Assembly (NCBI RefSeq): GCF_003935895.2
Contig: NZ_CP054058.1
Coordinates: forward strand, 2,275,177-2,339,176
Direction: 5' to 3'
Origin: Scandinavium goeteborgense
GTDB lineage: Bacteria > Pseudomonadota > Gammaproteobacteria > Enterobacterales > Enterobacteriaceae
Length of the DNA stretch: 64,000 nt
The notes below the pieces were generated by a model, which saw only the letters and a program-made list of their open reading frames with translations, did no database searches and was not told the origin of the DNA. This document shows, one piece after another, positions 1 to 64,000 of this stretch; position 1 is the stretch's first letter, and every line of letters starts with the position of its first letter. Position numbers and translations under genes: made by a program.

Positions 1-667
1 CCACATGGCTGGCGCCCAGGCGACGCGCATCCGCCTCTTTCCCCGGCGAACGGGTAAACAGCGTCACTTCCGCCCCCAGGGCGTGCGCCAGCTTCAGGCC
101 CATATGTCCGAGTCCGCCAAGGCCAATCACGGCGACTTTGCTGTTGGCATCAATCTTCCAGTGACGCAGCGGCGACCAGGTGGTGATCCCGGCGCACAGC
201 AGTGGCGCGGCGCCTTTCAAATCCAGCCCGTCAGGAATGCGCAGAACGAAATCCTGACTCGCAAGAATGGTTTGGGAATAGCCGCCGTAGGTGGTCTGGT
301 GGTCGTGACGATCCTGTCCGTTGTAGGTCTGGGTGTTGCCTTCTTCGCAATACTGCTCCAGTCCGTCTTTACACGGTGAACAGGTGCGACAGGAGTCGAC
401 CATACAGCCAATGGCCGCGAGATCGCCGGGCTTAAACTTGGTCACGCTGTCACCGATAGCCGTCACCCGACCGACAATTTCATGCCCCGGAACAAGGGGA
501 TAGGTACTGAATCCCCAGTCGTTGCGAGCCTGGTGTAAATCGGAGTGACACACGCCGCAGTACAACACCTCGATGGTCACATCGTCCGGACGCGGTTCGC
601 GACGGTCAAAGGAGAACGGGGCCAGCGGCGTGGTGGGATTTTGTGCTGCATATCCTAAAACTTTCAT
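1..667 (-). CDS. Zinc-dependent NAD(P) alcohol dehydrogenase, YahK-like (partial)
   Basis: Medium-chain zinc alcohol/aldehyde reductase of the cinnamyl-alcohol dehydrogenase type. The coding strand is the complement; the start codon is at 667 and the gene runs off the left edge, so only the first 222 residues are present. Visible are the catalytic-zinc pattern C37-G-V-C40-H41 with GHE at 61-63, structural-zinc cysteines at 93, 96, 99 and 107, and the nucleotide-binding GLGGLGHMG. It resembles E. coli YahK (NADPH-dependent aldehyde reduction) but is clearly not identical, so no symbol is given. It is divergent from sra across a 260-bp spacer that must hold both promoters. Confidence 0.9.
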   Translation of the reverse strand, partial: MKVLGYAAQNPTTPLAPFSFDRREPRPDDVTIEVLYCGVCHSDLHQARNDWGFSTYPLVPGHEIVGRVTAIGDSVTKFKPGDLAAIGCMVDSCRTCSPCKDGLEQYCEEGNTQTYNGQDRHDHQTTYGGYSQTILASQDFVLRIPDGLDLKGAAPLLCAGITTWSPLRHWKIDANSKVAVIGLGGLGHMGLKLAHALGAEVTLFTRSPGKEADARRLGASHV

Positions 668-927
668 GGAGTGACCTCACGATGAACAAAACGGGGAAAC
701 CTCCGCGCGAATCAAAAAGCATAGTTCAGGCACAGGACAGTGTGACGTTCGTCGCACAAAGGGTTAAATCTCAGAGAGTTCCTGAAAGTGTTAGCGGGTG
801 TTGCTATTTCGAACAGAATGGTCAACTATCAATCTCGCAGGCAAAGAAATTATCTGCGCTAAGGGTAAATTTCGCCCGGTACCTCCGGGATTGACCTTGA
901 AACCATTCACAGGATTAAGGAGTCATC

Positions 928-1068
928 ATGAAATCGAACCGTCAGGCACGTCATATCCTCGGCTTGAACTACAAGCTTTCAAACCAGAAAAAAGTCCTTA
1001 TCGAAGGCGATGCGGAAACCCAGCATAACCATACTCATGCCACCGGCCGCAAACGCCGCACCGAGTAA
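928..1068 (+). CDS. sra: Stationary-phase-induced ribosome-associated protein Sra
   Basis: Small basic protein of 46 residues, too short for ordinary ORF calling, starting [13 protein letters not shown] and ending in GRKRRTE, matching the ends of E. coli Sra (RpsV), which binds the 30S subunit in stationary phase. The start is preceded by AAGGAG seven bases upstream. The middle of the protein diverges from E. coli and contains a His-rich patch (HNHTH). The E. coli neighbour maeA follows, as expected from synteny, and a strong intrinsic terminator ends the unit at about 1138, so it is probably monocistronic. A sigma-S promoter is expected from E. coli but was not demonstrated here. Confidence 0.93.
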
Positions 1069-1105
1069 CATCCCGGCTTTTCAGCCCTTTCATCGATAAA
1101 GACCG

Positions 1106-1138
1106 ACACCATCGTTTACATAAGATGGTGTTTTTTTT
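1106..1138 (+). terminator. Intrinsic terminator of sra
   Basis: Perfect 8-bp stem ACACCATC / GATGGTGT with a 10-base loop, followed by a run of T residues. It lies 37 bases after the sra stop. Confidence 0.9.
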
Positions 1139-1263
1139 AGTTTCTGAACCGCAGCGTTTACCCTTTTTATTAACACTTGCTTTATACTTTGCCGCGCCGA
1201 AGTACCCGCCAGCCCTCTCGATTCGCCTACCTGGGCAGGCCGTGATGACAAAGGATCAGTGAG

Positions 1264-2961
1264 ATGTTACTCAACCATAAAAACAATCGTTCTCTTTATA
1301 TCCCCTATGCAGGCCCCGTTTTACTGGAGTTTCCACTCCTCAACAAAGGCAGCGCGTTTAGCCAGGAGGAACGTCGCAACTTTAACCTCCTAGGCCTGTT
1401 GCCCGCCGTCGTGGAAACCATCGAAGAACAGGCTGAACGCGCCTGGATCCAGTACCAGGGTTTCAAAACCGAAATCGACAAACATATTTACCTGCGCAAT
1501 ATCCAGGACACCAACGAAACCCTCTTCTACCGTCTGGTCGAAAACCACCTCGACGAGATGATGCCCGTTATCTACACCCCGACCGTTGGCGCCGCCTGTG
1601 AGCGTTTCTCCGAGATTTACCGCCGTTCCCGGGGCGTGTTCATCTCTTACGAGAATCGTCACAACATGGACGACATTCTGCAAAACGTTCCCAACCACAA
1701 CATCAAAGTGATTGTGGTTACTGACGGTGAGCGCATTCTCGGCCTCGGCGATCAGGGCATTGGCGGCATGGGCATTCCTATCGGCAAACTGTCGCTGTAC
1801 ACCGCCTGTGGCGGGATCAGCCCGGCGTACACCCTGCCGGTGGTACTTGATGTCGGCACCAATAACCAGCAGTTGCTCAACGACCCGCTGTACATGGGAT
1901 CACGCCAGCCGCGTATTACCGACGACGAGTATTATCAGTTTGTCGATGATTTCATTCAGGCGGTAAAACAGCGCTGGCCGAACGTGCTGCTGCAGTTCGA
2001 AGATTTCGCGCAGAAGAACGCCATGCCGCTACTGAACCGCTATCGGGACGAGATTTGCTCTTTCAACGATGATATTCAGGGCACCGCGTCAGTGACCGTC
2101 GGCACGCTGATTGCCGCCAGCCACGCGGCGGGCAGCCAGCTCAGCGAGCAGAAAATTGTCTTCCTTGGTGCTGGCTCTGCCGGTTGCGGGATTGCCGAGC
2201 AAATCATCGCGCAGATCCAGCGCGAAGGCCTGACCGAAGAACAGGCGCGTGCGCGCGTGTTTATGGTTGACCGCTTCGGCCTGCTGACCGACCAGATGCC
2301 AAACCTGCTGGCGTTCCAGAACAAGCTGGTGCAAAAACGCGACAATCTGAAAAACTGGGATACCGCAGAAGACGTGCTCTCCCTGCTGGACGTGGTGCGC
2401 AACGCGAAGCCGGACATTCTGATTGGCGTCTCCGGCCAGACCGGGCTATTCACCGAAGAAATCATTCGTGAAATGCACAAGCACTGCCCGCGCCCTATCG
2501 TGATGCCGCTGTCTAACCCAACCTCTCGCGTCGAAGCGACGCCGCAGGACATCATCAACTGGACCGAAGGCTGTGCGCTGGTTGCCACCGGCAGCCCGTT
2601 CGCGCCGGTGACGTGGAAAGATAAAACTTATCCGATTGCCCAGTGCAACAACTCGTACATCTTCCCGGGCATTGGTCTGGGCGTGATTGCCTCCGGTGCG
2701 TCGCGCATCACCGACGAAATGCTGATGTCGGCGAGCGAAACGCTGGCCAAGCACTCCCCGTTGGTGAACAACGGGGAAGGTCTGGTGTTGCCGGAGCTGA
2801 AGGATATTCATACCGTCTCGCGGGCGATTGCGTTTGCGATTGGCAAAATGGCCCAGCAGCAAGGCGTGGCGGTGAAAACGTCGGCCGAAGCCCTGCAACA
2901 GGCGATTGATGACAACTTCTGGCAGCCGGAATACCGTAGCTACCGTCGTACCTCGATTTAA
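1264..2961 (+). CDS. maeA: NAD-dependent malic enzyme (malate dehydrogenase, decarboxylating)
   Basis: Oxidative decarboxylation of malate to pyruvate and CO2 with NAD, in the cytosol; an anaplerotic or gluconeogenic enzyme. The 565-residue length equals that of E. coli MaeA (SfcA). Seen in the protein are the malic-enzyme signature around [13 protein letters not shown] (about residue 101), the [14 protein letters not shown] motif, FEDFAQKNA followed by FNDDIQGTA with metal-ligand acidic residues, and the dinucleotide-binding [13 protein letters not shown] near residue 305. The start codon follows AAAGGATCAGTGAG. It stands alone between the sra terminator and a REP-like repeat. Confidence 0.96.
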
Positions 2962-3026
2962 CATTTATGCCTGATGGCGCTGCGCCTACAAGAAATCGTA
3001 GGTCTTGCAGGCGTAGCGCCAATCAA
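2962..3026. repeat. REP/BIME-like palindromic repeat
   Basis: Imperfect inverted repeat directly after maeA: TGATGGCGCTGCGCCTACA on one arm and TGCAGGCGTAGCGCC on the other, separated by an AGAAATCG-type loop. The composition and position (3' of a gene, intergenic) match the enterobacterial REP/BIME family, which stabilises upstream mRNA ends. Other copies in this window are at 28953-29105 and 44806-44841. Confidence 0.7.
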
Positions 3027-3084
3027 CAATCCCCGCTACACTCTTTCCACCCATTAATCTGCTGAATATAAAAAGGAGGATCCC

Positions 3085-3168
3085 ATGCTGTATTGTGAAA
3101 AGTTTACTTTTTCACGTACTTTTGGCGATCGCACCTGCTCAAGCGTTATCCGTACCGTGCTGCGATAA
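3085..3168 (+). CDS. Putative 27-residue regulatory leader peptide upstream of the ABC-F gene
   Basis: A short ORF, missed by ordinary ORF calling, begins with ATG six bases after a very strong ribosome site (AAAAAGGAGG) and encodes MLYCEKFTFSRTFGDRTCSS followed by VIRTVLR. Its stop codon lies in the second arm of a large hairpin (3137-3181), and the ABC-F start is 112 bases downstream. Strong initiation, small size, an RNA fold starting inside the ORF and a following ABC-F gene are the hallmarks of a ribosome-sensing attenuation leader, as known for antibiotic-resistance ABC-F genes in Gram-positive bacteria. Function here is inferred; the peptide itself is not recognised. Confidence 0.62.
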   Translation: MLYCEKFTFSRTFGDRTCSSVIRTVLR

Positions 3169-3275
3169 CTTCTGCTTGAGCGAAGAAAACCAAGACTGAA
3201 TCCCTTCCCTCGGCTTACCGGGTTATCGTCGGCGTTAACTGACGAGGCGTTCTTACGCCAGTAACACTTGAGTAA
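3137..3275 (+). promoter_or_regulatory. Alternative-pairing leader RNA (candidate attenuator)
   Basis: Segment 1 (3137-3150, GCTCAAGCGTTATC) can pair with segment 2 (3164-3181, GATAAC then GCTTGAGC with a 4-base bulge). Segment 2 core GCGATAAC (3162-3169) can instead pair with segment 3 GTTATCGT (3222-3229). CTCAAG of segment 1 is also complementary to CTTGAG at 3267-3272, just before the ABC-F start, and GGCGT/ACGCC (3246-3250 with 3255-3259) forms another small hairpin there. These mutually exclusive pairs suit ribosome-stalling control of ABC-F translation. Mechanism is inference. Confidence 0.5.
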
Positions 3276-3280
3276 GTTCT

Positions 3281-4999
3281 ATGACCACATTATTAAGTAC
3301 CCACTCGCTGTGCAGCGAAACGGCCTTCGGCCCCCTGTTTACTGACCTCTCTTTTACGCTGAAAAAAGGCGATCGCGTCGGGCTGATTGGCTATAACGGC
3401 TGCGGCAAAAGTACCTTGCTAAAACTGCTGGATGGCACTGAGGCGCCTTCTTCCGGCTACGTGTCCATTGCCAACCACTGCCTGCTGGCCCGCGTGGAAC
3501 AGCATCTGCCTGAATCCCTTGGCCCGCTAACGATGCTCGATGCGGTGCTGGATAACATTCCCCTCGCGGAGCGAGACGTTCAGCGCTGGCGTGCCGAAGC
3601 GTTACTGGCGGAAATGGGTTTCAACGCCGATGACTGGGCGTTAACTGCCGCTACGCTGAGCGGTGGACAGCATACGCGTCTGCTGCTGGCGCGGGCGTTG
3701 ATCACCTCTCCGGACCTTTTGCTGCTGGACGAACCGGGCAACCACCTCGATCTCCCTACCCTGTTGTGGCTGGAGCGTTTTCTCAACGGCTGGAACGGCA
3801 GTTTTGTCGTCGTTTCCCATGACCAGCAGCTGTTGGATAACGTGACCAACACCAGCTGGATCCTGCGTGACCACAGACTGCACAGCTTTTCCCTGCCCTG
3901 TAGCGCCGCCCGTCAGGCGCTGATGGAGCAGGATGAAAACGATGCCCTGCGTTTCAAAGCGGAACAGAAAGAGATCGACCGGGTGGCCGCCAGCGCCAAA
4001 CGGCTGGCGGTCTGGGGCCACGTGTATGACAACGAAGACTTGTCGCGTAAAGCCAAGCAGATGGAGAAACAGGTTGAACGGCTGAAGGCGAGCCAGACCG
4101 ACGTCACCGCAGGCAGTCAGTGGCGATTGCAGCTGCATGGCGATCTGCTGCGCGCCGACCGGCTGCTGGAGCTGGAAAATCTCTCCGTCTCACCGGCGGC
4201 CGGACTCGCACCTCTGTTTAGTGCGCCGATGGCACGGCTGAAGAGCGGCGATCGGGTGGCGGTGATTGGCCGTAATGGCTGCGGGAAATCGTCGCTGCTG
4301 CGGCTTATCTGGCAGCAATATCAGGCTGGCGTTCTGGCGGAAGGATTAACTCTCCATCCGCGCGTGGCGCTGGGTTATTACGATCAGACGCTGCACCAGT
4401 TAGCGGATCACGCCACGCTATTTGACGCACTGGAGCCGTTCGCGCCCGCGCCAGAAACGCGAAAAATGGCGTTAATCAGCGCCGGTTTCGCCTGGGCAAG
4501 GCAAGGCCAGCGCGTCGATTCTCTGAGCGGCGGCGAGCGTTCCCGGCTGTTATTCGTCGGCCTGACGCTGGCCCGCTACAGGCTGCTGATGCTCGATGAA
4601 CCGACCAACCATCTCGACATGGAAGGCAAAGAGGCGCTGGCGGAAACGCTGCAAACCTTCGCTGGCGGCGTGCTGTTGGTGAGCCACGACAGGCACCTGA
4701 TGCAACAGAGCTGTAATCGTTTTTGGCTAATTGAAAACGGCGTGCTGGAGGAATGGCACGATGCCGATGCGGCGTGGGACCGGCTACGTGAACCGCTCCC
4801 GGTCGTTGCAGATTCGAAGCCCGTGACCGCAACGGAAACGGCATCAGACGCCACAGACAATTTACTGGAAGCCCTGCTGGCGCTCGAAACGCAGCTGGCT
4901 GACGACCTGGCGCGTAAACCAAAGCATCAGAAACCTCAGCTTCAGGCCCAGTGGCGGCGTGACATTGACGTGCTAACGGCGCGTCTGGACTCGCTGTAA
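3281..4999 (+). CDS. ABC-F family ATPase (ribosome-associated or resistance type)
   Basis: Soluble protein of 572 residues with two ABC ATPase domains and no membrane segments, the ABC-F plan of ribosome-acting translation or antibiotic-protection factors. Domain 1 has Walker A GYNGCGKST, signature LSGGQ and Walker B with DEPGNHLD (the family norm is DEPTNHLD; the Thr to Gly change is unusual). A charged linker lies at about residues 218-275. Domain 2 has GRNGCGKSS, LSGGERSRL and canonical DEPTNHLD, followed by a C-terminal helical tail. It is not one of the four E. coli ABC-F proteins by sequence as far as I can recall, and it sits between maeA and adhP, which are adjacent in E. coli. The leader upstream suggests inducible expression. 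Confidence 0.85.
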   Translation: MTTLLSTHSLCSETAFGPLFTDLSFTLKKGDRVGLIGYNGCGKSTLLKLLDGTEAPSSGYVSIANHCLLARVEQHLPESLGPLTMLDAVLDNIPLAERDVQRWRAEALLAEMGFNADDWALTAATLSGGQHTRLLLARALITSPDLLLLDEPGNHLDLPTLLWLERFLNGWNGSFVVVSHDQQLLDNVTNTSWILRDHRLHSFSLPCSAARQALMEQDENDALRFKAEQKEIDRVAASAKRLAVWGHVYDNEDLSRKAKQMEKQVERLKASQTDVTAGSQWRLQLHGDLLRADRLLELENLSVSPAAGLAPLFSAPMARLKSGDRVAVIGRNGCGKSSLLRLIWQQYQAGVLAEGLTLHPRVALGYYDQTLHQLADHATLFDALEPFAPAPETRKMALISAGFAWARQGQRVDSLSGGERSRLLFVGLTLARYRLLMLDEPTNHLDMEGKEALAETLQTFAGGVLLVSHDRHLMQQSCNRFWLIENGVLEEWHDADAAWDRLREPLPVVADSKPVTATETASDATDNLLEALLALETQLADDLARKPKHQKPQLQAQWRRDIDVLTARLDSL

Positions 5000-5008
5000 T
5001 TCCCTTTT

Positions 5009-5035
5009 CAGGCACCTTCGGGTGCCTGTTTTTTT
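5009..5035 (+). terminator. Intrinsic terminator of the ABC-F gene
   Basis: Stem CAGGCACC / GGTGCCTG with a TTCG tetraloop, followed by seven T residues; it starts ten bases after the stop codon. Confidence 0.93.
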
Positions 5036-5170
5036 GTCTGAATGCGCAGTGATTCATAAACCTTGTTTATGGTTTATGAAATATTAAACACGACTAATAA
5101 TTGTAAAATTATGACGTTATGTTGCGATGGGCTTGCTAAATCAGCGGAATACTTTAACTCTAAAGGGGTA

Positions 5171-5192
5171 ACGGCGTGCTTCCCGACGCCGT
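5171..5192 (+). promoter_or_regulatory. Hairpin in the adhP upstream region
   Basis: Perfect 7-bp inverted repeat ACGGCGT / ACGCCGT with an 8-base loop, ending 38 bases before the adhP start. It could be an mRNA leader hairpin or an operator; no regulator is assigned. Confidence 0.4.
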
Positions 5193-5230
5193 ACCTGCAT
5201 TGCAGATTTTCATCCAAAAAGGAGACATAC

Positions 5231-6241
5231 ATGAAGGCTGCTGTTGTAACTCAAGACCATCAGGTCAATGTGACTGAAAAAACGCTTCGTCCGTTGAAGC
5301 ATGGCGAAGCGCTGCTGAAGATGGAATGCTGCGGCGTTTGCCACACCGACCTCCACGTGAAGAATGGCGATTTCGGTGATAAAACCGGCGTCATTCTGGG
5401 ACACGAAGGGATTGGGGTCGTGAAAGAAGTCGGCCCGGGCGTCACCTCTCTGAAACCTGGCGACCGCGCCAGCGTGGCGTGGTTCTTCGAAGGCTGCGGC
5501 CATTGTGAATACTGTAACAGCGGCAACGAAACGCTCTGCCGCTCGGTGAAAAATGCTGGTTACAGCGTCGACGGCGGAATGGCCGAAGAGTGTATCGTTA
5601 CCGCCGATTACTCGGTAAAAGTACCGGACGGTCTGGAATCCGCGGCGGCCAGCAGTATCACCTGTGCGGGCGTCACGACCTATAAAGCAGTCAAAATGTC
5701 CGGGATCAAACCGGGGCAGTGGATTGCCATTTACGGCCTGGGCGGTTTGGGTAACCTGGCGCTGCAATACGCAAAAAACGTGTTCAATGCCAAAGTCATC
5801 GCCCTGGACGTCAACGATGCGCAGCTGAAACTGGCGGAGGAAATGGGCGCCGATCTGGTGATCAATTCCCGCAGTGAAGACGCGGCGAAAATCGTGCAGG
5901 AAAAAACCGGCGGCGCGCACGCAGCCGTTGTCACTGCCGTAGCAAAAGCCGCGTTCAACTCCGCGGTCGATGCGGTGCGCGCCGGTGGCCGCGTGGTGGC
6001 CGTTGGCCTGCCGTCAGAATCCATGAGTCTTGATATCCCGCGCCTGGTGCTGGACGGAATTCAGGTCGTGGGTTCGCTGGTGGGCACCCGTCAGGATCTG
6101 ATTGAAGCGTTCCAGTTTGCCGCAGAAGGCAAAGTGGTGCCGAAAGTGACGATGCGTCCTATCGGCGACATCAACGCCATTTTCAAAGAAATGGAGCAAG
6201 GGCAGATTCGCGGCCGTATGGTTATCGACCTGCGTCATTAA
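5231..6241 (+). CDS. adhP: Alcohol dehydrogenase AdhP (propanol-preferring)
   Basis: Zinc-dependent NAD alcohol dehydrogenase oxidising ethanol and propanol, 336 residues as in E. coli AdhP and almost collinear with it. Catalytic zinc ligands C37, H58 and E59 are present, structural-zinc cysteines are at 89, 92, 95 and 103, and the Rossmann motif is GLGGLGNLA. The start MKAAVV at 5231 follows AAAAAGGAGACATAC; the longer frame reaching back to 5063 is not supported. The natural terminator after the gene is split by the IS4-like element, so read-through into the IS is expected. Confidence 0.97.
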
Positions 6242-6263
6242 TCCGTTCTTAAACGACAAACGG

Positions 6264-6275
6264 CGCCAAAAGGCG
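6264..6275 (+). repeat. Left 12-bp target-site duplication of the IS (remnant of adhP terminator)
   Basis: CGCCAAAAGGCG, identical to 7694-7705. With the flanking bases it forms the hairpin half of the original adhP terminator, now cut off from its T tract. Confidence 0.9.
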
Positions 6276-7693
6276 TAATGCCGATCAGTTAAGGATCGGT
6301 TGACCGATCCGGTGGTTGTGCAAGAATCCGTAATCTCTCCAGGGATTACGGATTTTTTATGTTACTCAGCCAGGCCTTAGATACCGTCCATAAATTTTCT
6401 CCGCAGGAGTTTGCTGCCCTTGCAGACCTGCTTTCTCCTGAACTGATTGATGAATGCCTGGCTGACACCGGCGTCGTCACTCTGCGTAAGCGTCGCCTCT
6501 CCATGGAGATGATGGTCTGGGCGGTTACCGGCATGGCCCTGTTCCGCTCCCACTCCATGACCCAGCTGGTCTCACATATGGACATTCTTCTGCCGGGTAA
6601 CCGGCCCTTCGTTGCACCCAGTGCCGTTGTTCAGGCCCGCCAGCGGCTCGGCGAGGATGTCATCCGTCTGATGTTCGAAAAACACGTCAGCTCTGGTTTG
6701 AAAAAACACCCCTGTCTCACTGGAACGGCCTGACGCTAATGGCCGTGGACGGTACGTTGTGGCGTGCACCTGATACCCCAGAAAATGACGCAGCCTTCGG
6801 CCGTACTGCCAATGTGAACAAGCAGTCCGAATGGCCACAACTGCGCATGGTCTGCCAGATGGAAGTTACCAGCCATCTGCTGTCTGCGGTGGCCTTCGAC
6901 AGCGTCTCTGAAACCGGTGAAACTGACCTTGCGGCACAGCTTATTGACCGGACGCCGGACCACTCACTGACCATCATGGATAAGGGCTTCTATGCCCTGG
7001 GCCTGCTGCATCGCTGGCAGTCATCAGGCACGGAAAGGCACTGGATGCTGCCCTTACGCAAAGGCGCGCAGTATGAGGAGGTGAGAAACCTGGGCGCAGG
7101 GCAGAAACTGGTGAGAATAACGCTGTCGCCGCAGGCGAAAAAGAAATGGCAGGATGCACCGGAAACCCTGACAGCAAGACTGGTCAGCAAGGAAGTGAAC
7201 GGCAAGACGGTGCAGATACTGACGTCGATGTGCGACCCGCTCAGATACCCGAAAGCCGATATCGTGGACCTTTACAGCCAGCGGTGGGAGATAGAGCACG
7301 GGTTCAGGGAGATGAAGCAGCATCTGCTGAATAATGAACTGACGCTGCGGAGTAAAAAGCCTGCGCTGGTGCGTCAGGAGCTGTGGGGCGTGGTGCTGGC
7401 GTATAATCTGTTGCGCTTCATGATGGGGCAGATGGCGTACAGTCTGAAAGGCGTGGAGCCATATCAGATGGGCTTTAAACAGTCAGCGTTATATCTGTGC
7501 AGCCACCTGCGTTTACTGCCGGGAGTGGCGCCGGGAAACTCCCAAGGTCATGGCCGAAATACTGAGTATGGCCTCAAGCTTCGTGCTACCAGGGCGAAGA
7601 GCACGGCATTACCCGAGCTGTCGAGAGCTGTAAAAAAGAGGCCGCAACGTTATCCGTTGCGGCCTCCTTCAAAAGCTTAACTGACAAGCATTA
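6276..7693 (+). mobile_element. IS4-family insertion sequence, 1418 bp
   Basis: Bounded by imperfect 18-bp terminal inverted repeats: left TAATGCCGATCAGTTAAG, and the right end read inward TAATGCTTGTCAGTTAAG (15 of 18 match). The left repeat agrees with the terminal repeat of IS4 itself. Both sides carry a 12-bp direct repeat, within the 10-13 bp known for the IS4 group. The element contains one transposase gene broken by frameshifts. Its target is the rho-independent terminator of adhP. Confidence 0.93.
6359..7680 (+). pseudogene. IS4-family transposase, frameshifted
   Basis: DDE transposase related to IS4 InsG. The N-terminal part is 6359-6733 (contains LRKRRLSMEMMVWAV and [13 protein letters not shown]); the rest continues from 6739 in another frame with [29 protein letters not shown] and the Y-2-R-3-E-6-K signature in [15 protein letters not shown]. 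Loss of one A in the A-run near 6678 explains the first break: with one more A, the frame reads on through [21 protein letters not shown]-type sequence. A second out-of-frame stretch, about 7545-7612, encodes [19 protein letters not shown] in another frame before the last 20 or so residues return. It is probably inactive. Confidence 0.9.
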
Positions 7694-7711
7694 CGCCAAA
7701 AGGCGCCGTTT
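7694..7711 (+). terminator. Right part of the split adhP terminator plus target duplication
   Basis: CGCCAAAAGGCGCC followed by GTTTTT. The 12-bp target duplication is 7694-7705. Joined to the left flank (ACGG at 6260-6263) it reconstructs an uninterrupted GGCGCC-AAAA-GGCGCC hairpin with T tract. It may still end transcription leaving the IS. Confidence 0.8.
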
Positions 7712-7753
7712 TTATACCGCTATAACCCCAAAATAATTCGGTGACGGGTATTC

Positions 7754-8263
7754 TCAGGCTTTACTCCGACGATCGTTAATCCACTGCTTAACTTCAATGG
7801 TGAACGTCTCCGGCGCTTTGCGAAACATTTTACGCGCCAGGTCCAGGATTGTATGGCGGGCCAGTTCTTCTTCCATCCGCTGTTGCGCGCTGTCCATTAC
7901 CGAACGCACGCCGCAAGGGCCATCGCACACCCATGAAGGCGGCGCTTCATCGAACACGGCCAGACGCTGGCGGATTTCGCGGCACTCAAACATCGATTTG
8001 TCACCGTCGATGGCATGCACAATATCCAGCACGCTGATCAGTTCACTGGCTCGTGCCAGCCGAAATCCCCCGCCCTTGCCTTCTGAACTCACCACCAGCC
8101 CAGCGCGAGATAGACGGGTAAATATTTTCGCCAGATAGTCATAAGGCACGTTCTGCAGTTCCGCCAGCTCACGCACATTCATTTCACGCGCATCGCCATT
8201 CGCATCCACCATGCTCATCAAGCTGTGGATCCCGTACTCCACGCCAGAACTGTAAAACGCCAT
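7754..8263 (-). CDS. Rrf2-family transcriptional regulator
   Basis: A 169-residue protein with an N-terminal winged helix (YGIHSLMSMVD ... ELAELQNVPYDYLAKIFTRL ... GKGGGFRLAR) typical of Rrf2/IscR/NsrR regulators. Three cysteines at C94, C113 and C117 lie in the loop where IscR and NsrR bind an Fe-S cluster, so redox, NO or thiol sensing is plausible but not proven. It is divergent from the NADH dehydrogenase-like gene; a perfect 24-bp palindrome between them (8320-8343) is its likely operator. Confidence 0.88.
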   Translation of the reverse strand: MAFYSSGVEYGIHSLMSMVDANGDAREMNVRELAELQNVPYDYLAKIFTRLSRAGLVVSSEGKGGGFRLARASELISVLDIVHAIDGDKSMFECREIRQRLAVFDEAPPSWVCDGPCGVRSVMDSAQQRMEEELARHTILDLARKMFRKAPETFTIEVKQWINDRRSKA

Positions 8264-8319
8264 TTTATGATCCTCTTCGGTTTATTCACGGTGATGATAA
8301 CTCAGATACTCAGAAAGAT

Positions 8320-8349
8320 CTTGTCGGAGTTAACTCCGACAAGTATAGT
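8320..8349 (+). promoter_or_regulatory. Rrf2 operator overlapping the flavoprotein promoter
   Basis: Positions 8320-8343 form a perfect 24-bp palindrome with arm CTTGTCGGAGTT. It contains a -35-like TTGTCG (8321-8326); exactly 17 bases later is a -10-like TATAGT (8344-8349). The binding site thus covers the -35 element and the whole spacer, the expected layout for repression. The start of the flavoprotein is 47 bases beyond the -10. Confidence 0.72.
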
Positions 8350-8395
8350 GGCAGTTATTGGGGCCGAGCGGCCTGAAAATGCAGAAGGACAAAAC

Positions 8396-9598
8396 ATGAA
8401 ACAACGTATTCTTATCATCGGTAGCGGTTTCGCAGGTATGTGGTCTGCCGTCAGTGCGGCACGTCTGGCGCACCTGCAGGGCAACGATTCTTTGGAGATC
8501 GCCGTGCTGGCACCGCAGCCTGAACTGCGCGTCAGACCGCGTTTTTATGAAGCGAACGTTTCGACGCTGACCGCTGATTTGCAGCCGCTGTTTGCCGAAC
8601 TGGATATCCGTTTCATTGCCGGTCACGCCGAACGTATCGACGCCACCGAGAACAGCGTGTGGTACAAAACACCTGATTCGCAGTCGACCTTTATGACTTA
8701 CGATCGCCTGATTATCGCCAGCGGCAGCCACCTGCATCACTTCGGGATCAAAGGCATCGCTGAGCACGGCTTCGATGTCGATCAGATGGACTCTGCTCAG
8801 CGTCTGGAAGATCACCTGCACGCGTTGGCAAACCAGCCGGAAAGCCCTGCCCGCAACACCGTGGTTGTTTGCGGCGGCGGTTTCACCGGCATTGAACTGG
8901 CCACTGAACTTCCGTCTCGTTTGAAAGCGCTGTTCGGTGAAAATACAAAGACCAAAGTTGTCGTAGTAGAGAGGGGTTCTGAGATTGGTGGCCGCTGGAG
9001 CGAAGCGCTGCGTGAAGTGATCCGAAACGCCTCGGACGAACTGGGGATCGAGTGGCGTCTGAACGCCGGTGTGGAAGTGGTCGATGCTTCCGGCGTTACA
9101 TTGCAGGATGGCAGCCGGATCGACGCCGCAACCGTGGTCTGGACGGCGGGTGTCAAAGCCAGCCCGTTGGGTGAAAACCTCACTGCAGACCGCGATGCGC
9201 TGGGTCGTTTTGTCGTCACCGAAGAGTTGCAAATCCCGACTTACAGCAATATTTTCGCGACCGGCGACATGGCACATGCGAAATCCGACGATATCGGCAA
9301 CACCGCATTGATGACCTGTCAGCACGCCATTCAGCTCGGGAAGTTCGCCGGCCATAATGCCGCAGCCAGCCTGCTTGGCGTGGAAGGTTTGCCGTATCGC
9401 CAGGTGAATTACGTGACTTGCCTTGATCTCGGTGCGTGGGGCGCGGTCTACACCGAAGGCTGGGATCAGCAGCTGAAACTGGTTCGCGAAGACGCTAAAA
9501 AGCTGAAAATTGCTATCACTAACGAGCTTATCTATCCGCCAAAAGCTGATCGCGAAGTGGCCTTTGCCGCCGCCGACCCACTGGCTAAATTCGTGTAG
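8396..9598 (+). CDS. NAD(P)/FAD-dependent oxidoreductase, type II NADH dehydrogenase-like
   Basis: A 400-residue two-dinucleotide-fold flavoprotein: FAD-binding GSGFAGMWSA near the N-terminus, NAD-binding VVVCGGGFTGIELATEL near residue 160, and a FATGDMA motif near the C-terminus that closes the FAD site. This is the Ndh/pyridine nucleotide-disulphide oxidoreductase class that passes electrons from NADH to quinone or another acceptor without proton pumping; the true acceptor is unknown. The start at 8396 follows AGAAGGACAAAAC; the longer frame from 8225 would run through the promoter and operator and is rejected. It is likely repressed by the divergent Rrf2 regulator. Confidence 0.85.
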   Translation: MKQRILIIGSGFAGMWSAVSAARLAHLQGNDSLEIAVLAPQPELRVRPRFYEANVSTLTADLQPLFAELDIRFIAGHAERIDATENSVWYKTPDSQSTFMTYDRLIIASGSHLHHFGIKGIAEHGFDVDQMDSAQRLEDHLHALANQPESPARNTVVVCGGGFTGIELATELPSRLKALFGENTKTKVVVVERGSEIGGRWSEALREVIRNASDELGIEWRLNAGVEVVDASGVTLQDGSRIDAATVVWTAGVKASPLGENLTADRDALGRFVVTEELQIPTYSNIFATGDMAHAKSDDIGNTALMTCQHAIQLGKFAGHNAAASLLGVEGLPYRQVNYVTCLDLGAWGAVYTEGWDQQLKLVREDAKKLKIAITNELIYPPKADREVAFAAADPLAKFV

Positions 9599-9625
9599 AT
9601 TTTCTGAGCATCAAAGCACGTCCAT

Positions 9626-9652
9626 AATCCGGCCCTGGCGCCGGATTTTTTA
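9626..9652 (+). terminator. Intrinsic terminator of the flavoprotein gene
   Basis: Stem AATCCGG / CCGGATT followed by TTTTTTA. Confidence 0.88.
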
Positions 9653-9740
9653 CTTTTTGCGGCCATGATTCAGCAATTTCCCCCCTGTTCTGCGCCTCAC
9701 GTCCTTTTTCATCGCAAACTCACCGTAGTTAATTCATTCG

Positions 9741-9801
9741 TACGCAAATTAACCGTTGCGTATTACGAAACATGGCATAGTATGTTCCTCGTGAAGGAAC
9801 A
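9741..9801 (+). promoter_or_regulatory. Promoter and operator repeats of the HigBA-type operon
   Basis: Two inverted repeats precede the toxin gene: TACGCAA / TTGCGTA (9741-9762, 8-base spacer) and TGTTCCT / AGGAACA (9783-9801, 5-base spacer). A -35-like TTGCGT (9756) and -10-like TAGTAT (9778-9783) lie between and across them. Autoregulation by the antitoxin is the known rule for this family; the exact operator is inferred. Confidence 0.55.
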
Positions 9802-9814
9802 AGGATGACAATGG

Positions 9815-10093
9815 ATGATCATGAGTTTCCGGCACAAAGGATTACGTAATTTGTTCTTTTTTGATGAGGCAGCTGGCGTCTTGCCCAGCCATGTTAAGCG
9901 CCTGCGTAACCGGTTGACGGTCCTTGATTCCGCGACAAAAGCCAGCGATCTCAACCTGCCAGGTTACCGGCTGCATGCGTTAACCGGCGATCGTCAAGGT
10001 GTCTGGTCAATTACCGTTTCAGGAAACTGGCGTTTGACGTTTGAATTTTTCAACGGCGACGCTCACGTGCTTAATTACGAGGATTATCACTGA
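9815..10093 (+). CDS. higB: HigB/RelE-type toxin of a toxin-antitoxin system
   Basis: A 92-residue protein with the HigB core ([11 protein letters not shown] near the start; [26 protein letters not shown] towards the end). Members cleave mRNA on the ribosome. The start may be 9815 or the in-frame ATG at 9821; AAGGA at 9801 favours 9815. The stop overlaps the start of the antitoxin gene by one base, and the toxin-first order is typical of higBA. Confidence 0.88.
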
Positions 10094-10383
10094 TGAAAAT
10101 GGCCAACCCGTCCTCTCCCGGCGACATCATTCAGGAATCACTGGACGCACTGAATGTCAGCCTGCGTGAATTTGCCCGCGCAATGAATATCGCTCCTTCT
10201 ACTGCCAGCCGTTTAATTACCGGAAAAGCCGCATTAACGCCGGAAATGGCCATCAAACTTTCGGTGGTTATCGGCAGCTCCGCCGAAATGTGGCTAAATC
10301 TGCAGACCAAGTGGAGCCTGGCCGACGCGCAAAAGCGTGTTGATACTTCCGGTCTGAAACGCCTGGCTTCGTTTTCAGGATGA
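10093..10383 (+). CDS. higA: HigA-type antitoxin, XRE-family DNA-binding protein
   Basis: A 96-residue protein with a lambda-repressor-like helix-turn-helix ([20 protein letters not shown]) and the HigA motif [25 protein letters not shown]. It neutralises the toxin and represses the operon. It begins on the last base of the toxin gene and its stop overlaps an ATG (10380) in frame with yddG, so yddG may be translationally coupled to the module. Confidence 0.92.
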
Positions 10384-10397
10384 ACAAGATTACGCTC

Positions 10398-11276
10398 ATG
10401 ACAAAACAAAAAGCCACGCTCATCGGACTGCTGGCTATTCTGCTATGGAGCACAATGGTGGGCCTGATTCGCGGCGTCAGCGAAGGCTTAGGCCCGGTCG
10501 GCGGCGCAGCGGCGATTTACAGCTGCAGCGGGCTGCTGTTACTCCTTACCGTCGGTTTTCCTCAACTCAAAACCTTTTCCTTTCGTTATTTAGTGGCAGG
10601 CTGCGTGCTGTTTGTCACCTATGAAATCTGCCTCGCGCTCTCTCTGGGCTATGCCGCCACTCGTCAACAGGCGATTGAAGTCGGGATGGTCAATTACCTC
10701 TGGCCAAGCCTGACTATCGCGTTTGCCATTCTGTTCAACGGACAGAAAGCCCGATGGTGGGTTGTGCCGGGGCTGCTGATTTCCCTGCTCGGCGTCAGTT
10801 GGGTATTGGGGGGTGAGAACGGTCTGAACCTGGTGGAAATAAAGCACAATATTGCCAGCAGCCCGCTCAGCTATATTCTGGCGTTTTGTGGGGCTTTTAT
10901 CTGGGCGACGTATTGCACCGTTACCGCCAAATACGCCAAAGGCAAAAATGGGATTACGCTTTTTGTTTTACTGACCGCGCTTAGCCTGTGGGCTCAGTAT
11001 TTTTCCAGCCCTCAGCCTGAAATGATTTTCAGCTGGCCGGTAGGGATTAAGCTCATTCTGTGTGCGCTGTCGTTAGGATTTGCCTATGCGGCGTGGAATA
11101 TCGGTATTTTGCACGGCAGTGTCAGTTTGCTGGCGGTGGGTTCTTATTTTACCCCGGTACTTTCTTCTGCGCTGGCGTCTGTTCTGCTCAGCGCCCCGCT
11201 CTCCTGGGCCTTCTGGCAAGGAGCCTGCATGGTATGTGCAGGCTCCTTGTTGTGCTGGTACGCAACGCGAAACTAG
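10398..11276 (+). CDS. yddG: Aromatic amino acid exporter YddG (DMT superfamily)
   Basis: Inner-membrane transporter of the EamA/DMT fold with ten predicted helices, exporting aromatic amino acids and, in Salmonella, linked to methyl viologen resistance. The start at 10398 aligns MTKQKATLIGLLAI with E. coli MTRQKATLIGLIAI, giving 292 residues versus 293; an upstream ATG at 10380 overlapping the higA stop would add six residues. Neither has a good ribosome site. The stop (11274-11276) abuts the stop of the convergent smvA gene with no spacer, and a perfect 12-bp inverted repeat lies in the last codons (11218-11248). Confidence 0.94.
   Translation: MTKQKATLIGLLAILLWSTMVGLIRGVSEGLGPVGGAAAIYSCSGLLLLLTVGFPQLKTFSFRYLVAGCVLFVTYEICLALSLGYAATRQQAIEVGMVNYLWPSLTIAFAILFNGQKARWWVVPGLLISLLGVSWVLGGENGLNLVEIKHNIASSPLSYILAFCGAFIWATYCTVTAKYAKGKNGITLFVLLTALSLWAQYFSSPQPEMIFSWPVGIKLILCALSLGFAYAAWNIGILHGSVSLLAVGSYFTPVLSSALASVLLSAPLSWAFWQGACMVCAGSLLCWYATRN
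11218..11248. repeat. Perfect 12-bp stem hairpin inside the 3' end of yddG
   Basis: AAGGAGCCTGCA and TGCAGGCTCCTT with a 7-base loop, encoding part of WQGACMVCAGSLL. It lies 29 bases before the convergent junction with smvA. No T tract follows on either strand, so it may act as an mRNA 3'-end stabiliser or a transcription pause rather than a normal terminator. Confidence 0.8.
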
Positions 11277-12767
11277 TTACACGGTCTGGCGCGCTTTCGC
11301 CAGGCCAAACCAAATCCCGACCGCCAGAATCAGCATCATGCTACCGGCACTGAACAACGCCACGCTGTGCGAGGTAATAAAGGCGCTTTTCGCTGCCTCG
11401 GCAACCGAATCCGCCAGCGTCGGCGTCAGCGTCTGAGCCAGCTGCATCGCTTCTCCGATCGACGACCCCGCCCGGCTGGCAGCCTCTGCATTCAGCCCTT
11501 CCGGCAGGATAATCGATGACGTATAGCTCCGGGTCAGAATCAGGCCAAACAGCGCAATCCCCAGACCGGCACCCAGCTCGTAGGCCATGGTTTCGATAGC
11601 CCCGGCTGCGGCCGCTTTTTCCCTTGGCGCTGCCGCCATGATCGCTGCCGTCGAGGCCAATAAGGCGCTGGCGGCGCTAAAGCCTAACAGCGTCATCAGG
11701 CCCCACGCCTGCCATTGCTGGGTGCTGAAATCGGTCATTGACAAGCCGAGGAAGCTGAATGCGCTCAGCGCCATACCGCCGGTTGCCACCTGACGCAGCC
11801 CCAGACGCGATACCATAACCCCGGCAATCGGGCCGCTAAAACCGCTGGCGAGCATTAACGGCAGCATAAACAGCCCTGCCTCAAACGGCGTTTTACGGTG
11901 CACAAACTGCAGCTCCTGCGCCATCAACAGCTCGAACCCCACCAGCGTGATCATCGCCGTGACCGCCATCATCACGCCGCTGAGAATAATGCGGTGCGTG
12001 AACAGGCGCATATCGATCATCGGCGTGCGGGCATTCAGCTGGATACGCACGAAGGCGGTGAGCAGCGTCGCCCCGAACAGCAGCACAAGGCCGACCATCC
12101 ACAGCGCCATCACGCCTTTCATTGCCGTTTTCGCGCTCCACACCAGCAGCAAAATAGCGACGATCAGCATCAGCGCGTGGCTGAAATTCAGCGGCTGTTC
12201 CCGGCGCCCCGCCTGGCGAGGAACCACCCGGGCGCTAAGTGCCATCACAAACAGTACGATCGGAACGTTGATCAGGAATACGGCGCCCCACCAGAAATGC
12301 TCGAGCACGATCCCGCCGATCAGCGGACCAAACGCCGCACCGCCGGACCCTACTGCGGCCCACATACCGAGCGCCATATTACGGTGGCGCGCTTCGCTGA
12401 AGGTATTGCGGATCCCGGCGAGCGTCGCCGGCACGATCATCGCCGCACCGATGGCCAGCACCGCACGTGCCGCAATCAGCCACTCGGCGGTGGTCGCAAA
12501 CGCCGCGCACAGCGAGGCCAGACCAAACAGGCCGCTACCGATAAGCAGCAGACGCTTAAAGCCGATGCGGTCGCCCAGCGCGCCCATCGGCAGAACCATA
12601 CCTGCCATCACCAGCGAGTAGATATCAATGATCCACAGCAACTCGTTGCCGCTGGCCCCGAGCGAGACGCTCAGCGTCGGCGCGGCGACGTGCAATACCG
12701 TGGCATCAATTGCTACCGGGATATACACCAGTACGATAGCAACCAACGTTAGCCATTGACGAAACAT
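11277..12767 (-). CDS. smvA: MFS efflux pump SmvA (methyl viologen and cationic biocide export)
   Basis: A 496-residue, 14-helix transporter of the DHA2 drug:H+ antiporter family beginning MFRQWLTLVAIVLVYIPVAI, as in Salmonella and Klebsiella SmvA, which export methyl viologen, acriflavine and quaternary ammonium biocides. Motif A appears as GALGDRIGFKRLLLIG. The start at 12767 follows GAGGGAAAGATT; the frame extending to 12860 passes through the operators and is rejected. It is divergent from its repressor gene smvR. Confidence 0.95.
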   Translation of the reverse strand: MFRQWLTLVAIVLVYIPVAIDATVLHVAAPTLSVSLGASGNELLWIIDIYSLVMAGMVLPMGALGDRIGFKRLLLIGSGLFGLASLCAAFATTAEWLIAARAVLAIGAAMIVPATLAGIRNTFSEARHRNMALGMWAAVGSGGAAFGPLIGGIVLEHFWWGAVFLINVPIVLFVMALSARVVPRQAGRREQPLNFSHALMLIVAILLLVWSAKTAMKGVMALWMVGLVLLFGATLLTAFVRIQLNARTPMIDMRLFTHRIILSGVMMAVTAMITLVGFELLMAQELQFVHRKTPFEAGLFMLPLMLASGFSGPIAGVMVSRLGLRQVATGGMALSAFSFLGLSMTDFSTQQWQAWGLMTLLGFSAASALLASTAAIMAAAPREKAAAAGAIETMAYELGAGLGIALFGLILTRSYTSSIILPEGLNAEAASRAGSSIGEAMQLAQTLTPTLADSVAEAAKSAFITSHSVALFSAGSMMLILAVGIWFGLAKARQTV

Positions 12768-12791
12768 AATCTTTCCCTCTTCAAAACCAAA

Positions 12792-12843
12792 CTGGACACT
12801 TGTCCAGATTGCGATCCTGCTTGAGAGTTGAACGCTTGTCCAG
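12792..12843. promoter_or_regulatory. SmvR operators
   Basis: A perfect 7-2-7 palindrome CTGGACA-CT-TGTCCAG at 12792-12807 and a second, degenerate copy at 12828-12843 (TTGAACG-CT-TGTCCAG), both in the divergent smvA/smvR spacer. The same CT spacer and right arm recur, so both are probably bound by SmvR and control both genes. Confidence 0.78.
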
Positions 12844-12885
12844 CTTTTTGTTATCATCACCGTATTACCGTCAGGGACCGAAACT

Positions 12886-13461
12886 ATGAGCTATCTGAAC
12901 CGGGAAGATCGTCGGGAATCCATCATGCAGGCTGCCATTCGCGTGGCGCTAGAAGAAGGGTTTACCGCCATGACCGTCCGTAATATCGCCAGCCGTGCGG
13001 GGATTGCCGCAGGCCAGGTCCACCATCACTTCACCTCGTCGGGCGAACTGAAATCACAGGCCTTTGTCAGGGTGATCCGCGAAATGATGGAACTCCCCCT
13101 GGTCGAGGAAAATGCCAGTTGGCGCGAACGCCTGTTTGCGTTGCTCGGCAGTGAAGATCGACGACTGGAGCCGTATATTCGCCTGTGGCGTCAGGCGCAG
13201 CTGTTGGCCGACAGCGACCCAGAAATTAAAGGGGCGTATCTGCTGACCATGTCAATGTGGCACGAAGAGGCCGTCAGGCTGATCGTGGCCGGTGAAAAAG
13301 CCGGTGAATTTACGCTGAGCGACAGCGCCAAAGATATCGCCTGGCGTTTAATCTCACTGGTCTGCGGATTGGACGGTATATATGTATTGGGCATGCCGGA
13401 AGTCGACGATGCCGCATTTAATCGTCATTTACACCGCGCCCTTGATCTCGAATTAGGCTAG
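12886..13461 (+). CDS. smvR: TetR-family repressor SmvR
   Basis: A 191-residue TetR-type regulator. The N-terminal helix-turn-helix reads FTAMTVRNIASRAGIAAGQVHHHF; the remainder is the ligand-binding helical domain. Divergent placement next to smvA and the two operators identify it as SmvR, whose loss in Klebsiella raises chlorhexidine and cationic biocide tolerance. The reading frame here is intact. Confidence 0.92.
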   Translation: MSYLNREDRRESIMQAAIRVALEEGFTAMTVRNIASRAGIAAGQVHHHFTSSGELKSQAFVRVIREMMELPLVEENASWRERLFALLGSEDRRLEPYIRLWRQAQLLADSDPEIKGAYLLTMSMWHEEAVRLIVAGEKAGEFTLSDSAKDIAWRLISLVCGLDGIYVLGMPEVDDAAFNRHLHRALDLELG

Positions 13462-13484
13462 TTTTTTTACAATTAGTAACACTT

Positions 13485-13530
13485 AAGCGCAGCTATATTC
13501 CAGGCCCATTCGCGGGGTTGCGCTTTTTTA
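13485..13530 (+). terminator. Possible terminator after smvR
   Basis: AAGCGCA and TTGCGCTT can pair across a long GC-containing loop and are followed by TTTTTTA. The long loop makes this weak. Confidence 0.45.
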
Positions 13531-13642
13531 TCTATCCTTCATTCACATAACCCTAAAAAATCCTTACTTTTCGCGGAACATTACGTTCCGTCCGTCTCTT
13601 TTTGCTTATTTTTCATAACGTACTGGTGCAGACGAGGGCGAT

Positions 13643-15034
13643 ATGTCACAACAAGATGAGAAGAATAATCATTACCTCTTAAAAAACTGGAAGCCAGAAA
13701 ACCCGCTGTTCTGGGAGAACAAAGGTAAAGGTATCGCCCGACGAAACCTTTGGATTTCCGTAGCCTGTCTGCTATTGGCCTTCTGCGTATGGATGTTATT
13801 CAGTGCCGTCAGCGTCAATCTCAATAAGGTCGGATTTAATTTCACCACCGACCAACTGTTTTTATTAACCGCCCTGCCATCTCTGTCCGGGGCAATATTA
13901 CGCGTGCCCTACTCCTTTATGGTGCCTATATTTGGCGGTCGATACTGGACGGTATTAAGCACCATTATTCTGATTATTCCCTGCGTCTGGCTCGGCATTG
14001 CCATTCAGAATACTGCTACCCCGTATTGGGTATTTATTGTCATTGCGTTGTTGTGTGGATTTGCCGGGGCGAATTTCGCCTCGAGCATGGGGAATATCAG
14101 TTTCTTCTTCCCGAAAGCCCGACAAGGCAGCGCGCTTGGCATTAACGGCGGGCTGGGCAATCTCGGCGTCAGCGTGATGCAGCTCGCCGCACCGCTGGTC
14201 ATTTTCCTGCCGATTTTCACCTTTCTCGGCGTGCACGGTGTGACGCAGGAAGACGGTTCAACGATGTGGCTCACCAACGCCGCCTGGATTTGGGCTCCGC
14301 TACTGCTGATTGCCACCCTCGCCGCCTGGTTCGGGATGAATGATATCGCCAGTTCCAAAGCGTCGATTGCCGAACAGCTGCCGGTGCTGGGCCGGATGCA
14401 TACCTGGATCCTCGCTCTGCTGTATCTGGCCACCTTCGGCTCATTCATCGGTTTTTCCGCCGGGTTCGCCATGCTGGCAAAAACCCAGTTCCCCGACGTG
14501 AACATCCTCAAACTGGCATTCTTCGGGCCGTTCCTCGGCGCGCTGGCGCGTTCATTTGGCGGAATGATCTCCGATAAACTCGGCGGCGTGCGCGTGACGC
14601 TGATTAACTTCATTTTCATGGCTATTTTCAGCGCCCTGATTTTCCTCACCTTGCCAGGCGGCGGTTCGCCGGGCAACTTCCTCACTTTTTACCTCGTGTT
14701 CATGGGCCTGTTCCTGACCGCCGGACTCGGTAGCGGCTCAACCTTCCAGATGATTGCGGTCATTTTCCGCAAAATCACCATCGATCGCGTCAAAGCCAAA
14801 GGTGGCAGCGACGAACAGGCGCAGCAGGAGGCGGTCACCGATACCGCGGCCGCACTGGGCTTTATCTCCGCCATCGGTGCGGTCGGCGGGTTCTTCATTC
14901 CGAAAGCCTTCGGCACGTCGCTGGCCATGACCGGTTCTCCGGTCGGCGCGATGAAAATCTTTTTGGTGTTCTACATCGTTTGCGTGGTGGTGACGTGGCT
15001 GGTCTACGGTCGCCGCCAGCCTTCCGCTAAATAA
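13643..15034 (+). CDS. narU: Nitrate/nitrite transporter NarU
   Basis: MFS nitrate/nitrite porter of 463 residues (NarK2 type; E. coli NarU is of almost the same length), with twelve predicted helices and nitrate-signature glycine-rich stretches such as GGLGNLGVSVMQLAAP and GLGSGSTFQMIAVIF. It imports nitrate or exchanges nitrate for nitrite for the reductase encoded next door. It precedes narZ by 59 bases and is probably co-transcribed. In E. coli this locus is expressed in stationary phase under RpoS rather than FNR/NarL. Confidence 0.95.
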   Translation: MSQQDEKNNHYLLKNWKPENPLFWENKGKGIARRNLWISVACLLLAFCVWMLFSAVSVNLNKVGFNFTTDQLFLLTALPSLSGAILRVPYSFMVPIFGGRYWTVLSTIILIIPCVWLGIAIQNTATPYWVFIVIALLCGFAGANFASSMGNISFFFPKARQGSALGINGGLGNLGVSVMQLAAPLVIFLPIFTFLGVHGVTQEDGSTMWLTNAAWIWAPLLLIATLAAWFGMNDIASSKASIAEQLPVLGRMHTWILALLYLATFGSFIGFSAGFAMLAKTQFPDVNILKLAFFGPFLGALARSFGGMISDKLGGVRVTLINFIFMAIFSALIFLTLPGGGSPGNFLTFYLVFMGLFLTAGLGSGSTFQMIAVIFRKITIDRVKAKGGSDEQAQQEAVTDTAAALGFISAIGAVGGFFIPKAFGTSLAMTGSPVGAMKIFLVFYIVCVVVTWLVYGRRQPSAK

Positions 15035-15093
15035 TCATAACAATGTGAGCCCCCTAACCACGGGCCAGCCCTGGCCCCGTCAGGAGAAATGTC

Positions 15094-18000
15094 ATGAGTA
15101 AGCTACTGGACAGGTTTCGCTACTTTAAGCAAAAAGAGGAAACCTTCGCGAACGGTCACGGCCAGGTGTACAACACCAACCGCGACTGGGAAGACAGTTA
15201 TCGCCAGCGCTGGCAGTTCGACAAAATCGTGCGCTCCACACACGGGGTGAACTGCACCGGCTCCTGTAGCTGGAAAATCTACGTAAAAAACGGGCTGGTG
15301 ACCTGGGAAACCCAGCAAACCGATTACCCGCGAACCCGTCCCGATTTACCCAACCACGAACCGCGCGGCTGCCCACGCGGGGCCAGCTACTCCTGGTATC
15401 TCTACAGCGCCAACCGGCTGAAATACCCGCTGATCCGCAAAAGCCTGATCGCCTTCTGGCGCGAGGCGTTGGAACAGCATCCCGACCCGGTTCACGCCTG
15501 GGATTCCATCATGCAGGACCCGGTCAAGTGCCTGAAGTACAAACAGGCACGTGGCCACGGCGGGTTTGTGCGCTCCAACTGGAACGAGCTGAATACGCTG
15601 ATTGCGGCGGCCAACGTCTGGACCATCAAAAATTACGGCCCGGATCGCGTGGCGGGTTTCTCGCCCATCCCGGCGATGTCGATGGTTTCTTACGCCGCAG
15701 GCACGCGCTATCTGTCGCTGCTCGGCGGCACCTGTCTAAGTTTCTATGACTGGTATTGCGATTTACCGCCCGCCTCACCAATGACCTGGGGCGAGCAAAC
15801 AGACGTGCCGGAATCCGCCGACTGGTATAACTCGTCGTACATCATCGCCTGGGGCTCGAACGTGCCACAGACGCGTACCCCGGATGCGCATTTCTTTACT
15901 GAAGTGCGCTACAAAGGCACCAAAACCATCGCCATCACGCCAGATTTCTCGGAAGTGGCAAAACTCAGCGACCAGTGGCTGGCGCCAAAACAGGGCACCG
16001 ACAGCGCGCTGGCCATGGCGATGGGCCACGTCATGCTGCGCGAGTTTCATCTCGATAATCCGAGCGATTATTTCATCAACTACTGTCGCCGCTACACCGA
16101 CATGCCGATGCTGGTGCAGCTCGAGGCGCGGGAAGACGGGAGCTACGTCCCAGGCCGGATGCTGCGCGCGTCAGACCTGGTTGATAACCTCGGCGAAAGC
16201 AATAATCCGCAGTGGAAAACTGTCGCCTTCACTACCGCAGGTGACCTGGTGGTGCCTAACGGCGCGATCGGTTTCCGTTGGGGCGAACAGGGAAAATGGA
16301 ATCTCGAATCAATTGCCGCAGGCGCTGAAACCGAACTGCAACTGACGTTGCTCGGGAATCACGACCGCATCGTCGGCGTCGCCTTCCCCTATTTTGGCGG
16401 CAACGAAAACCCGCATTTCCGCAGCGTGAAACAGGACCCGATTCTGGTGCGTCAGTTGCCCGTTAAGCAGCTGACGTTTGCCGACGGCGGCGCAGGTTTG
16501 GTAGTCAGCGTCTACGATCTGATTTTGGCGAATTACGGTCTCGACCGCGGGCTGGACGATCCGCTTTCAGCCAAAGATTACAGCGAAATCAAAGCCTACA
16601 CCCCGGCGTGGGCGGAGCAAATCACTGGCGTGCCGCAGTATCACATCGCGCAAATCGCCCGTGAATTTGCCGACACCGCGCACAAAACGCACGGCCGTTC
16701 GATGATAATCCTCGGGGCTGGGGTCAACCACTGGTATCACATGGACATGAACTACCGGGGGATGATCAACATGCTGGTATTCTGCGGCTGCGTCGGGCAA
16801 AGCGGCGGTGGCTGGGCGCACTATGTCGGCCAGGAAAAACTGCGCCCGCAAACGGGCTGGCTGCCGCTGGCGTTCGCGCTGGACTGGAACCGCCCGCCAC
16901 GCCAGATGAACAGCACCTCGTATTTCTACAATCACTCCAGCCAGTGGCGTTATGAAAAACTCACCGCCAAAGAGCTGCTCTCCCCGCTGGCCGACGCCAG
17001 TCAATTCACCGGACATCTGATCGACTTCAACGTTCGCGCTGAACGCATGGGCTGGCTGCCGTCCGCGCCGCAGCTCAATCTGAATCCTTTAAGCATCAAA
17101 GAGAAGGCCGATGCCGCGGGTGTAACGCCAGCCGATTACACCGCGCAGGCGTTGAAATCCGGCGATATCCGCATGGCCTGCGAACAGCCTGACAGCGGAA
17201 ACAACCACCCGCGCAATCTGTTTGTCTGGCGCTCCAATCTGCTCGGCTCATCGGGTAAAGGTCATGAGTATTTACTCAAATACCTGCTCGGCACCGAGAG
17301 CGGTATTCAGGGTGAAGCCCTCGGTGAAAGTGATGACGTGAAGCCGGAAGAAGTCGAGTGGCAAACCGCTGCCATTGAAGGCAAGCTCGACCTGCTGGTG
17401 ACGCTCGATTTCAGGATGTCGAGCACCTGCCTGTTCTCCGATATCGTCCTGCCGACCGCCACCTGGTATGAAAAAGACGACATGAATACCTCGGATATGC
17501 ATCCGTTTATTCATCCGCTGTCGGCGGCGGTCGATCCGGCCTGGGAGGCGCGCAGCGACTGGGAAATTTACAAAGGCATCGCCAAAGTCTTCTCGAAGGT
17601 GTGCGTCGGTCATCTGGGTACCGAAACCGACGTAGTGCTGCAACCGCTGATGCACGATTCTCCAGCCGAACTGTCGCAGCCGTTTGACGTTGCCGACTGG
17701 CGCAAAGGGGAATGCGAATACGTGCCGGGCAAAACCGGGCCGGGCATTGCGGTGGTGGAACGCGATTACCCGGCGACCTATGAACGCTTTACCTCGCTCG
17801 GACCGTTGATGGACAAACTCGGCAACGGCGGGAAAGGCATTTCGTGGAACACCGATACTGAAATTGAGTTCCTCGGCAAACTGAATTACGTAAAAGCCGA
17901 CGGCCCGGCGAAAGGCCGCCCGCGCATCGAAACCGCCATTGACGCGTCGGAGGTGATCCTCGCCCTCGCCCCGGAAACCAACGGCCAGGTGGCGGTCAAA

Positions 18001-18834
18001 GCCTGGCAGGCGTTGAGCAAAATCACCGGACGCGAACACGCGCATCTGGCGCTGAACAAAGAAGACGAAAAAATCCGCTTCCGCGATATCGTCGCCCAGC
18101 CGCGCAAAATCATCTCCAGCCCGACGTGGTCCGGCCTCGAGAGCGAACACGTCTCCTACAACGCAGGCTACACCAACGTTCACGAACTGATTCCGTGGCG
18201 CACCCTGTCCGGTCGCCAGCAGTTGTATCAGGATCACAAGTGGATGCGTGCGTTTGGTGAAAGCCTGGTGGCGTATCGCCCGCCGATCGACACCCGCAGC
18301 GTCAGCCATATGAACACCATTCCGCCGAACGGATTCCCGGAAAAAGCACTCAACTTCCTGACGCCACACCAGAAATGGGGCATTCACTCCACCTACAGCG
18401 AAAACCTGTTAATGCTGACGCTGTCGCGCGGCGGGCCGATTGTCTGGCTCAGCGAAACCGACGCCAAAGAGCTGGGCATTGAGGATAACGACTGGATTGA
18501 AGCCTTCAACGCCAACGGCGCCCTCACCGCCCGCGCGGTGGTCAGCCAGCGCATTCCCCCCGGTATGACCATGATGTACCACGCTCAGGAACGCATCATG
18601 AATATTCCGGGCTCTGAAGTGACCGGCCGACGCGGCGGCATTCACAACTCCGTGACCCGCATTTGCCCTAAACCCACGCACATGATTGGCGGTTACGCCC
18701 AGCTGGCGTGGAGCTTTAACTATTACGGCACCGTCGGCTCCAACCGCGATGAGTTCATCATGATCCGCAAAATGAAGAACATTAACTGGCTAGATGACGA
18801 AGGCAACGATCAGGTCCAGGAGGCGAAAAAATGA
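15094..18834 (+). CDS. narZ: Respiratory nitrate reductase 2, alpha subunit NarZ
   Basis: Catalytic molybdenum subunit (bis-MGD) reducing nitrate to nitrite at the cytoplasmic face of the inner membrane; 1246 residues, identical in length to E. coli NarZ. The N-terminal Fe-S cluster motif starts with H50 in STHGVNCTGSCSWK, and the molybdopterin-binding domains run through the protein (SYAAGTRYLSLLGG, GQSGGGWAHYVGQEKLRPQ, PGSEVTG). It ends with the NarZ-type tail WLDDEGNDQVQEAKK. The stop overlaps the narY start (ATGA), so translation is coupled. Confidence 0.97.
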   Translation: MSKLLDRFRYFKQKEETFANGHGQVYNTNRDWEDSYRQRWQFDKIVRSTHGVNCTGSCSWKIYVKNGLVTWETQQTDYPRTRPDLPNHEPRGCPRGASYSWYLYSANRLKYPLIRKSLIAFWREALEQHPDPVHAWDSIMQDPVKCLKYKQARGHGGFVRSNWNELNTLIAAANVWTIKNYGPDRVAGFSPIPAMSMVSYAAGTRYLSLLGGTCLSFYDWYCDLPPASPMTWGEQTDVPESADWYNSSYIIAWGSNVPQTRTPDAHFFTEVRYKGTKTIAITPDFSEVAKLSDQWLAPKQGTDSALAMAMGHVMLREFHLDNPSDYFINYCRRYTDMPMLVQLEAREDGSYVPGRMLRASDLVDNLGESNNPQWKTVAFTTAGDLVVPNGAIGFRWGEQGKWNLESIAAGAETELQLTLLGNHDRIVGVAFPYFGGNENPHFRSVKQDPILVRQLPVKQLTFADGGAGLVVSVYDLILANYGLDRGLDDPLSAKDYSEIKAYTPAWAEQITGVPQYHIAQIAREFADTAHKTHGRSMIILGAGVNHWYHMDMNYRGMINMLVFCGCVGQSGGGWAHYVGQEKLRPQTGWLPLAFALDWNRPPRQMNSTSYFYNHSSQWRYEKLTAKELLSPLADASQFTGHLIDFNVRAERMGWLPSAPQLNLNPLSIKEKADAAGVTPADYTAQALKSGDIRMACEQPDSGNNHPRNLFVWRSNLLGSSGKGHEYLLKYLLGTESGIQGEALGESDDVKPEEVEWQTAAIEGKLDLLVTLDFRMSSTCLFSDIVLPTATWYEKDDMNTSDMHPFIHPLSAAVDPAWEARSDWEIYKGIAKVFSKVCVGHLGTETDVVLQPLMHDSPAELSQPFDVADWRKGECEYVPGKTGPGIAVVERDYPATYERFTSLGPLMDKLGNGGKGISWNTDTEIEFLGKLNYVKADGPAKGRPRIETAIDASEVILALAPETNGQVAVKAWQALSKITGREHAHLALNKEDEKIRFRDIVAQPRKIISSPTWSGLESEHVSYNAGYTNVHELIPWRTLSGRQQLYQDHKWMRAFGESLVAYRPPIDTRSVSHMNTIPPNGFPEKALNFLTPHQKWGIHSTYSENLLMLTLSRGGPIVWLSETDAKELGIEDNDWIEAFNANGALTARAVVSQRIPPGMTMMYHAQERIMNIPGSEVTGRRGGIHNSVTRICPKPTHMIGGYAQLAWSFNYYGTVGSNRDEFIMIRKMKNINWLDDEGNDQVQEAKK

Positions 18835-20375
18835 AAATCCGTTCTCAGGTTGGCATGGTTCTCAATCTCGACAAATGCATCGGCTGTCACACCTGCTCCG
18901 TGACCTGTAAAAACGTCTGGACCGGCCGCGAAGGCATGGAATACGCGTGGTTCAATAACGTCGAAACCAAGCCCGGCATCGGTTATCCGAAAAACTGGGA
19001 AGATCAGGAACAATGGGAAGGCGGATGGATCCGCGGGATCAGCGGCAAACTCACGCCGCGCCTCGGTGGACGTCTTGCCCTGATGGCGAAAATCTTCGCC
19101 AACCCGGTGCTGCCGTCGATTGACGATTATTACGAGCCGTTCACCTACGATTATCAGGATTTGCATCGCGCGCCGGAAGGTAAGCATCTGCCCACTGCCC
19201 GCCCGCGTTCGCTTATCAGCGGCGAACGCATCAATAAAATCGAATGGGGCCCGAACTGGGAGGAACTGCTCGGCGGCGAATTTGAAAAACGCGCCAAAGA
19301 CAAGAACTTCGAAAACATGCAAAAGGAAATGTATGGCCAGTTCGAAAACACCTTCATGATGTACCTCCCACGCCTGTGCGAGCACTGTCTGAACCCAAGC
19401 TGTGTGGCGACCTGCCCGTCAGGTGCCATCTACAAACGCGAAGAAGACGGCATTGTGCTTATCGACCAGGACAAATGCCGGGGCTGGCGCATGTGCATCA
19501 GCGGCTGTCCGTACAAAAAAATCTACTTCAACTGGAAAAGCGGCAAGTCAGAAAAATGCACGTTCTGCTATCCGCGCATTGAATCCGGCCAGCCAACAGT
19601 TTGTTCAGAAACCTGCGTTGGGCGCATTCGCTATCTCGGCGTGCTGCTGTACGACGCCGACCGCATTGAAGAAGCTGCCAGCACTGAACATGTGACCGAT
19701 CTGTATGAGCGCCAGTGCGACGTGTTCCTCAACCCGAACGACCCGGCGGTGATTGAAGAAGCCGTCAAACAGGGCATTCCGCAGAACGTGATTGAGGCCG
19801 CGCAGCAGTCGCCGGTGTACAAACTGGCGATGGAATGGCAGCTCGCCCTGCCGTTACACCCGGAATACCGTACCTTGCCGATGGTCTGGTACGTGCCGCC
19901 GCTGTCACCGATTCAGTCCGTCGCCGACGCGGGTGCGCTGCCGCATAACGGCAATATTCTGCCGTCGGTCGAAAGCCTGCGCATTCCGGTCCAGTATCTC
20001 GCTAACCTGCTGGCGGCGGGCGACACAGGCCCGGTGCTGCGCGCGTTGAAACGCATGATGGCGATGCGCCACTACAAACGCTCGCAAACGGTGGAAGGCG
20101 TGACCGACACCCGCGCGCTGGAAGAGACCGGCCTGACCGTGGAACAGGTGGAAGAGATGTACCGCTATCTCGCCATCGCCAACTACGAAGACCGTTTCGT
20201 GATCCCAACCAGCCACCGCGAAATGGCGAAAGAAGCCTTCCCGGAACGTAACGGCTGCGGGTTCACCTTCGGCGATGGCTGCCACGGCTCCGACACCAAG
20301 TTCAACCTGTTCAACAGCAAACGCATCGACGCCATCGACGTTTCCGGCGTGCGTCAGCATGGGGAGGGAGAATAA
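18831..20375 (+). CDS. narY: Nitrate reductase 2, beta subunit NarY
   Basis: Electron-transfer subunit of 514 residues carrying one 3Fe-4S and three 4Fe-4S clusters. Cysteine motifs appear as CIGCHTCSVTCKNVW near residue 16, CEHCLNPSCVATCPSGAIYK, KCRGWRMCISGCPYK and KCTFCYPRIESGQPTVCSETC; the Trp in RGW replaces a Cys and marks the 3Fe-4S site, as in NarH/NarY. It links NarV haem to NarZ. The stop and the narW start overlap. Confidence 0.97.
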   Translation: MKIRSQVGMVLNLDKCIGCHTCSVTCKNVWTGREGMEYAWFNNVETKPGIGYPKNWEDQEQWEGGWIRGISGKLTPRLGGRLALMAKIFANPVLPSIDDYYEPFTYDYQDLHRAPEGKHLPTARPRSLISGERINKIEWGPNWEELLGGEFEKRAKDKNFENMQKEMYGQFENTFMMYLPRLCEHCLNPSCVATCPSGAIYKREEDGIVLIDQDKCRGWRMCISGCPYKKIYFNWKSGKSEKCTFCYPRIESGQPTVCSETCVGRIRYLGVLLYDADRIEEAASTEHVTDLYERQCDVFLNPNDPAVIEEAVKQGIPQNVIEAAQQSPVYKLAMEWQLALPLHPEYRTLPMVWYVPPLSPIQSVADAGALPHNGNILPSVESLRIPVQYLANLLAAGDTGPVLRALKRMMAMRHYKRSQTVEGVTDTRALEETGLTVEQVEEMYRYLAIANYEDRFVIPTSHREMAKEAFPERNGCGFTFGDGCHGSDTKFNLFNSKRIDAIDVSGVRQHGEGE

Positions 20376-21073
20376 TGCCGATTCTGAAGCTGATTGCGCT
20401 GTTGCTGGAATACCCGGACGCGCTGCTGTGGGACAATCGCGACGACGCACAGGCGCTGGTGATGCAGGATGCACCCACGCTGGCGCCGTGGGTGGAAACG
20501 TATCTCAGCGCCCCACTGCTCGACCAGCAGGAGCTGTGGTGCGACCTGTTTGAGCGCGGCAGTTCCATGTCACTGCTGCTGTTCGAACACGTGCACGGCG
20601 AATCCCGCGATCGTGGTCAGGCGATGGTGGATTTAATGGCGCAATACGAACAGGCGGGTTTGCAGCTCGACTGCCGCGAACTGCCGGACCATCTGCCGTT
20701 GTATCTGGAGTTTCTCAGCACCCGCTCGCCGGAGGAAGCCCGCGAAGGCTTGCAGAACGTCGCCCCGATTCTGGCGCTGCTCGGCGGCAGGCTTAAAGAA
20801 CGTCAGTCAAACTACTATCAGCTGTTCGACACCCTGTTGTTGCTGGCTAATAGTCCGTTGAGAAGTGACAGCGTCACTCCACAAGTGAAAGCCGAACCGC
20901 GGGATGACACCCGACAGGCGCTGGACGCAGTGTGGGAGGAGGAACAGGTGAAGTTTATCGAGGACAATGCCACTTCCGCCTGCGACAGTTCCCCGCTGCA
21001 AAGTTATCAGAAACGTTTTAGCCAGGACGTTGCGCCGCAGTACGTCGACGTCCGTTCCGGAGGCCCCAAATGA
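20375..21073 (+). CDS. narW: Nitrate reductase 2 assembly chaperone NarW
   Basis: A 232-residue NarJ/NarW-family chaperone (helical, acidic) needed for cofactor insertion and membrane attachment of the alpha-beta complex; it is not part of the mature enzyme. Family features include [21 protein letters not shown] and [13 protein letters not shown]. It starts on the last base of narY and overlaps narV by four bases. Confidence 0.95.
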
Positions 21074-21750
21074 GCCACTTCTTTGACGTCTTCTTTTACG
21101 ATATTTACCCCTACATCTGCGGCTCGGTGTTTATCATCGGCAGCTGGCTACGCTACGACTACGGGCAATATACCTGGCGCGCGGGTTCAAGCCAGATGCT
21201 CGATAAACGCGGGATGGTGCTGTGGTCGAACATGTTCCACATCGGCATCCTCGGAGTCTTTTTCGGCCACGCATTTGGGATGCTAACCCCGCACTGGATG
21301 TACGAATCGTTCCTGCCTATTTCGGTGAAGCAGCAAATGGCGATGATCCTCGGCGGGGCGTGCGGCGTACTGACGCTAATTGGCGGGGCAGGCTTACTGA
21401 TTCGTCGGCTGTTTAATCCCCGCGTTCGCGCCACGTCGACGACTGCCGATATCCTGATCCTCAGTATTTTACTGATTCAGTGCATTTTGGGCCTGTCGAC
21501 GATTCCGTTCTCGGCGCAGCACCCGGACGGCAGCGAAATGATGAAACTGGTCGGCTGGGCGCAATCGGTAGTGACCTTCCAGGGCGGCGCGTCTAAGCAT
21601 CTCGCGGGGGTCGCGCTGGTGTATCGCGTCCATCTGGCGCTGGGAATGACCATTTTCCTGCTGTTCCCGTTCACCCGTCTGGTGCACGTGTGGAGCGCCC
21701 CGGTGGAATATTTCACGCGGCGATATCAGATTGTGCGGTCTCGGCGCTGA
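21070..21750 (+). CDS. narV: Nitrate reductase 2, gamma subunit (cytochrome b) NarV
   Basis: Five-helix membrane anchor of 226 residues that binds two b haems and oxidises quinol. Haem-ligand histidines are recognisable in the helix with [17 protein letters not shown] and in [25 protein letters not shown]. It is the last gene of narUZYWV; a GC-rich inverted repeat follows at about 21771-21815. Confidence 0.96.
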
Positions 21751-21770
21751 TTAGTTAACTTCCGCGCTGT

Positions 21771-21815
21771 CTTTTCCCCCTCACCCCGGACTGTACACCC
21801 TCAGGGAGAGGGAGA
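21771..21815. repeat. Intergenic inverted repeat between narV and nhoA
   Basis: TTTTCCCCCTC on one side and GAGGGAGAAAA on the other, separated by about 25 bases. It resembles the CCCTC...GAGGG interspersed palindromes seen between enterobacterial genes. It lies between the convergent ends of narV and nhoA and could end transcription from both sides. Confidence 0.5.
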
Positions 21816-21865
21816 AAAACGCGAGCTCCGGCGGGCAGTAGGCCACAGGGGAACGTGGAGTTCCC

Positions 21866-22711
21866 CTACTTCCCAGCCTCACCATGCATATCAAACGCTG
21901 CCATCACCGCGGCTAAATCCGCCAGCGTAAAGCCATTTTTCGGGTCGTCGACGCCCTCGCCGAATTTATCCTGCAACAGCAAATACAAGCTTTCGACATC
22001 CGGTAAATGGATTGACTCGACGGTATGCCCGTCCTGCTGATGGGTAAAATGGAAGTTGGTCAGCGTCAGTTTGCCGCCGTCTGGCAAGTGGCGGCACATC
22101 AGCAGATGATGGCGGAAATGCGACTGCGGCCAGTGTGCCGACCAGAAATTCCCCGCCACGTAATCAGAGAAATACTGCGGCACCAAATCGAAGTGGTACA
22201 TCGACTGCCAGCGGTCGTGGTGACGGAACTGCAGAATCCAGTCATTGCCTTCGTTCAGCAGACGATAAACGCCGTGCGGCGTGTTTTGCTCTTTGTTTGC
22301 ATGAAGTTGAATCGGCGCCGTCAGCGTTTGTCCGCCAAAGCCCACGTCGGCAATCCAGCGCTCACCGGCTAAATCAATCACCAGCAATCGGTGTGTACGC
22401 GGCGGCATCTGCGGCGGATTCGACAGCACCACGCGCCCCAGCACGCTGCGCACATCAAACCCGATTTCACGCAGCACGCGTTCAAACAGGCCGTTTTGCT
22501 CGAAGCAGTAACCGCCGCGACGGGCGTGGATGAGCTTATCTTCCAGAGACTGATCGTCGAGCTGGATTTCGCGCGGCAGCAATACGTCCAGATTCTCAAA
22601 CGGAATGGTGCAGTTATGCCGCAAATGCAGCGCACGCAGGGTGTCGATATCAACAGCGACAGGAGAATTCCAGTTCAGACGGGCAAAATACGCGGTTAAA
22701 AATGGGCTCAT
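21866..22711 (-). CDS. nhoA: Arylamine N-acetyltransferase (N-hydroxyarylamine O-acetyltransferase)
   Basis: Acetyl-CoA-dependent N/O-acetyltransferase of 281 residues, the same length as E. coli NhoA. The catalytic triad is visible: C69 in RRGGYCF, H107 in PPRTHRLL and D122 in WIADVGFGG. It is divergent from yddH across about 150 bases, as in E. coli. Confidence 0.95.
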   Translation of the reverse strand: MSPFLTAYFARLNWNSPVAVDIDTLRALHLRHNCTIPFENLDVLLPREIQLDDQSLEDKLIHARRGGYCFEQNGLFERVLREIGFDVRSVLGRVVLSNPPQMPPRTHRLLVIDLAGERWIADVGFGGQTLTAPIQLHANKEQNTPHGVYRLLNEGNDWILQFRHHDRWQSMYHFDLVPQYFSDYVAGNFWSAHWPQSHFRHHLLMCRHLPDGGKLTLTNFHFTHQQDGHTVESIHLPDVESLYLLLQDKFGEGVDDPKNGFTLADLAAVMAAFDMHGEAGK

Positions 22712-22863
22712 ACGGCCTCCATGCTTGAGATATAAACTGTTTATAACGTATTTTTTTCAGCTGACTGGCGTTTTTGTGCGGTGATTTTTTTCCGTTTGTG
22801 CGCGACCGCTATTTTCCGCAGCCGGAACACGCTTAAATGCAGCAAACAACCTGGAGAATTGCT

Positions 22864-23436
22864 ATGAGCCGTTTTCGCCCTGTGGAATTAAAACATGCCA
22901 GCCGCCTGCTCAATCATGGGCCAACCGTGTTGATCACCAGCTACGACGAGAGCGTTGACCGGCGCAATATCATGGCTGCCGCCTGGTCGATGCCGGTGGA
23001 GTTTGAGCCGCCGCGTATCGCTATCGTGGTCGATAAAAGCGCCTGGTCGCGCGAACTTATCGAGCGCAGCGGAAAATTCGGCATCGTCATCCCCGCCGTG
23101 GATGCGGCGAACTGGACCTACGCCGTCGGCAGCGTCAGCGGGCGTGATGAGGATAAATTCAACTGTTACGGTATTCCGGTCGAGCACGGTCCGGTGCTTG
23201 GCCTGCCGGTTGTCGAAGAGAAATGCCTGGCGTGGATGGAGTGTAAACTGCTGCCCGCGACGGCAGCGCAGGAGAAATACGACACGCTGTTTGGCGAAGT
23301 GGTAGCGGCTGCCGCTGATGAACAGGCGTTCGTCGCCGGACGCTGGCTGTTCAACGGCGATCGCCGCAATACGCTGCATCATCTCGGCGCTGGCACCTTT
23401 GTCACCAGCGGCCGGATGATTAAAGCCGCGGAGTAA
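22864..23436 (+). CDS. yddH: Flavin reductase-like FMN-binding protein YddH
   Basis: A 190-residue protein of the flavin reductase-like split-barrel family (PTVLITSYDESVDRRNIMAAAWSMPVEFEPPRIAIVVD is the FMN-binding region, shown here by its position at residues 21-58). The start at 22864 follows CTGGAGAATTGCT; the frame from 22837 is less likely. Placement beside nhoA agrees with E. coli yddH. Its stop abuts the stop of the convergent oxygenase gene with no spacer, which marks the left edge of the purine block inserted between yddH and pptA. Substrate is unknown. Confidence 0.82.
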   Translation: MSRFRPVELKHASRLLNHGPTVLITSYDESVDRRNIMAAAWSMPVEFEPPRIAIVVDKSAWSRELIERSGKFGIVIPAVDAANWTYAVGSVSGRDEDKFNCYGIPVEHGPVLGLPVVEEKCLAWMECKLLPATAAQEKYDTLFGEVVAAAADEQAFVAGRWLFNGDRRNTLHHLGAGTFVTSGRMIKAAE

Positions 23437-24417
23437 TTAATATTTGCCGGAGAAATTGGCGCTAATGCGCTGTGCCAGATAGTCCCGGGCGGTGATTAGC
23501 GGGTACTTTTTGTCCGGCCCTTCAATCACCACATCTTCATTGGCCTGGCAGAAAAACGCCAGGCTGTAACGCGCCGCCACCGATTCGCCCGGCAGCGGGC
23601 TGCGCACGCGGTGGAAGTTCGACGGCAGCTGGTCATCGCTCCAGCGCATCAGCATATCGCCGATATTGCAGGTAATCAGCCCTTCCAGCGGCGCGATAGA
23701 CGTCCAGCTTTGTGTTTCCAACTCTTTCCCCGGACAGACCTGCAAACCGCCCTGTCCCGCCTGCTGAAACAGCAGCGTCAGGCAGTCAAAATCAGTGTGC
23801 GCCCCGGCACGCCACGGGCCGTCCGCTTCCCCGGTCAGCGCGAAATAGTGCAGCATTCGCAGTGTGCTCTGGTAGGTCTCTTTGGACGGGTCATGCGCCT
23901 GACTGAAAAACGCCTCCGGGAAGCCCATTTTCAGCGCGAAGCAGGAAAGCAGCTTCATGCCCACGGCCCAGCACTGACTTTCAAACGCCAGTACTGCCTC
24001 GCGAAAACCGGGCAGCGTGTCTTCGTCTGGCCACAGGCCTGACATGCGCGGACGCGTCACCTGATACGACTCTTTTTGATCGGGCTTACCCGTAGACGGC
24101 CTGATCTGCGCCCGGTATTCCCAGCCCGCGTTGCGATTAAGCGGATAGCGCCCCTTTACTTCCTGTGGCAGCGCAAAGAATTGCTCCGCACGGGCAAACG
24201 CGGCGTTGATATCCTCCAGCGGAATGCCGTGGCCGGAGACCTGGAAGAAACCAATTTCGGTCGACGCCTGCCACAACTCATCGGCGATTGAAGCCTTACG
24301 CTGGTCAAAATCAGACAGGTCGATAATGCGCACTTCGCGGTTTGTTTCCTGACCGCGAGCGCCCATACGGGATTCTTTGGTGAGTTCATGCATGGCGAAA
24401 GTCGAAGTGCTGTTCAT
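23437..24417 (-). CDS. 2-oxoglutarate/Fe(II)-dependent oxygenase (isopenicillin N synthase-like)
   Basis: A 326-residue soluble oxygenase with the DIOX_N region at about 31-130 and the double-stranded beta-helix at about 180-290. The iron facial triad is H207-x-D209 (AGAHTDFD) and H269 (SNFHRVRSP), and R283-x-S285 is the 2-oxoglutarate-binding pair. The start at 24417 follows a GAGG ribosome site. The gene has its own sigma-54 promoter (24567-24582) and riboswitch-like leader (24474-24530), both mirrored in front of the ABC transporter and 8-oxoguanine deaminase operon. This ties it to oxidised-purine metabolism. The exact substrate (xanthine, urate or another oxopurine) is inferred only from context. 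Confidence 0.83.
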   Translation of the reverse strand: MNSTSTFAMHELTKESRMGARGQETNREVRIIDLSDFDQRKASIADELWQASTEIGFFQVSGHGIPLEDINAAFARAEQFFALPQEVKGRYPLNRNAGWEYRAQIRPSTGKPDQKESYQVTRPRMSGLWPDEDTLPGFREAVLAFESQCWAVGMKLLSCFALKMGFPEAFFSQAHDPSKETYQSTLRMLHYFALTGEADGPWRAGAHTDFDCLTLLFQQAGQGGLQVCPGKELETQSWTSIAPLEGLITCNIGDMLMRWSDDQLPSNFHRVRSPLPGESVAARYSLAFFCQANEDVVIEGPDKKYPLITARDYLAQRISANFSGKY

Positions 24418-24473
24418 AGGGAAACCTCGTTAACGTAACGTCACAGAGGACCTGCCGTGGAGCGGTGCTCAAC

Positions 24474-24530
24474 CAGCGGACAGGTCGCGGCATCGTCGGT
24501 AAAGACGACTGAGCAATGACCCACCGGCTG
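24474..24530 (-). ncRNA. NMT1-type (xanthine-class) riboswitch aptamer, oxygenase leader
   Basis: On the complementary strand the RNA reads CAGCCGG, TG, GGTC, ATTGCTC, a distal hairpin (TCGTC / GACGA), GCCGC, GACC, TGT, CCGCTG. It folds as outer stem CAGC(C)GG/CCGCTG, internal loop, short stem GGTC/GACC, a second internal loop with ATTGCTC, and the distal hairpin. The core GTGGGNCATTGCTC is shared with the other leader at 24833-24846. The 3' part GACCTGTCCG can instead pair with CGGCAGGTC downstream (24440s), a ready expression platform. Family assignment is from memory of the NMT1 motif and gene context. Confidence 0.68.
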
Positions 24531-24566
24531 AGTTCCCGGCTGACAGCTTCTACTCAGGCTGACTCA

Positions 24567-24582
24567 AGCAATGCCCGTGCCA
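24567..24582 (-). promoter_or_regulatory. Sigma-54 promoter of the oxygenase gene
   Basis: On the complementary strand TGGCACG-GGCA-TTGCT, an exact match to the sigma-54 -24/-12 consensus (TGGCACG, 4 bases, TTGCA/T). Transcription would begin near 24556, about 25 bases before the aptamer. Confidence 0.88.
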
Positions 24583-24634
24583 GGCTGTGAACCCTTACGA
24601 TTTCAGTGAGGTAGAGATGCGCGCAAACGGCGAA

Positions 24635-24682
24635 TGCACGCCCGATGTGCAGCGGTGAAACTTTTTGCCACATGGTTGTGCA
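24635..24682. promoter_or_regulatory. Tandem NtrC-type enhancer sites
   Basis: Two 17-bp dyads: TGCACGCCCGATGTGCA (24635-24651) and TGCCACATGGTTGTGCA (24666-24682), matching the NtrC consensus TGCAC-N7-GTGCA fully or nearly. Their starts are 31 bp apart (about three helical turns), which suits cooperative binding. They lie between the two divergent sigma-54 promoters and could serve both. Confidence 0.72.
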
Positions 24683-24777
24683 ACGTTGGCCTGCATGAAA
24701 CAACAATTTCAGCGGGTGTCGCCGCAAATGCAGCGGATAATCCGTTAATTCAAGGCATTGCGAATAATTAGCGCGAA

Positions 24778-24793
24778 TGGCACGCCGTTTGCT
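24778..24793 (+). promoter_or_regulatory. Sigma-54 promoter of the transporter-deaminase operon
   Basis: TGGCACG-CCGT-TTGCT, an exact -24/-12 match. Transcription should start near 24804, roughly 25 bases before the riboswitch-like fold. Confidence 0.88.
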
Positions 24794-24828
24794 ACATCGC
24801 AAACAGAGTATAAGCGGTCAGCGTGGCA

Positions 24829-24876
24829 GCACGTGGGACATTGCTCTACAGCCTCGGCTGTACCTCGTCAGGGGGC
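24829..24876 (+). ncRNA. NMT1-type (xanthine-class) riboswitch aptamer, transporter leader
   Basis: GTGGGACATTGCTC, then hairpin TACAGCC-TC-GGCTGTA, then CCTCGTCAGG. The inner stem is GAC/GTC here and GTC/GAC in the divergent leader, a compensatory change supporting the fold. The following GGGGGC (24871-24876) can pair with GCCCCC (24904-24909), which in turn is complementary to the GGGGG ribosome-site region before the start at 24948, so control at translation is plausible. The downstream gene is itself an NMT1-domain protein, the context that named this motif. Confidence 0.72.
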
Positions 24877-24947
24877 GGCGCATTGCGTCGTGAGCATCGC
24901 TTAGCCCCCGACAGACCGTGTACAACGTTTTGATTTGGGGGTCTTTT

Positions 24948-25916
24948 ATGTCAATGTCGTCCGTTCGTCTGCTCACCCTGTGCGCCACACTCAGCGCAAC
25001 GTCCCTCTCCTTCGCGGCCGATAAACTGGTCCTCCAGACCACCTGGGTTGCCCAGGCGGAACAAGGCGGCTATTACCAGGCCGTCGCGGCGGGGATCTAC
25101 AAAAAATACGGTCTCAACGTCGAAGTGCGCTCCGGCGGCCCGCAGCTCAACAACATGACCTTACTGTTGGCCAACCGTGCCGACGTTATCGTCAGCTACG
25201 ATTTGCAGGTGCTGAAAGGCGTGGAGCAGAACTTCCCGCTGAAAGCCATCGCCGCGCCGTTCCAGTTCGACCCGCAGGGGATCCTCACCCACAGCAACGT
25301 CAATTCGCTCGACGACCTGAAAGGCAAAACCGTGCTGGTGTCTGCCAGCGGTCAGGCCAGTTGGTGGCCATGGCTGAAGAGTCAGTACAAGCTCGAAGAC
25401 AGCCAGGTGCGCCCGTACACCTTCAACATGCAGCCTTTCCTGGCGGATACAAACACCGTTCAGCAGGCGTATGCCACTTCCGAAGTGCAGCAGGCGAAAG
25501 CCGCCCAGCCGGACAGCAAATTCTGGCTGTTCGCCGAGCACGGCTACCCGGCGTACGGCGGCATTCTGGTCACGCGCAACAACTTACTGGCCGAGAAACC
25601 GGACGTCATGAAGCGCTTTGTCGAAGCCTCGATGGAAGGCTGGAAAGCCTATCTGGCGGACCCTACGATTGGCAATCAGCTGATCAAGAAAGAGAACCCG
25701 CAGATGACCGACGCGGTGCTGGCTTTTGGCGTGGCGCAGATGAAAACCCTGCATTTGATTGACGGCGGCGACGCGTCGAATAAAGGCCTCGGCGTGATGA
25801 CCGACAAACGCTGGCAGGCCACGCGCAACTTTATGGTCAGCGCCGGGTTGCTGAACAAAGACACCGATTACAAAGCCGCGTACACCACGCAATTCTATCC
25901 GCAGGCCGCGATGTAA
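24948..25916 (+). CDS. NMT1/SsuA-type ABC transporter substrate-binding protein
   Basis: Periplasmic binding protein of 322 residues with a Sec signal (hydrophobic core LLTLCATLSATSLSFA, likely cut before ADKLVL) and an NMT1/THI5-like fold (TTWVAQAEQGGYYQAVAAGI). Such proteins bind pyrimidines, purine-like compounds, nitrate or sulfonates. The start ATG 24948 has GGGGG about eight bases upstream; a GTG at 24918 is less likely because it gives a poorer signal peptide. It is the first gene of an operon with ATPase, permease and 8-oxoguanine deaminase, which points to oxidised purines as ligand. Confidence 0.88.
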   Translation: MSMSSVRLLTLCATLSATSLSFAADKLVLQTTWVAQAEQGGYYQAVAAGIYKKYGLNVEVRSGGPQLNNMTLLLANRADVIVSYDLQVLKGVEQNFPLKAIAAPFQFDPQGILTHSNVNSLDDLKGKTVLVSASGQASWWPWLKSQYKLEDSQVRPYTFNMQPFLADTNTVQQAYATSEVQQAKAAQPDSKFWLFAEHGYPAYGGILVTRNNLLAEKPDVMKRFVEASMEGWKAYLADPTIGNQLIKKENPQMTDAVLAFGVAQMKTLHLIDGGDASNKGLGVMTDKRWQATRNFMVSAGLLNKDTDYKAAYTTQFYPQAAM

Positions 25917-25925
25917 GGAGGCGCT

Positions 25926-26744
25926 ATGCTTCACGTCTTACCGTTTGAGCCGCCGGGTGCGGTGCAGCAAAACGAGGAGCCGCGCTTTCTGATGGCGCGC
26001 GGCGTTGAAAAAGTGTGGCCAAACGGCACCGTCGCGCTGGAGCGTCTGAATCTGAACATTGGCCGCGGCGAACTGGTGTCGCTGCTCGGCCCATCGGGCT
26101 GTGGCAAAAGTACGCTGCTGAAAATGTTCGCCGGGCTGGAACAGCCCAGCGCCGGGATGCTGCGCTGGAACGGTCAGCCGTCACTGGCGCAGCAGTGCCA
26201 GATGGCGATGGTATTTCAGGAAGCCACGCTGATGCCCTGGGCGACCATCGAGGAAAATGTACGTCTTCCGTTGAGCCTGCGCGGCGTCGGTAAAAAGGAA
26301 AGCACGCCGCAGGTGATGCAGGCGCTGCTGGCGGTCGGGCTGGAAAACTTCCTGCACGCCCGTCCGCGCGAACTTTCCGGCGGGATGCAAATGCGCGTGG
26401 CGCTGGCCCGGGCGCTGGTGATCGCCCCGGATCTGCTATTGATGGACGAGCCGTTCGGCGCGCTGGATGAATTTACCCGCCACAAGCTCGACGCCGATAT
26501 TCGTGCGCTGTGGAGCCGTCGCAATCTGACGGTGCTGTTTGTCACTCACAGCATTTATGAAGCGGTCTGGCTTTCGTCGCGCGTGATCGTGATGGGTGCA
26601 CGTCCTGGGCGCGTCATTGCCGATATCGAAATAGACGGTCCCGCCGTGCGCGATGCGGCGTTTCGGACCTCACCTGCATTCATTCGCCAGGTGGCGCAAC
26701 TTTCCGACTTACTCGAACAGGCCAGCGGAGGCGTGCATGACTAA
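25926..26744 (+). CDS. ABC transporter ATPase (SsuB/TauB type)
   Basis: A 272-residue nucleotide-binding subunit with Walker A GPSGCGKST, Q-loop MVFQEATLMPW, signature LSGGMQMRVALARAL, Walker B LLLMDEPFGALDE and switch histidine in FVTHSIYEAVWLS. It powers import by the neighbouring permease and binding protein. AAGGAGG lies directly before the start; the last codons overlap the permease gene. Confidence 0.93.
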   Translation: MLHVLPFEPPGAVQQNEEPRFLMARGVEKVWPNGTVALERLNLNIGRGELVSLLGPSGCGKSTLLKMFAGLEQPSAGMLRWNGQPSLAQQCQMAMVFQEATLMPWATIEENVRLPLSLRGVGKKESTPQVMQALLAVGLENFLHARPRELSGGMQMRVALARALVIAPDLLLMDEPFGALDEFTRHKLDADIRALWSRRNLTVLFVTHSIYEAVWLSSRVIVMGARPGRVIADIEIDGPAVRDAAFRTSPAFIRQVAQLSDLLEQASGGVHD

Positions 26745-27531
26745 ACCCCTGATTCAGTATCCGCAGGTCCAGCGCGCGCTGTGGCCGCTGCTGGTGCTGA
26801 TTATTCTGCTCGCGGTCTGGGAAATCGGCTTCCGTCAGTTCGCGGTACCGATCTACCTGGCACCTAAACCCAGCGATATCGCTGTCACCCTGTATCAACA
26901 GCACTCCGCGCTTTTTGGCAGCCTGCTGGTCACGCTGAAAGTCACCCTGCTGGCGTTTCTGCTGGCGGTGATGATCGGCACGCTGATTGCATTTCTTTGT
27001 GTGCAAAGCCGGGTGATTGAATCGTGCCTGATGCCGTGGGCGATCCTGTTTCAGGTCACGCCGGTGGTGGCGATCGCCCCGTTGGTGATCATCTGGATCC
27101 ACAACACCACCCTGGCGCTGGTGGTCTGCGCGATGCTGGTGGCGGTATTCCCGGTTCTGACCAACACCACACTCGGCCTGCGCAGCGTCAATCCTGGCCT
27201 GCTGAATCTGTTTTACATCAATCAGGCCAGCCGCTGGCAGGTGCTGATGCGCCTGCGCGTACCGAACGCGTTGCCCTATTTCTTCAGCGGATTACGCATT
27301 TCTTGCGGGCTGGCGCTGATTGGCGCAGTGGTGGCGGAATTTGTCGCCGGAACCGGCGGCTCCGGTGCCGGGCTGGCGTGGCAGATTTTACAGGCTGGTT
27401 TTCAGCTCAACCTGCCACTGATGTTCGCCGCCCTGTTCCTGATCACCTGCACCGGCCTTGCGCTGTGGGTGCTGATGTCATTAATCACCCGACTGTGCCT
27501 GCGCGGCTGGCACGACAGTGAACTGGCCTGA
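26737..27531 (+). CDS. ABC transporter permease (SsuC/TauC type)
   Basis: Inner-membrane permease of 264 residues with about six helices and the EAA loop (YINQASRWQVLMRLRVPNALPYFFSGLRI region at residues 161-189). The start at 26737 overlaps the ATPase stop in ATGACTAA, showing translational coupling; the longer frame back to 26653 lies inside the ATPase gene and is rejected. Confidence 0.9.
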   Translation: MTKPLIQYPQVQRALWPLLVLIILLAVWEIGFRQFAVPIYLAPKPSDIAVTLYQQHSALFGSLLVTLKVTLLAFLLAVMIGTLIAFLCVQSRVIESCLMPWAILFQVTPVVAIAPLVIIWIHNTTLALVVCAMLVAVFPVLTNTTLGLRSVNPGLLNLFYINQASRWQVLMRLRVPNALPYFFSGLRISCGLALIGAVVAEFVAGTGGSGAGLAWQILQAGFQLNLPLMFAALFLITCTGLALWVLMSLITRLCLRGWHDSELA

Positions 27532-27539
27532 GGATAACC

Positions 27540-28952
27540 ATGAGCACGCTACTGATTAAAGGCTGTACCGCCATTCTGACCGGGAACCGCGAAACACCGC
27601 GCAGTACCGGGACCGACATTCGCGTGGCCGACGGGCGAATCGCCGCCATCGGGACGCTGACGCCAAACGCCGATGAGCGAGTGATTGATGCCCGCGACTG
27701 CGTGGCGTACCCGGGTTGGGTGAATACGCATCATCACCTTTTCCAGTCGCTGCTCAAGGGCGAACCGCAAGGGCTCAACCAAAGCCTCAGCGCCTGGCTG
27801 GCCTCAACGCCCTACCGTTTTCGTGGCGCGTTTGATGCCGAGACGTTTCGCCTCGCCGCGCGGATTGGGCTGGTGGAATTAGTCCGTTCCGGCTGCACCA
27901 CGGTGGCCGATCATCACTATCTGTACTGGCCGGGAATGCCGTTCGACGGGGCCGCCATTTTGTTTGAGGAAGCGCAGGCGCTCGGCGTGCGGTTCGTGCT
28001 GTGCCGGGGCGGAGCAACGCAAACGCGCGGTCTGGAAAGCGCGTTACCGACGGCCTTGCGCCCAGAACGTTTTGACGACTGGATGCAGGACGTCGAACGA
28101 CTCGCCGGGCAGTTTCACCAGCCGCAGTCGGATGCGATGCGTCGCGTCGTGATGGCCCCGACCACCACGTTGCACTCGACCACCGCGCAGGAACTGCGGG
28201 AAAGCGCGCGGCTGGCGCGGGCGCTGGGCCTGCGTTTACACAGCCATCTGTCGGAAACGGTCGATTATCTCGATGCGTCACGGGCGAAATTCGGCATGAC
28301 GCCGCTGCAGTTTTGCGCCGAACAGGACTGGATCGGCGATGACGTGTGGTTCGCGCATCTGGTGAAACTGCTGCCGGAAGAAATTGCCCTGCTCGGTGCC
28401 AGCGGCAGCGGGATCGCTCACTGTCCACAAAGTAACGCCCGGCTCGGGAGCGGCATCGCGGATATCGTTGCCCTGGAACAGGCTGGGGTAAAAATCTCCA
28501 TCGGCGTGGACGGCGCGGCCTCCAACGAAGCCGCCGATATGCAAAGTGAAACCCACGCCGCCTGGCAACTACAGCGCGCACGCAAAGGGATGCTCGCCCG
28601 TCCGCGCTATGACGGCGGCACTTTCGAAGGCGGCGGCGATGCGGCCACCATAGAGGATGTGATCCGCTGGGGAACGTCCGGCGGCGCGGCGGTGCTTGGG
28701 CTCGATACCGGGGAATTACGCCCAGGGATGCCTGCGGATATCGCGCTGTATCAGCTCGACGACCCGCGCTATTTCGGTTTACACGATGTGGCAATCGGCC
28801 CGGTGGCCTGTGGCGGGCGTGCGACGCTGAAAGCGCTGCTGTGTCAGGGAAAAGTGATTGTCGAAAACGACGTGATTGCAGGGCTGGATTTGCGCGAGCT
28901 GGGCGCTCAGGCGGCGGAAGCGGTAAAACGGCTTCAGCAACGTGCGGGTTAA
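27540..28952 (+). CDS. 8-oxoguanine deaminase (amidohydrolase superfamily)
   Basis: Zinc amidohydrolase of 470 residues, most similar to the 8-oxoguanine deaminases (EC 3.5.4.32) that convert 8-oxoguanine to urate and ammonia. Metal-ligand histidines H64 and H66 lie in VNTHHHLFQSL; further metal or substrate residues lie in LHSHLSET, SGIAHCPQSNARL and IGVDGAASNEAADM. It starts nine bases after the permease stop behind GAGGATAACC. Release of ammonia fits the NtrC/sigma-54 control predicted for the operon. Guanine or another aminopurine deaminase is the alternative. Confidence 0.85.
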   Translation: MSTLLIKGCTAILTGNRETPRSTGTDIRVADGRIAAIGTLTPNADERVIDARDCVAYPGWVNTHHHLFQSLLKGEPQGLNQSLSAWLASTPYRFRGAFDAETFRLAARIGLVELVRSGCTTVADHHYLYWPGMPFDGAAILFEEAQALGVRFVLCRGGATQTRGLESALPTALRPERFDDWMQDVERLAGQFHQPQSDAMRRVVMAPTTTLHSTTAQELRESARLARALGLRLHSHLSETVDYLDASRAKFGMTPLQFCAEQDWIGDDVWFAHLVKLLPEEIALLGASGSGIAHCPQSNARLGSGIADIVALEQAGVKISIGVDGAASNEAADMQSETHAAWQLQRARKGMLARPRYDGGTFEGGGDAATIEDVIRWGTSGGAAVLGLDTGELRPGMPADIALYQLDDPRYFGLHDVAIGPVACGGRATLKALLCQGKVIVENDVIAGLDLRELGAQAAEAVKRLQQRAG

Positions 28953-29105
28953 TCGTGCCCGATGGCGCTAGCGCTTATCGTGCCTACAAAACAGAGGCTC
29001 GACGCTTGGGCTTATCGGGCCATCAAAACGGGGGGTCGGTGCCTGGGTTTATCGGGACGACGTTTGTAGGCCCGGCAAGTGTAGCGCCGCCGGGCATTTG
29101 GGGCT
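28953..29105. repeat. BIME: mosaic of REP-like palindromes
   Basis: Several related pieces: GCCCGATGGCGCTAGCGCTTA, split here into GCCCGATGGCGC and TAGCGCTTA, then GGGCTTATCGGGCC, GGGTTTATCGGGACGACG and TTTGTAGGCCCGGCAAG with AGCGCCGCCGGGCA. They sit between the convergent deaminase operon and pptA and probably protect both mRNA 3' ends. Confidence 0.75.
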
Positions 29106-29110
29106 AATTC

Positions 29111-29341
29111 TTACAGACTGTAACCGGGCTTTTTCAGCAGCGTATCGAGCTGCGGACCAATCTCTTTATCCCAGACCTGCGCTTTCCAGTCGGCTTCTGC
29201 CACCTGTTCCAGACCGACGCTGATTGCGCCGTCTTTACTGCCCAGATGACGGGTAATGGCGGCGGCGATATCTGCGGCCAGCGCCTCTTTTTGTTCGTCG
29301 TTCAGGTCACGGGGAAAACATTTAATGGCTACATGCGGCAT
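29111..29341 (-). CDS. pptA: 4-oxalocrotonate tautomerase-family protein PptA
   Basis: A 76-residue tautomerase with the catalytic N-terminal Pro after the initiator Met (MPHVAIKCFPRDL), closely similar to E. coli PptA (YdcE, 77 residues). It has phenylpyruvate tautomerase activity in vitro with unknown physiological substrate. In E. coli it lies near yddH and nhoA, so the 23.4-29.1 kb purine block is an insertion relative to that order. Confidence 0.93.
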   Translation of the reverse strand: MPHVAIKCFPRDLNDEQKEALAADIAAAITRHLGSKDGAISVGLEQVAEADWKAQVWDKEIGPQLDTLLKKPGYSL

Positions 29342-29388
29342 GGTGGTCTCCTTATTGTGTTCCCTAAAACTATCATCTTCTCAGCGGC

Positions 29389-30021
29389 TTAATTAGCGTT
29401 TTGTGCAGTTAAGATGTCGTTCGCGATCAGGACGCGGTGCAGTTCTTCACGCTTTTCGATGTGGTCTGCAATGGCGCTCAGCCGCGGGCAGTTCTCGGCA
29501 AACCACGCGGCGCGCGGGCCCCAGGTGCGTATCACCACGATGTAGGCATCGAGCAACGTGACGTTGTCACCGAGCGCATACGGCCCCACTAGCTGTTTAT
29601 CCAGCCACTGATACAGCGTTTTTCGGTAAGCAATACAGCTATTTTGCAGCTGTTCCGGGGCGTCGGGCGTAAAGCGTTCCGGGTAATCGGCATAGGTAAA
29701 CGTCGGATAGACGTTCGCCACCAGCCACACCAGCAGGCGCTGAAACAGCGTGCGCTGCGGCGAGCCAACGGGCGGTGCCAGTTCGGGGTGATGGTCGAGG
29801 ATCATCAATGCAATCGCGGCGGATTCGGTCATCACGCTGCCATCGTCCAGCCGCAGGGTCGGCACCTGACACAGCGGGTTGATTTGCGCCAGCACGTCAT
29901 GCTGCGGGCCGGGATTATCAAAACCATTCACGTCGACAAAATGGTACGGCATCTCAGCCATCGTCAACATCACTTCGCTGATTGCCGAGCCCCAGCCCGG
30001 CACGCCATAGAGCGTTAACAT
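29389..30021 (-). CDS. Glutathione S-transferase-like protein
   Basis: A 210-residue GST: N-terminal thioredoxin-like domain with MLTLYGVPGWGSAISEVM, the glutathione-site cis-proline in CQVPTLRLDDGS, and TESAAIALMILDHHPE, followed by a helical C-terminal domain. The start at 30021 follows GGGAGGCAAACGT; the longer frame to 30147 has no matching domain. The catalytic residue (Tyr, Ser or Cys) is not obvious. It is divergent from uxuA-like 30206 and substrate is unknown. Confidence 0.82.
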   Translation of the reverse strand: MLTLYGVPGWGSAISEVMLTMAEMPYHFVDVNGFDNPGPQHDVLAQINPLCQVPTLRLDDGSVMTESAAIALMILDHHPELAPPVGSPQRTLFQRLLVWLVANVYPTFTYADYPERFTPDAPEQLQNSCIAYRKTLYQWLDKQLVGPYALGDNVTLLDAYIVVIRTWGPRAAWFAENCPRLSAIADHIEKREELHRVLIANDILTAQNAN

Positions 30022-30205
30022 ACGTTTGCCTCCCATTGATGCAGAAACAAAAGTATGGACCAGATTCCTGCATAAGGTTTTGGACGCGTCAATGGCGACG
30101 TCCCCCGCTTCATCGGTCCGTTTTGTGATTGATGTCGGAAAACGCATCCTGAAAAGCCTTTAGCATAGATACTAGTATGGCAGTTAGACTTCAGCTAAAG
30201 GTGTG

Positions 30206-31279
30206 ATGAACATGCAAATGACAATGCGCTGGTTTGGGCCAGCAGAAGATAAGATTCCCCTGGAACACATCCGTCAGGTGCCAGGCGTAGAAGGGATTGT
30301 GGGGGCGTTGTACGATGTTCCCGTGGGCGAAGTCTGGCCAAAAGATAAAATCCATGCGCTGGCCTCTCAGGCGCGTGAAGCGGGTCTGAAGCTGGAAGTG
30401 ATTGAAAGCATGAATATTCACGATGAGATCAAAATCGGTAGCCCAGGGCGCGACCGGTATATCGCAAATTATCAGGCTACTATCCGCAATCTGGCTGAGA
30501 TTGGCATTAAAGTCATCTGCTACAACTTCATGCCAGTCTTTGACTGGATGAAGACGGATATGAACTATGTCTTACCGGATGGCTCTCTGACGATGGCTTT
30601 CGAAAAGAAAGGCATCGACAAAAGTCTGGAAGATGTTGTTAAGGATGTTCTCGATAATTCAAACGGTTTCGCCCTGCCCGGTTGGGAGCCAGAACGTCTG
30701 GCTAAAGTGCAGGAGCTGTTTGCGCAATACAAAGACGTTGATGACGACAAATTACGTGAAAATCTTGTCTATTTCCTGAAAGCTATCATCCCGGTCTGTG
30801 AAGAAGTCGGGATTAAAATGGCAATTCACCCCGACGATCCTCCCTATTCCATCTTCGGGCTGCCGCGGGTCGTGAAAAATCGTGACGATCTGGATTGGCT
30901 GTGCAATGCGGTGGACTCAGAAGCCAACGGGATTACGTTATGCACCGGCTCCATTGCCGAAGATCCTGATAATAACGTTTACGACATTCTGGCTGAATTT
31001 ACGCAACGTAAACGTATTCATTTTGCCCACGTGCGAAATATCAAGATCATCAAAAATAAAGATTTTTACGAATCAGCGCACTTATCGCAATACGGTTCGC
31101 TGGATATGTTCAAAGTGATGAAGGCGCTGCATGATAATGGCTTTGATGGCTATATCCGCCCTGACCACGGACGCTTTATTTGGGGTGAAACTGGCCGTCC
31201 CGGATATGGTTTATACGATCGGGCTTTAGGGGTCACCTATCTCCTGGGTCTGTGGGAAGCGCTCGAAAAACAGCATTAA
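30206..31279 (+). CDS. uxuA: Mannonate dehydratase (UxuA family, short form)
   Basis: Dehydrates D-mannonate to 2-keto-3-deoxygluconate in hexuronate catabolism. At 357 residues it is shorter than E. coli UxuA (394) and resembles the roughly 350-residue class. Features include MRWFGPAEDKIPLEHIRQVPG, IKVICYNFMPVFDWMKTD, IHPDDPPYSIFGLPR, ITLCTGS and IRPDHGRFIWG with metal-ligand His and Asp residues. ATG codons at 30206, 30212 and 30218 are all possible; AAAGG at 30197 favours the first two. It stands alone without other uronate genes and is more AT-rich than its neighbours, which suggests transfer. Confidence 0.88.
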   Translation: MNMQMTMRWFGPAEDKIPLEHIRQVPGVEGIVGALYDVPVGEVWPKDKIHALASQAREAGLKLEVIESMNIHDEIKIGSPGRDRYIANYQATIRNLAEIGIKVICYNFMPVFDWMKTDMNYVLPDGSLTMAFEKKGIDKSLEDVVKDVLDNSNGFALPGWEPERLAKVQELFAQYKDVDDDKLRENLVYFLKAIIPVCEEVGIKMAIHPDDPPYSIFGLPRVVKNRDDLDWLCNAVDSEANGITLCTGSIAEDPDNNVYDILAEFTQRKRIHFAHVRNIKIIKNKDFYESAHLSQYGSLDMFKVMKALHDNGFDGYIRPDHGRFIWGETGRPGYGLYDRALGVTYLLGLWEALEKQH

Positions 31280-31282
31280 TCT

Positions 31283-31310
31283 TACGCCGGCTATCCAGCC
31301 GGCACTGATT
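31283..31310 (+). terminator. Possible terminator after uxuA
   Basis: GCCGGCTATCCAGCCGGC forms a short strong stem after the stop codon. An AT-rich stretch follows but not a clean T tract. Confidence 0.5.
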
Positions 31311-31356
31311 AAAAATTACCTCACAGCATTTTTTTCTGCACGCCGGTGGCCCGCAT

Positions 31357-32256
31357 TTAGGGATAAGTGATCCCCGGCGGGTTCACTTCGGATTGCGCCA
31401 CGCCTTCATCGCCTTCTCCCCAGCGCGCCAGAATATGCTGCACCTCACCCCGGGCAATACCGCCATTCAGTGCGGCTTGCAGGGCATACACCAGCTGATT
31501 CCCTTTTTTGGTGGTGGTCGCCACATATGCTTTTTTCGGCCCCAAACCGACGACGGTGGTTTTCCCGCTCAGCGCCGCTTTATAAGCCGAAACGGACTGC
31601 GGCCCGAAGAACACATCGGCGCGCCCGGACTGAATATACAGATTGGCGGAGGCGTCATCGGTCAGATACACCGGCAACGCGGTCGCACGCCCTGCCTTTT
31701 CGTTTTCAGCATTCCAGCCGAGTAAAATGCGTTCCTGATTGGTGCCTGAACCGACGATCACCTTCTTGCCGGAGAGATCTGCCGGGCCCTTCACCGTCGT
31801 TATCGGGCTGCCCGTTTTCACCGAAAATGCCAGCGAATCGACGCGATAGGTCGCAAAATCAAACTTCTCTTTGCGCTGCTCAGTGACCGCAATGTTCACC
31901 AGCGCCACGTCATAACGCCCAGAAGTAATGCCGAGCGGCCAGTCTTCCCACGCCGTCGGCACCAGTTTCAGCTTTAAACCCAGACTCCCCGCCAGCAGTC
32001 GGGCGATATCCGGGTCACTGCCGATCCGCGTGCGGTTATCGCTGGCCAGCAGCGCCAACGGCGGTGAGTTAAGCGCAGAAATCGCCACCGTCAGCGTGCC
32101 CGGTTCAACAAACTTATAGCTGGCGGGGATCTTCGCGATCGCCGCCTCATCACGCACCACCGGCAACGGTTGCTCATTGGCGTGCAAATCAATGCTTCCC
32201 GCCGCCAACGCGCTCCCGGAGAACAGCACCATGCCAAAAATCGTCCCACGAATCAT
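31357..32256 (-). CDS. Amino-acid-type ABC substrate-binding protein (first copy)
   Basis: Periplasmic binding protein (SBP_bac_3) of 299 residues with signal peptide MIRGTIFGMVLFSGSALA. It is paralogous to the 34464-35396 protein: both carry WEDWPLG, KEKFDFATYR and VGSGTNQE blocks. Its start overlaps the ATPase stop (ATGA). It is the last gene of the operon running from 38912. By analogy to Bacillus TcyJ/TcyK it may bind cystine or S-substituted cysteine; this is inference. Confidence 0.88.
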   Translation of the reverse strand: MIRGTIFGMVLFSGSALAAGSIDLHANEQPLPVVRDEAAIAKIPASYKFVEPGTLTVAISALNSPPLALLASDNRTRIGSDPDIARLLAGSLGLKLKLVPTAWEDWPLGITSGRYDVALVNIAVTEQRKEKFDFATYRVDSLAFSVKTGSPITTVKGPADLSGKKVIVGSGTNQERILLGWNAENEKAGRATALPVYLTDDASANLYIQSGRADVFFGPQSVSAYKAALSGKTTVVGLGPKKAYVATTTKKGNQLVYALQAALNGGIARGEVQHILARWGEGDEGVAQSEVNPPGITYP

Positions 32257-33029
32257 GACAACACCTTTGATAAAAATTGTCGGGTACGTGGATGCTGCGG
32301 GCGATTCAGGACCGCGTCGCTTTCGCCCTGCTCCACGATTTTGCCGTCGACCATAAAGACCACCTGGTCCGCCACTTCCCGCGCAAAACCAATCTCATGG
32401 GTCACCACCACCAGCGTGGTACCGGAACGGGCCAGTTTTTTGATTACGTCCAGAACCTCGCCCACCAGTTCCGGGTCCAAGGCCGACGTCGGTTCATCAA
32501 ACAACATCACCCGCGGATTGAGCGTCAGCGCCCGCGCAATGGCAATGCGCTGCTGCTGCCCACCGGACAAATGGCGCGACCAGGCATCGGCCTTATTGCG
32601 CAGGCCGACCACGTCCAGTAGCGCATAAGCGCGTTCCGTGGCCTGTTTTTTGCTGAGCTGGCGGTGCGCAACCGGCGCTTCAATCAGGTTTTCCAGCACC
32701 GTCATGTGCGGGAACAGATTGAAATTCTGGAACACATAGCCGACGTTCACGCGCTGGCGAAGGATCTCTTTCTCTTTCAACTCGTACAGCTTATCGCCCT
32801 GACGGCGATAGCCGATGTAGTCCCCGTCAATCTGGATAAAGCCTTCGTCGACGCGCTCCAGATGATTAATGGTGCGCAACAGGGTCGATTTTCCCGAGCC
32901 AGACGGACCCAAAATCACCGTCACCGTGCCGGGTGGGATCTCCAGTGACACGTTATCCAGCGCCTTATGGCGACCGAAAAATTTACTGACGCCAGTAATC
33001 GAAATATGGCCTTCAGGAGAGTTGAGCAT
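32253..33029 (-). CDS. Polar amino acid ABC transporter ATPase
   Basis: A 258-residue GlnQ/TcyN-type ATPase with Walker A GPSGSGKST, signature LSGGQQQRIAIARAL, Walker B VMLFDEPTSALDPE and the switch histidine in VVTHEIGFA. It overlaps the permease gene by 17 bases and the binding-protein gene by four, so the three are translationally linked. Confidence 0.95.
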   Translation of the reverse strand: MLNSPEGHISITGVSKFFGRHKALDNVSLEIPPGTVTVILGPSGSGKSTLLRTINHLERVDEGFIQIDGDYIGYRRQGDKLYELKEKEILRQRVNVGYVFQNFNLFPHMTVLENLIEAPVAHRQLSKKQATERAYALLDVVGLRNKADAWSRHLSGGQQQRIAIARALTLNPRVMLFDEPTSALDPELVGEVLDVIKKLARSGTTLVVVTHEIGFAREVADQVVFMVDGKIVEQGESDAVLNRPQHPRTRQFLSKVLS

Positions 33030-33933
33030 GAGCAGCCTCCGGGGTTGGTGTGGCGGTAGAGACCGCGGCGCGACTGCGGTTGCTGTTCACGGCGGAGCGG
33101 CGTTCACTCTTCGCCAGCGCCCGTTCAACCAAATACTGAATGGCGGAGAGGAAACTGGTGATCACCAGGTACCACACTGCGCCCACCATCAACAGCGGAA
33201 TGACTTCCTGCGTGCGGTTGTAGATCATCTGGATGGTGTAAAACAGCTCCGGCATCGCCAGCACATACACCATCGCGGTACCTTTTGCGAGGCTGATAAT
33301 TTCGTTGAAACCGGACGGCAAAATGGTGCGCAGCGCCTGCGGTAAAATGATGCGCAGCGTGCGTCGCCAGGCGGGTAAACCGAGCGCCGACGCGGCTTCA
33401 TACTGCCCGTGATCGACCCCAAGAAAACCACCGCGAATGATTTCAGCCGTGTAGGCGCTCTGCACCAGGGTCAGACCCACCACCGCCGTCGAAAACTGGC
33501 CGAGCACGTTAATGGTCTGGTAACTGGCCCACGTAATCCCGGTAAACGGAATGCCGACTGACAGCGTGTCGTAGAGATACGAAAAGTTGTACAGCACGAT
33601 CAGCACCACGATCAGCGGCAACGAGCGGAACAGCCAGATGTACGCCCACGCCAGGCTGCTGAGCAACCATGAGGACGACAACCGGCACAGCGCCAGCAGG
33701 CCACCAAAAATCACGCTGAGCACCGTGCCAAGCAGCGTTAACAGCAGCGTTTGTCCGAGCCCCTCCAGAATCACCGGGTCGAAGAACCAGCGGGCAAACA
33801 CGGCCCATTCCCAGCGCGGATTAAAGGCCACCGACTGCACCACAATGGCCAGTACCAGTAGGGCCACGCCCGCCCCGACGATGCGCAGCGGATAACGCGC
33901 GGGCACCACTTTGATGGTTTCGTTGCTCTTCAT
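33013..33933 (-). CDS. Amino acid ABC transporter permease
   Basis: A 306-residue His/Glu/Gln/Arg-type permease with an EAA loop (DHGQYEAASALGLPAWRRTLR, split here as DHGQYEAASALG and LPAWRRTLRIILPQALR). The start at 33933 follows GAGGAG; a GTG at 33939 is possible. It has a long N-terminal extension before the first helix block and a charged C-terminal tail. It is the only permease gene in the operon, so it probably forms a homodimer serving both binding proteins. Confidence 0.92.
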   Translation of the reverse strand: MKSNETIKVVPARYPLRIVGAGVALLVLAIVVQSVAFNPRWEWAVFARWFFDPVILEGLGQTLLLTLLGTVLSVIFGGLLALCRLSSSWLLSSLAWAYIWLFRSLPLIVVLIVLYNFSYLYDTLSVGIPFTGITWASYQTINVLGQFSTAVVGLTLVQSAYTAEIIRGGFLGVDHGQYEAASALGLPAWRRTLRIILPQALRTILPSGFNEIISLAKGTAMVYVLAMPELFYTIQMIYNRTQEVIPLLMVGAVWYLVITSFLSAIQYLVERALAKSERRSAVNSNRSRAAVSTATPTPEAAHAQLS

Positions 33934-33942
33934 CGTCACTCC

Positions 33943-34452
33943 TCAGGCACTTTTGCTGAGCACCGGCAACGCCAGCGCTTTGGTGAACCGAAGTCGGCCG
34001 TCAAACGGCGGACGGCTGTACTCTTCCGGGTCGCGCTCTATATCGAACTGCGGCTGGTAGCCCTGGCTGAGATACAAACGCACCGCTTCCGGCTGGCGAA
34101 AACCGGTGGTCAGATACGTCTGCACGTAGCCCGCAAGCTGTGCCCGCCGTTCCAGTTCGGCCACCACGCGCCCGGCAAGCCCTTGCTGACGCAGCGATTT
34201 GTCGGTCCAGATGCGCTTAATTTCCGCCGTTTGGGCGTCATACGGTTTGTACGCCCCGGTGGCAATAATTGTGCCGTCGCGCTCCAGCACAATGAACAAT
34301 CCTTGCGGCGCGAGATACCACTCGGTCAGCTCAACTTCCGCATCACGCGAAAAGTAGTCGCCATAGCGCGCGGCATATTCCGCGAACAGGCCGTCTAAAA
34401 TCGGCTCCAGTTCGGCATCTTCCGGGGAAACATCACGAAAGCGTTCAGTCAT
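33943..34452 (-). CDS. GNAT-family N-acetyltransferase
   Basis: A 169-residue acetyltransferase; the acetyl-CoA loop is recognisable as RQQGLAGRVVAELERRA (Q/R-x-x-G-x-G/A form). Its setting between ABC transporter genes and two flavin monooxygenases matches Bacillus SnaA (YtmI) or YxeL, which N-acetylate S-alkylcysteines as the first salvage step. Substrate is inferred from this gene order. Confidence 0.83.
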   Translation of the reverse strand: MTERFRDVSPEDAELEPILDGLFAEYAARYGDYFSRDAEVELTEWYLAPQGLFIVLERDGTIIATGAYKPYDAQTAEIKRIWTDKSLRQQGLAGRVVAELERRAQLAGYVQTYLTTGFRQPEAVRLYLSQGYQPQFDIERDPEEYSRPPFDGRLRFTKALALPVLSKSA

Positions 34453-34463
34453 GGTCAGGCTCC

Positions 34464-35396
34464 TCAGTCGCCGAGTCCGGCAGGGTTGAGTTCAGATTGC
34501 GGAATGCGCTCCACGCCTTCGCCCCAGCGGTTCAGCACTTTGTCGTAGTCGCCGTTCTGGATGACGCCGTTCAGCGCGGTTTGTACCGGTTCAGCTAAAC
34601 CGCTGCCTTTTTTCAGCGTCACGGCGATGTGCGCCGCCTTCGGCCAACCGCCGTCGACGCTGCCGACTAGCTGTGTTTTTCCATTCAGTGCGGCTTTCCA
34701 CGCGCCAATCACGTTCGGGCCAAAAAAGGCATCAGCGCGCCCGGACTGCAGCGCCAGGGTTTGTGCCGCATCGTCTTTGGTATAAACCGGGATAAACGGT
34801 TTTAAGCCCTTTTTGACGTTTTCCGCGTTCCACGCCAGCAGGATGGCTTCCTGGTTGGTGCCGGAACCGACGATAATCCGCAGCCCGGCGATATCTTCCG
34901 CTTTCTCAATCTTGCCAATTGAGCTGCCCGATTTAACGTAGAAACCCAGTGAATCCTTGCGATAGGTGGCGAAATCAAACTTCTCTTTACGTTCTTTAGT
35001 CACCGTAATATTGCTGACCGCGGCATCATATTTTCCCGACGCCACGCCGAGCGGCCAGTCTTCCCAGGAGGTCACCACCACGTTGAGCTGCAACCCGAGG
35101 CTGTCGGCGACCAGACGGGCGATATCCACTTCGCTGCCGAGCAGGGTTTTGTTGTCATCGGAAAACACGGTCAGCGGCGGCTGATTCAGGCCCGCCACCG
35201 CAACGGTGAATTTGCCCGGTACCGCCGGTTTAAAGCCCGCGGGCAGCTGGGCTATCGCCGACGGATTCTTGTCAGTATTCACCGGCATTTTATTGGCCTC
35301 GACACTGACGCCAGTGCCGTTAATGGTGACATCACTGGCCTGCGCCAGCCCGGAAAATGCCAGCGCGATAGCCAGCAGCAACGATGATTTTTGCAT
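34464..35396 (-). CDS. Amino-acid-type ABC substrate-binding protein (second copy)
   Basis: A 310-residue periplasmic binding protein (SBP_bac_3) with signal peptide ending SGLAQA. It is a paralogue of 31357-32256 and lies in the same operon. Two binding proteins with one permease and one ATPase recall the TcyJ/TcyK pair of the Bacillus ytm operon, suggesting a broadened ligand range. Confidence 0.88.
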   Translation of the reverse strand: MQKSSLLLAIALAFSGLAQASDVTINGTGVSVEANKMPVNTDKNPSAIAQLPAGFKPAVPGKFTVAVAGLNQPPLTVFSDDNKTLLGSEVDIARLVADSLGLQLNVVVTSWEDWPLGVASGKYDAAVSNITVTKERKEKFDFATYRKDSLGFYVKSGSSIGKIEKAEDIAGLRIIVGSGTNQEAILLAWNAENVKKGLKPFIPVYTKDDAAQTLALQSGRADAFFGPNVIGAWKAALNGKTQLVGSVDGGWPKAAHIAVTLKKGSGLAEPVQTALNGVIQNGDYDKVLNRWGEGVERIPQSELNPAGLGD

Positions 35397-35436
35397 GGTG
35401 AAGTCTCTGTTATTGTTCTGTGAACAGTTCTGGCGA

Positions 35437-36750
35437 TTATTGTGTGAACTGATTAACGGGCAGCGTCAGCCCGAGACTTTCGCGGAGCGTGGTGCCCGGG
35501 TAGTCCTGACGGAACAGGCCGCGCGCCTGCAACACCGGCACTACGCGGTCAACAAAGCGCGGGAAGGTATCCGGCGTGCCACCCTGAATGATGAAACCGT
35601 CGGCGGCGTAGCTGTCGAACCACAGCTGTAAGGCGTCGGCGACCTCTTCCGGCGTGCCGGAAAAGCGTGGGCGAGGACTGGCTGCTTCCAGCGCCACCTG
35701 TCGCAGGGTTAATCCGCGTACGCGCGCATTGCGTTTGATTTCATCGGTGGTGCTGCGGAAACTGTTCTGCCCGAGGTCACCCAGTTCAGGGAAAGATTCA
35801 TCCAGCGGATACTGGCTGAAATCGTGGTGCTCGAAATAACGCCCGAGATAATTCAGCGCGTCTTCCACTGACACCAGCGCGGCGGTGGTCTGATACTGGT
35901 GCTCCACATCGTCGGCATCGTCCCCGACAATCACGCTCACGCCCTGGAAAATATGCAATTCATCAGCCCGACGACCGTGAACTTCGAGCTGGCTTTTCAC
36001 ATCGCGATAAAAGTCCTGCGCTTCTGCCAGAGATTCATGATGCGTGAAAATAGCGTCTGCGTGGGTGGCGGCTAATTTCTTGCCGTCATCCGACGCACCC
36101 GCCTGGAATATAATCGGCCTACCTTGCGGCGTGCGACCAATATTCAGCGGCCCGGCGACCTGGAAAAAATCACCGCGATGATCGAGAGTGTGCAATTTTG
36201 CCGCATCGAAGAATTGTCCGCTGGCTTTGTTACGCACAAACGCATCGTCTTCCCAGGAATCCCACAGCCCTTTCACCACCTGCAAATATTCATCGGCGAT
36301 GCGATAGCGCAGCGCGTGCTCGGGGTGTTGCGCACGTGAAAAGTTCTTCGCTGAACCTTCCAGCGGCGACGTCACCACGTTCCAGCCCGCACGGCCGTTA
36401 CTCAGATGGTCGAGGCTGGCGAACTGACGGGCGGTAATAAACGGCTCGCTGTAAGACGTCGACAGCGTGCCGACCAGACCGAGGTGCTGCGTCACGCTCG
36501 CCAGTGCCGATAAGACGGTCAGCGGCTCAAAGCGATTTAAAAAATGAGGGATCGACTTTTCGTTGATATACAGCCCGTCTGCAACAAAAATAAAGTCCAG
36601 CTTGCCCTGCTCCGCTTTTAATGCCGTCTGTTTCACGAACTCAAAATTAATACTGGCGTCGGCCTGCGCTGCCGGATGGCGCCAGGCAGACATATTTCCC
36701 GACGCACCATGTAATATCGTGCCAAGCCGTAATTGCCGTGCTGTAGACAT
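35437..36750 (-). CDS. NtaA/SnaA/DszA-family FMN-dependent monooxygenase
   Basis: A 437-residue luciferase-like (LLM class) two-component monooxygenase, using reduced FMN. Family blocks include [13 protein letters not shown] near the start, [15 protein letters not shown] and [26 protein letters not shown]. Members open C-S or C-N bonds (NTA, dibenzothiophene, S-alkylcysteine). It is equivalent by context to YtnJ or YxeK. The flavin reductase partner is not in the operon; yddH is a distant candidate only. Confidence 0.87.
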
Positions 36751-36792
36751 AATGACTCCTTACCCTGCCGGTAATATAAATTGAGAATGAAA

Positions 36793-37914
36793 TTAAAGGT
36801 GCTGTAAGGCTTTTTCTGCCAGCGTTGCGAAATAATGCGCCGCCGGGACGATCAGTTTTTCATCCGGATTAAACGCCGGATGGTGCAAACCAAATTCACT
36901 GGCGCTGCCGATACTGACGAAGGCGCCGGGCGTCTGCTGTAAATACACCGCAAAATCCTCACCGCCCATGTGTAAATCTGCGATGGCGGTGTGATAGCCC
37001 ACCTCGTCGGCCACGGTGGTGGCGAATTCGGCCCATTCGGCGGTATTCACCAGCGCAGTTGGCCCCGCGTGCCAGATAACGTCGATTTGCGATCGGAACG
37101 CGCCAGCAAACCCGGCGGCAATTTCGCTCACTCGCGCTTTAACCTGTTGCTGAACGTCGGTGCGATGGGTGCGCAGCGTACCTTCCAGCTCGACGTTTTC
37201 CGGCAGCACGTTCCAGGTATTACCGCCCTGAATGCGCGTCACGCTCAGTACCAACGAATCCAGAGTGTTTACCTCGCGGCTGGCAACACTTTGCAGGGCG
37301 TTCACCAACTGGCTGGCGAGCAGGATCGCATCCTGTCCTTCATGAGGGCGGGCTGCGTGGGCGCCCTTTCCGTGCACCCGCACCACGAAACGATCTACGT
37401 TGGCGTAGAACGCACCGCCGCGGGTGGCAAAGGCGCCCACTGGCAGCCCGGGTTCGTTATGCATACCGAAAATGGCGGAAACACCTTCCAGCGCGCCCGC
37501 GCGGATCAGCGTTTTTGCGCCGCCAAAACTCTCTTCGGCAGGCTGAAACAGAATACGTACTCGCCCCGCTAACTCCGCTTCGCGGGCTTTGAGCAGCAGC
37601 GCCGCGCCCAGCATCACGCTGGTGTGAACGTCATGCCCACAAGCGTGCATCACCCCTGCATTTTGTGAACGGAACGCCACGTCGGCCGCTTCTTCAATCG
37701 GCAGCGCGTCGATATCTGCACGCAGCGCAACCACTTTCTCGCCCTGCCCAATCTCAACCACCAAGCCGGTTTTCAACGCATACGGCAGAATCGTCAGCCC
37801 GGCGCTTTGCAGCCAGTCGCGAATGCGCGCGGTGGTCGCCACTTCCTGCAAAGACAGTTCCGGGAACTGATGCAGTTCACGCCGCCAGGTAATCAGCTGT
37901 TGTTCTAAGCTCAT
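36793..37914 (-). CDS. M20 amidohydrolase/deacetylase (hippurate hydrolase-like)
   Basis: A 373-residue metallo-aminoacylase. Metal-site blocks are MHACGHDVHTSVMLG, LFQPAEESFGGAKTLI and the C-terminal MGGEDFAVYL. It resembles HipO, YtnL (SndA) and YxeP, which remove N-acetyl groups from S-alkylcysteine intermediates. Its stop region and the LLM gene upstream overlap by four bases, showing operon membership. Confidence 0.9.
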   Translation of the reverse strand: MSLEQQLITWRRELHQFPELSLQEVATTARIRDWLQSAGLTILPYALKTGLVVEIGQGEKVVALRADIDALPIEEAADVAFRSQNAGVMHACGHDVHTSVMLGAALLLKAREAELAGRVRILFQPAEESFGGAKTLIRAGALEGVSAIFGMHNEPGLPVGAFATRGGAFYANVDRFVVRVHGKGAHAARPHEGQDAILLASQLVNALQSVASREVNTLDSLVLSVTRIQGGNTWNVLPENVELEGTLRTHRTDVQQQVKARVSEIAAGFAGAFRSQIDVIWHAGPTALVNTAEWAEFATTVADEVGYHTAIADLHMGGEDFAVYLQQTPGAFVSIGSASEFGLHHPAFNPDEKLIVPAAHYFATLAEKALQHL

Positions 37915-38912
37915 GACAGCACCTCCGCGCGGTTAAGTTCTTCGGCGAGCAGGCGCAATGACGCCAGGCGGGAAGCCCCCTCAGCCACTGGCGTATCGAT
38001 AATAAATTCATCGATGCCAAAGGTGTCATGCAGGATATCGAGCTGGTCATGGACCTGGCGCGCGGTACCGGCAATCACCGCCGATTCACGGCGCACAATT
38101 TCCACCGCCGGGCTGCCCGCCTGATGTGCAAAAGCGTCGGCCTGCTGCTGGCTGGCCACCGACACGCGCTGACCGTTTTCCAGCCGCACGCCCCAGACTT
38201 CCACCTGCGCGGCCAGTTTCGCGGCCTGTGCCGCATCTGCCGCGACGATCACCTGTACGGCGACTATCGCATCCCGCAGGCTGCGGTCGCGCCAGCGGGT
38301 CAGCACGTCACGGAGCAAATTTTTATCGCCGTTGAGGTGCGCCGCAAAAACAAAGTTCCAGTCCAGTCGGGCGGCCAGCTCTGCGCTTTCAAGACTCGCG
38401 CCCAGCAGAAAACCGTCCGGACGCTGCGGTGGAACAGGCGTCGCCAGTACTGCATCGGCGCTTTCCGCACGCGTCAGCGATAGCCAGTTGTCCAGTTGCG
38501 CGAGCTGATCAGCGAACGTTCCCTTCTGCTGCGGATCGACGCCCTGCTGCAACGCGCGAGTAGAGTGCGGCAGGCCGCCAGGCGCTTTGCCGACGCCGAG
38601 ATCAACACGCCCCGGAGCCAATGACGCCAGTAGATTGAAGTTTTCCGCCACTTTGTACGGGCTGTAGTGTTGTAGCATCACGCCCCCGGACCCGATACGG
38701 ATACGGCTCGTCTGCCCGAGCAGCCAGCCAATGACCACCTCTGGAGACGGGCTCGCCAGCTGCGGCGTATTATGGTGCTCCGCAATCCATAAACGGTGAT
38801 AGCCCCAGGCATCAGCCTGTTGCGCCAGTGTTAAGGTGTGTGCCAGTGCCTGAGATGCGGTCTCGCCATCTGCCAGTGGGCTTTTATCCAGAATACTGAT
38901 TCGATAAGACAT
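37911..38912 (-). CDS. LLM-class flavin-dependent oxidoreductase (MsnO8/YtmO-like)
   Basis: A 333-residue luciferase-like oxidoreductase beginning [19 protein letters not shown], with WIAEHHNTPQLASPSPEVVI and IRIGSGGVMLQHYSPYKVAE typical of the MsnO8/YtmO subgroup. The start at 38912 is chosen over 38945, which has no family support. It is the first gene of the eight-gene operon; the promoter should lie in 38913-39010. Its 5' end (44 codon bases) and upstream region are duplicated at 40901-41120. Confidence 0.87.
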   Translation of the reverse strand: MSYRISILDKSPLADGETASQALAHTLTLAQQADAWGYHRLWIAEHHNTPQLASPSPEVVIGWLLGQTSRIRIGSGGVMLQHYSPYKVAENFNLLASLAPGRVDLGVGKAPGGLPHSTRALQQGVDPQQKGTFADQLAQLDNWLSLTRAESADAVLATPVPPQRPDGFLLGASLESAELAARLDWNFVFAAHLNGDKNLLRDVLTRWRDRSLRDAIVAVQVIVAADAAQAAKLAAQVEVWGVRLENGQRVSVASQQQADAFAHQAGSPAVEIVRRESAVIAGTARQVHDQLDILHDTFGIDEFIIDTPVAEGASRLASLRLLAEELNRAEVLS

Positions 38913-39088
38913 GTCGCAGGCTCTTGATGAGGAACATGTCTGCATTATTAGAAGGGGTTGATGCGCGTGAGAAACAATTTATTTACATTTGCTCAGCACA
39001 AAATTAGATATCAGTGGCGAGTTGTTGCCCTTAATTTCGCAATAAGAGCGTCAGTATCGGCCTGATTTCGCAGTCTGACGAAGGTCAG
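38869..39088. repeat. Duplicated segment A, copy 1
   Basis: Almost identical (one difference seen) to 40901-41120. It contains the first bases of the LLM gene, its upstream region and the last 78 bases of the kinase gene. It ends abruptly inside the kinase sequence where foreign DNA begins. Confidence 0.92.
39011..39088 (-). pseudogene. 3' remnant of the P-loop kinase gene
   Basis: The last 25 codons and stop of the kinase gene that is intact at 41043-41588. The rest is replaced by the AT-rich Hcp island. Confidence 0.85.
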
Positions 39089-39321
39089 CCGTCTAAGGTA
39101 TTTACCTCAATCTCAGCCCAGCTCTCGGCTACGACCGACTGGCTAACGTTTTCACCCATTTGCAGTTATTGACAGGGATAAGCGGAGCCAAGGATAAGGT
39201 GTCACTAAATATCCAAATAAGAACCTATCGCTTTAAAGTGCTCACATCCATTTAATTATTTTATCCTTCCTGTCTGTGGTACTACTATCAACCTTTGACC
39301 ATGGTTATTGTAAGGGATTGC
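39089..39321. other. Non-coding left flank of the Hcp island
   Basis: AT-rich stretch without a convincing gene. It has no match to the host copy at 41121 onwards, so 39089 is the left junction. I see no tRNA, integrase site or transposon end here. Confidence 0.5.
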
Positions 39322-39768
39322 ATGGATACAGTAGAGGAGTTGAATGGGACATACTTCTATGATGGGTCATCTAACCTAAGTGCTGGCGAATTATTTTTCT
39401 GGATTATGATTGATGAAACTCTGGACCATTTCGGCCTATCTGATATAGCTGCAGTCGCAGGGGTGTACCTTGGTTCTAACAGCGTTACCGTTGCGGGTAA
39501 ATTTGCTGGAGCAACTCCGGGAACCTCCGTTGCTTCAATTTATTCAAGGAAATTATTTAGGAATCGGATGATGCCTGTTCGATTACCCACATGGATTGGC
39601 TTCCCTCCAAATGCTAAAAAGGTTATGACGCAAAAATTAGGTACGTTTGTTGGAAGAACAATCCCGGTAGTTGGGTGGATTATACTTGCTGCTGATGTAT
39701 CGACTATCACATTCAAAGCTGTAAATAAATACAACACCCTTGCCCATCCTTCTGACCGTTTATGGTAG
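39322..39768 (+). CDS. Small membrane-associated protein of an orphan Hcp island (STM2901-like)
   Basis: A 148-residue protein, MDTVEELNGTYFYDGSSNLS, with two hydrophobic segments (AAVAGVYLGSNSVTVAG region and VGRTIPVVGWIILAADVSTI). It resembles, from memory, the Salmonella STM2901 family of unknown function found next to DUF1493 and hcp genes. TAAGGGA just before 39322 fixes this start over the earlier frame at 39295. Codon use is AT-rich. It could be a T6SS cargo effector or accessory; function is not known. Confidence 0.68.
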   Translation: MDTVEELNGTYFYDGSSNLSAGELFFWIMIDETLDHFGLSDIAAVAGVYLGSNSVTVAGKFAGATPGTSVASIYSRKLFRNRMMPVRLPTWIGFPPNAKKVMTQKLGTFVGRTIPVVGWIILAADVSTITFKAVNKYNTLAHPSDRLW

Positions 39769-39775
39769 GTACTGA

Positions 39776-40132
39776 ATGAGTGATTCAGAAAACATAGAGC
39801 AGCAAGTTATGGATTGGTATAACGAAAACTGGAATGGCCGTGTCTTTCCATTTTTTAAACGTCCAGCGCTAACTCTTAACACCAGCCTTTCCACTGGGAA
39901 GTATCCGTGGGCAGATGAGGATGCCATAGACATCCTTGGGCAGTATTTTGAAAAATTCCAGGTGGATAATAAAGATTTTTCTTTTAATAAATACTGGCCT
40001 AACGAAGAGACATTTATGCCACTCAATTGCTTACGCTCTAAAGAGAATCAATGGCAGTGGATTGAACCAGAACCGTTAACACTGAAAATGCTTGTAGAAT
40101 CAGCAAAAGCTGGTCACTGGCTTTACGTTTGA
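39776..40132 (+). CDS. DUF1493-family protein
   Basis: A 118-residue acidic protein (SDSENIEQQVMDWYNENWNG) of the DUF1493 type, small cytoplasmic proteins often found beside STM2901-like and hcp genes. It starts seven bases after the previous stop, with AGGTACTGA as ribosome site, so the three genes form an operon. An adaptor or immunity role is possible but unproven. Confidence 0.7.
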   Translation: MSDSENIEQQVMDWYNENWNGRVFPFFKRPALTLNTSLSTGKYPWADEDAIDILGQYFEKFQVDNKDFSFNKYWPNEETFMPLNCLRSKENQWQWIEPEPLTLKMLVESAKAGHWLYV

Positions 40133-40145
40133 AAAGGAGTTTAAA

Positions 40146-40631
40146 ATGGCTATTCCCTCACATTTGTGGCTTAAAGATGATGGTGGCGCGATAATTAAAG
40201 GTTCATGCGATGTGTATGATCGTGAAGGAAGTATTGAAGTTATTGCTTTTGGTCATGGCTTGCACATCCCTACAGATAATAATACAGGCAAAATTACCGG
40301 GGCTCGTATTCATGCCCCAATGATAGTGGAAAAAGAATTTGATAGCTCAAGCCCATATCTTTATAAAGCCGTTGCTACGGGTCAGTCATTAAAAAGCGCA
40401 GAAATTAAATGGTACTGTATCAATGATGCAGGGCAAGAAGTTGAATACTTCAACATGCTTTTAGAGGATGTGAAAATAGTTGCCGTCACGCCTGTCATGT
40501 ACAATACCAAAACAGTAGAAAAGTGTAACCATATGGAACGTATTGAATTACGATACGAGCGCATAACGTGGAAGTATTGTGATGGGAATATCCAGTATAC
40601 AGACTCATGGAATGAAAGAGCTACAGCTTAA
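40146..40631 (+). CDS. hcp: Hcp-family type VI secretion tube/effector protein (orphan)
   Basis: A 161-residue Hcp1-family protein (MAIPSHLWLKDDGGAIIKGS ... YDREGSIEVIAFGHGL ... SPYLYKAVATGQSLKSAEIKWY). Hcp forms hexameric rings of the T6SS tube and carries small effectors in its lumen. No other T6SS structural genes are nearby, so it is an orphan hcp that must use a distant apparatus. A strong AAAAGGAG precedes the start. It is homologous to the frameshifted hcp at 62318-62820 (shared YDREG/GREG, SPY, IEW/ITW and NIKYDDDW/NIQYTDSW blocks). Confidence 0.92.
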   Translation: MAIPSHLWLKDDGGAIIKGSCDVYDREGSIEVIAFGHGLHIPTDNNTGKITGARIHAPMIVEKEFDSSSPYLYKAVATGQSLKSAEIKWYCINDAGQEVEYFNMLLEDVKIVAVTPVMYNTKTVEKCNHMERIELRYERITWKYCDGNIQYTDSWNERATA

Positions 40632-40636
40632 ATACT

Positions 40637-40656
40637 AAGGGGCATTACGCCCCTTT
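40637..40656 (+). terminator. Terminator-like hairpin after hcp
   Basis: AAGGGGC / GCCCCTT with loop ATTAC, five bases after the stop; only a short T stretch follows. Confidence 0.72.
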
Positions 40657-40684
40657 AACGTTTAAGTGAATCGCAAGAACCCTT

Positions 40685-40902
40685 TTTAGTCTCCAGGCCT
40701 GCATCAATGGTTTTGAATACGTTACTGATTAACGTCCGGCGTATTCTTCGTCCGTAACTTTATCGAGCCAGGTCACAGGCGAGCCATTTTCAGACTCAGC
40801 AATGGCGATATGCGTCATCGCGGTTTCTGAACTGGCACCGTGCCAGTGTTTCACGCCCGGCGGGATCCACGCGATATATCCCTGGTTCAGCGCCTGCGCT
40901 TC
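40685..40902. repeat. Duplicated segment B, copy 1 (cupin 3' part)
   Basis: Matches 41630-41847 at about 97 percent (six differences seen in 218 bases). It joins segment A copy 2 at 40901-40903 across a shared CTGCC-type microhomology. The greater divergence than segment A hints that it came from a related strain. Confidence 0.9.
40729..40902 (-). pseudogene. 3' fragment of the cupin gene fused to an LLM 5' fragment
   Basis: The C-terminal 57 codons of the cupin ([20 protein letters not shown] onward) are joined to the first codons of the LLM gene ([19 protein letters not shown]). The chimeric frame extends to 40977 but lacks the cupin core, so it is a recombination scar, not a functional gene. 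Confidence 0.85.
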
Positions 40903-41120
40903 TGCCAGTGGGCTTTTATCCAGAATACTGATTCGATAAGACATGTCGCAGGCTCTTGATGAGGAACATGTCTGCATTATTAGAAGGGGTTGATGCGCGT
41001 GAGAAACAATTTATTTACATTTGCTCAGCACAAAATTAGATATCAGTGGCGAGTTGTTGCCCTTAATTTCGCAATAAGAGCGTCAGTATCGGCCTGATTT
41101 CGCAGTCTGACGAAGGCCAG
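40901..41120. repeat. Duplicated segment A, copy 2
   Basis: Matches 38869-39088. It carries the LLM 5' fragment (up to 40944), the former LLM upstream region and the 3' end of the intact kinase gene. Confidence 0.92.
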
Positions 41121-41588
41121 TCCGGCAAATTGCGGATCGCGCATATCTGCCAAATAACGCTGCCGATTTTTATGCAAGGTTTTTAGCGTCCATAAAATAA
41201 TGGAGTCCCGGCTAAAAAAAGAGCGTCGAAAAGTCTCGTGATTTCCGGTGCCTGGCCACAGTTCCTTTTGAGTCCATGCCCGGAATAATGCTCTGCCGAC
41301 GGCCTGACGTAGTGTGCGCCAGAAGCCATAATCCACCCACACGATCATGTCCACATTGCGCCATTTCACCGGTCGCGTGCGGTTATAATTTCCGTCAAGC
41401 ACCCAGCTTTCACTGGCGGTCAGTACCTCTTCCAGTCGAGCAAACAGTTCATCATCTGGTGTTCCCTGCCAATCTGGGCGCCAGTAAAGCGTATCCATTT
41501 CGATATAGGGTGCATTTAAGTACGTTGCCAGACGGCGCGCGAGCGTGGATTTTCCCACACCGCTGGTGCCAACCACGTTAATTCTCAT
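41043..41588 (-). CDS. P-loop nucleotide kinase (adenylate kinase/FlaR-like)
   Basis: A 181-residue P-loop protein beginning MRINVVGTSGVGKSTLARRL with Walker A GTSGVGKST, then IEMDTLYWRPDWQ, WVLDGNYNRTRPVKWRN and VWVDYGFWRTLRQAV, as in the FlaR/topology-modulation (adenylate kinase-like) family. Substrate is unknown. The start at 41588 has AGGA eight bases upstream; in-frame ATG 41597 and TTG 41609 are possible. Before the rearrangement it lay directly downstream of the cupin gene and upstream of the LLM operon. Confidence 0.82.
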   Translation of the reverse strand: MRINVVGTSGVGKSTLARRLATYLNAPYIEMDTLYWRPDWQGTPDDELFARLEEVLTASESWVLDGNYNRTRPVKWRNVDMIVWVDYGFWRTLRQAVGRALFRAWTQKELWPGTGNHETFRRSFFSRDSIILWTLKTLHKNRQRYLADMRDPQFAGLAFVRLRNQADTDALIAKLRATTRH

Positions 41589-41673
41589 CACTTCCATCCT
41601 GGCGTCCAAATAGCAAATGCAGGCCTGAATTTAGTCTCCAGGCCTGCATCAATGGTTTTGAATACGTTACTGA

Positions 41674-42072
41674 TTAACGTCCGGCGTATTCTTCGTCCGT
41701 AACTTTATCGAGCCAGGTCACAGGCGAGCCATTTTCGGATTCAGCAATGGCGATATGCGTCATAGCGGTTTCTGAACTGGCACCGTGCCAGTGTTTCACG
41801 CCAGGCGGGATCCACGCGATATCGCCCTGGTTCAGCGCCTGCGCTTCCTGCCCCTCTTCCTGCAACCAGCCGCGGCCCTGGGTCACGATAAGCGTTTGTC
41901 CCAGTGGATGCGTATGCCATGCGGTGCGAGCGCCCGGCTCAAACGTCACCGTTGCCCCACCGACTTTTGCCGGGTCTGTTGCCTGAAACGGCGCGTCAAT
42001 TCTGACCTTGCCGGTAAACCATTGTTCTGGTCCGGTAACGGACGGCTGTGAACCACTACGAATAATTTTCAT
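41674..42072 (-). CDS. Cupin-domain protein (quercetinase/mandelonitrile-lyase-like cupin)
   Basis: A 132-residue single-domain cupin. Metal-ligand pattern: AWHTHPLGQTLIVTQGRGW (motif 1 with two His) and [11 protein letters not shown] (motif 2 His). The closest known relatives include (R)-hydroxynitrile lyase-type cupins and carboxymuconolactone-associated proteins; activity here is unknown. GAGGAAGT precedes the start. It is divergent from a LysR gene that likely controls it. The 3' part is duplicated at 40685-40902. Confidence 0.87.
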   Translation of the reverse strand: MKIIRSGSQPSVTGPEQWFTGKVRIDAPFQATDPAKVGGATVTFEPGARTAWHTHPLGQTLIVTQGRGWLQEEGQEAQALNQGDIAWIPPGVKHWHGASSETAMTHIAIAESENGSPVTWLDKVTDEEYAGR

Positions 42073-42147
42073 ACTTCCTCCTGGTTGATGTATTCAGCGT
42101 AGCGCGGATCGCCGTTGAGGATTAGACTGCATAATCAGATTGGAACT

Positions 42148-42162
42148 ATGAATGTGATTCAT
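42148..42162. promoter_or_regulatory. LysR-type box between cupin and LysR genes
   Basis: ATGAATGTGATTCAT: 5-bp inverted arms with a T-N11-A core, 15 bases before the LysR start and within the divergent spacer. Confidence 0.6.
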
Positions 42163-42168
42163 GAATGA

Positions 42169-43068
<900 letters not shown>

Positions 43069-43341
43069 CTGACTGGAATCCCTACCAATGCGTTGTTCTG
43101 TTAGTTTCTGATTAATCAGCAGATCTGACCACACGAATTGTTTCGACGTTGGTCACTGGATCGGCGGGTATGTTTTGCGTCGCTAATCATTTGCAGGTAG
43201 GATGCTGCGCCATGTTTTGCCTTATCTCTGCATCAGAATCCTGAGAAAGGCAGCATAGTGTGCTGCTGCGCAATCGTTTACTCGCAGCGGGACTTTATTG
43301 GGCCCCAGATTGGGGTAAAGACAGGTAATCAGGATACATTG

Positions 43342-44805
43342 ATGAACACAAAACACGACAGCGCGGCGGAGCATCACGCAGCTAAGCGCCGCTGGCTGAA
43401 CTCGCATGAAGCGGGTTATCACAAGGCGATGGGCAACCGTCAGGTTCAGATGATCGCCATCGGCGGCGCAATCGGTACGGGCCTGTTTTTAGGTGCCGGT
43501 GCACGTTTACAGATGGCGGGCCCTTCTCTCGCCATCGTCTATCTGGTCTGCGGTATTTTCTCCTTCTTTATTCTTCGTGCGCTCGGCGAACTGGTGCTTC
43601 ACCGTCCGTCCAGCGGCAGCTTCGTTTCCTACGCGCGTGAATTCCTCGGCGAAAAAGCCGCCTACGTGGCGGGCTGGATGTACTTCGTCAACTGGGCGAT
43701 GACCGGGATAGTCGACATCACCGCCGTGGCGCTGTACATGCACTACTGGGGCGCGTTTGGCGATGTGCCGCAGTGGGTCTTTGCCCTCGGCGCACTGGCG
43801 ATTGTCGGCACCATGAACATGATCGGCGTGAAGTGGTTTGCCGAGATGGAGTTCTGGTTCGCACTGGTTAAAGTGTTGGCGATTGTCGCCTTTCTGGTGG
43901 TCGGGACGATTTTCCTCGGCAGCGGGAAACCGCTCGACGGCGCGGCAACCGGCTTCCATCTGATAACCGATAACGGCGGCCTGTTCCCGCACGGCCTGCT
44001 GCCTGCGCTGGTGCTGGTTCAGGGCGTCGTGTTTGCGTTTGCATCGATTGAACTGGTCGGTACGGCGGCGGGTGAATGTAAAGATCCGCAGACCATGGTG
44101 CCGAAGGCGATTAACAGCGTTATCTGGCGTATCGGTCTGTTTTATGTCGGCTCGGTGGTGCTGTTGGTGTTGCTGTTGCCGTGGAATGCGTATCAGGCGG
44201 GGCAAAGCCCGTTTGTGACCTTCTTCTCCAAGCTCGGCGTGCCTTATATTGGCGATGTGATGAACATGGTGGTTCTGACGGCTGCGCTATCCAGTCTGAA
44301 TTCCGGTCTGTATTCGACGGGCCGTATTCTGCGCTCAATGTCGATGGGCGGTTCCGCGCCGAAGTTCATGTCCAAAATGAGCAAACAACATGTCCCTTAC
44401 GCGGGCATCCTCGCCACTTTGGTGGTGTATGTGTTTGGCGTGTTCCTGAACTATCTGGTGCCTTCACAGGTGTTTGAGATTGTCCTGAACGTCGCGTCGA
44501 TCGGCATTATCGCCTCCTGGGCATTTATCGTGGTGTGCCAGATGCGTTTGCGTAAGTTCATCAAAGAAGGCAAATGCGCGGACGTCAGCTTCAAAATGCC
44601 AGGCGCGCCGTTCACCTCATGGCTGACGCTGCTGTTCCTGCTCAGCGTTCTGGTGCTGATGGCCTTCGATTACCCGAACGGCACGTACACCATCGGCTCG
44701 ATTCCGTTGCTGGCCGTGCTGCTGGTCGCGGGCTGGTTTGGCGTGCGTAAGCGCGTGAATGAAATTCACAGTACCGCGCCGGTTCATCCGGACGATGTGA
44801 AGTAG
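43342..44805 (+). CDS. ansP: L-asparagine permease AnsP
   Basis: APC-family amino acid permease of 487 residues, about twelve helices, close to E. coli AnsP (RRWLNSHEAGYHKAMGNRQV, then IAIGGAIGTGLFLGAG, FLGEKAAYVAGWMYFVNW). The start at 43342 follows CAGGATACATTG; the longer frame to 43258 is rejected. The C-terminal tail is shorter than in E. coli. The synteny ansP-yncE-yncD is conserved. Confidence 0.95.
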   Translation: MNTKHDSAAEHHAAKRRWLNSHEAGYHKAMGNRQVQMIAIGGAIGTGLFLGAGARLQMAGPSLAIVYLVCGIFSFFILRALGELVLHRPSSGSFVSYAREFLGEKAAYVAGWMYFVNWAMTGIVDITAVALYMHYWGAFGDVPQWVFALGALAIVGTMNMIGVKWFAEMEFWFALVKVLAIVAFLVVGTIFLGSGKPLDGAATGFHLITDNGGLFPHGLLPALVLVQGVVFAFASIELVGTAAGECKDPQTMVPKAINSVIWRIGLFYVGSVVLLVLLLPWNAYQAGQSPFVTFFSKLGVPYIGDVMNMVVLTAALSSLNSGLYSTGRILRSMSMGGSAPKFMSKMSKQHVPYAGILATLVVYVFGVFLNYLVPSQVFEIVLNVASIGIIASWAFIVVCQMRLRKFIKEGKCADVSFKMPGAPFTSWLTLLFLLSVLVLMAFDYPNGTYTIGSIPLLAVLLVAGWFGVRKRVNEIHSTAPVHPDDVK

Positions 44806-44841
44806 TGGTAGGCCCGGTCAGCGTAAGCGCCACCGGGCAGG
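44806..44841. repeat. REP-like element after ansP
   Basis: GTAGGCCCGGTCAGCGTAAG then CGCCACCGGGCAGGA, the usual REP palindrome, placed between ansP and the terminator. Confidence 0.75.
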
Positions 44842-44848
44842 ATTGTGA

Positions 44849-44881
44849 AAGCCCGGCAGCGAAAGCTTGCCGGGCTTTTTT
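44849..44881. terminator. Terminator between convergent ansP and yncE
   Basis: Ten-base stem AAGCCCGGCA / TGCCGGGCTT followed by TTTTT on the plus strand; the AA at its left base gives a short T run for the minus strand. Confidence 0.9.
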
Positions 44882-44886
44882 GTGGA

Positions 44887-45948
44887 TTACAGCGTAATAC
44901 GAATCACGTCATCCGGCTGCGTCGCTTCTTTCTCGCGGGTAGATTCCTGCTTCACACTCACGTACAGCGTTTTGCCATCAGCAGAAAGCGCCAGACTGTT
45001 CGGGTACGTCGGGGTATCGATGGTTTTCACCACTTTATGGGTTTTCGCATCAATCACGCTGACTTTCCCGGCCTTGCGGTGAGTGACGTAGACTTCATGG
45101 CGTACCGGGTTGAACTTCACGGCCAGCGATTCTGGCACCGCGATTTTATTCAACACTTTGCCGTCGCGGTAGTCCACCACCAGCAGCTCCGGCTGTTTGA
45201 AATCGGTGATGTAAGCGCGGTGATTGGCGGTATCCAGCGCGATATTCAGGAATGCGTGTTCTTTGCCGTCATCCACCAGTTTCTGACGAGTCAAAATGCT
45301 GTTGCTGGCGGTGTTGATGGTGATCAGCTCACCGTCTGCGCTCACGGTGTACAGGCGCTGCGCTTCGTTATCCAGGGCCAGAGCGGTGCTGCGATTACCC
45401 GTTCCGCTGATGGTTGCTTTCAGCTTCAGCGTTGCGCCGTCAATCACCCATACCACGCTTTCTTTGCCGACGCCGGTCACGTACACGGTGTTGGTTTTGT
45501 CATTAGACGCCAGCTCGCGCGGTTGCAACGGCTTCACGGTTTCGCTGCGCTGGCGTGAATCCAGCACCACACGCCCTTTTACGTCGCCGGTTTTGCCATC
45601 GATGGCAGTGATTGTGCCGTTGGTGGTGTTGCCAAACCACAGGGTCTGCGTCTGGTTATCAATCGTCGCGCCGAACGGTTTTAAATCACTGTGGATCAGC
45701 TGGGTCGCCTCCAGCGTGACCGGATCAAGACGATAGATCACCCCGCCCTTGTCGGTTTTACGACTCTGTGACGTGGCCACCCAAAGCGCATTTTCCTGCT
45801 CGCTGAGCGCCATTTCGTAGGCCCCTTTGCCGACGGCTTTGCGCAGCATTTCATCCGCCGCATGGGCGCTAAATGAGCCCGCGATCAACAGGGAAGATAA
45901 CAGCAGAGAACGGCGCAAACGCGGCATGGACATATGACGTAAAGACAT
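44887..45948 (-). CDS. yncE: Secreted beta-propeller protein YncE
   Basis: A 353-residue periplasmic seven-bladed beta-propeller (YVTN-type repeats), same length as E. coli YncE. The signal peptide runs MSLRHMSMPRLRRSLLLSSL with cleavage near HAADE. Blade repeats appear as NTVYVTGVGKESVVWVIDG, HEVYVTHRKAGKVSVID and KTLYVSVKQ. E. coli YncE is Fur-regulated and binds DNA in vitro; its role is unclear. A Fur-like box lies 82 bases upstream of the start. Confidence 0.95.
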   Translation of the reverse strand: MSLRHMSMPRLRRSLLLSSLLIAGSFSAHAADEMLRKAVGKGAYEMALSEQENALWVATSQSRKTDKGGVIYRLDPVTLEATQLIHSDLKPFGATIDNQTQTLWFGNTTNGTITAIDGKTGDVKGRVVLDSRQRSETVKPLQPRELASNDKTNTVYVTGVGKESVVWVIDGATLKLKATISGTGNRSTALALDNEAQRLYTVSADGELITINTASNSILTRQKLVDDGKEHAFLNIALDTANHRAYITDFKQPELLVVDYRDGKVLNKIAVPESLAVKFNPVRHEVYVTHRKAGKVSVIDAKTHKVVKTIDTPTYPNSLALSADGKTLYVSVKQESTREKEATQPDDVIRITL

Positions 45949-46029
45949 GACGACTCCCTTTTAAAGACAAAATTATGTATTGCCCGACATGCTTCCTGCT
46001 CGTAGCGTCTTTGCGCCACGTTAGTTGTT

Positions 46030-46049
46030 GAGAATAATAATCATTATTC
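46030..46049. promoter_or_regulatory. Fur box between yncE and yncD
   Basis: GAGAATAATAATCATTATTC, close to the 19-bp Fur consensus (GATAATGATAATCATTATC). It predicts iron repression of yncE and possibly yncD. Confidence 0.8.
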
Positions 46050-46204
46050 ACCCAAAAGGGCAGCGATAATTCCGTCGTTTCGCTTTAAATGTGCCATTGT
46101 TAAACCTTCACTTAACGTTAAGTGCCGTTATGATTTTCAAATAATTTACAAAAGCAGTAACATATTCACAGTTGTTCCATTTGGTTCATTATCACGAGAA
46201 TTGC

Positions 46205-48319
46205 ATGAAAATCATTACTGTCCGCACGGCCGCGCTTCCGGCATTACTCTTACCGCTCTTTTCACTGCCAGACGCGGTCGCCGCCGACGAACAGACGATG
46301 GTCGTCTCCGCCAGCCCGCAAGGTATCTCTGAACTCGATACGCCCGCCGCCGTCAGCGTGGTGAATGGCGACGATATGCGCCATGCCGCGCCGCGCGTGA
46401 ACTTGTCTGAATCCCTCGGTTCGGTGCCCGGCTTGCAGGTGCAGAACCGTCAGAACTTTGCCCAGGATTTACAACTGTCTATTCGCGGGTTCGGCTCCCG
46501 CTCGACGTTCGGCGTGCGCGGCATTCGTATTTATGTGGACGGAATTCCTTCCACGATGCCGGACGGCCAGGGCCAGACTTCGAATATCGACATCAGCAGC
46601 GTTGAAAATATCGACGTCCTGCGCGGCCCGTTCTCCGCGCTGTACGGTAACTCCTCCGGCGGGGTGATCAACGTCACTACCGAAACCGGGCAGCAGCCGA
46701 CGACCATTGAAGCCAGCAGCTATTACGGCAGCTATGGCAGCTGGCGCTACGGCCTGAAAGCCAGCGGCGCTGTCGGCGACGGGACGCACGCCGGTGATGT
46801 GGATTACACCGTCTCCACCACTCGTTTCGACACCCACGGTTATCGCGACCACAGCGGCGCGCGTAAAAACCTCGCCAACGCCAAACTCGGCGTGCGGATT
46901 AACGATGTCAGCAAATTAACCCTGATGTTCAACAGCGTGGATATCAAAGCTAACGATCCGGGCGGGCTGAGCTACAGCGAATGGCGCGACAATCCGCAGC
47001 AATCACCGCGTGGTGATCAGTACAACACCCGCAAAGATATCAAACAGACCCAAGCGGGAATGCGCTATGAGCGCCAGCTGAGCGAAAACGACGATCTGAG
47101 CGTGATGATGTATGCCGGGGAACGCCAGACCACGCAGTATCAGTCGATCCCGATGGCGCCACAGCTCAAGCCTTCCCACTCCGGCGGCGTAATTGATCTC
47201 GACCGTCATTATCAGGGCATTGATACCCGCTGGACGCACCGCGGCGAACTGCTGGTACCGGTCACGTTTACCACCGGCCTCGATTACGAAAACATGAGCG
47301 AAAAGCGCAAAGGTTACGAAAACTTTGTGGTGGATAACGGCGTGCCGGAATACGGTCAGCAAGGCGCGATGCGCCGTAACGAGCGTAACCTGATGTGGAA
47401 CCTCGACCCGTATCTGCAAACCCAATGGCAGCTGACCGATAAACTGTCGCTGGACGCAGGCGTGCGCTATAGCTCGGTGTGGTTCGACTCCAACGATTCC
47501 TACGTCACGCCGGGTAACGGCGACGACAGCGGCGAGGCCAGCTACCATAAATGGCTCCCGGCAGGCTCCCTGAAATACGCGGTGACCGATGCGTGGAACG
47601 TGTATGTTTCAGCGGGACGCGGCTTTGAAACGCCGACCATCAACGAACTTTCCTATCGCCCGGATAACCAGAGCGGGCTGAACTTCGGCCTCGAGCCATC
47701 GACTAACGAAACGGTCGAAATCGGCAGTAAAACGCGTATTGGCAACGGCCTGCTGACCGCCGCCCTGTTCCAGACCGACACCGATAACGAAATCGTGACC
47801 GACACCAGCAGCGGCGGGCGCACCACCTATAAAAATGCCGGTAAAACCCGTCGTCAGGGTGCGGAGCTGTCGCTCGATCAGCAGTTCGGTGAAAGCTGGA
47901 AACTGAAAGCCGCCTGGACGTGGCTGGACGCGACCTACCGCAGCAACGTCTGTGATGACGCCAACTGCAACGGCAACCGTATACCAGGGATTGCGCGCAA
48001 CATGGGTTACGCCTCGTTCGGCTATGAGCCAGAGATGGGCTGGTACGCGGGTAGTGATATCCGCTATCTGAGCGATATCATGGCCAATGACGAAAACACT
48101 GCCAAAGCGCCGTCGTGGACCGTGGTGGGGTTGAATACCGGTTATAAATTCAACATCGCCGACAACTGGAAAATGGATGTCTTTGGCCGCGTCGATAACC
48201 TGTTCGACCGCGAATACGTGGGTTCGGTGATTGTGAACGAATCTAACGGTCGTTATTACGAGCCTGCGCCTGGCCGTAATTATGGTGTGGGTTTATCGGT
48301 GGCTTATCAGTTCCAGTAA
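46205..48319 (+). CDS. yncD: TonB-dependent outer-membrane receptor YncD
   Basis: A 704-residue TonB-dependent receptor. Signal peptide from MKIITVRTAALPALLLPLFS with cleavage near AVAADEQ; TonB-box-like QTMVVSA; plug domain with LSIRGFGSRSTFGVRGIRIY and VLRGPFSALYGNSSGGVINV; a 22-strand barrel ending in aromatic F-Q. It is similar in length to E. coli YncD (700), an iron-related receptor and phage target whose ligand is unsettled. The start at 46205 is chosen for the signal peptide. Confidence 0.95.
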   Translation: MKIITVRTAALPALLLPLFSLPDAVAADEQTMVVSASPQGISELDTPAAVSVVNGDDMRHAAPRVNLSESLGSVPGLQVQNRQNFAQDLQLSIRGFGSRSTFGVRGIRIYVDGIPSTMPDGQGQTSNIDISSVENIDVLRGPFSALYGNSSGGVINVTTETGQQPTTIEASSYYGSYGSWRYGLKASGAVGDGTHAGDVDYTVSTTRFDTHGYRDHSGARKNLANAKLGVRINDVSKLTLMFNSVDIKANDPGGLSYSEWRDNPQQSPRGDQYNTRKDIKQTQAGMRYERQLSENDDLSVMMYAGERQTTQYQSIPMAPQLKPSHSGGVIDLDRHYQGIDTRWTHRGELLVPVTFTTGLDYENMSEKRKGYENFVVDNGVPEYGQQGAMRRNERNLMWNLDPYLQTQWQLTDKLSLDAGVRYSSVWFDSNDSYVTPGNGDDSGEASYHKWLPAGSLKYAVTDAWNVYVSAGRGFETPTINELSYRPDNQSGLNFGLEPSTNETVEIGSKTRIGNGLLTAALFQTDTDNEIVTDTSSGGRTTYKNAGKTRRQGAELSLDQQFGESWKLKAAWTWLDATYRSNVCDDANCNGNRIPGIARNMGYASFGYEPEMGWYAGSDIRYLSDIMANDENTAKAPSWTVVGLNTGYKFNIADNWKMDVFGRVDNLFDREYVGSVIVNESNGRYYEPAPGRNYGVGLSVAYQFQ

Positions 48320-48327
48320 TATAATCA

Positions 48328-48350
48328 GCGTGCCGGAATACCCGGCACGC
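48328..48350. terminator. Hairpin between convergent yncD and mcbR
   Basis: Perfect 9-bp stem GCGTGCCGG / CCGGCACGC with a 5-base loop; no strong T tract on either side. Confidence 0.65.
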
Positions 48351-48386
48351 GAATCATTCATTAATAACCTAAATTAATTATCTGCA

Positions 48387-49046
48387 TTAATTTACGTACT
48401 GTTTTTGCAAAATAGCAGCACCCTGATCGATGGCCCGACAAATCGCCGCCCCACTCTCTGCTTGATCTCTTTTTTCCAGCGCGCTCAGCAGATCGTCATA
48501 ATAACGATCCTGTTTAAAGATTTCGCACGACAGCGGATGTAAAAAATTAAAGCACGGCCCAATACGGACCCACAGTTGTTCGATAAGCGCGGTCAGCGTC
48601 GGCATTTCCGCGTAATCATACAGATGAAAACGGAACCGGCAATTGGACTGTAACGCCTCCTCCATATCGCCCTGCGCTTTGGCATCATGGAAGGCCTCAA
48701 CGTGGCTGCGCAACACCCGCAGCTTTTCCTCCGTCATCAGCGATGCCGCCGTCGACGCGGCCATGCTTTCCAGCGACTTACGGATCTGATTGATTTCGTT
48801 ATACCGCTGGAGCGACACCTGCGGCACCAAAAACGCCTGCGCCGGTGTGGCCTGTAGTGCTCCGGAAGAGACCAATCGCAGCAGTGCTTCCCGAACCGGG
48901 GTAATGCTGGTTCCAAGTTGTTCAGCCAGGTCCCGGGTGACCAAACGGGCACCGGGCTTCAGGGCACCAATAATCAACGCGCTTTTTAAGTTCACTTCGA
49001 CCTGCATCGTCAGGCTCATTCGTTGCGCTTTTTCAAAATCAAGCAT
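48387..49046 (-). CDS. mcbR: GntR/FadR-family regulator, McbR-like
   Basis: A 219-residue FadR-subfamily regulator: N-terminal winged helix (ARLVTRDLAEQLGTSITPVREALLRL at about residues 34-60) and a C-terminal FCD helical domain. It is related to E. coli McbR (YncC, 221 residues), which represses mcbA and influences biofilm, and the position beside yncD and curA agrees. Sequence identity is moderate, so orthology is likely but not certain. Confidence 0.8.
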   Translation of the reverse strand: MLDFEKAQRMSLTMQVEVNLKSALIIGALKPGARLVTRDLAEQLGTSITPVREALLRLVSSGALQATPAQAFLVPQVSLQRYNEINQIRKSLESMAASTAASLMTEEKLRVLRSHVEAFHDAKAQGDMEEALQSNCRFRFHLYDYAEMPTLTALIEQLWVRIGPCFNFLHPLSCEIFKQDRYYDDLLSALEKRDQAESGAAICRAIDQGAAILQKQYVN

Positions 49047-49308
49047 GGTTATTTCCTGTTTCCATAATCATTGTTCTCGTTACGGCCTGCGAACAAACAA
49101 CTCAGCACAATAACAGGATATATCCTGTATCGTGGGCGGTGTTGGAAATAACATGGATCAATCTGCTGCAAATATTAATTTTTTAATTATAAGGTTGTTA
49201 ATTTAGGCCGTACACATCATACAAATATGCTATTGCACGATTAATTAAAGACGCTAATGGGATTTTTGCACGAAAAGTTGCGGCGCGCATGGCGCCGCTG
49301 TGGTTTTT

Positions 49309-50346
49309 TTACGCGTCGCTGTCGACACGAATAATGACTTTACCGAAATTTTTACCTTTTAACATACCGATAAAGGTTTCAGGCGCATTTTCTAGCCCAT
49401 CAGTCATCTGTTCACGATATTTTATCGAACCGTCCTTTATCCACTGGCCCATGTCAGCCTGGAACTCGCCGATGCGGTGCCCGTAGTCCTGACCGATGAT
49501 AAAGCCCTGCATGCGAATGCGTTTTTTCAGCAACGTGCCCATCAGCAACGGCAAGCGATCCGGTCCGGCTGGCAGTTCAGTGGCGTTGTAGCCGCTCACC
49601 AGACCGCACACCGGCACGCGGGCCGAGGTATTCAGCAGCGGCAGAACAGCATCAAAGACTTTACCGCCGACGTTTTCGTAATACACATCAATGCCCTGTG
49701 GGCAGGCTTTGGCCAGCTGTTCAGCGAAATCATCCGCCCGGTGATCGAGACAAACGTCAAAGCCGAGCGTCTCCACGGCGTAACGACATTTCTCGCTACC
49801 GCCCGCCACGCCGACTACGCGGCAGCCTTTAATCTTGCCAATTTGCCCGACCGTCGCACCCACAGGCCCGGTAGCCGCGGCAACCACCAGCGTTTCACCG
49901 GCTTTCGGCTGGCCGATATCCAGCAAGCCCATATACGCCGTAAAGCCCGGCATCCCAAGGATGCCAAGCGCCCATGACGGATGTTCCAGGCTATCGCCGA
50001 GTTTGACCAGCCCCTGCCCGTCGGAAACCTCATAGTTCTGCCAGCCGCTGTAGCTCAGCACCCAGTCCCCGGTTTTGTAATCGGCATGGTTCGACTGCTC
50101 AACGCGGCTGACCGTGCCGCCGACCATCGTGGCGCCGATTTCTACCGGCGGAGAATAAGATGGCGCGTCGCTCATGCGGCCACGCATATAAGGATCGAGC
50201 GAAAGGTAGACGGTGCGCAGCAACAGCTGTCCGTTGCCGGGCGTTGGAATATCGCCCTCTTCCAGGCGGAAATTATCCTGTACCGGTTCGCCGTGCGGAC
50301 GCGATGCCAGTACCCAGCGACGATGGCGTAATGTCTGTTGACTCAT
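49309..50346 (-). CDS. curA: NADPH-dependent curcumin/dihydrocurcumin reductase CurA
   Basis: Medium-chain reductase without zinc, 345 residues as in E. coli CurA (YncB). Seen are the leukotriene-B4-dehydrogenase-like features: MRGRMSDAPSYSPPVEIG, the nucleotide-binding AATGPVGATVGQIGKIKG and YYENVGGKVFDAVLPLL. It reduces enone double bonds of curcumin and similar compounds. It is separated from the upstream regulator by 65 bases. Confidence 0.96.
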   Translation of the reverse strand: MSQQTLRHRRWVLASRPHGEPVQDNFRLEEGDIPTPGNGQLLLRTVYLSLDPYMRGRMSDAPSYSPPVEIGATMVGGTVSRVEQSNHADYKTGDWVLSYSGWQNYEVSDGQGLVKLGDSLEHPSWALGILGMPGFTAYMGLLDIGQPKAGETLVVAAATGPVGATVGQIGKIKGCRVVGVAGGSEKCRYAVETLGFDVCLDHRADDFAEQLAKACPQGIDVYYENVGGKVFDAVLPLLNTSARVPVCGLVSGYNATELPAGPDRLPLLMGTLLKKRIRMQGFIIGQDYGHRIGEFQADMGQWIKDGSIKYREQMTDGLENAPETFIGMLKGKNFGKVIIRVDSDA

Positions 50347-50411
50347 GTTCTGCTCCTTAATGGGAATTCAGCTATTAATCCTGGACGTTAATCCACACCT
50401 GCGCCTTGTCT

Positions 50412-50987
50412 TTATGAGCCTGAATGATTCAGACGCACCACAAGGTAAATGCAGGGTTGATCGGTTTCGTTCACAAAACGGCAGTCGTTCGGCGGCCCGA
50501 GCTCCAGGCAATCACCGGCCTGCATCGCATGACGCGTGTCGCCTTCAATGAACAGCAGCTCTCCCTGCTGGAGCCAGATCAGCTGACGCGCCAGGGCATA
50601 CGACGACGCGGGCATCGGGATATCGCTGCCCGCAGGCAGTTCGACCTGCACTAAATCGATAGGCAAATCACTGCGCGGTGAGACGTGGCGGCGTAAATAG
50701 TGGCTTTGCGGATCGCGCCACACCGGCTGATGCGCCAGGCGCAGGAGTTTGCCTTCCTGCATTTCTGCCCGGGCGATAAGCGTGGACATGCTGATTCCGA
50801 ACGCACCGGAAAGCCGCCCGAGCATGGTCGCCGTCGGGCTGCTGTCACCGCGTTCGATCTTGTGGATCATCGCCCGCGACGCACCAGCCCGCTCTGCCAG
50901 TTCGCTCAGCGACCAGCCCCGGGATTCGCGCTCGATGCGAATACGCGCGCTGATGCGCTGGTTGAGATTGTCTTCAATAGTATTCAT
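50412..50987 (-). CDS. XRE-family regulator with C-terminal cupin domain
   Basis: A 191-residue protein with an N-terminal helix-turn-helix (RGWSLSELAERAGASRAMIH) and a C-terminal cupin (residues about 105-185, IWLQQGELLFIEGD). This SutR/PuuR-like layout usually senses a small metabolite. It lies divergent to mnaT, with ACTATAGT repeats around both starts; one inverted repeat (50977-51000) spans its own start codon, indicating autoregulation. Downstream curA may be in the same unit. Confidence 0.87.
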   Translation of the reverse strand: MNTIEDNLNQRISARIRIERESRGWSLSELAERAGASRAMIHKIERGDSSPTATMLGRLSGAFGISMSTLIARAEMQEGKLLRLAHQPVWRDPQSHYLRRHVSPRSDLPIDLVQVELPAGSDIPMPASSYALARQLIWLQQGELLFIEGDTRHAMQAGDCLELGPPNDCRFVNETDQPCIYLVVRLNHSGS

Positions 50988-51089
50988 GGCATAATACTAT
51001 AGTGCATTTTCGCGGTTTTCTACCCACAGCCTTTCCGCCCTCTTGTCAAACCGGACAGAACTATAGTATCTATAGCGTACTACTATAGT
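50977..51089. promoter_or_regulatory. Operator array for the XRE-cupin regulator
   Basis: Inverted repeat ATAGTATT / AATACTAT at 50977-51000 around the regulator start codon, and the palindrome ACTATAGT at 50996-51003, 51060-51067 and 51082-51089, with a core CTATAG at 51070-51075. The last two full copies are 22 bp apart (two helical turns) and lie 18-47 bases before mnaT. Confidence 0.65.
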
Positions 51090-51106
51090 GAACACTGAGG
51101 CCAGCC

Positions 51107-51625
51107 ATGAACATTCGTTACGCGAGCATTGAAGACTGCGCGGCGATCGCGGAAATTTATAATCACGCGGTACTTCACACCGCCGCCATCTGGAACGATC
51201 AAACCGTTGATACCGACAACCGCATCGCGTGGTACGAAGCCCGCCAGATTGCGGGTTATCCCGTGCTGGTCAGTGAAGAAAACGGCACCGTGACCGGCTA
51301 CGCCTCTTTTGGTGACTGGCGCGCCTTCGATGGTTTTCGTCATACTGTCGAGCACTCCGTTTACGTTCACCCGCAGCATCAGGGCAAAGGGCTTGGCCGG
51401 GCGCTGCTGACTCAGCTTATCGCCGAGGCCAAGCAAATTGGTAAACACGTGATGGTCGCGGGCATTGAGTCGCAGAATCAGGCCTCGCTGAAGCTGCATG
51501 AGACGCTTGGTTTCGTCACCACCGCGCAAATGGCGCAGGTCGGCACCAAGTTCGGGCGCTGGCTCGATCTGACGTTTATGCAATTGCAGCTCGATGATCG
51601 TCAGGATCCGGACGCCCGCGGATGA
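51107..51625 (+). CDS. mnaT: L-amino acid N-acyltransferase MnaT
   Basis: GNAT acetyltransferase of 172 residues, matching E. coli MnaT (YncA), which acetylates methionine sulfone, sulfoximine and related compounds. Acetyl-CoA loop VHPQHQGKGLGRALLTQLI; MNIRYASIEDCAAIAEIYNH start. It overlaps ydcZ by four bases and is controlled by the operator array upstream. Confidence 0.95.
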   Translation: MNIRYASIEDCAAIAEIYNHAVLHTAAIWNDQTVDTDNRIAWYEARQIAGYPVLVSEENGTVTGYASFGDWRAFDGFRHTVEHSVYVHPQHQGKGLGRALLTQLIAEAKQIGKHVMVAGIESQNQASLKLHETLGFVTTAQMAQVGTKFGRWLDLTFMQLQLDDRQDPDARG

Positions 51626-52071
51626 ATCAGTCGCTGACCCTCACCTTTCTGATTGCCGCCGGTATTGGTCTGGTTATCCAGAACACGCTGATGGTACGCA
51701 TCACCCAATCGGCGTCGACGATCCTCATCGCTATGCTGCTCAATTCGCTGGTCGGTATTGTGCTTTTTGTGTCGATTCTGCTGATTAAACACGGGCTGAG
51801 CGGCTTTCAGGAACTGGCCTCGAGCGTCAAATGGTGGACGTTAATCCCCGGTCTGCTGGGCTCATTTTTCGTTTTTGCCAGCATCAGCGGCTATCAGTAC
51901 GTCGGCGCGGCAACCACCATTGCGGTGTTAGTTGCCAGCCAGTTAATTGGCGGGTTAGCGATGGATATTCTGCGCCAGCAAGGCATTCCATGGCGCGCGC
52001 TGGTCGGCCCGGTTTGCGGGGCGGTGATGCTGGTCATCGGCGCATGGCTGGTTGCGAGACGATCGTTTTAA
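51622..52071 (+). CDS. ydcZ: DMT-superfamily small membrane protein YdcZ
   Basis: A 149-residue DUF606/EamA-like protein with about five helices (LTFLIAAGIGLVIQNTLMVR ... GVVMLVIGAWLVARRSF-like end). It is co-translated with mnaT (ATGA overlap), as in E. coli. The function is unknown; a half-size transporter acting as a dimer is likely. Confidence 0.93.
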   Translation: MNQSLTLTFLIAAGIGLVIQNTLMVRITQSASTILIAMLLNSLVGIVLFVSILLIKHGLSGFQELASSVKWWTLIPGLLGSFFVFASISGYQYVGAATTIAVLVASQLIGGLAMDILRQQGIPWRALVGPVCGAVMLVIGAWLVARRSF

Positions 52072-52072
52072 G

Positions 52073-52100
52073 CATTGCCCCCCGAAATAAGGGGGCAATG
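52073..52100. terminator. Bidirectional terminator between ydcZ and ydcY
   Basis: Ten-base perfect stem CATTGCCCCC / GGGGGCAATG with an 8-base loop between convergent genes; T tracts are poor. Confidence 0.75.
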
Positions 52101-52108
52101 ACAGGAAC

Positions 52109-52342
52109 TTAAACGATCGTGCCACCTTTGGTGAGGCTTTCCTGCCGCGCGTCCTCTTCTTCCTTGTGATGACGGCCTTTGTGGGCGATAGCAGTACGCA
52201 GGCGCTGCTGCTGGGTATAACGATCTTCCCGACTTAGCTCTGCGTCATCGCTCAACACAATCAGCAACTCATTCATGCCGATAATAGAACCGTCCTCAAT
52301 GGCCGCGTCTACCCGGGTACTTACCTCATCCAAATGTGACAT
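52109..52342 (-). CDS. ydcY: DUF2526-family protein YdcY
   Basis: A 77-residue highly charged soluble protein (MSHLDEVSTRVDAAIEDGSI) matching E. coli YdcY in length and position. No known activity. A ribosome site AGGAGC precedes the start, and the stop of the upstream DppA-like gene is only nine bases away, so it may be the second gene of that unit. Confidence 0.93.
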   Translation of the reverse strand: MSHLDEVSTRVDAAIEDGSIIGMNELLIVLSDDAELSREDRYTQQQRLRTAIAHKGRHHKEEEDARQESLTKGGTIV

Positions 52343-52351
52343 ATCTGCTCC

Positions 52352-53959
52352 TTAATTCAGCTTCGCTTTCGAAAAATCACTGCCCATCAGGCTGACGCTG
52401 TAGCCGGTCACGTTGCTGCGAGTGGCGAAGAAGGTTTTACCGTTAGCCAGGGCAATCCATGGAGCCTGCTGGTAGTAAATCTCCTGCGCCTGTTGGTACA
52501 GCTTCGCGCGCGCGGCCGGGTCGCTGGTCAGCTTGGCTTTTTTCACCAGGCCATCATACCCTTTATCGCACCAGCGCGCGGCATTGGAGCCGGTTTTTAT
52601 GCTGTCACAGCCGAGCAGTGTGTCGGCAAAGTTATCCGGATCGCCGTTGTCGGACATCCAGCCAAACAGCGCCGAATCGTGTTCGCCTTTGCGCATCCCG
52701 GAAAGGTATTCACCCCATTCATAGGTGGTGATCTTGGCTTTGATCCCCACTTTCGCCCAGTCGCTCTGAATCATCTCGGCGATACGGCGCGAGTTCGGGT
52801 TATACGGGCGCTGTACCGGCATCGACCACAGCGTCACTTCTGCGCCCTTTTCCAGCCCCGCCTGCTTGAGCAGGGCTTTGGCTTTCTCAGGGTCGTAACC
52901 GTAGTCCGGCAACTTATTGTCGTAACCGAGCATTTTCGGCGGCAGCGGTGATTTTGCTACCGTACCGGACCCCATAAACACCGCATTGACGATCGCCTTT
53001 TTATCCGTGGCGTAGTTCAGCGCCTGGCGCACCAGCACGTTATCAAATGGTTTTTTCTCGGTGTTAAACGCCAGATAGCCGACGTTCAGCGCTTCAACGG
53101 AGTGCAGCACCAAATCGTTGTTCTTTTTAATCACGTCGAACTGCACCGGCGACGGCGCAGGGATAATCTGGCACTCATTGGTTTGCAGTTTTGCCAGACG
53201 GGTTTCCACATTCGGCGTGATGGAGAAAATAAGGTGTTTGGTCGGCACCTCGCCGTCCCAGTAGTTCGGGTTGGCAACATAGCGGATCAGCGAGTCGACC
53301 TTATATTGCTGGAACGCATACGGCCCGGTGCCGATTGGCCAGGTATCAACGTACTCCGGCGTCCCCTTTTTCATCATCGCGTCGGCGTATTCAGCCGAAA
53401 GAATCGAGGCGAAATCCATTCCCCAGTCGGCCAGGAAAGCGGCGTTCGGTTCGGTCAGCTCAAACTGGACGTGATAATCATCAATCTTCTTCACCTCTTT
53501 AATCAGTTTATCGAGGCCCACGTCGGTGAAATATTCGTAATTCCCCTGCGACACTTTGTGATAAGGATTATTTTCATCCTTCTGGCGCATCACTGAGAAA
53601 ATAACGTCATCGGCATTGAAATCACGCGTCGGTTTGAAGAATTTATTGCTGTTGAACTTCACGCCCTGACGCAGGGTAAAGGTATAGGTTTTACCGTCCG
53701 GGGAAATAGTCCAGGCAGTTGCCAGCGACGGGATCGGGGTATTTTTCTGCGGATCGAAATTTATCAGGCGGTTGTACAACACCTGTGAGCTGGCAACGAA
53801 CGACGGTCCGGAGCTGGCAATCTGCGGGTTGAATGACTCCGGTGACGCTTCGGAGCAGTAGATAAGGGTGTCATTATTTGCCGCCATCGCGGCCCCTGCC
53901 GGTAATAATGCGCTGAGGGCCAGGGCCAGCAGCGTTTTCCCTGTCGGTGTTTGAGACAT
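52352..53959 (-). CDS. Peptide ABC transporter substrate-binding protein, DppA-like
   Basis: Periplasmic binding protein (SBP_bac_5) of 535 residues, the length of E. coli DppA and similar along its whole length (YCSEASPESFNPQ, FKPTRDFNADDVIFS, WPIGTGPYAFQQY, PVQRPYNPNSRR, YEWGEYLSGMRKGEHD). Signal peptide with cleavage near AMAANND. The start 53959 is preferred over 54001. No permease or ATPase genes accompany it, so it probably feeds the Dpp or another membrane complex elsewhere; haem or peptides are candidate ligands. Confidence 0.9.
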   Translation of the reverse strand: MSQTPTGKTLLALALSALLPAGAAMAANNDTLIYCSEASPESFNPQIASSGPSFVASSQVLYNRLINFDPQKNTPIPSLATAWTISPDGKTYTFTLRQGVKFNSNKFFKPTRDFNADDVIFSVMRQKDENNPYHKVSQGNYEYFTDVGLDKLIKEVKKIDDYHVQFELTEPNAAFLADWGMDFASILSAEYADAMMKKGTPEYVDTWPIGTGPYAFQQYKVDSLIRYVANPNYWDGEVPTKHLIFSITPNVETRLAKLQTNECQIIPAPSPVQFDVIKKNNDLVLHSVEALNVGYLAFNTEKKPFDNVLVRQALNYATDKKAIVNAVFMGSGTVAKSPLPPKMLGYDNKLPDYGYDPEKAKALLKQAGLEKGAEVTLWSMPVQRPYNPNSRRIAEMIQSDWAKVGIKAKITTYEWGEYLSGMRKGEHDSALFGWMSDNGDPDNFADTLLGCDSIKTGSNAARWCDKGYDGLVKKAKLTSDPAARAKLYQQAQEIYYQQAPWIALANGKTFFATRSNVTGYSVSLMGSDFSKAKLN

Positions 53960-54232
53960 CGTTATAAGCCTGTGTAGTTTTATTATATGAGGCTTAATCA
54001 CAGCACAAGGCAGTTATTCTGGCAAATAACCAAACGGCATCAGGTTATGCTTATTCAGCCCATTCCGCCGTTTTATTCGCCAATAATTTCACTTAAGAAC
54101 TTTCTCAAAAAGCAAGCGTTTCACGCGTTTTCAATAGCCAGAGTATTTGCTGTTTTTGGCTTTTCCTCGCCCGTTTATCCCCTTCCCACCTGCGTTAGAG
54201 TAACGGTGTGAAAAAGTCGATGGGATAAGAAC

Positions 54233-55567
54233 GTGGCAAAAACTCTATTACGCAGCGGCAGTCTGGACGATTTCCAGTCCGTGGGCGGCGGCGGCCAGGC
54301 CGTATTTGCATCAGCATTACAGATTCGTGAGACGCTGCGCCTGCGCAAACAGCAGACGCTGGTTGAATGTCTGGCTATCCCGCAGGTCAACGATGACGGC
54401 GATCGCGTGGACTGGTATTCGCCGGTTGAAGGCGACGTGTTGGCGTGGAAAGCGGCCGATGAAGACCTGCGTGAGCGCGCGCTGAATCAACTGGAAACCA
54501 TGGCCAACGGCGCGCTGAGCCTGGCCCGTAAATGCCAGCAGTCCGACAAAACCGCGCAGCAACTGTTCGGCGCGCTGTTGGAAAAAGCGTTGCAGTTTCC
54601 CGGTGAAAATCACGTTTTCCTGGTCGGCGGCAAACCGGTTATCACCTTCTGGGGCTTTGTGAATCTGAACGAAAGCGCTCGCGAGGAGCTGTTTGGCTGC
54701 CTGCATTTGGCGCCCGTGCCTGAACCCGTTATCGACCTTTACGAAGACATCCCGGATGAAGACGCGCTGAGAGTCACCTTCAGTCAGGCCGAGGAGCCGC
54801 TGCTGGCCGCACCGCTGGCGATGACCGTTGCCACAGAGCCACCAGCGCTCCCTGAACCTGAACACATTATTGAAGAAAGCATCGAACCTGAGGTTCCGGC
54901 GGAAATCGTTGCTGAGAAAAAATCCCGTCGCATTCCGCTGTGGAGCCTGCCGGTGGCTGCCGTGTTTGTCGCGGCCATCGCCGGGCCGCTGCTGTGGCCT
55001 CGCGCCACGACTTCCGCCGAACCCACCCAGGCCCCTGTGGAACCCATCGCGTTGACAAAACCCACGGCACCGCCGCTACCAGAACTGACACACACGCTGC
55101 CGCTGCTTCTTGCCAGCGTCAACGAGCCAATAAAAGAAGAAAAGCCGGAAGCAAATCCGGTGGTTATCGCCGCTATTCCAAAAGATGCACTGGTGATGGA
55201 GGCCGATCAGATGCGTGCTGGTACCACGAAATTCCTCAATGGCAGCTGGCGGGTGCTGGTCGATGTGAAAGATCCGGTCACCGGTAAAGCCCCATCGCTG
55301 CGCTATCAAATTCTCAACAACAAAGGCAACGCGCGGCTGGTGCATGGTGACAATGTGGTCTGTAAGGCTGAAATTTTCTCCGGTCTGCACCAGAACGGCG
55401 AGCTGCTGGTGAAAAGCCGCGGCAATGCGCGTTGCAGCGATGGCTCACGCTATCCGGTGCCGGAAATTACCTGTAAAGCGGGCGTCAGCGATGTGGCGGA
55501 ATGCACCGGACGCTACGACGTGAACACCGTCGTGCCGCTGACATTCCGTAAAGTGGGGGCGCGATAA
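54233..55567 (+). CDS. srfA: SrfA-family protein
   Basis: A 444-residue protein, first of the srfABC operon named for SsrB-regulated factors of Salmonella. It starts with GTG after GGGATAAG. The N-terminal half is soluble (LLRSGSLDDFQSVGGGGQAV); one membrane segment lies at about residues 236-258 (LWSLPVAAVFVAAIAGPLLW), flanked by Pro/Glu-rich linkers; the C-terminal domain (about 320-440) has four conserved-looking Cys and would be periplasmic. Function is unknown. It overlaps or abuts srfB. Confidence 0.85.
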   Translation: MAKTLLRSGSLDDFQSVGGGGQAVFASALQIRETLRLRKQQTLVECLAIPQVNDDGDRVDWYSPVEGDVLAWKAADEDLRERALNQLETMANGALSLARKCQQSDKTAQQLFGALLEKALQFPGENHVFLVGGKPVITFWGFVNLNESAREELFGCLHLAPVPEPVIDLYEDIPDEDALRVTFSQAEEPLLAAPLAMTVATEPPALPEPEHIIEESIEPEVPAEIVAEKKSRRIPLWSLPVAAVFVAAIAGPLLWPRATTSAEPTQAPVEPIALTKPTAPPLPELTHTLPLLLASVNEPIKEEKPEANPVVIAAIPKDALVMEADQMRAGTTKFLNGSWRVLVDVKDPVTGKAPSLRYQILNNKGNARLVHGDNVVCKAEIFSGLHQNGELLVKSRGNARCSDGSRYPVPEITCKAGVSDVAECTGRYDVNTVVPLTFRKVGAR

Positions 55568-58548
55568 TGCTGGTCACTCTTTGCGATTATCAACAAAGCG
55601 TCACGCTGATTGCCAACAGCGGAGTGCAGTTTCTTGATTTCGGTCTGACGCCGCAGGATTCCTTAAGCAACGGCCGCTTCGTGCGCAAAACCGCCAACGG
55701 CCCGCTGCTGCGTCTGAATTACGACATCGTCAACAGCCGCTACACGCTGCCCGCCATTGACGGCCAGCAGGCAGAAGTGGTGAAACCTGAAAGCACCCTG
55801 CCGCTCGAACAATCTCTGGCGATGCTTGACGGCGTCTGGCTGCCACTGCCGTTCCTGCGTTTTAATCCGCCACGCACCTTTGTCGAAGGCCCGGACAACT
55901 GGGCGCGCGTGCAAATTCGCAAACTGCCGGAGCCGGACAGCGCCGGAAACACCCACCGCATCACCCTCGCGCTCGACAGCCAAATTCGTGATGACGCCCC
56001 TTCTGCGCTGGCCCCGGTCGGCAATGACCTGCTGAACGGCACTCGTTTTGCGCTGGCCTGGCGCGATGAAGAAGTGGCCGATTTTCTCGATCAGACCTGG
56101 ATTGACGGCTGGCTACGCGAAGTCTTCAGCCATTACGCCAGCGTAGAAGAAAACCGCAGCGAGCGTGACATTACCCAGGCGATGCGCGGCTTTGAATATC
56201 AAGGGCACTGGCTGAACCTGCTGGCGCTGCTGGGTGAACAGCTCCGCGTGCCGGAAGTGAAAATCGCCACCGCCACCGTCAGCACGCCGGCGATCCCGGT
56301 GGACTTAATTCTGGACGTTGGCAACAGCCATACTTGCGGCGTGATCATCGAAGATCATGGCGATGCTAACGATGGCCTCCGCCAGACAGCCGAACTACAG
56401 GTGCGGTCGCTCAGCGAGCCGCAGTTCCTCAACGCCCCGCTGTTCACCAGCCGCCTGGAGTTCTCCGAGGCACGTTTTGGCAAACAACATTTCTCGGTGG
56501 AAAGCGGGCGAGAAGATGCATTCGTCTGGCCGTCAATCGTGCGTGTGGGCGACGAAGCTCGTAAGTTGGCGATGCAGCGTCTGGGTACCGAAGGCAACAG
56601 TGGGATCTCCAGCCCGCGCCGCTATTTATGGGATGAAACGCCGACCGTTCAGGACTGGCGCTTCAGCCAGATGAACAGCCGCACGCAGCGCGAGCCACTG
56701 GCCGCTGCCTTCCCGCTGGCGTATCTGATGAATGATGACGGACAGCCGCTGTTTACGCTGCCGCAGGATGAGCGGATGCCGGTCTTTTCGCCACAGTACA
56801 GCCGCAGCACGCTGATGACGCATATGCTGTGCGAAATTCTGGCGCAGGCGCTGGGGCAAATTAACAGCGTGGCGACCCGTCAGCGCCTCGGTTTCCCGTC
56901 TTCGCCGCGCCAGCTGCGTACCCTGATTTTGACCCTGCCGTCGGCGATGCCGAAACAGGAACGCGAGATTTTCCGTCGCCGCATGTTTGAAGCCATTGCC
57001 CTGGTGTGGAAAGCGCTGGGCTGGCACCCGCAGGACGACGATTTTGTGACGCAAAAACAGCAGGATAAAAGCGTCGTACCGGTACCGAAAATCCACATGG
57101 AATGGGATGAAGCCAGTTGTGGGCAACTGGTGTGGCTGTATAACGAGGCGATGTCGCATTTCGGCGGACAGACGGAAGCGTTCTTCGCCGCCCTTGCCCG
57201 CCCGGATCGAGAGCCGGATCCGGGCAGCCGTCCGGGTCGTGCCCTGCGCGTCGCGGCCATCGATTTAGGCGGCGGCACCACCGATATGGCGATCACCCAT
57301 TATCGTCTGGACGAAGGCACCGGTAGCAACGTTAAAATCACGCCACAGCTGCTGTTCCGCGAAGGTTTTAAAGTGGCGGGCGACGATATTTTGCTCGACG
57401 TTATTCAGCGCTGCGTACTGCCCGCGCTGCAAACTCAGCTGCAAAAATCCGGAATCGCCGATGCGCCAGCCCTGATGGCGACGCTGTTTGGCGATTCCGG
57501 ACGCATTGATACGCAGGCCGTGCTGCGCCAGCAAACCGCATTGCAATTGTTTATGCCTATCGGTCACGCCATTCTTGGCGCGTGGGAAGAGAGCGACATC
57601 AACGATCCGCTGGCGGGCCTGCATGCCACCTTCGGCGAGCTGTTACCACAAACGCCAACCCGCAATGTGATGAACTACGTCGGCCAGGCCATCAGCCACG
57701 CGCAGCCCGCCGGTTCGGAGCCTTTTGATTTATTCGCGACGCCGTTGCAGGTCAGCTTCCGCGATTTACACGACGCGATGCTGGCGGGTGAATTTACCAT
57801 CGCCGCACCACTGCATGCGGTGTGCGAAGCGATTTCACATTACACCTGCGACGTGCTGCTGGTGACCGGGCGTCCGGGCTGCCTGCCGGGCGTGCAGGCG
57901 CTGATTCGCTATCTGCAGCCGGTGCCGGTGAATCGTATGGTGTGGATGGACAGCTATCACGTTCATGAATGGTATCCGTTCAGCCAGCAAGGCCGTATCG
58001 GCAACCCGAAATCCACTGCTGCCGTCGGCGCGATGCTGTGCAGCCTGGCGCTGGATTTACGTCTGCCGCGCTTTAATTTCAAAGCGGCGGATATCGGCGC
58101 CTATTCTACCGTGCGCTATCTCGGCGTGCTGGACAGCACCGTTAACACGCTACGCGAAGAAAACATTTGGTATTCAGAACTCGATTTGGACAAACCGGGG
58201 GCTAAGGTCGATACCCGGGTGTATTTCCCGCTGCGCGGCAATGTCACACTCGGTTTCCGTCAACTCGCCAATGCCCGCTGGCCCGCAACGCCGCTGTACA
58301 CCTTGAGCATCAACTCGCCGGAAGTGGCAAAAGCCATCGCCGGAGACGGCGTGTTGCAGGTTCGTCTCCAGCTCACCGGCGGCAATAAAGCGGAAGGTCC
58401 GGAAGCGTTTGTGCTGGCCGACGCCTGGCTTCAGGACGGCACGCCGGTTGCGCCGGACGCCCTGACACTAAAACTGAATACTCTGGCCGACCGCCGCCAC
58501 AGCGGCAGCCACTACTGGATCGACAGCGGGAGCGTGTACCTGAAATGA
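55567..58548 (+). CDS. srfB: Virulence factor SrfB family, actin/Hsp70-like fold
   Basis: A 993-residue protein of the SrfB family. Two phosphate-loop motifs of the actin/Hsp70 ATPase superfamily are visible: LDVGNSHTCGVII at about residue 249 and IDLGGGTTDMAITHY at about residue 562, with a later adenosine-type VTGRPGCLPGVQALI near 763. This suggests an ATP-dependent chaperone or filament role. It begins on the last base of srfA and overlaps srfC by four bases. The virulence label comes from the family name, not from evidence here. Confidence 0.88.
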   Translation: MLVTLCDYQQSVTLIANSGVQFLDFGLTPQDSLSNGRFVRKTANGPLLRLNYDIVNSRYTLPAIDGQQAEVVKPESTLPLEQSLAMLDGVWLPLPFLRFNPPRTFVEGPDNWARVQIRKLPEPDSAGNTHRITLALDSQIRDDAPSALAPVGNDLLNGTRFALAWRDEEVADFLDQTWIDGWLREVFSHYASVEENRSERDITQAMRGFEYQGHWLNLLALLGEQLRVPEVKIATATVSTPAIPVDLILDVGNSHTCGVIIEDHGDANDGLRQTAELQVRSLSEPQFLNAPLFTSRLEFSEARFGKQHFSVESGREDAFVWPSIVRVGDEARKLAMQRLGTEGNSGISSPRRYLWDETPTVQDWRFSQMNSRTQREPLAAAFPLAYLMNDDGQPLFTLPQDERMPVFSPQYSRSTLMTHMLCEILAQALGQINSVATRQRLGFPSSPRQLRTLILTLPSAMPKQEREIFRRRMFEAIALVWKALGWHPQDDDFVTQKQQDKSVVPVPKIHMEWDEASCGQLVWLYNEAMSHFGGQTEAFFAALARPDREPDPGSRPGRALRVAAIDLGGGTTDMAITHYRLDEGTGSNVKITPQLLFREGFKVAGDDILLDVIQRCVLPALQTQLQKSGIADAPALMATLFGDSGRIDTQAVLRQQTALQLFMPIGHAILGAWEESDINDPLAGLHATFGELLPQTPTRNVMNYVGQAISHAQPAGSEPFDLFATPLQVSFRDLHDAMLAGEFTIAAPLHAVCEAISHYTCDVLLVTGRPGCLPGVQALIRYLQPVPVNRMVWMDSYHVHEWYPFSQQGRIGNPKSTAAVGAMLCSLALDLRLPRFNFKAADIGAYSTVRYLGVLDSTVNTLREENIWYSELDLDKPGAKVDTRVYFPLRGNVTLGFRQLANARWPATPLYTLSINSPEVAKAIAGDGVLQVRLQLTGGNKAEGPEAFVLADAWLQDGTPVAPDALTLKLNTLADRRHSGSHYWIDSGSVYLK

Positions 58549-60686
58549 GCCGACTGCAAACTATCATTGACTGGACTCACGCGAGCCGTCGGACCTCCCC
58601 GCTTTTCGATACCGATGCCGACGCGTTGCTCACGCGTCTGTATCAGCTGAAAGCGCAGGAAACGGCGCTGCAAAACGCGCAATCGGCCCCGGCGAGCATT
58701 GCGCTTTACGGTCATTCTCAGGCCGCGAAAGCACACCTGCTTGCCACATTGTGCAGCAGCGGAAACGGCCGTTTGCTGGTGCACACCGGCAGTAAAACGC
58801 TCGATTACTTCACGCACCTTAACCCGGGCCATGCCGTGACGCGGATGGCGCTGCGCTTTAGCCACAGCGCACAAACGCCGGACGACGCCTTTCCGTTACG
58901 CCTGCGTATTATGCGTGAGGCAGAACTGGTGCAGGTGTTTCTCACCCATGCGTTGCAGCAAGGCGCAGTGCGTCAGGTAGAAAAATCGGTTGTGGCCGCG
59001 CGGTTAAATGCCTGGCAATCACTTCGCCAGACGCAACCGGTGCCGGGAATGGATAAAGAAGATGTGGCGGCGATCGCCCACTTCTGGCAATCGAATGTGC
59101 CTGTCCATCACCAGCAGATTGACGACAGCCTGTGGCAGCAGTTTATCCAGCTGGTGCCGTGTCTCGACCTGAGCGCTCGGGCCAGTGCCTGGGCGTTGCT
59201 GTGGGGTGAACAGCAGGAACTGACCCGCCAGTGGCTGACGCTGGCGCATGTGCTCCAGCAATGCGGAAACGCGCGCGAACTCGCCGCGCCACTCAGCCTG
59301 CTGGTCGACAGTTTTACCTTGCCCGCTGAGGGTTTTCTGACCCCAGAGAGCGAACCGGAAGGCGAAACGGTAGTGCATCCGCTGATCGACGAGCAGTTAC
59401 ACAATGCCGTCAGCCTGCCATTGAACGCCCTGGCTTTGCTGACCGTAGAACTGGTTCTGCCCACTGAGAATGGCGTGCTGGATAACGTCGACCTGATTGA
59501 TATCCCGCAGCCCGCCCAGGGAACTGACGATGCGCTGTGGGCCAGTAAATGCCGCTGGCTGCTGGAACATTATCGCCAGCAGATGCAGCCCGATCTGCTG
59601 CTGATTTGCAATGCAGCGGCCAACCGGGCGCAGATCCCCACCAGCGCCCGGGCGCTGACGCGCTGGGTCAGCGACACCCAACCGCAGCACGAAGGTGCAT
59701 TACCGGGCCTGGTGTGGGCCATTACGCCGCAGGACGACCGTTTCGTGCGTAAACTCAATCTCGACGAAGCCGTTCAACAGTTGATTGAGAAGCCGGGCCA
59801 GCGTTGGGGCACGTTACAGGCGCTGGATGGCAGCAGTTTGCAACGGCTGATCGAATGGCTGTCTCAGGCCACGGTCCCTGCGTTGCGCGCGGCGCGTTTC
59901 GACCGCCTGACTGAACGTCAGCATCAGGCCGTGCGCCAGATGATGTCCTGTTGGCAGCGCGCGCCGAAGACTGATGCCGCCAGTGCGCGTCGCCAGGCTG
60001 AAAATGTCGTGCGTGAATTGCAAGGCCATGCGGCAACGCTCGGCGAACTGCTGGAAGGCTTGCTGCCCCCGCTTTCCACCTTCGAACAGCTCAGCCAGGT
60101 GCAGCAGCCGCGTGAAGAAAAAGTCAGTGAATTGTTTAGCGATAACGTCGATCTATTTGCCCTGCCGGACGATCCGCAGCTCAGCGGCAGTGCGCGTCAG
60201 GACAGCGGTTTTCAGGCTCATGCGCTGTGGGTGAATTACCTGCGCCAATGGAGCCGCAGTGAATCCAACGCCCGGCGCTATGGCATTACCCCGGCGGTGC
60301 TGCAACAGCTGGCCGATTGTCTGATTATCACCAGCTATCGTCTGGATTTGCCGAAACAGCTTCAGGCGGTGATTCCGGATGAACGCGCCAGCGCGGCGCG
60401 CCTCCGGGCCACCATCAGCAATTATCTGGCGTGGCTGGGCTACGCGGATATGCCCGTCGATTCCCGCCCGGCGAGCCGGGTGATGAAAGGCAGCACGTTG
60501 TTTGCTCCATCGGCGAGCAATACCGAGCGTCTGACGCAGCTGGGTGAGCGCCCTGCCCACGCCGCCACGCGTTACGTCTATGACTGGCTGGTCGCGTTGT
60601 TCACCCGCGCCACCGAAGCGCCGGAGTATCGTCATCCGTTGGATCTTTCCCCGGAAGCACGCGCTCAACTGAATACATTGCTGTAG
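58545..60686 (+). CDS. srfC: Virulence effector SrfC family, degenerate dynamin/GTPase-like
   Basis: A 713-residue protein, third gene of srfABC. Near residue 52 IALYGHSQAAKAHLLATL looks like a P-loop that has lost the GKS/T residues, and near 314 VDLIDIPQPAQGTDDALW recalls the DxPG switch of dynamin-type GTPases. It is otherwise helical and has no signal peptide. The stop codon TAG uses the first G of the Tn3-type element; before insertion it would have been TAA, with the same protein. Confidence 0.85.
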   Translation: MSRLQTIIDWTHASRRTSPLFDTDADALLTRLYQLKAQETALQNAQSAPASIALYGHSQAAKAHLLATLCSSGNGRLLVHTGSKTLDYFTHLNPGHAVTRMALRFSHSAQTPDDAFPLRLRIMREAELVQVFLTHALQQGAVRQVEKSVVAARLNAWQSLRQTQPVPGMDKEDVAAIAHFWQSNVPVHHQQIDDSLWQQFIQLVPCLDLSARASAWALLWGEQQELTRQWLTLAHVLQQCGNARELAAPLSLLVDSFTLPAEGFLTPESEPEGETVVHPLIDEQLHNAVSLPLNALALLTVELVLPTENGVLDNVDLIDIPQPAQGTDDALWASKCRWLLEHYRQQMQPDLLLICNAAANRAQIPTSARALTRWVSDTQPQHEGALPGLVWAITPQDDRFVRKLNLDEAVQQLIEKPGQRWGTLQALDGSSLQRLIEWLSQATVPALRAARFDRLTERQHQAVRQMMSCWQRAPKTDAASARRQAENVVRELQGHAATLGELLEGLLPPLSTFEQLSQVQQPREEKVSELFSDNVDLFALPDDPQLSGSARQDSGFQAHALWVNYLRQWSRSESNARRYGITPAVLQQLADCLIITSYRLDLPKQLQAVIPDERASAARLRATISNYLAWLGYADMPVDSRPASRVMKGSTLFAPSASNTERLTQLGERPAHAATRYVYDWLVALFTRATEAPEYRHPLDLSPEARAQLNTLL
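60681..60685. repeat. Left 5-bp target duplication (CTGTA)
   Basis: CTGTA, repeated at 63048-63052 on the other side of the element; a 5-bp duplication is the Tn3-family norm. Confidence 0.85.
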
Positions 60687-60723
60687 GGGTCAGTTTGGAT
60701 ATCGGAAATTTTTTTACGTTAAG
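60686..60723 (+). repeat. Left Tn3-type terminal inverted repeat
   Basis: 38 bp from GGGGTCAGTTTGGATATCG to TTACGTTAAG. Confidence 0.88.
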
Positions 60724-60826
60724 TGTATTATTTAACCAATGTTGGTAATGTTCTGATAGATGCGCACACTGTCGATATCGAACAGATAGGATGCGCACTT
60801 CATTTCGTCATCGAGCCATGTGAACT

Positions 60827-61069
60827 ATGAATATAGAGACAAGAACGGTGTTTTATATCATGAAGGGCGAAGATGCAGGAAGCCTGATGATGGATGTGTG
60901 CACAGAGCCAGAAATTGCAAAAGAAGGGGGCCAGCCTGAAAAAATTTATGGGTATGCCACCCAGCTGAACGCAGGAATGTATGTAGCAAATAATAGCTAT
61001 CCAATTGAATGGGATAGTAACAAAAAACGATTTGTAGTCTACATTCCTCCCAGGACAAAGGTGAACTGA
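60827..61069 (+). CDS. Small hypothetical protein inside the Tn3-type element
   Basis: An 80-residue protein beginning MNIETRTVFYIMKGEDAGSL with no family I recognise. It lacks a signal peptide and has a weak ribosome site. Composition is AT-rich like the other cargo. A hairpin ACCGCCA / TGGCGGT at 61069-61089 follows and may end its transcript. Role unknown; an immunity or accessory protein of an older effector is possible. Confidence 0.5.
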   Translation: MNIETRTVFYIMKGEDAGSLMMDVCTEPEIAKEGGQPEKIYGYATQLNAGMYVANNSYPIEWDSNKKRFVVYIPPRTKVN

Positions 61070-61132
61070 CCGCCAGATCAATTGGCGGTTGTAGGGATCA
61101 GTTTAGGAAACGGTATTCATCCCTTACGGTCA

Positions 61133-61169
61133 GGGGTTCGCGCTCAATGGAACGAAACCTCCCGTTAAG
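61133..61169 (+). repeat. Internal Tn3-type inverted repeat remnant
   Basis: GGGGTTCGCGCTCAATGGAA followed by CGAAACCTCCCGTTAAG. This is close to the classical Tn3 end (which contains CGCTCAGTGGAACGAAAACT and ends ACGTTAAG). It suggests a second Tn3-family element once ended here. Confidence 0.72.
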
Positions 61170-61310
61170 CTTAAAACACTTAATATAGGAAAATTTCAGA
61201 TATCAAAAGTGCCCCCCATGTTCAACCGCACCGCCGATTCAGAACCAGCAAAAATGAATTGATCACATAATGTAAAAGTTTTATTGATTGATATAAAGAT
61301 TCCTAAATCA

Positions 61311-61336
61311 AAGGTCGCTTATGCGACTTTTTTATT
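61311..61336 (+). terminator. Terminator-like hairpin before the metallopeptidase gene
   Basis: Stem GTCGC / GCGAC with loop TTAT and a T-rich tail. Confidence 0.7.
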
Positions 61337-61422
61337 TTTGGGGCGTCTGGCGCATTTTTTGCCGTGAAATAATTTTAGTTAAGGAGTAATAAAGGGGTTT
61401 GGTGAGCAAATAAGGGAATTGT

Positions 61423-61968
61423 ATGTTCATAAGGGAAATGAACGATATTAATAGAGGTGGTCTTCGCCTTATGACGCTGGGGGAGATTAACCTTGCCCGC
61501 ACGGTATATGGCTTCACTATCCGTTATAATGAAGTCTGGATACACCGAGCAAGTTACCTGCCGTTTAATATGCAGCAAAACAATGTCGCCATGACGCCTA
61601 ACGGGGAAATGTATTTTCAGGAGGGCGTTTATGAGAAGGACTTCTCACACCCCAAAGACAGGGTAGGAGGGCAGCATATATTTCTTCATGAAATGATGCA
61701 CGTTTGGCAGCACCAGCATGGTATGTGGGTTCGGTCGCGTGGCGCTTTCTCATGGGCGGCTGATTACTATTACACGCTCGATAAGAACAACCTTTCAGAT
61801 TATTCGATGGAGCAGCAAGCCTGCATCGTTAGCGATTACTGGCTGCTTAAGAGCTATGGATTTCGTGGCTATGGCGATTTGCACAACCTGAGAGATTACG
61901 ACGAATCCGAGCCAGACCTGCACCTCATGGCTCGCTATGAGCAGGTATTGAGGGGGTTCCTGCATTGA
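61423..61968 (+). CDS. Putative zinc metallopeptidase, candidate T6SS effector
   Basis: A 181-residue protein with a zincin motif HEMMHVWQHQHG (HExxH plus Q, as in DUF4157-like toxin-associated peptidases) at about residues 90-101. There is no signal peptide. TAAGGGA sits seven bases before the start. It is followed, with a 4-base overlap, by a lipoprotein gene and then hcp, the order expected for effector, periplasmic immunity and carrier. Catalysis and toxicity are inferred; it could instead be an inactive or structural domain. Confidence 0.72.
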   Translation: MFIREMNDINRGGLRLMTLGEINLARTVYGFTIRYNEVWIHRASYLPFNMQQNNVAMTPNGEMYFQEGVYEKDFSHPKDRVGGQHIFLHEMMHVWQHQHGMWVRSRGAFSWAADYYYTLDKNNLSDYSMEQQACIVSDYWLLKSYGFRGYGDLHNLRDYDESEPDLHLMARYEQVLRGFLH

Positions 61969-62318
61969 AACGTCTATTGCTTATGACGGCGATTGTTGCG
62001 CTGGCAGGCTGTGGTGTTGGCGACCGCGCACCGCCATTCAGATCGATTTCTGTCGATAATGATTATGTGTGTTTTTCTGTCAATAAGGCCGACGTCCTCA
62101 GTCGCTACCGCATATCCTCAACGATAGACGATACGTATAAAGTATTTGCAGTTAAGGAGCATGTAGCGCTTCGCTATCCGGATACCTGTTTAAAACTGAC
62201 ACTTCCCCGGGACTACATATTCGCAACGACCTATACCCTGAATGGCGAGAAATATCGCTATAACTTTTTTATCGATAACAATGGACAAGTGCTTAGCACA
62301 ATCGCAGGAGAGAAATAA
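61965..62318 (+). CDS. Lipoprotein, candidate T6SS immunity protein
   Basis: A 117-residue protein with a lipoprotein signal (MKRLLLMTAIVALAGCGVG; lipobox LAGC), placing it in the periplasm on a membrane anchor. It starts with TTG overlapping the metallopeptidase stop (TTGA), and its stop overlaps the hcp start (TAATG). NCBI-type annotations name similar proteins putative T6SS immunity periplasmic lipoproteins. Binding to the preceding protein is the natural hypothesis. Confidence 0.75.
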   Translation: MKRLLLMTAIVALAGCGVGDRAPPFRSISVDNDYVCFSVNKADVLSRYRISSTIDDTYKVFAVKEHVALRYPDTCLKLTLPRDYIFATTYTLNGEKYRYNFFIDNNGQVLSTIAGEK

Positions 62319-62820
62319 TGTCATTACCAGCATATATGTATATTTATGACGAGAACGGCACCCAAATTAGAGGCATCTGCATGGCGTTGGGCCGTGAGGG
62401 TGCTATTGAAATCATGAATAGTAATTACGGTGTCTATCAGAATACTTGCAGCAATACAGGAAAGTTGATGGGTTCACGTCAACACCAGGGCTTTGTGCTG
62501 CATAAAGAAATCGATAAGACCTCGCTTATTTCGCGGTAGCCGTCTGCCAAAGCAGACGTTTGCAAAAAGCTGTGATTCACTACTATGACATTAACGAAGC
62601 TGGTATCGAGTATGAGATTTACCGCGTCACGCTAAACAGCCTTGTCATTATGTCGGTAAATGCCTCCCATGCTTATATGCCCGGCTCGCATACCTCGGGG
62701 ATGCTGGAGAATATTGTCATTTCCTATGCAGGCATTGAATGGTTCTACCTGGAAGGTAATATCAAATACGACGATGACTGGAGTAAGCCGGTAGGCTACA
62801 ACCAGCAGCGGAAACAATAA
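62318..62820 (+). pseudogene. hcp: Hcp-family T6SS tube/effector gene, frameshifted
   Basis: The N-terminal part, 62318-62539, reads MSLPAYMYIYDENGTQIRGI ... LHKEIDKTS; the frame then breaks, and the rest continues in another frame (LQKAVIHYYDINEAGIEYEI ... NIKYDDDWSKPVGYN). One added base near 62521 (TCGCCTTAT for TCGCTTAT) would restore SPYFAVAVCQSRRLQKAV, matching SPYLYKAVATGQSLKSA in the intact hcp at 40146. It is a recent single-base loss or, less likely, a sequencing error. Confidence 0.85.
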
Positions 62821-63047
62821 CTGGGGGAAAGGCTGGAATAACGGTGTTTATTTGCAGTCATGGCGTAATAGTTAGCGCCCTGTAACAACTTGTGTGATTA
62901 GCAGCCTGACGCATCATCTATGTGAGGAAAGTCCACTGTGTGCTGTGAGCTCAAAGCTGCCTGTCAACATGGTCAAGCACTACCACAGCTCAGAGGTGCA
63001 AAAAATCACCTTAACGTACAATAATTTTCGATATCCAAACTGACCCC
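62821..63047. other. Non-coding right end of the Tn3-type element
   Basis: No gene seen. It ends in the right 38-bp terminal inverted repeat (63010-63047), CTTAACGT ... CGATATCCAAACTGACCCC on the plus strand, followed by the CTGTA duplication at 63048-63052. Confidence 0.8.
63010..63047 (-). repeat. Right Tn3-type terminal inverted repeat
   Basis: Complement begins GGGGTCAGTTTGGATATCG and ends TACGTTAAG; 35 of 38 positions match the left end. Confidence 0.88.
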
Positions 63048-63061
63048 CTGTAATCCGTTTA

Positions 63062-63082
63062 TGGCTCACAGGGACGTGAGCC
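63062..63082 (+). terminator. Original srfABC terminator-like hairpin, displaced by the element
   Basis: GGCTCAC / GTGAGCC stem with a 6-base loop, nine bases after the target duplication; before insertion it would have lain just after the srfC stop. Confidence 0.6.
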
Positions 63083-63164
63083 GGGCATATTTACGGTCGT
63101 TAATTAACCGTGCGTGTTAAACAATTTTCGCACGCCTTTTTTTATTTACGTCTGCACAAAGCGA

Positions 63165-63440
63165 TTAACGCAGCCAGAAGCCTGTTTTCTGCGACAGCTG
63201 TTGTTTCATATGACTGGCATAAAGGGGATGCATTTTCACTCTTAATTGCTCAAGCTCATCATTTTCAGCCACAACAAATTCCCGCCACTCCTGATGCAAT
63301 GAGAATTGCGCCATTTCTTTTTGCTCACGCTCTTCTGTCGTGCGCCGGACCTGACGTTTTAGTCTTCTTTCGTCGTACGCTATCCAGAGCAATATGAGCA
63401 CGATTAACCCTGCCCAGACAATCACAGCGCCCAAAATCAT
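63165..63440 (-). CDS. Small single-helix membrane protein
   Basis: A 91-residue protein with one N-terminal membrane helix (MILGAVIVWAGLIVLILLWI) followed by a charged coiled-coil-like tail (YDERRLKRQVRRTTEEREQK). The start at 63440 follows GAGGTGGCAA; the frame to 63482 is less likely. Family not recognised. Confidence 0.6.
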   Translation of the reverse strand: MILGAVIVWAGLIVLILLWIAYDERRLKRQVRRTTEEREQKEMAQFSLHQEWREFVVAENDELEQLRVKMHPLYASHMKQQLSQKTGFWLR

Positions 63441-63596
63441 TTGCCACCTCAATAATAAAAAAGATCCGCAGCCGCAAGCCACTATTCCGCTGACTTATGC
63501 CGCATTCCGTGATCACTATTTTTATTTTACGGACCGACCCCGATAACAAAACGCACAATGCATCGCGGGGTGATAAAAGGTCTTTTACTGCTAGTG

Positions 63597-63926
63597 TTAA
63601 CTGCAAATATACGGCGTGTTATTTTCGAAAAGCACCGGTCTGTAACCTGCTTTTACCGCAAACAGCGCGTTAGATTCGCCGGAAGCCTGCTTATAGACGC
63701 CGACTTTAAAGTCATCATTGGCATCACGGGTGGACTGCAGCTCTAAATAGGTGTTGTTGACCCTGATGGTCTTCGGGAAAAGCGTGACGTCGACCTGGTA
63801 TGTCGTCCCATCATTGGAAGCACACGAAAGCACAGACCCGCTTGATTCAGCAAAAACGCCTGCGATCCCCGACACAGGAACTCCTGCTGCCAACACGCCT
63901 AACACCAGCATTGCTATACGTTTCAC
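63597..63926 (-). CDS. Small periplasmic hypothetical protein
   Basis: A 109-residue protein with a Sec signal peptide (MKRIAMLVLGVLAAGVPVSG, cleavage near GIAGVFA) and two cysteines (C35 and near the C-terminus, YICS) that could form a disulphide. AAGGAGCGG precedes the start. Function unknown; it may be co-transcribed with the 63165-63440 gene. Confidence 0.65.
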   Translation of the reverse strand: MKRIAMLVLGVLAAGVPVSGIAGVFAESSGSVLSCASNDGTTYQVDVTLFPKTIRVNNTYLELQSTRDANDDFKVGVYKQASGESNALFAVKAGYRPVLFENNTPYICS

Positions 63927-64000
63927 AAACCGCTCCTTAAAAGAAAACCGTGCAACTTACAGGGATTTAAAGGCGGCTTATGCTCTATTAATGCTTATCT

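Follow-up and report, generated by a model that had tools for sequence, protein, structure and literature searches.

The hpx genes of Klebsiella serve purine use under nitrogen limitation, and at the glnA promoter tandem NtrC sites lie about three helical turns apart. Riboswitches of the RF03054 class turn expression OFF in response to xanthine or urate, with a urate KD of ~25 uM (Yu and Breaker, 2020, PMC7373994). Its members accompany pcbC-like oxygenase, NMT1, tauA-type transporter and PRK12393 genes, opposed neighbouring aptamers are known from Hydrogenophaga intermedia, and the linked oxygenases have been likened to hpxDE (PMC7373994). The class authors reported no oxidised-purine breakdown genes under riboswitch control and found the use of the guarded pool not apparent. 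The main text of that paper does not contain 'NtrC', 'RpoN' or 'ammoni'; 'sigma' occurs only as a supplier name and 'nitrogen' only in a reference title.

We examined a 64-kb window of the Scandinavium goeteborgense genome in which a first-pass annotation had described a nitrogen-regulated divergon for scavenging oxidised purines. The five gene parts lie at the coordinates and in the orientations first assigned to them, with domain matches to PF03171+PF14226, PF09084 and PF01979. The block comprises the following features.

23437..24417, minus strand: 2OG-Fe(II) oxygenase (DIOX_N + 2OG-FeII_Oxy; PF03171+PF14226), by domain match and conserved motifs
24506..24560, minus strand: xanthine riboswitch aptamer RF03054 in the oxygenase mRNA, 50.9 bits
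24568..24582, minus strand: sigma-54 promoter core TGGCACGGGCATTGC, predicted +1 at ~24556, the first nucleotide of aptamer stem P1
24635..24651, no strand assigned: NtrC-like site 1 TGCACGCCCGATGTGCA, a perfect TGCAC-N7-GTGCA
24666..24682, no strand assigned: NtrC-like site 2 TGCCACATGGTTGTGCA, 2 mismatches, 31 bp from site 1
24778..24792, plus strand: sigma-54 promoter core TGGCACGCCGTTTGC, predicted +1 at ~24804, one nucleotide before stem P1
24801..24851, plus strand: xanthine riboswitch aptamer RF03054 in the mRNA of the transport/deaminase operon, 54.3 bits
24948..25916, plus strand: NMT1/THI5-like periplasmic binding protein (PF09084, 93 bits)
25926..26744, plus strand: ABC transporter ATPase, resembling the taurine and nitrate types, with every score under its NCBIfam cut-off
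26737..27531, plus strand: ABC transporter permease, by family/domain match
27540..28952, plus strand: amidohydrolase of the PRK12393 family (PF01979), a predicted guanine-like heterocycle deaminase, 744.3 bits against a cut-off of 543

Genome comparison with E. coli K-12 places the block as an insertion between yddH and pptA, as first proposed. None of the 20,395 E. coli records searched holds a near-identical copy, and the 14 plasmid records gave partial matches only, so no recent source is seen among these records.

The block has its components in common with the published riboswitch class, to which both leaders belong, and differs in placing each aptamer at the predicted +1 of a sigma-54 promoter. 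With NtrC/sigma-54 promoters of the glnAp2 type it shares core sequence and spacing, upstream palindromes and a tandem-site spacing of about three helical turns; here, however, the transcript opens with a metabolite aptamer, and one enhancer region serves two promoters. Nitrogen-limited purine use would be common ground with the hpx genes, and a Pseudomonas variant with a Rieske oxygenase and reductase resembles hpxDE, although the transporter and deaminase of this block differ and a separate urate ring-opening cluster exists in its own genome. What appears new is the coupling of sigma-54/NtrC control to the aptamer; the RF03054 class, its opposed pairs and the associated gene types were already known. 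We found no published record of sigma-54/xanthine riboswitch coupling in the open-licence literature searched, and the operon is unnamed in the available passages of nitrogen-starvation and NtrC papers on Burkholderia, Pseudomonas stutzeri, Paraburkholderia, Pseudomonas putida and Xylella. In excerpts of that literature, xanthine dehydrogenase and a urate oxidase cluster of Burkholderia cenocepacia are assigned to the NtrC/sigma-54 regulon. The phenotypes reported there are mixed: on urate, an ntrC mutant of P. stutzeri is impaired and one of B. cenocepacia grows better.

Both leaders, first described as riboswitch-like, are members of the oxopurine-binding xanthine riboswitch class, scoring 54.3 and 50.9 bits with the RF03054 covariance model against a gathering threshold of 36. 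The alignments are full-length, with the conserved core and stems P1 and P2 intact, and two non-standard pairs occur at the P2 tip of the minus-strand aptamer. Membership of a published class rules out that they represent a new kind of RNA. By analogy with other members, xanthine and urate very probably turn off both arms. Free folding of the leaders with P1 forced or forbidden changes pairing of the ribosome site too little to name a mechanism. No intrinsic terminator was found inside either leader, the sole terminator-like site, at 24724-24710 on the minus strand (shuffles give 1.1), lying outside both. 7-Hydroxylumazine (violapterin) has a 2,4-dioxo ring like that of xanthine; lumazines and violapterin go unmentioned in the main text of PMC7373994.

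The twin sigma-54 promoters have exact -24 GG/-12 GC cores at the right spacing on both arms and are kept in place in relatives. These are the only two exact matches to TGGCAC-N5-TTGC within the window, but the string alone is no evidence because counts are close to chance: 8 one-mismatch matches in the window against 7.7 expected, and 16 exact matches in the whole genome against 13 for the reversed control. The evidence lies in position and in conservation across species, which together rule out chance strings. The cores start 22 and 23 nt ahead of the aptamers, which puts the predicted transcript starts at stem P1. Between 24300 and 25050 we found no sigma-70-like promoter, a weak argument since only 0.4 were expected. 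We regard sigma-54 control of the block as highly probable on this sequence evidence.

In 62 of 80 named loci we identified 95 riboswitch matches. The best sigma-54 core per riboswitch had 0, 1, 2, 3 or 4 mismatches in 29, 38, 20, 6 and 2 cases, compared with 0.2%, 0.8% and 5.3% of random windows from the same loci at 0, 1 and 2 mismatches, and for 92 of the 95 the core lay between -21 and -26 relative to the aptamer. A second sample was drawn without regard to gene content: 84 matches were examined and one identical match removed, leaving 83, with genomes searched twice counted once. Seventy-five exceeded the Rfam cut-off, of which 61 had a core positioned with at most two mismatches; none of the eight below it did. 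We set aside 14 of the 75 (all 14 positioned) from genomes picked for PRK12393 loci and one at a contig edge (L177), which was not assessable. Kinship was split so that 'same class' denotes beta- and gammaproteobacteria and 'same phylum' only denotes alphaproteobacteria; among the 16 Enterobacterales matches are the two from this window and others from close sister species. On this basis, a core (at most two mismatches) lies at the usual spacing before 46 of 51 xanthine riboswitches from beta- and gammaproteobacteria, the other five lacking one there, compared with one of nine assessable in the rest of the phylum, taken as alphaproteobacteria; random slots gave 0, 1 and 2 mismatches in 0.08%, 0.13% and 0.56%. 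The circuit is not specific to this locus: the coupling of promoter to riboswitch is widespread in the sampled beta- and gammaproteobacteria, and beyond them it is mostly absent.

A profile of 85 non-redundant promoters, built from 92 of the 95 named-locus matches (L082, L091 and L098 left out) and 40 gene-agnostic matches preselected as positioned, describes site shape, not frequency, and its core columns are partly circular because sites were placed on the best pattern match. Columns unused for core placement fit the consensus (C/T at -27 in 71, G/A at -20 in 73, T/A at -11 in 80), and most flanking columns hold 0.01-0.13 bits. Each of the 18 loci arranged as a single operon (Rahnella, Serratia, Raoultella and others) carries TTGT rather than TTGC at -12.

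The tandem NtrC-like sites were likewise present as described, with 0 and 2 mismatches and 31 bp apart, and such sites are strongly enriched upstream in Enterobacterales relatives. The perfect TGCAC-N7-GTGCA at 24635-24651 is the only one in the window. Relaxed matches there are no commoner than chance (30 against 45 expected); support comes from the relatives. From 31 Enterobacterales intergenics, with each divergent one contributing two arms, we took 44 promoters; 0, 1 and 2 mismatches were found in 13, 19 and 12 of them, compared with 0.3%, 0.8% and 7.5% of controls. Without a preset motif, TGCAC-N7 emerged as the top dyad in Enterobacterales (18 of 25 intergenics), and a second site at +30/+31 occurs in 9 of 31. 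A site with at most two mismatches is present in 13 of 17 cases in the Pseudomonas group and 9 of 29 in Acinetobacter, and is the top dyad in neither. The genome encodes NtrC and further NtrC-family proteins. From these sites, NtrC is very likely the activator, and the regulation of the block by sigma-54/NtrC and riboswitch is, at the level of sequence, well supported.

The name 8-oxoguanine deaminase is not supported: the amidohydrolase scores 384.4 bits against that model's cut-off of 532, and matches PRK12393 instead. Among solved structures it is closest to 2paj, at 645 bits across query residues 4-466, with 3hpa at 267 bits; it shares APTT and GATQT motifs with 2paj. APTT stands where 3hpa and a PRK08203 paralogue have APCS. 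That paralogue is a separate 8-oxoguanine deaminase in the same genome (693.1 bits), adjoining a xanthine permease. Excerpts of PMC6186785 state an active-site Cys for the 8-oxoguanine deaminase family, which on our reading would be the APCS Cys, absent here. We aligned the protein with 79 relatives (at least 50% identity and 80% coverage); with the window's own included, Q69, Y127 and T160 are present in 80 of 80 proteins and T208 in 78. We take 2PAJ to be the isoxanthopterin deaminase Sgx9339a, reportedly described by Hall et al. in 2010, and the Gln, Tyr and two Thr presumably to be its pocket residues. The amidohydrolase is thus a predicted guanine-like heterocycle deaminase, likelier of isoxanthopterin type than of 8-oxoguanine type. 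A pterin-type substrate falls just short of an even chance, another guanine-like purine is a lesser but real possibility, and 8-oxoguanine itself seems improbable.

The oxygenase was aligned with 44 relatives. Its iron ligands H207, D209 and H269 and its RYS motif at 283-285 (R283, S285) are invariant in all 45 proteins, and its nearest solved structure is thymine dioxygenase 5c3p (109.5 bits). The gene set is stable: by scripted recount, binding protein, amidohydrolase and 2OG oxygenase occur together in 45 loci, 27 arranged as a divergon and 18 as a single operon. In the Pseudomonas locus scanned, a Rieske oxygenase replaces the 2OG enzyme. Elsewhere in its own genome, S. goeteborgense carries guaD-xdhAB and the urate ring-opening cluster, with sigma-54-like sites; the latter cluster has no xanthine riboswitch.

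We consider it probable that the block is a divergon for scavenging under nitrogen limitation, secured by two serial locks, with NtrC/sigma-54 turning it on and xanthine/urate turning it off; that it scavenges nitrogen from a heterocyclic base is likely. Under nitrogen limitation, phosphorylated NtrC would bind the sites common to both arms and activate sigma-54 RNA polymerase at both promoters, as the conserved sites suggest. Each transcript is predicted to start with the first nucleotide of stem P1 or the one preceding it, and the aptamer would therefore form the 5' end of the mRNA. At high xanthine or urate the aptamer would fold and block translation, as in other class members (PMC7373994). 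With nitrogen scarce and xanthine and urate low, the cell would make the transporter to import a heterocyclic base, the amidohydrolase to free ammonia from the exocyclic amine of that base and the oxygenase to oxidise the same or a related ring. The substrate would most likely be a guanine-like oxidised heterocycle, an isoxanthopterin-type pterin ahead of 8-oxoguanine. Of the divergon as first drawn, sigma-54/NtrC control of both arms and the twin riboswitches stand, from sequence and comparison, and scavenging remains plausible; the name 8-oxoguanine deaminase is not supported, the leaders belong to a published RNA class, and the coupling extends beyond this locus.

Were 8-oxoguanine and its kin imported and deaminated to urate and ammonia, the product urate would shut the riboswitches directly, in keeping with the class's affinity for urate, and excerpts of PMC6186785 describe the wider enzyme family as promiscuous. 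The sub-threshold score, the closer match to 2paj than to 3hpa, APTT in place of APCS, the near-invariant T208 and the genome's own PRK08203 enzyme beside a xanthine permease make this unlikely. Pterin degradation, in which isoxanthopterin or pterin-6-carboxylate would be deaminated, the oxygenase would act on the pterin (e.g. its 6-substituent) and xanthine/urate would signal richer purine nitrogen, is a tentative but serious contender. The resemblance to 2paj, the oxygenase's match to thymine dioxygenase and the location of purine catabolism genes elsewhere in the genome are consistent with it, as are Sargasso Sea enzymes of this kind that deaminate isoxanthopterin and pterin-6-carboxylate, according to excerpts of a review (PMC5270733). 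However, the known riboswitch ligands are purines, isoxanthopterin enters the main text of PMC7373994 only as a listed chemical, and a Tsx-like channel and Rieske/reductase partners suit purines equally or better.

The sigma-54 promoters could instead be real but answer to another enhancer-binding protein and a non-nitrogen cue. Weak enrichment of NtrC-like sites in Acinetobacter, the further NtrC-family proteins and a LysR gene adjoining the Rahnella-type locus would fit, but TGCAC-N7-GTGCA sites (at most two mismatches) in 44 of 44 Enterobacterales promoters, their rank as top dyad and the recurring 30-31 bp tandem spacing render this quite unlikely. A bolder extension of the two-lock divergon, which we think doubtful, is that in beta- and gammaproteobacteria xanthine riboswitch and sigma-54 core form one fused unit, its fixed spacing selected and the aptamer formed from the first nucleotides of the RNA, as a built-in gate with two inputs (nitrogen starvation AND NOT oxopurine). 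In that case the genes would serve pterin/purine heterocycle scavenging, and the natural ligand here may be the deaminated ring that the amidohydrolase of the block produces, e.g. 7-hydroxylumazine.

Sigma-54/NtrC promoters fixed before the aptamer would give a direct, testable answer to the puzzle over pool use in PMC7373994. The beta- and gammaproteobacterial riboswitch genes would belong to the nitrogen-starvation response, the riboswitch being a stop signal when xanthine or urate is plentiful. The arrangement ties a riboswitch aptamer to the predicted +1 of a single kind of promoter. It also suggests ammonia limitation as the growth condition in which to test the orphan oxygenases and amidohydrolases, with pterins as candidate substrates.

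The block lies between yddH and pptA, genes that adjoin each other in E. coli K-12, in agreement with the insertion relative to E. coli proposed by the first-pass annotation. These flanks are common to three numbered loci (L019, L020 and L021) and a Pluralibacter locus (L032), and four of the seven genomes listed for the window's genus, this one included, carry two riboswitches each. The features of the window on which the argument turns are as follows.

23437-28952, both strands: divergon block; minus, 2OG-Fe(II) oxygenase; plus, NMT1-type binding protein, ABC ATPase, permease and amidohydrolase
24778-24792, plus strand: sigma-54 core, exact TGGCAC-N5-TTGC, by pattern scan
24568-24582, minus strand: sigma-54 core, exact TGGCAC-N5-TTGC, by pattern scan

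Both 5' leaders, previously described only as riboswitch-like, align with the xanthine riboswitch RF03054 over its full length, scoring 54.3 and 50.9 bits (gathering score, 36), with the conserved core unbroken in each. Weinberg et al. first described this class (as cited in PMC7373994), and Yu and Breaker tested it experimentally (PMC7373994). In the latter paper the class binds xanthine (KD ~3.7 uM) and urate (~25 uM), acts as an OFF switch for expression, and precedes pcbC-like oxygenases, NMT1 proteins, tauA-type transporters and PRK12393 amidohydrolases; adjacent aptamers in opposed orientation are described there in Hydrogenophaga intermedia. When folding was run with stem P1 either forced or forbidden, the plus-leader ribosome site was paired both ways. 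As folding shows no release of this site, the switching step is borrowed from the published class. A small hairpin is predicted directly 3' of P1 in both leaders (24847-24862 and its minus-strand counterpart), and perhaps stacks on P1.

The twin sigma-54 promoters predicted from sequence are borne out to the extent that exact cores stand on both arms and nowhere else in the window. Across the genome the exact core occurs 16 times, against 13 for the reversed pattern, so the string itself is not enriched and it is position that carries weight. With the core's first T counted as -26, the predicted +1 falls at 24804 on the plus arm, one nucleotide upstream of the first base of P1, and at 24556 on the minus arm, exactly on that base.

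To follow this spacing beyond the window, we derived a covariance model from 14 aptamers and used it to scan 80 named loci encoding relatives of the amidohydrolase (the best 80 of 232), and a scripted recount gave 95 riboswitch matches in 62 of them. Within these best 80 loci, the sigma-54 core that best fitted the pattern within 100 nt 5' of each riboswitch had 0, 1, 2, 3 or 4 mismatches in 29, 38, 20, 6 and 2 cases, compared with 0.2%, 0.8% and 5.3% of random windows from the same loci at 0, 1 and 2 mismatches. The core starts 21-26 nt 5' of the aptamer in 92 of the 95; the exceptions are L082, with a one-mismatch core at -32, and L091 and L098, where no sigma-54 site was found in the 100 nt scanned. 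Among the same best 80 of 232, all 18 single-operon loci (L041, L043, L046, L047, L052-L054, L059, L060, L062-L066, L068, L069, L072 and L094; members include Rahnella, Serratia, Raoultella, Rouxiella and Pantoea agglomerans) carry TGGCAT/C-N5-TTGT 5' of the riboswitch, with T for C at -12 and nearly the same core-aptamer spacing as the others. This substitution may weaken or alter the promoter. In Acinetobacter populi (L061 10208-11682), a third riboswitch lies directly 5' of a same-strand FAD_binding_4 oxidase, with a sigma-54-like core of three mismatches.

Because that sample had been picked by one gene, we also sampled riboswitches regardless of gene by whole-genome searches, counting those above the Rfam cut-off and calling a core positioned if it had at most two mismatches at -20 to -28. 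Positioned cores preceded 15 of 16 riboswitches in the window genome and its Enterobacterales relatives, 2/2 and 14/14 in Burkholderiales, and 15/15 in Pseudomonas, with 0/3 in one further Enterobacterales genome, G1554 (L169, L172, L174), and 0/1 in another genome of the class. In all, a positioned core precedes 46 of 51 beta- and gammaproteobacterial matches; in other classes of the phylum, taken as alphaproteobacteria, the count is 1 of 9 assessable. Random nine-position slots gave 0, 1 and 2 mismatches at 0.08%, 0.13% and 0.56%. None of eight sub-cut-off riboswitch matches had a positioned core, two having a one-mismatch core at -32. Counted separately, genomes picked for the amidohydrolase gave 14/14. 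In G1554, two of the three riboswitches have cores at -41 (one mismatch) and -37 (two mismatches), and the third has none.

When 132 promoters were aligned by their best core and filtered so that the 45-nt flanks 5' of it were less than 60% alike, 85 remained. Sigma-54 recognizes the consensus YTGGCACG-N4-TTGCW. The G residues at -25, -24 and -13 are each present in 85/85, -12 C in 74/85 and -26 T in 80/85, columns that are partly circular since the pattern guided the placing and, of the 132 promoters, 40 had been picked for having a site. Columns unused in placing agree with the consensus (-27 C/T in 71/85, -20 G/A in 73/85, -11 T/A in 80/85), and most flanking columns hold 0.01-0.13 bits.

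We scanned the region from -240 to -40 for the NtrC-like dyad TGCAC-N7-GTGCA. All 44 Enterobacterales promoters, which represent 31 intergenics because divergent pairs have a common one, had a site with at most two mismatches (0, 1 and 2 in 13, 19 and 12; controls 0.3%, 0.8% and 7.5%). With no preset motif, TGCAC-N7 was the commonest five-base dyad, in 18 of 25 non-redundant Enterobacterales intergenics. The tandem sites claimed for the window are present as a pair 31 bp apart with zero and two mismatches; a second site at a distance of 30 or 31 bp (at most three mismatches) is present in 9 of the 31 Enterobacterales intergenics, against 0.65% per offset overall, these nine forming three related groups (the window genus, Pantoea and Mangrovibacter). 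The genome encodes NtrC (817.6 bits; cut-off 558.6), and a role for NtrC as the predicted activator in Enterobacterales is well supported. Sites with at most two mismatches occur in 13/17 of the Pseudomonas group (control ~12%) and 9/29 of Acinetobacter (control ~8%), and TGCAC was not the top dyad in either by dyad count.

The first-pass annotation knew of no description of the whole circuit. The RNA, the gene types and the opposed pair were already known, all being described in PMC7373994. For sigma-54 or nitrogen coupling of the xanthine riboswitch, we found no statement in the open PMC literature, nor by term look-up in the available parts of PMC7373994, PMC8266621 and PMC12316311; as most subscription papers and supplements fall outside this literature, the claim of no printed record is limited to what it covers.

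The name 8-oxoguanine deaminase for the block's enzyme had to be abandoned. The protein scores 744.3 bits against NCBIfam PRK12393 (cut-off 543) and 384.4 against the 8-oxoguanine deaminase model, under its cut-off of 532; it shares an APTT motif with its nearest solved protein, 2paj (645 bits; 3hpa, 267), while APCS stands at that place in 3hpa and in a separate 8-oxoguanine deaminase of this genome. The gene for the latter, a PRK08203 enzyme (693.1 bits), adjoins a xanthine permease (L193 4681-7528). We take 2PAJ to be the isoxanthopterin deaminase Sgx9339a (Hall et al. 2010). PMC5270733 states that Sargasso Sea enzymes of this kind act as deaminases on both isoxanthopterin and pterin-6-carboxylate. 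T208 is kept in 78, and T160, Q69 and Y127 in all, of 80 aligned amidohydrolases, the window's included. Among solved proteins the oxygenase best matches thymine dioxygenase (109.5 bits), an enzyme that oxidises a base, and its residues for binding iron and 2OG are the same in 45/45 aligned proteins.

Among the best 80 of 232 loci, 27 are divergons with the oxygenase on the opposite arm (window genus, Pantoea, Franconibacter, Pluralibacter, Mangrovibacter, Acinetobacter, Alkanindiges and a record named Enterobacter ludwigii), and 18 are single operons of binding protein, amidohydrolase and oxygenase. Five divergons (L022-L025, L077) have the binding protein with no permease nearby. In Pseudomonas L071 (3580-10351), a Pfam scan places a Rieske oxygenase and a ferredoxin-type reductase in the riboswitch operon at the 2OG oxygenase's place; L067 and L078 have proteins there (two in L078) with a Rieske-like N-terminus, by N-terminal likeness only. 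That the same operon can hold one oxygenase type or the other suggests a single pathway for oxidation and deamination. The minus-strand riboswitch points towards a gene of 270 residues in L067, L071, L073, L075 and L076; the L076 product, the one of these that was scanned, matches Tsx below threshold (PF03502, 25.7 bits; cut-off 27.2).

Two further heterocycle clusters of this genome have similar upstream sites. At guaD-xdhA-xdhB (L192 8340-13725; C2 of this genome, about 2181340-2186725), a sigma-54-like TGGCATTCTCTTTGC lies 80 nt 5' of the guaD ORF, with an NtrC-like site another 209 nt upstream. A urate ring-opening cluster (L191 10510-13914; C2, about 3678510-3681914), encoding hydroxyisourate (HIU) hydrolase, an allantoate amidohydrolase-OHCU decarboxylase fusion and an aminotransferase-like protein under its model cut-off, has an exact core 70 nt upstream. 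A xanthine riboswitch was sought at both clusters and found at neither. Published ntrC mutant phenotypes on urate point in conflicting directions.

Within the literature covered, the promoters are the new element of the system. Nitrogen starvation would, through NtrC and sigma-54, turn on several heterocycle pathways, and the riboswitch would shut the block at high levels of xanthine or urate, which the other genes handle, or once the block's own product accumulates. A pterin source would suit the insect- and plant-associated relatives.
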